Source of the DNA: Desulfobacteraceae bacterium
GTDB taxonomy: Bacteria > Desulfobacterota > Desulfobacteria > Desulfobacterales > UBA11574
Direction of reading: 5' to 3'
Assembly (NCBI GenBank): GCA_029857875.1
Contig: JAOUGB010000023.1
Location: 1 to 12,408 of the forward strand
Length of the DNA: 12,408 bases
Below, piece by piece: positions 1-12,408 of this stretch (its first letter is position 1; every line of letters begins with the position of its first letter). Made by a program: the position numbers and the translations under genes. Below the pieces are notes generated by a model. It was given only the letters and a program-made list of their open reading frames with translations, had not been told where the DNA came from and searched no databases.

Positions 1-93
1 ATAGTCGCTCCATGGATAATCTTTTTTTAAACCGCGTGATCACGCCGGAGGCGGATAAAACTCGTGGCAAAGGTTCGTAAAGAAAGGACAGGG

Positions 94-987
94 TTAATCC
101 CCGTCATATTCCTGGTAAATAATGTGTCCGCAGGATTTACAATGTGACGCATTTTCGTCATGGTAGCGGAGGCCGCATCCCGGACAAATGACTTCTTTTT
201 TTGTGGCAATGTGTAACCACTCCTTGACGAGACGACTCACTTGCCAGGGTATGAGGATAATGCCTGACAGTATCATCAGCACGGTGACCCATTTTCCTGC
301 CTCGGACATGGGAATGATATCTCCGAATCCTACCGTAGAAAGCGTTACCACAGTGAAATAGAACGCATCTCCAAAAGTCTGAACGTTTGGGTTTATAGCG
401 TTTTCGACATGAAAAAAGAGACCGGAAGATATGAAAAAAATCATGAATATGGTTAAAAAGAGCTTGATTACATTCAACAGCCGGAGAGTGATGGTGCCAA
501 AAAAAAAGTTGGGATCTGCCGTGAACCGCAGAAACCTGAATATCCTCAATACACGGATCATCCGGATCACCCTTAAAAATCCGATGTTGGGCGTAATGCC
601 GAACAGGGGAAGCACAAGCAGAGAAAGGGTCGGTACAATGGCGATAAAGTCAACGATGCTGTAAACATCAATTAACTGCCTGAGTCTGTTTTTCGCACCG
701 TAAAGTCTTGCAACATATTCAGCGATGAATAAAAATACAATGATAATCTCTGTGTTCCACATCAAATTTTTAACTGCCTCGGACACGGGATAGGTCTCGA
801 TTACAAAAATAGCGCAGATGACGAGATTAAGAAGTATGATGAAAATATCAATTGCCTTACCCAATGGTGTCTTGCAGTCAATCAAATAAAACTGGATGGT
901 TTCCCGGAAGGTTCGGGATGCGGTTTTATTTTTGTTCTTTGGATAATTAATTGTCATGGGTTTTGCAGGTTGTGTTTCTTTCAACAA
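94..987 (-). CDS. Voltage-sensor K+ channel with C-terminal zinc ribbon
   Basis: This is a six-transmembrane ion channel of the Kv-like superfamily in the inner membrane. Visible segments: S1 about 45-66, S2 78-97, S3 104-128, an S4 voltage sensor at 137-156 with arginine at every third position (R139, R142, R145, R148, R151, R154), S5 172-193, and a pore loop with the selectivity filter TVGFGD at 218-223, then S6 232-250. The filter indicates K+ selectivity. The cytoplasmic tail ends in a small zinc ribbon with C268, C271, C283 and C286. The start is uncertain: TTG at 987 has AAAGGA four bases upstream, while the first ATG (955-957, ten codons in) has no visible Shine-Dalgarno. It lies 95 bp after the acyl-CoA dehydrogenase gene and may be read through from it. 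The gating signal and the role of the ribbon are unknown. Confidence 0.88.
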   Translation of the reverse strand: MLKETQPAKPMTINYPKNKNKTASRTFRETIQFYLIDCKTPLGKAIDIFIILLNLVICAIFVIETYPVSEAVKNLMWNTEIIIVFLFIAEYVARLYGAKNRLRQLIDVYSIVDFIAIVPTLSLLVLPLFGITPNIGFLRVIRMIRVLRIFRFLRFTADPNFFFGTITLRLLNVIKLFLTIFMIFFISSGLFFHVENAINPNVQTFGDAFYFTVVTLSTVGFGDIIPMSEAGKWVTVLMILSGIILIPWQVSRLVKEWLHIATKKEVICPGCGLRYHDENASHCKSCGHIIYQEYDGD

Positions 988-1082
988 TGTTTCCTTTGGA
1001 CCTAAAGACGATGTTAACCGTTGCAGTGCTTTCGAAATGGTAAGGCAGGCTTATTGGGCGATTCCAATTTGTGCATTATGGT

Positions 1083-2246
1083 TTACCGGTTTGCCTTTTT
1101 AATGCCGAGCTGATCCAGGGCAATAATCCATTTACAGATATTGGCCGATCCTTCCACCATGGTATAGGTTGGCGTATCCCGATAAAAACGGGCCACCGGA
1201 TATTCGGTTGAATAACCATACGCTCCCAGAATCCGCATGGCATAGTTGGCACACCTGGTAGCGACTTCGCCTGCAAAATATTTTGCCTGTGCCACATCGA
1301 GACCGTTGTTCAGGTTTCCCTGATCCTTTGCCCAGGCCGCTTTGTAAACCAAAAAACGGGCTGCTTCAATTTCGGTGGACATCTGAGCGATCATGTCCTG
1401 ATTCATTTGAAACTCGCCGATGGGTTTTCCGAACTGTTTGCGTTCATTGCAATATTTTAGCGATATTTCCAAACATGCCCGTGCAACCCCAACCGCACCG
1501 GCGGCTGCCGAAAGCCGGGTTTGATTAAGAGACCCGAAGAGAATCCTTGCGCCGTCTCCGGGCTTTCCAATGACATTCTCCTTGGGGACCTTTGTATTGG
1601 TTAAAAATATTTCGCCGGTGGGAGATGAGTGGGACCCCATTTTTTCTAACACCGATGTTTTAACACCGTTAAAGGTCTTTGGTTCTACGACAAAGGCCGA
1701 AAGACCTTTGGAGCCCTTATCCGGGTCTGTATAGGCATAATAGATGATTACATCCGCAACGTCTGCATTGGAGATCCATGTCTTGGAACCGTTTAGACAC
1801 CAGTGGTCGCCCTTGTCTTCAGCGGTGGACGTCATGGCCATGACATCGGAACCGGCGTCAGGCTCTGTTATGGCAAATCCGCCCAGATATTCGGCGTCGA
1901 CCAATTTGGAGATGTATTTTTGTTTTAAGGTTTCATCTCCGTATTTACAGATGGTAAACGCACTTCCAAGACACTGCATGTTGACCTGAACCCGGAGAGA
2001 ACTGGAAACTTTTGCGATTTCTTCGGTAACGATCATGGCTGCCAGCCAACCCATGTCTTCTCCACCATATTTTTCAGGAATGACCGTTCCGAAAAAGCCG
2101 AGTTCTCCCATGGGCTTGATGGCTTCTTTATATGGGAAATAATGGTTTGCATCCCACTCATCAACATAGGGTGCAATTTTTTTGGCCGCAAATTCAGAAA
2201 CCGCCTTTTTCAGCATCTGAAGTTCTTTAGATAACGCAAAATCCAT
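1083..2246 (-). CDS. acd: Glutaryl-CoA dehydrogenase, probably non-decarboxylating
   Basis: This is a 387-residue FAD-dependent acyl-CoA dehydrogenase, predicted to oxidise glutaryl-CoA to glutaconyl-CoA. The three family domains are present: an N-terminal helical domain, a middle beta domain (TEPDAGSD at 127-134, TWIS at 156-159) and a C-terminal helical domain with R269/K270-Q-F-G. From memory, the sequence closely matches the Desulfococcus multivorans non-decarboxylating enzyme. The catalytic base is Glu365 in MVEGSANI, and the residue before it is Val364. A Tyr-to-Val exchange at this site separates non-decarboxylating from decarboxylating glutaryl-CoA dehydrogenases. The substrate-carboxylate arginine is likely R85 in SSLRVQ. 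ATG at 2246 is chosen because GGGAGGA lies just upstream; a TTG five codons earlier overlaps that site. The upstream gene is nhaA, 295 bp away. Such enzymes act in anaerobic aromatic and amino-acid degradation. Other short-chain substrates cannot be excluded. Confidence 0.88.
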   Translation of the reverse strand: MDFALSKELQMLKKAVSEFAAKKIAPYVDEWDANHYFPYKEAIKPMGELGFFGTVIPEKYGGEDMGWLAAMIVTEEIAKVSSSLRVQVNMQCLGSAFTICKYGDETLKQKYISKLVDAEYLGGFAITEPDAGSDVMAMTSTAEDKGDHWCLNGSKTWISNADVADVIIYYAYTDPDKGSKGLSAFVVEPKTFNGVKTSVLEKMGSHSSPTGEIFLTNTKVPKENVIGKPGDGARILFGSLNQTRLSAAAGAVGVARACLEISLKYCNERKQFGKPIGEFQMNQDMIAQMSTEIEAARFLVYKAAWAKDQGNLNNGLDVAQAKYFAGEVATRCANYAMRILGAYGYSTEYPVARFYRDTPTYTMVEGSANICKWIIALDQLGIKKANR

Positions 2247-2283
2247 ATGACATCCTCCCAATCAGAAACCGATTTCAATTTTT

Positions 2284-2343
2284 TTAAAATGATGTTTTTC
2301 TTAGGTCTCTAATCTTTTGTTCCAACTCATGGTAGCTCGGTTT
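2284..2343 (-). pseudogene. Possible remnant of a PAS-type sensor protein
   Basis: In the nhaA-acd gap one minus-strand frame reads KPSYHELEQKIRDLRK followed by TSF and a stop. This resembles the short coiled-coil lead (KPTYEELEQRVKELE type) found near the N-terminus of many Desulfobacterota PAS-domain sensor kinases. No start codon, ribosome site or downstream PAS domain is present. The same frame extends upstream through an amber codon at 2389-2391 into another short open stretch that I do not recognise (2392-2511). It is best read as a decayed fragment. Chance similarity is possible, since the match is only about 16 residues. Confidence 0.25.
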
Positions 2344-2541
2344 TATGGGTATTAAAATGCACTCAACCTGTGTTGAAAAGAATAACGGCTAGGATACGAT
2401 GGATTTAGTTTTTATCTCATCGTCGTCGCCTGTTGAATTTGTGGTGATTGTTTCGATTTGATGTAATTTGTCAAACACTTGCAGAATAACATCCGAAGAC
2501 CGGAATCGCAATTATTTTTCTTTTAGATCTCATCCATACCG

Positions 2542-3909
2542 TCATTCTCTATCAGGCGCGGAGATACAGATAAAACCGAGGTATGACATACCTATTGCCG
2601 CCGAGAGAACGGATCCTGTCAGGATCGCAATTCTGGCATAATTGAGCATTTGAGGCCCGGAAAATGAAAGGTCGGCAAGAAACAAAGACATGGTGAAGCC
2701 GATTCCCCCAAGCATGGCCCCTCCAAAAATGTGCGACCACCTGACTTCTTGAGGTAAGGAAGCAATCCCGGTTTTAACCGAGAGATAGGAAAAGAGCATG
2801 ATTCCTATAGGCTTTCCGAAAACCAGACCAAAGATAATGCCGATGATTACCGGATTTGAGACCAATTCCGAAAATACGATATTGTGAAAGGTCAAACCGG
2901 TATTGCCTAAGGCAAAAAAAGGCAGAATTAAAAGTGCAACCCATGGATGCAGGGCGTGCATCAACCTCTGAAGGGGTGTTTCCACATCATGACAGGCCAT
3001 TTCCAGCGCTTGAACGGCATCCATGTGTTCCTGATTCAAAAGGATTGAATAACCACAACTTTGTTCCTCACATTCAAACTTTTCCGTTATTTTCTTTACG
3101 TTTTGCAAAAAGTTGTCGGTATCATACCTTCCCCGGGCCGGTATAAAAAAAGAAACAATCACACCGGCGATGGTGGGATGAACGCCGGATCCCAGAACAA
3201 AAAACCAGACGGCAAGTCCTAAAATGGCATATATGAGTGTCTGTCGAATCCAGAGAAAATTTGCGACAGCAAGTCCGAAAATCAAAAACAGGGAAATGAT
3301 AAGATAAGACCAGACGATTTCCTTGGTATAAAAAATTGCGATAATGACGACTGCACCCAGATCGTCGGCAATGGCAAAGGCTGCCAGAAAGATCCTCAGG
3401 CCCACAGGCAATCTGCGGCCGAATACGGCGACCGCCCCCAAAGCAAAGGCGATATCCGTTGCAACGGGAACTCCCCATCCGCTTATGGTTGGCAATCCGG
3501 CATTAAGTGCCGCATAGATCAGGCCGGGTACAATCATTCCTCCCAGCGCGGCAATCACCGGCAGCAAAGCCTTTTTGGGGGTCGCGAGCTCTCCTACGAG
3601 AATTTCGCGTTTAATCTCTAAACCCACCGTAAAAAAGAACAAAGACATGAAACCGTCATTGATCCAGTGGACAAGTGTTTTGCTGATATGAAAATGTCCG
3701 AGGGCCAAGGAAACTTCGGTATGCCAAAACCTGTGATAGGTTTCCCCGATGGTGGAATTGGTCCAAATCAGGGCGATAATCGTCGCGGTAATGAGCAATA
3801 TACTGCTGGCAACTTCTTTATTGAAAAATCGTTGAAAGGGCTTTAAAATTTGATCAGCAACCAGTTGCCGGGTGGATTTTATGTACTTGTTAGGGTTTAA
3901 AGGCATCAT
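2542..3909 (-). CDS. nhaA: Na+/H+ antiporter NhaA
   Basis: This is an inner-membrane NhaA-family antiporter, which exchanges cytoplasmic Na+ for external H+. Family landmarks are intact: the ATDIAFALG segment with D152 at 150-158, the ion-binding pair D182-D183 in AIADDLGA, and the FGKPIGI segment with K366. The protein has 455 residues, longer than the roughly 388 of Escherichia coli NhaA. The extra length is an N-terminal extension of about 30 residues and a hydrophilic loop at about 258-312 containing two cysteines (C280, C285). The start is ATGATG at 3909/3906. AAAAAAGGA abuts the first ATG, so spacing is short and either ATG could be used. It lies 171 bp after the cytidylate-kinase-like gene and 295 bp before acd. 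It may recycle Na+ exported by a sodium-pumping decarboxylase; that is an inference. Confidence 0.95.
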   Translation of the reverse strand: MMPLNPNKYIKSTRQLVADQILKPFQRFFNKEVASSILLITATIIALIWTNSTIGETYHRFWHTEVSLALGHFHISKTLVHWINDGFMSLFFFTVGLEIKREILVGELATPKKALLPVIAALGGMIVPGLIYAALNAGLPTISGWGVPVATDIAFALGAVAVFGRRLPVGLRIFLAAFAIADDLGAVVIIAIFYTKEIVWSYLIISLFLIFGLAVANFLWIRQTLIYAILGLAVWFFVLGSGVHPTIAGVIVSFFIPARGRYDTDNFLQNVKKITEKFECEEQSCGYSILLNQEHMDAVQALEMACHDVETPLQRLMHALHPWVALLILPFFALGNTGLTFHNIVFSELVSNPVIIGIIFGLVFGKPIGIMLFSYLSVKTGIASLPQEVRWSHIFGGAMLGGIGFTMSLFLADLSFSGPQMLNYARIAILTGSVLSAAIGMSYLGFICISAPDRE

Positions 3910-4080
3910 TCCTTTTTTCTTTAGATAGAACCGACATTTCGTTCTTATTCTGAAAAATTGATCTGAATTTGCTAATCTTTTAAGTGGCCTTAAATAAAAT
4001 TGTGCTGTCTGATCCTTTATGGCGGAAGATGATTCTTAAAAAGACATACATTTATTATTCTCGACAACGCCAGATCTCTT

Positions 4081-4698
4081 TCATTCGGTTTTATGCTTCA
4101 CGTTGTCACATATCATATCAACGGCCTTTTCCACCGATATTTTCCCCATATCTATAACTAGATCATAAAGGTGAGCGGCATTCCAGTCCTCGTTAAAGTA
4201 TTGTTTGATATAAGCCTTTAAATCACCTTCTTCTCTGTCAATAAAAGCTTTTGCAGCTTTGTGATTCAGATTTTCAGCCTGCATAAGCTTCTTTATTTTT
4301 AGTTCATTATCTTTTATCAAACGGACATGAAGCGTATCCGGTTTTTCTTTTAAGAGGCACTGGCTTCCCCATCCAAGAATGATGACGTTACCGGCCTCAT
4401 ATACATTTTCAACCAACTTTTTGGTGACCTCATAGTAGTTCTTGTCGTCCAAACAACCGTGTTCACGGTCAACCACCTTCTGGACAATAGAACATGTATA
4501 GCGATCGACAAAACGAAGAATCCGTGACTGAGAAGTTTTGTGAAACGTTTCCGCTTCACTTTCAGATATATGGAGTTCTTTAGCAATATCAGCAACTAAA
4601 TTTTTGCCGATGTATTCGTAACCAAGTTTTTCCGCTACCAGTGATGCGACCTTTTCTCCTTCAGTACCAAATTCTTTGCTAATGGTAATTACTGCCAT
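4081..4698 (-). CDS. Cytidylate kinase-like family protein
   Basis: This 205-residue soluble P-loop protein belongs to the cytidylate kinase-like family (Cytidylate_kin2 type). The N-terminus VITISKEFGTEGEKVA (3-18) is the degenerate Walker A region typical of this group, followed by the AEKLGYEYIGKNLV stretch. The ILGWGSQCLL strand at 107-116 and the C-terminal DWNAAHLYDLVIDMGKIS (171-188) are also family hallmarks. These proteins are not the housekeeping Cmk, and their substrate is generally unknown, so no specific phosphoryl acceptor is proposed. ATG at 4698 has a strong AAAGGAGGG site five bases upstream. It stands alone between nifU-like and nhaA genes, with gaps of 269 and 171 bp, and a TTGACA box lies in the upstream gap, so it may be transcribed on its own. 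Confidence 0.85.
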   Translation of the reverse strand: MAVITISKEFGTEGEKVASLVAEKLGYEYIGKNLVADIAKELHISESEAETFHKTSQSRILRFVDRYTCSIVQKVVDREHGCLDDKNYYEVTKKLVENVYEAGNVIILGWGSQCLLKEKPDTLHVRLIKDNELKIKKLMQAENLNHKAAKAFIDREEGDLKAYIKQYFNEDWNAAHLYDLVIDMGKISVEKAVDMICDNVKHKTE

Positions 4699-4822
4699 GA
4701 AACCCTCCTTTTACCCAATCAATTCGTTGCGTCGATGCTTTTCTTAAAATTAATTTTTCAAGTTTTGCATGAAAAATCTTTAACGGACTTGTAAACGTTT
4801 TGACCTTAAGCACAAACAACCT

Positions 4823-4852
4823 TCCATATCTTCAATGATCTGGCATTGTCAA
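4823..4852 (-). promoter_or_regulatory. Possible promoter of the cytidylate kinase-like gene
   Basis: On the minus strand a perfect TTGACA (4847-4852) is followed after 18 bases by TATGGA (4823-4828). The -35 is exact but the -10 is weak, and the leader to the ATG at 4698 would be about 120 nt. The rest of the 269-bp gap (4699-4967) shows no gene and no convincing terminator. Confidence 0.3.
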
Positions 4853-4967
4853 GAGGTTGGATGGTAAGTTCTTAATAAAGGTGGACCTGGCATGTTTACT
4901 TTAACTTTCCAAATACCGACACCTCTCTTTCACAGAGTCAGATCCTGTTGCTTAATTGGTAATGAAG

Positions 4968-5186
4968 TTACACGGACTCAACGCTGATGATTTCCGGAAT
5001 TAGCTTCTTAATATACCGCTCTATGCCCTGTTTGAGTGTCATCTGGGACATGGGACAACCGGCGCAGGCGCCCTTTAATCTTACCTTGACAATATTATTT
5101 TCCACATCAACAAGCTCCACATCTCCACCATCTGCCTGAAGAGATGGTCTGATATCATTTAACGCTTTTTCAACTTTTTCTTTCAT
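4968..5186 (-). CDS. NifU-like Fe-S cluster scaffold (NifU C-terminal domain)
   Basis: This 72-residue protein consists only of the NifU C-terminal (Nfu) domain. It is expected to hold and pass on a [4Fe-4S] cluster in the cytoplasm, with the cluster bound between subunits through the CxxC motif. That motif is C41-A-G-C44 in GACAGCPMSQMTL, and the preceding LQADGGDVELV (17-27) is the usual family start. Stand-alone domains of 70-80 residues are common in anaerobes. ATG at 5186 follows AAGGAG with about 10 bases between, slightly longer than ideal. The gene sits 285 bp after korB, and two 16-nt dyads (5235-5250, 5294-5309) precede it, so it may have its own control. A plausible client set is the nearby Fe-S enzymes (KorB, ferredoxin), but this is inferred from position. 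Confidence 0.92.
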   Translation of the reverse strand: MKEKVEKALNDIRPSLQADGGDVELVDVENNIVKVRLKGACAGCPMSQMTLKQGIERYIKKLIPEIISVESV

Positions 5187-5234
5187 TGGATTTACGCTCC
5201 TTATTTTGTTGAATTCGAATTCCTAAGCTGAGCG

Positions 5235-5250
5235 TTTCAAATTTTTGAAA
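5235..5250. promoter_or_regulatory. Dyad TTTCAA-N4-TTGAAA, nifU-proximal
   Basis: This perfect 6-4-6 inverted repeat is TTTCAAATTTTTGAAA. Its centre lies about 56 bp upstream of the NifU-like start. The same half-sites and spacing recur at 5294-5309. The architecture resembles binding sites of dimeric regulators such as the CRP/FNR superfamily, but the half-site does not match a consensus I can name. Confidence 0.4.
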
Positions 5251-5293
5251 TGTTTAATTTAACCATATTTTTAAAGTATTCTGACATTTTGAA

Positions 5294-5309
5294 TTTCAAT
5301 AATTTGAAA
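5294..5309. promoter_or_regulatory. Dyad TTTCAA-N4-TTGAAA, distal copy
   Basis: This second perfect 6-4-6 inverted repeat is TTTCAATAATTTGAAA. It is centred 59 bp from the proximal copy and about 115 bp upstream of the NifU-like start. The N4 spacer differs (TAAT versus ATTT) while all twelve half-site bases agree, which favours a protein site over a duplicated sequence. The rest of the 5187-5471 gap shows no gene. Confidence 0.4.
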
Positions 5310-5471
5310 CCCTACGGGATTTCCAATTTCACCGCATCTACTACGTCAGATGCCGTTCCGCATAGACGACTATAGCGAAACAACATCTTCCTTGTATCTG
5401 CGGTAAACTTGAAAATCGCACAACTTAGGTAATTGTTTCAGGGGTTGAGGAGTTTTTTTCAAAGCACTCCA

Positions 5472-6332
5472 TTATATATGTTTTTCGAGGACCGGCCGGA
5501 TATCCCCTGGCGTTAATTGGACAGGAATCCTTCCTGCCAAAAGTTTCTCTTCATAGGTCGGTTTTTTGACCTGGTAAAAAATGCCAATGGGAATCTTTTC
5601 ACCCACTCCGTAAGCCCATTCTCCGGCCTTGACAAAAGCTGCTTTTCTATCTGAAACATCATGATCCTTTGGAGAGAACTCGTACACCCTTTCGTTGTAG
5701 AAATCATAGGTATTAAAAAAGGTGAAACAAGGTTGAAGCACATCAATAAAGGAAAATCCTTTATGGTTGACTGCGGCTTTAATTAAAGACTGAAGATGTT
5801 TTGTATTTTTCGTATACCCTCTGGCGACAAATGTGGCGCCGGAAGACAGCATGAGTTCAATGGGATTTAATGGGTCTTCGGGGCTGCCTTCCGGAGTCGA
5901 CCGCCCTTTAAACCCGGGAGGGCTGGTGGGTGTAAACTGACCGGTTGTGAGACCGTATACCCTGTTGTTGTGAACGATGAAGGTTAGATCTAAGTTTCGC
6001 TTGGCACTGAAAATGAGATGTTCAATACCTTCACCATAAGCGTCTCCGTCGCCGGCAAAACCGATCACCGTCAAATCCGGATTGGCCAGCTTGATTCCGG
6101 TCATCGACGGGGGAACCCGGCCGTGAATCGAATAAAAGCTGTTGACGTTGATATAGTCCACAATTTTAGCATGACATCCGATTCCCGAGACGATAGCCAC
6201 TTTATTGAGATCGAGTCCATCTTCTTCAAAATCTGCTAAAGCCTTTTTGATGGACGTTAAGATGCCGAAATTGCCGCAACCGGGGCACCAGGTATTCTGG
6301 GCATAGGTTCCCAGTTCTTTAACGGTTGTCAT
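5472..6332 (-). CDS. korB: 2-oxoacid:ferredoxin oxidoreductase, beta subunit
   Basis: This is the thiamine-diphosphate-binding subunit of a 2-oxoacid:ferredoxin oxidoreductase. The complex decarboxylates a 2-oxoacid to acyl-CoA and passes electrons through an Fe-S cluster to ferredoxin. The 286-residue protein has CPGCG at 16-20 with C16 and C19, plus C53 and C202, in the positions of the four cluster ligands in related beta subunits. The ThDP/Mg motif runs from GDGDAYGEG (95-102 region) to NNRVYGLTTGQ (122-132). The start ATG overlaps the korA stop as ATGA and has AAGGAGG eight bases upstream inside korA, so translation is coupled. The alpha chain is a gamma-alpha fusion, which fits the two-subunit 2-oxoglutarate/2-oxoacid type. 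The precise substrate (2-oxoglutarate, pyruvate or branched-chain 2-oxoacids) cannot be fixed from sequence alone. Confidence 0.93.
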   Translation of the reverse strand: MTTVKELGTYAQNTWCPGCGNFGILTSIKKALADFEEDGLDLNKVAIVSGIGCHAKIVDYINVNSFYSIHGRVPPSMTGIKLANPDLTVIGFAGDGDAYGEGIEHLIFSAKRNLDLTFIVHNNRVYGLTTGQFTPTSPPGFKGRSTPEGSPEDPLNPIELMLSSGATFVARGYTKNTKHLQSLIKAAVNHKGFSFIDVLQPCFTFFNTYDFYNERVYEFSPKDHDVSDRKAAFVKAGEWAYGVGEKIPIGIFYQVKKPTYEEKLLAGRIPVQLTPGDIRPVLEKHI

Positions 6333-7981
6333 GAAAGCACCTCCTTTACATTATCGAGCAAAACATCTACGGTAAATGGCCGTGCGTCAAAACGTAAAAT
6401 CATATCGTCAATACAGAAACCGTGACTGGATATAAGTTTTGCCAGTTGTCCGGTGGCATTGACTTCTACGTCTATGATTTTATCAGCGCCGGTTAGGGCT
6501 TTTTTTAACGCATTTACCGGCAAAGGCTCCAATATAAGGGGCTGAACCACTTTAAGATCTAATGCTTCGGCCACTTCTATACATGCCCCTTTGGTGGAGC
6601 CCCAACACAGGAGGACGGTTTTTGATTCAGGGTTTCCGTATATCTTCACTGTTTCATATTTTTCAAGTTCATCTTCAAGGGTTTTTCTTTTGCGCAACCG
6701 TTTCCTTTGCATCCGGGAAATTGCCTCAGGTTCCTCAGTGGTAATGCCGATCTCATCATGTTCATAGGATGTGGCTTTAATGATTGCCGACGGATTTCCC
6801 GGAAAGGCCAACGGTGAAATGCCGTTTTGAGTGTCCAGGTATCTTTTGTATTCTCCCTGGTTGTTCCATAAAAGTGGCTCTTCCGGTTTAACCTTGTCCA
6901 GATCGGCCTCAAAGCTGAATATACTCTCGCTCAAATGCTTGTCGGACAGCACAAAAGCCGGAATCTGAAATTTCCATGCAAGGTTCATGGCCAGTCCTGT
7001 GGTATAAAATGCCTCCTCAGCATCGCCGGGTCCCAGTACCACCCTTAAAATTTCCCCATGCCCGGCATGGACAACAAAGGCTAGGTCACCTTGCATGGTG
7101 TATGTAGGAACACCGGTACTCGGACCGGGTCTCTGAGCTTCCACGATGACCATGGGAAGTTCACCCTGTCCGGCCAGGCTCAATGCTTCTGTCATCAATG
7201 CAAACCCTCCGCCGGAAGTTCCGACCATGGCTCTTGCGCCGGCATAGGCGGCTCCCAGTGCCATGAGTGCAACTCCAATCTCACTTTCAGGGTGTACCGT
7301 AACCACTCCCAATTCGTTTTCTTGGGCAGCCAGATAATGGAGAATGGCCGATGCAGGAGTCATGGGATAGGCAATGTACATGTTCAAACCGGCCTTGACG
7401 GCCCCAAGGGCAATGGCTTCATTGCCGGAGACCAGTGGAAGGGCTTTTTGATCCAGTTTTGTTACAGATTTTGAAGGGTTTTCAATCCGGTCGTAAGCAT
7501 GCTTGACAATTTTGAGATTCAGATCGATTTCATGCTCTACGGCATCCTTGATGACTTTTTCCAAAACAGACCATTCAATATTTAATACACCGGCCAGTGC
7601 TCCGATGGCCGCGGTATTTCTCATAATCGGCTTTCCGTCGAACTTTTTGACAATGTCCATAAAGTCGAATCCTATGCCTTCGGCATCCGCTTTTTTGGAA
7701 TCATAGAGGATTATCCCGCCGGTATTGAGTCGATGTTTATGATTGTCAACGGCATCCTGATTTAAGGCTACAATGACATCGACCATCTCTTTGTGCGCAA
7801 CGATTCGTTTTTCCGAGGCCCTGATGATGGAAAAATTGTGACCGCCACGGATCAGAGAGGGATAATCATCATAGAAAAAAATCCGATAGCCGATTCGATT
7901 CAGAAGTCGGGCAATGATGTGACCGGCCTGCCGGATACCATCACCCGCTTTACCGCCTACAAGAATCGATATCTCTTTCAT
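6329..7981 (-). CDS. korA: 2-oxoacid:ferredoxin oxidoreductase, fused gamma-alpha subunit
   Basis: This 550-residue fusion carries the gamma domain at about 1-180 (GGKAGDGIRQAG at 9-20, YPSLIRGGHN at 40-49) and the alpha domain at about 185-550. The alpha part has the YPMTPAS motif at 205-211, equivalent to the YPITP substrate motif, then HPESEIG (230-236) and RPGPSTG (284-290). A hydrophilic stretch rich in Arg/Lys/Glu (about 423-446) links to the C-terminal domain. It pairs with KorB, which starts within its stop codon. No separate delta (ferredoxin-domain) subunit is present, as expected for this subtype. ATG at 7981 has GGAGG seven bases upstream. A ferredoxin gene ends 173 bp upstream, and a good promoter at 8052-8079 precedes korA, so korAB can be expressed independently of the ferredoxin cluster. 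Confidence 0.93.
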   Translation of the reverse strand: MKEISILVGGKAGDGIRQAGHIIARLLNRIGYRIFFYDDYPSLIRGGHNFSIIRASEKRIVAHKEMVDVIVALNQDAVDNHKHRLNTGGIILYDSKKADAEGIGFDFMDIVKKFDGKPIMRNTAAIGALAGVLNIEWSVLEKVIKDAVEHEIDLNLKIVKHAYDRIENPSKSVTKLDQKALPLVSGNEAIALGAVKAGLNMYIAYPMTPASAILHYLAAQENELGVVTVHPESEIGVALMALGAAYAGARAMVGTSGGGFALMTEALSLAGQGELPMVIVEAQRPGPSTGVPTYTMQGDLAFVVHAGHGEILRVVLGPGDAEEAFYTTGLAMNLAWKFQIPAFVLSDKHLSESIFSFEADLDKVKPEEPLLWNNQGEYKRYLDTQNGISPLAFPGNPSAIIKATSYEHDEIGITTEEPEAISRMQRKRLRKRKTLEDELEKYETVKIYGNPESKTVLLCWGSTKGACIEVAEALDLKVVQPLILEPLPVNALKKALTGADKIIDVEVNATGQLAKLISSHGFCIDDMILRFDARPFTVDVLLDNVKEVLS

Positions 7982-8051
7982 GATGTGCCTCCTATGGTTG
8001 TATAGGTGACTGTTGATATTGCAGGATACGATTTAGCGTGCTATTTATCTT

Positions 8052-8079
8052 AATATAATTCCACACTGTGGCATGTCAA
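8052..8079 (-). promoter_or_regulatory. Predicted sigma-70-type promoter of korAB with embedded palindrome
   Basis: A perfect TTGACA (8074-8079) and TATATT (8052-8057, one mismatch to TATAAT) are separated by 16 bases. The predicted start near 8045 would leave a leader of about 64 nt before the korA ATG. The spacer contains a perfect palindrome, CCACAGTGTGG (8061-8071), placed where a bound repressor would block polymerase. Confidence 0.55.
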
Positions 8080-8098
8080 ATCTAATGTTTTCGCAGGA

Positions 8099-8142
8099 TA
8101 AAAAGCTTTGGGGCCAGATTTATACCGTGTAACCCTGACCCC
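8099..8142 (-). terminator. Hairpin after the ferredoxin gene, possible terminator
   Basis: On the minus strand GGGGTCAG (8142-8135) can pair over eight positions, including one G-T pair, with CTGGCCCC (8117-8110) around a 17-nt loop. A TTTTT run follows after five bases (8100-8104). It lies 13 bp after the ferredoxin stop and upstream of the korAB promoter, so it may end the osmC-to-ferredoxin transcript. The gap between stem and T-run makes it an imperfect terminator. Confidence 0.4.
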
Positions 8143-8154
8143 GTTTAAATGTAA

Positions 8155-8349
8155 TCAATCATCTTCTATGATAATGGCATCGGCGCCGCATTCATCTGCA
8201 GCCTGCCTAACCAGCGCCTCGTATTGTGCGGGGACTTCATCCACCTTAACCATAGACTTCAGTTCGTCTTCATCGTATTCGAAAACTTCAGGACATAAGT
8301 CGTTACAACGCCGATCTCCCATGCAATTTTCGGTGACTTTTACTTTCAT
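8155..8349 (-). CDS. Monocluster [4Fe-4S]/[3Fe-4S] ferredoxin with Asp ligand
   Basis: This 64-residue low-potential electron carrier is acidic and cytoplasmic. The cluster motif is C9-M-G-D12-R-R-C15-N-D-L-C19-P, with the remote ligand C54 near the C-terminus. The second ligand position, usually Cys in Desulfovibrio-type ferredoxins, is Asp12, as in the Pyrococcus furiosus ferredoxin, where this favours conversion between [4Fe-4S] and [3Fe-4S]. Cys19 corresponds to the residue that forms a disulfide in related ferredoxins, but its usual partner position (46) is Leu. The start is ATG at 8349, with AAAGGAG six bases upstream; a longer open frame reaches 8445 but overlaps the flavodoxin gene and lacks a ribosome site. 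It closes the osmC-rubrerythrin-flavodoxin cluster and may also serve the adjacent korAB as electron acceptor. Confidence 0.92.
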   Translation of the reverse strand: MKVKVTENCMGDRRCNDLCPEVFEYDEDELKSMVKVDEVPAQYEALVRQAADECGADAIIIEDD

Positions 8350-8386
8350 CTTTTTCTCCTTTTTCAACAAATTTAAAGCCGTTGGG

Positions 8387-8830
8387 TTAAGCAAACTTCT
8401 GACCAATGGCTTTCCCGTAATCTTGGCAGGCACGCGCCCCTTCATCAGTTTTCATGACCTGTTCTTTCAGATTTAATGCACCCAAATCAACCATATCCAT
8501 TTTGAATACGTAAAGCATGGTGTCATATATCATGTCAGCAGATTCCCCACTGTGGGTGTAAGACCCGAATGCGCCCCCCATCTTACCCACCAGATTGGCT
8601 TTTTCTGCCAAGAAAAGAAATGTTTTCATGCCTGCGGTGATATCCCGATGATAAGTGGGACAGCCGAATATAAAACCGTCGTATCCTCCCATATCCTTTT
8701 CATCTTTTATTTCAGAGATTTTTTTCAGCTCCGCGATGTTTCCAGTGAGACGGACACCTTCAGCGATATATTCCGCCATTTTTTCCGTAATTCCAGTTCT
8801 GCTGTAATATCCGATAAGTACTTTCGCCAT
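8387..8830 (-). CDS. Flavodoxin-family protein (single domain)
   Basis: This is a 147-residue flavodoxin-fold protein predicted to bind FMN and carry electrons in the cytoplasm. The phosphate loop is YYSRTGITEKMA (8-19). The isoalloxazine-contacting loops are FGCPTYHRDI (55-64) and GAFGSYTHSGES (86-97). The last loop resembles the flavodoxin domain of FprA-type flavodiiron proteins, but the metallo-beta-lactamase oxidase domain is absent here. ATG at 8830 is chosen because AAGGAGG lies seven bases upstream and because it starts the first beta strand directly. Open reading upstream of it overlaps rubrerythrin. It is 41 bp after the rubrerythrin stop and 37 bp before the ferredoxin start, so it is cotranscribed. 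It could donate electrons to rubrerythrin or to the OsmC-like protein; neither is shown. Confidence 0.9.
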   Translation of the reverse strand: MAKVLIGYYSRTGITEKMAEYIAEGVRLTGNIAELKKISEIKDEKDMGGYDGFIFGCPTYHRDITAGMKTFLFLAEKANLVGKMGGAFGSYTHSGESADMIYDTMLYVFKMDMVDLGALNLKEQVMKTDEGARACQDYGKAIGQKFA

Positions 8831-8871
8831 TTTCAACCTCCTTATTAAATGTTTAATGTTTGTGATATTAT

Positions 8872-9369
8872 TTAATCCACCTTGGAAAAAGCCTTGATAT
8901 TGGCGCTGCAAACCGGGCATGTTTCCGGAGGTTCATTTTCACAGGTATAGCCACACACAGCGCAGACATAATAGCAATCCACGGCTTCAGGATTATCAAG
9001 ACTGTCCAGAGCCTTCTGGTAAAGACCGGCATGGATTTTTTCAACTTCATTAGCAAAGGTAAAGCTTCTTTCGGCTGCTTTTTCTCCTTCTGATTGTGCT
9101 GCGTCGATCATTGCCGGATACATACTTTTGAACTCATGGGTTTCACCGGCAATGGCCTCTTTGAGGTTTTCAGCGGTTGATTTTACTCCTCTTAGAACCC
9201 TCAGATGTGCATGGGCGTGGACGGTTTCAGCCTCTGCAGCCGCCCTGAAAAGGTTGGCAACCTGAGGATAACCTTCCTGATCGGCCTTTTTTGCAAATGC
9301 AAGATACTTTCGGTTGGCTTGGGATTCCCCGGCAAATGCTTCCAGTAAATTTTGTTCTGTTTGACTCAT
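8872..9369 (-). CDS. rbr: Rubrerythrin
   Basis: This 165-residue non-haem diiron peroxidase reduces H2O2 to water in anaerobes. The N-terminal four-helix ferritin-like domain carries diiron ligands in the AFAGES segment (E15), E48-x2-H51, E76 in AGETHEF, and E110-x2-H113. The C-terminal rubredoxin-like domain has C136-x2-C139 and C151-x2-C154 and relays electrons to the diiron site. Length and domain order are normal for the family. ATG at 9369 has AAGGAGG six bases upstream. It starts 23 bp after the OsmC-like stop and is followed by flavodoxin and ferredoxin. The cluster therefore pairs two peroxide-handling proteins with two electron carriers. No regulator is visible in it. Confidence 0.96.
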   Translation of the reverse strand: MSQTEQNLLEAFAGESQANRKYLAFAKKADQEGYPQVANLFRAAAEAETVHAHAHLRVLRGVKSTAENLKEAIAGETHEFKSMYPAMIDAAQSEGEKAAERSFTFANEVEKIHAGLYQKALDSLDNPEAVDCYYVCAVCGYTCENEPPETCPVCSANIKAFSKVD

Positions 9370-9392
9370 ACAATTCCTCCTTTTTATTTAAT

Positions 9393-9854
9393 TTAGTCTT
9401 CCATGGTCAGTTCATGGTTGATATCAATGCAACCGATGACGCTTTGGGCTCCGGGGCACAATTTCAAATAGGATTCCAGCGCATCTTTTGCCGCTGTCCT
9501 CTTTTCTTTTGGCAATTTAAGCCAGTAACTGACGTTAATGCGTGTAATTTTCAAAACACCGTCGACGTCTTCGATGTCGCCGGTGACGATGGCTTTAAAC
9601 AAATCTCGAAAGGTCCGAATCTTTTTGCCGGCCAGCACCGCGGCCAGTGTGCCCATCATTCAGCCGCCCACAGCACCGACAATGTGATCTAATGTTGCCG
9701 CATGTTCTTCTTCCGGATCAACTTTATAGAAATTTTTGATTCCCCCGTGGACCCCGTAATAGACTGGTTCAGCAAAACCCTTGATCACGGCTTTCCGGGT
9801 AGGCCCCATTTCTCTCGTGATCGTAATATGTGATGTGTGGACAATTTCACCCAT
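9393..9854 (-). CDS. OsmC-family protein with predicted selenocysteine (in-frame UGA)
   Basis: Read through one in-frame UGA at 9660-9662, this gene encodes a 153-residue OsmC-family protein, a thiol-dependent hydroperoxide reductase family. Residues 1-64 end in LDHIVGAVGG, then residue 65 (UGA), then MMGTLAAVLAGKK. In OsmC proteins this is the ALGGC site, and the residue after GG is the peroxidatic cysteine. The second redox cysteine is intact at C133 in LKLCPGAQSV. The segment after the UGA continues in the same frame with normal family sequence for 88 codons to a TAA. A hairpin with a GGU loop lies just downstream of the UGA. The start ATG at 9854 has AAGGGGG five bases upstream, while the ATGATG after the UGA has no ribosome site. 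Selenocysteine forms of OsmC-like proteins have been reported in computational selenoproteome surveys. A nonsense mutation or two separate peptides are the alternatives. Confidence 0.85.
9628..9647 (-). promoter_or_regulatory. Candidate bacterial SECIS element
   Basis: Starting 13 nt after the UGA, CUGGCC pairs with GGCCGG (six pairs, one G-U). Two further G-C pairs close a three-base loop GGU at 9637-9639, leaving one bulged U on the 3' side. The loop lies 21-23 nt after the UGA; in Escherichia coli fdhF the GGU is at about 19-21. A GU-containing apical loop at this distance is what SelB-dependent bacterial SECIS elements require. Confidence 0.65.
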
Positions 9855-9976
9855 AATTTCCCCCTTGATTATCAGTTTTAGTCAAATTGTCACCCCGCAC
9901 AACAGGTAAATTATATTAATGATTTTAAATGATATATGTTAAGACCATCATATGGGCAATGGTTCAAGTCGATTCA

Positions 9977-11446
9977 TCAATGGATCCGCATGCCCATGAT
10001 CGGCCACAGAACGTAAACTGCAAAACCGGTTACTGCGATCAGCAAAATACTGGCCGGTATTCCGTATAGAAAGAATTCAGCGGGTGAAAACTGTCTGGAT
10101 TCATATGCGATGGCATTTGGAGCGGCGCCGACAAGCAGCAGAAACGGCATTCCTGACGTGACCAAGGATGAAAAAAGGATGACATCCGGTGCGACACCGA
10201 TATAAGAAGTAAGCACCAAGGCAACCGGCAGGGAGATAGCGATGGCCGCAACGTTCATTAAAAAATTGGTCATCATCATAACGAAAAATGCAATACCCAT
10301 AATAAAGAAGAAACTGCTTGAATTATGGAATATCATCAACCATTTTATCGCAAGCCACTTGGCTGCACCTGTTTGCCAGAGGCAAAAACCCATACTCATG
10401 GCACCTGCAAAAAGCAGGATGATATTCCATGGTATTTCTTCAAGATCATCGATATCCAGGATGCCTGTAATAAAAAAAAGAATCGTTGATGTTAAGATAA
10501 TGGCGGTTTTATTGAGCATCTTAAACGCCGGAAAAAAGGAACTCAGAGACATTGCCAGAATACAGGCAAAGACGATGAGCAGGGCGATTTTTTCTTTTTT
10601 GGTGACCGGTCCCAGCTTTTTATTGAGCTGTAAGGCCCTTTCTCTTAACCCTGGAATAACGCTCTTTTCGGGCTTGAAGAAAATCATAAAAAATATCCAC
10701 AATAAAAAAACCATCAGCCACCCGATGGGGAGCATGTAATAGCTTAATTGGAAAAATGTGATGTCCTGGCCAATGACGTCATTATAAAAACCTATGGCAA
10801 CCGCACCCCGTGCAGCTCCTAATAGCGTTACAATGCTTCCTGCCCCGGCGACATAAGCCATGCCCATAAAAAGCCCCTTGCCAAACTTTGTTGCTTGGTC
10901 TTCTTCTCCATAAAGCCCGTAAATCGAAACAAGGAGCGGAAATATGGTTGCCGCTACAGCTGTATGGGCCATTATGTGAGTCAAAGCTGCGATCAACACA
11001 AAACAGCCGAGATAAATCATGCTGGTTTTTTCGCCGACGATCACTAGCATCTTATAGGCCATCCGTTTGGTGAGTCCTGTTTTTGTAAAAACCATTCCGA
11101 TGACGATAGAGGCGAAAATAAACATGACCGATGGGTCCATAAAGTCCGTGAACGCCGCCCTGGCCGGACGGATAAGAAAATAGACCTGAAGGACGCCAAT
11201 GGCAAGGCTGGTGACGCCGACAGGTACGACTTCAAAAACCCACCAGATTGTGGCAAACACAGATATCGCCAGAGCGCCTTTTCCCTCTCTGCTCAATACA
11301 AAATGTTTTCCGGCCGGATCGATGGCGTCTGACCACGGTGGTGCATAATACACCAGTGCAAAGAGAAATATACCGGCAACAAGAAAAATAAAATGTTTTG
11401 CGTTAAAACGACCGTTGTTAATCTTTAATTCAACATCTCCTGCCAT
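9977..11446 (-). CDS. SLC13/DASS-family anion transporter, atypical SNT motifs
   Basis: This 489-residue inner-membrane transporter of the divalent anion/sodium symporter family has about eleven hydrophobic segments and two re-entrant hairpin regions. Family features include ITGILDIDDLEEIPWNIILL (327-345 region) and the C-terminal VGAAPNAIAYESRQFSPAEF (439-457 region). In Na+-coupled members both halves carry an SNT motif that binds Na+ and substrate carboxylate. Here the first is A160-H161-T162 and the second M397-N398-V399. The partner loop, usually G-T-P-P-N, reads GAARGAVAIG (210-219). Substrate and coupling ion may therefore differ from dicarboxylate transporters; sulfate, sulfonate or another organic anion are possible. 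ATG at 11446 has only a weak GGA site. It is 56 bp after the CBS-domain gene and probably in its operon. Confidence 0.88.
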   Translation of the reverse strand: MAGDVELKINNGRFNAKHFIFLVAGIFLFALVYYAPPWSDAIDPAGKHFVLSREGKGALAISVFATIWWVFEVVPVGVTSLAIGVLQVYFLIRPARAAFTDFMDPSVMFIFASIVIGMVFTKTGLTKRMAYKMLVIVGEKTSMIYLGCFVLIAALTHIMAHTAVAATIFPLLVSIYGLYGEEDQATKFGKGLFMGMAYVAGAGSIVTLLGAARGAVAIGFYNDVIGQDITFFQLSYYMLPIGWLMVFLLWIFFMIFFKPEKSVIPGLRERALQLNKKLGPVTKKEKIALLIVFACILAMSLSSFFPAFKMLNKTAIILTSTILFFITGILDIDDLEEIPWNIILLFAGAMSMGFCLWQTGAAKWLAIKWLMIFHNSSSFFFIMGIAFFVMMMTNFLMNVAAIAISLPVALVLTSYIGVAPDVILFSSLVTSGMPFLLLVGAAPNAIAYESRQFSPAEFFLYGIPASILLIAVTGFAVYVLWPIMGMRIH

Positions 11447-11502
11447 AGATTATTCCAAAAATTCCACTCTCAGAACGCATTAAGAAGATACGTGCCGGAC
11501 AG

Positions 11503-12057
11503 TTAGAGTTCACAAACGGAAAGTGTTTGTACAACCTCTTTGAACATATCTGTTTGTCTTAGAATCCCCACAATTTTTTTACCCCGGGTTACCAGTAAAG
11601 ACTGATGATGCTCCAGAGCCAGTTGATGTATGGCTTCACTCAGGGAAGCGTCTTCCGGAACATACTCTCCTTCGGCTGGAGCCCAGACCAGTATTTTGAC
11701 TTTAAGCCGGCCCGCACTTCTGCAGATATCAATTAAAGGTTTGTCCCAAAATCCGCATTGACTCAACATCGGTTTTAAATACTGAGAACTGACGCCAAAC
11801 CTGGATAGGGTTTTGGAATCGTAGATCTGTTGTCCTTTGGGTTCCAATGCTCTGAGGATATCCAGCTGACTAATTTTGCCGACAATTTCTCCATTTTCGT
11901 CAGATATAAGAAGGATTTTATGAGGATAAATCCCCTGCTCATACGCTTTTTGAGCTTTTTCAAGGGCAAGGGCGGCCTCATATAAATTGGATTCAATGGA
12001 AATGGTCTCATATTCTGATATGGGGATCATTAAATCTTTTACAATTTTATTTTTCAT
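11503..12057 (-). CDS. CBS-domain pair protein, likely transporter-linked
   Basis: This 184-residue cytoplasmic protein is made almost wholly of two CBS domains. The first is at about 4-72 (VKDLMIPISEYETISIES, ending VGKISQLDILRAL) and the second at about 120-178 (YVPEDASLSEAIHQLALEHH, ending VGILRQTDMFKEV). Such pairs bind adenine nucleotides in a central cleft and act as energy or ionic sensors. No catalytic domain is attached. Residues 80-118 form a longer than usual linker containing two cysteines (C101, C112). ATG at 12057 follows GGAAG with a nine-base gap, a modest ribosome site. It lies directly upstream of the SLC13-type transporter (56 bp), so gating of that transporter is a reasonable guess. 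It resembles the N-terminal parts of CBS-fused permeases, but no fusion is seen here. Confidence 0.85.
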   Translation of the reverse strand: MKNKIVKDLMIPISEYETISIESNLYEAALALEKAQKAYEQGIYPHKILLISDENGEIVGKISQLDILRALEPKGQQIYDSKTLSRFGVSSQYLKPMLSQCGFWDKPLIDICRSAGRLKVKILVWAPAEGEYVPEDASLSEAIHQLALEHHQSLLVTRGKKIVGILRQTDMFKEVVQTLSVCEL

Positions 12058-12084
12058 GTTGCGTCTTCCATGATAAATCTATTC

Positions 12085-12229
12085 ATGAGCCTGCTGATTA
12101 ATGGTCTTTTCATCCAATTTCTGCGTTATGCTCAAAAAATAATCCTCAGAATATCAAACATATGCTTGTGGTTATTTTTTTCGCAGGCCTTGATCTTGAA
12201 CAAAAATCCTCATTAATCAACAGACTCAT
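12085..12229. repeat. 145-bp segment bounded by 19-bp inverted repeats
   Basis: ATGAGCCTGCTGATTAATG at 12085-12103 is matched in inverse orientation at 12211-12229 with 17 of 19 identities. The inner flanks share a weaker inverted similarity: CTGCG followed by AAAAAATAA and CC on both strands. The 107-bp core has no coding potential that I can support. It could be a small non-autonomous mobile element or a large foldback in the leader of the CBS gene. No clear target duplication was seen. Confidence 0.45.
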
Positions 12230-12408
12230 TCATGCTTTTCCAGAAAACGGACCATAGATTCTTTAATACGTTTACCAACTTCAGACGATAGTTGAATTGA
12301 AAGGTCCGAGTCCTCGCTGTTTTCGGAATACAGATTCCTTTTTTCGAAAGTGATCGATGATTTTGTGTTTAAGAATACCGGCAAGCCAAGTTTTTATGGA
12401 TAAACTGT
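12226..12408 (-). pseudogene. Truncated sigma-70-family factor fragment, apparently frameshifted
   Basis: The gene runs in from beyond the window edge. The first frame (from 12406) reads KTWLAGILKHKIIDHFRKKE, which is typical of the end of sigma region 2 in ECF-type sigma factors (the AWLxxIxRNxxIDxxRR pattern). After an A6-GG run the same frame turns into unlikely sequence and stops at 12281-12283. The frame one base ahead reads NLYSENSEDSDLSIQL and continues to a stop at 12226-12228, which looks more protein-like. No sigma region 4 follows in any frame. I read this as the 3' end of a broken or frameshifted sigma gene, whose end meets the inverted-repeat segment. A sequencing indel in the A-run could mimic the frameshift. 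Confidence 0.4.

Follow-up and report, generated by a model that had tools for sequence, protein, structure and literature searches.

Does a UGA in the middle of a long reading frame end the gene, or does it specify selenocysteine (Sec)? A locus on the minus strand of the window, by which we mean the whole 12,408-nucleotide stretch of DNA that was analysed, raises this question. Its frame opens with an ATG at 9854, runs for 64 codons to a UGA (9662-9660) and continues for 88 codons to a TAA (9395-9393). Translation table 11 splits it into two short reading frames, so such a gene is easily missed in standard annotation. We propose that the two stretches are one gene in which Sec is inserted into an OsmC-family protein. 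We put the probability of this reading at about 0.93, and comparison of the sequence with its relatives strongly supports it. The features of the locus and its surroundings are the following.

9393..9854, minus strand: predicted OsmC-family selenoprotein gene, 153 residues plus a TAA stop (open reading frames, Pfam match, UGA in relatives)
9660..9662, minus strand: in-frame UGA, codon 65, probably read as selenocysteine (UGA in all 116 loci that align over 140 residues or more; alignment with the peroxidatic Cys)
9456..9458, minus strand: codon for C133, putative resolving Cys (Cys in 116 of 116 full-length rows; CP-motif alignment)
9628..9647, minus strand: putative SECIS stem-loop, arms 9647-9642 and 9633-9628, loop 9641-9634 (covariation, published model)
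9860..9866, minus strand: AAGGGGG, likely Shine-Dalgarno sequence of the full-length gene (by eye)
8872..9369, minus strand: rubrerythrin gene, next downstream, a neighbour in close relatives only (Pfam, 2.8e-26)
8387..8830, minus strand: flavodoxin-like gene, downstream (Pfam, 4.1e-9)
8155..8445, minus strand: 4Fe-4S ferredoxin-like gene, downstream (Pfam, 1.1e-13)
9977..11446, minus strand: Na+:sulfate-symporter-type transporter gene, upstream (Pfam, 1.2e-42)

The layout is the one that an earlier note had described from the letters alone, with the right coordinates but no strand. Two open stretches of 64 and 88 codons (9854-9660 and 9659-9393) lie in the same frame with no base gained or lost, one UGA stands between them, and the read-through product has U65 in AVGG-U-MMGTL and C133 in LCPGAQ. 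Purifying selection acts in this same frame on both sides, with a summed pN/pS of 0.12 before the UGA and 0.21 after it (66 pairs, 12 genes).

Read through with C in place of U, the product matches Pfam OsmC (PF02566) at 38.7 bits against a gathering score of 27.5 (1.4e-9). A single-sequence search of the PDB returned no chain up to E 1, the best NCBIfam match (0.068) is below its cut-off, and a profile built from 64 relatives gave weak matches to solved OsmC/Ohr chains (best E 0.0055). In the profile alignment with 1ukk, 2bjo, 6d9n and 1nye, U65 falls at the peroxidatic Cys and C133 aligns with the Cys of the CP motif, which bears out the earlier placement of the UGA and the claim that the resolving Cys is kept. 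G17, R20, A22, G34, H36, Y43, T54, U65, G68, T69, C133 and P134 are invariant in the 64-row alignment; L050, a relative that this alignment omits, carries Ser at position 69. D56 is nearly invariant in these rows and aligns with a Glu of 1nye, and R20, though invariant, lies outside the aligned part of the solved chains. The window's clade shares with the Ohr/OsmC thiol peroxidases the peroxidatic position and the CP motif with its resolving Cys, and its invariant N-terminal Arg may be a further likeness; it differs from them in having Sec for Cys and D56 for the Glu of 1nye.

These residues suggest a chemistry. The accessible text of a study of Xylella Ohr gives Cys61 as the peroxidatic residue (Cp), with Arg19, Glu51 and the resolving Cys125 (Cr), and has the enzyme re-reduced by lipoylated proteins (PMC5962072). 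U65, R20, D56 and C133 may fill the Cp, Arg, Glu and Cr roles of Ohr. SelB and tRNA-Sec would decode the UGA at codon 65, directed by the putative SECIS hairpin 18-19 nt downstream, and in the Ohr/OsmC fold Sec would take the place of the peroxidatic Cys. If the protein works as Ohr does, R20 and D56 would polarise the selenolate, U65 would attack a hydroperoxide to give a selenenic acid, C133 would resolve this by forming a selenenylsulfide, and re-reduction would come from a cellular dithiol. When the anaerobe is exposed to oxygen, the enzyme would probably clear organic peroxide or hydrogen peroxide, beside rubrerythrin in close relatives. On this analogy we lean towards a peroxidase.

Function is also where the one serious competing explanation lies: the protein may be a selenoprotein but no peroxidase, acting on persulfides, thioesters or another electrophile like a YhfA-type OsmC. 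This is possible, if the less probable assignment, and it concerns function only. The sequence is far from Ohr and OsmC proper, as the profile and NCBIfam values above indicate; the Ohr/OsmC family has members of unknown activity according to the accessible text of PMC5962072, and available excerpts of PMC4069020 report one OsmC-like protein without thiol-peroxidase activity. The neighbouring genes, too, are not conserved. Against these points stand the invariance of U65, C133 and R20 in the 64 rows, which agrees with Ohr and its Cp, Cr and Arg, and the rubrerythrin gene that adjoins the locus in 9 of the 13 distinct loci of the window's family. That neighbour was found at none of the 82 other distinct loci (many with flanks of only about 1.7 kb, some much less). 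A flavodoxin neighbour occurs at 7 loci, and no neighbour gene recurs widely beyond close relatives. An assignment of function from an operon was rejected on the rubrerythrin counts, and the argument for a peroxidase rests on the fold family.

How widely is the UGA kept? Genomes were searched with stops read through and Cys set at position 65, so that Cys homologues were not disfavoured. The OsmC query matched in 13 of 24 genomes of the window's family; in the larger samples it matched in 57 of 291 (order) and 41 of 395 (phylum). The gene, which had been called rare, is not rare within Desulfobacterota. A scan of a collection of 84,980 species by exact peptide patterns, which reach close relatives only, gave 23 loci in records titled Desulfobacterales, Desulfobacteraceae, Desulfobacterota, Syntrophobacterales or Deltaproteobacteria, or in the isolates Desulfosarcina cetonica and Desulfacinum infernum. 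Records of D. cetonica JCM 12296 and D. infernum DSM 9756 supplied the relatives L052 and L056.

The UGA is kept throughout this set. Among 124 examined loci (the window's own counted, and many being one gene fetched twice), the aligned codon 65 is UGA in 119 and Cys in 3, and 2 are fragments without coverage there. The 3 Cys loci, included for contrast, are generic OsmC genes of 26-29% identity. The examined loci leave aside two pieces with UGA in G340 and the generic Cys matches of G488 and G510. Of the UGA loci, 116 align over at least 140 residues, and none of these has another codon at 65; 95 are distinct by DNA over 240 bases, the window included. They fall into form A (U-MMG-T, 79 genes) and form B (U-LTG-T, 16 genes); in the 64-row alignment, form-B rows share 37-45% identity with the window protein. 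No Cys form of this clade was found among the examined Desulfobacterota loci.

If the UGA specifies Sec, a signal should direct its insertion, and comparison supports a covarying hairpin after the UGA as the putative SECIS. We took the published bacterial SECIS model as set out in the accessible part of PMC13188914, with a cut-off of -7.5 kcal/mol or lower. The window gene (L018) conforms (7 bp, 6-nt loop CGGUGC, 19 nt, -9.7 kcal/mol), the seventh pair being a possible G-U between 9641 and 9634 that leaves the loop CGGUGC. Conforming hairpins occur in 86 of the 95 distinct genes, that is, in 70 of 79 of form A, where 9 miss the model, and in all 16 of form B. The controls gave 0 of 33 for Cys paralogues, 69 of 2468 for mock positions in the same genes and 237 of 1900 for synonymous resamples (195 of 1580 for form A, 42 of 320 for form B).

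The same stem emerges without the model. Given 77 form-A rows over 60 bases from the UGA, RNAalifold, unaided, returned one stem that pairs columns 16-22 with 29-35, with changes on both sides at 3 of its 7 pairs: C-G in 48 rows against U-A in 21; G-C in 62 against C-G in 6 and A-U and U-A in 1 each; and C-G in 70 against G-U in 1. Across the outer six pairs 96.1% of cells are paired, against a shuffle mean of 89.8% and with 0 of 500 shuffles as high; when the partner is slid, at most 52% of cells pair. The first base of the Leu codon at +5 (CTG or TTG) tracks the second base of codon +11 (counts 51, 4, 1 and 13; Fisher p 8e-10, uncorrected for kinship). When the tree is built without the hairpin stretch, its well-supported branches hold only 3 independent pairs, which is not enough to reach significance; about 1.9 of the 3 agree in direction and none runs opposite. 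The commonest synonymous codon takes a share of 0.76 at codons +4 to +13 and 0.54 elsewhere (78 form-A genes), which makes these the most constrained ten codons of the part examined.

Form B taken alone covaries weakly (26 of 500 shuffles as high) because it hardly varies. Folded by itself, the window stretch does not outdo its shuffles (z 0.24 and -0.22); the case for a SECIS rests on comparison. Rfam at gathering thresholds gave no match in the window.

The hairpin and the codons around it bear on another explanation, namely that the gene is split, with the UGA a true stop, the adjacent ATG restarting translation and two OsmC halves interacting. The window does have ATG ATG directly after the TGA, and codon +1 is ATG in 78 of the 95 distinct genes. 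Codon +1 is CTG in the other 17, however, and 16 of these, all of form B, lack an ATG at both +1 and +2 and yet keep the UGA. The earlier note had stated that the restart codon lacks a ribosome site, and we agree: the internal ATG is preceded by GTGGGCGGCTGA, with no clear site by eye. A split gene would moreover be without the active-site residue and would leave both the hairpin and the synonymous constraint unexplained. We regard it as very improbable.

Still less credible is a pseudogene or a sequencing error, that is, a nonsense mutation in the active-site codon. It is true that a single TGA breaks the frame and that decayed copies exist elsewhere, frameshifted in G215, truncated in G088 and as 5' remnants in G480. 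The identical UGA nevertheless recurs in 95 distinct genes from many genera, purifying selection acts on both sides of it, and a covarying hairpin follows it. Random stops or decay in close relatives, which the earlier note had named as a sign against its reading, did not appear among the family's full-length copies, each of which has one TGA and no other stop.

The partial copies themselves take several forms. G480 has three 5' remnants of about 27-42 codons (L220, L221), of which two lie within a repeat of 95% identity, and the genome gave no match to the whole OsmC selenoprotein gene; this is loss by truncation. The one-contig genome G088 has, besides a full-length copy, a second (L166, C1:44421-49636) that covers residues 1-73 only and retains the UGA. 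In G215 (L167) the gene is split between two frames, with TGA and TAA in the main piece, through decay or an assembly error. G017 has a separate C-terminal half (L032, residues 87-153, 65% identical) besides its full-length gene.

Returning to the reading of the UGA as Sec, the genome has part of the machinery for it. Its selB (372.5 bits, whole model), selA (613.9 bits) and selD (364.6 bits) all score above curated cut-offs. This part of the expected machinery is present as the earlier note had proposed to check; tRNA-Sec, on the same list, did not turn up in the assembly (G000), which is 87% complete and in which five matches below the cut-off are tRNA-Trp, Arg, Ser, Ser and Leu. Two of the four other genomes of the genus, G022 and G023, have a tRNA-Sec at 75 bits, which ARAGORN likewise calls tRNA-SeC(tca), and G020 and G021 have none over the cut-off. 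The neighbourhood of selC in G023 aligns at 90% with contig C172 of G000 up to the first base of C172, from which some 690 bases would remain to selC. The simplest reading is that the absence of tRNA-Sec in G000 is an assembly gap. Across the order sample, selA (E up to 1e-60) is present in 271 of 291 genomes, so its co-occurrence with the OsmC gene is uninformative; among the 57 genomes where OsmC matched, 5 are without selA (G001, G020, G177, G178, G291), all of them in 410-600 contigs.

The selD gene of the window's own genome (L015, contig C423) has an in-frame UGA in KTCGUASK, which we take to be the usual Sec site of SelD, and would be a second selenoprotein gene there.

That UGA is instead read as Cys or Trp through another suppressor or a reassigned code has hardly any probability, since the tRNA-Sec missing from the own assembly is set against a UGA that is the ordinary stop of 5 of the 13 listed window genes (so the code is not reassigned wholesale), against the presence of selA, selB and selD and against the conserved SECIS-like hairpin. 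We reject this explanation overall, along with the split gene by reinitiation and the pseudogene or error.

How does the predicted selenoprotein relate to those already described? OsmC-like selenoproteins are known from surveys, as the earlier note had said; the motif in the window, UxxG, is not the UxxT of those surveys. The accessible text of the Sargasso Sea survey lists three sequences with UxxT and draws a bacterial SECIS for one of them (Zhang et al. 2005, PMC1088965). An OsmC-like row with 5 as its first number stands in the available part of the 2008 GOS survey (PMC2398784), and the available parts of reviews of 2022 and 2026 (the latter PMC13188914) carry OsmC-like as one UxxT entry. 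The Sargasso/GOS form and the window's share Pfam OsmC/COG1765 and Sec at the redox residue, and differ, in a comparison made by motif, in UxxT against the UxxG of forms A and B. Published UxxT sequences include MCS5647933.1 and MBR72571.1. The literature searched, which left most subscription journals out, had no mention of a UxxG OsmC form in the text it made available, and 'OsmC' is absent from the main text of Kivenson 2021. The window's clade, UxxG in Desulfobacterota, looks separate from the published UxxT form.

We placed the clade on a tree of 61 OsmC domains: 14 of form A, 7 of form B, 7 other UGA rows and 33 Cys paralogues. Forms A and B make one branch (support 100/98), which joins the Cys rows L151-L153 at 98/93. 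These nearest Cys rows, 3 of the 5 generic Cys OsmC matches of the phylum sample, keep the equivalent of C133 and differ from the window's clade in their Cys codon, in identity (26-29%) and in lacking a hairpin that conforms to the SECIS model. The tree needs four Sec/Cys changes, whose direction is not readable, and its starred branches alone force four; treekit warns that long branches meet, the UxxL group included.

Taken together, we think it somewhat probable that forms A and B are a Sec-only OsmC clade across Desulfobacterota, distinct from the UxxT form, on a scaffold with at least four Sec/Cys switches, and that the clade may run a reaction that Cys could not sustain. If the clade truly lacks a Cys form, it would be a natural setting in which to ask what makes selenium necessary for a peroxidase-like enzyme, and named isolates exist for such work. 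Repeated exchange of Sec and Cys at one codon of one fold would also provide a comparative set on the origin of SECIS elements.

Apart from the window's clade, the tree holds three more UGA groups among or beside Cys rows: L212-L213 (UxxM), L214 (UxxT) and L215-L218 (UxxL). All are OsmC genes from the same order whose active-site codon is UGA, and they apparently represent further Sec/Cys switches. L214, the tree's one row of the UxxT type, groups with Cys proteins of another branch. A further candidate, L219, was dropped as a Sec form; its TGA lies away from the Cys position. As to hairpins after the UGA, L212 and L215-L218 do not reach -7.5, L213 barely fits the SECIS model (-7.7) and in another place, and L214 fits it (-11.0). 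A CTGC-GGTY-GCAG hairpin is nevertheless common to L215-L218, 20 bases downstream of the UGA.
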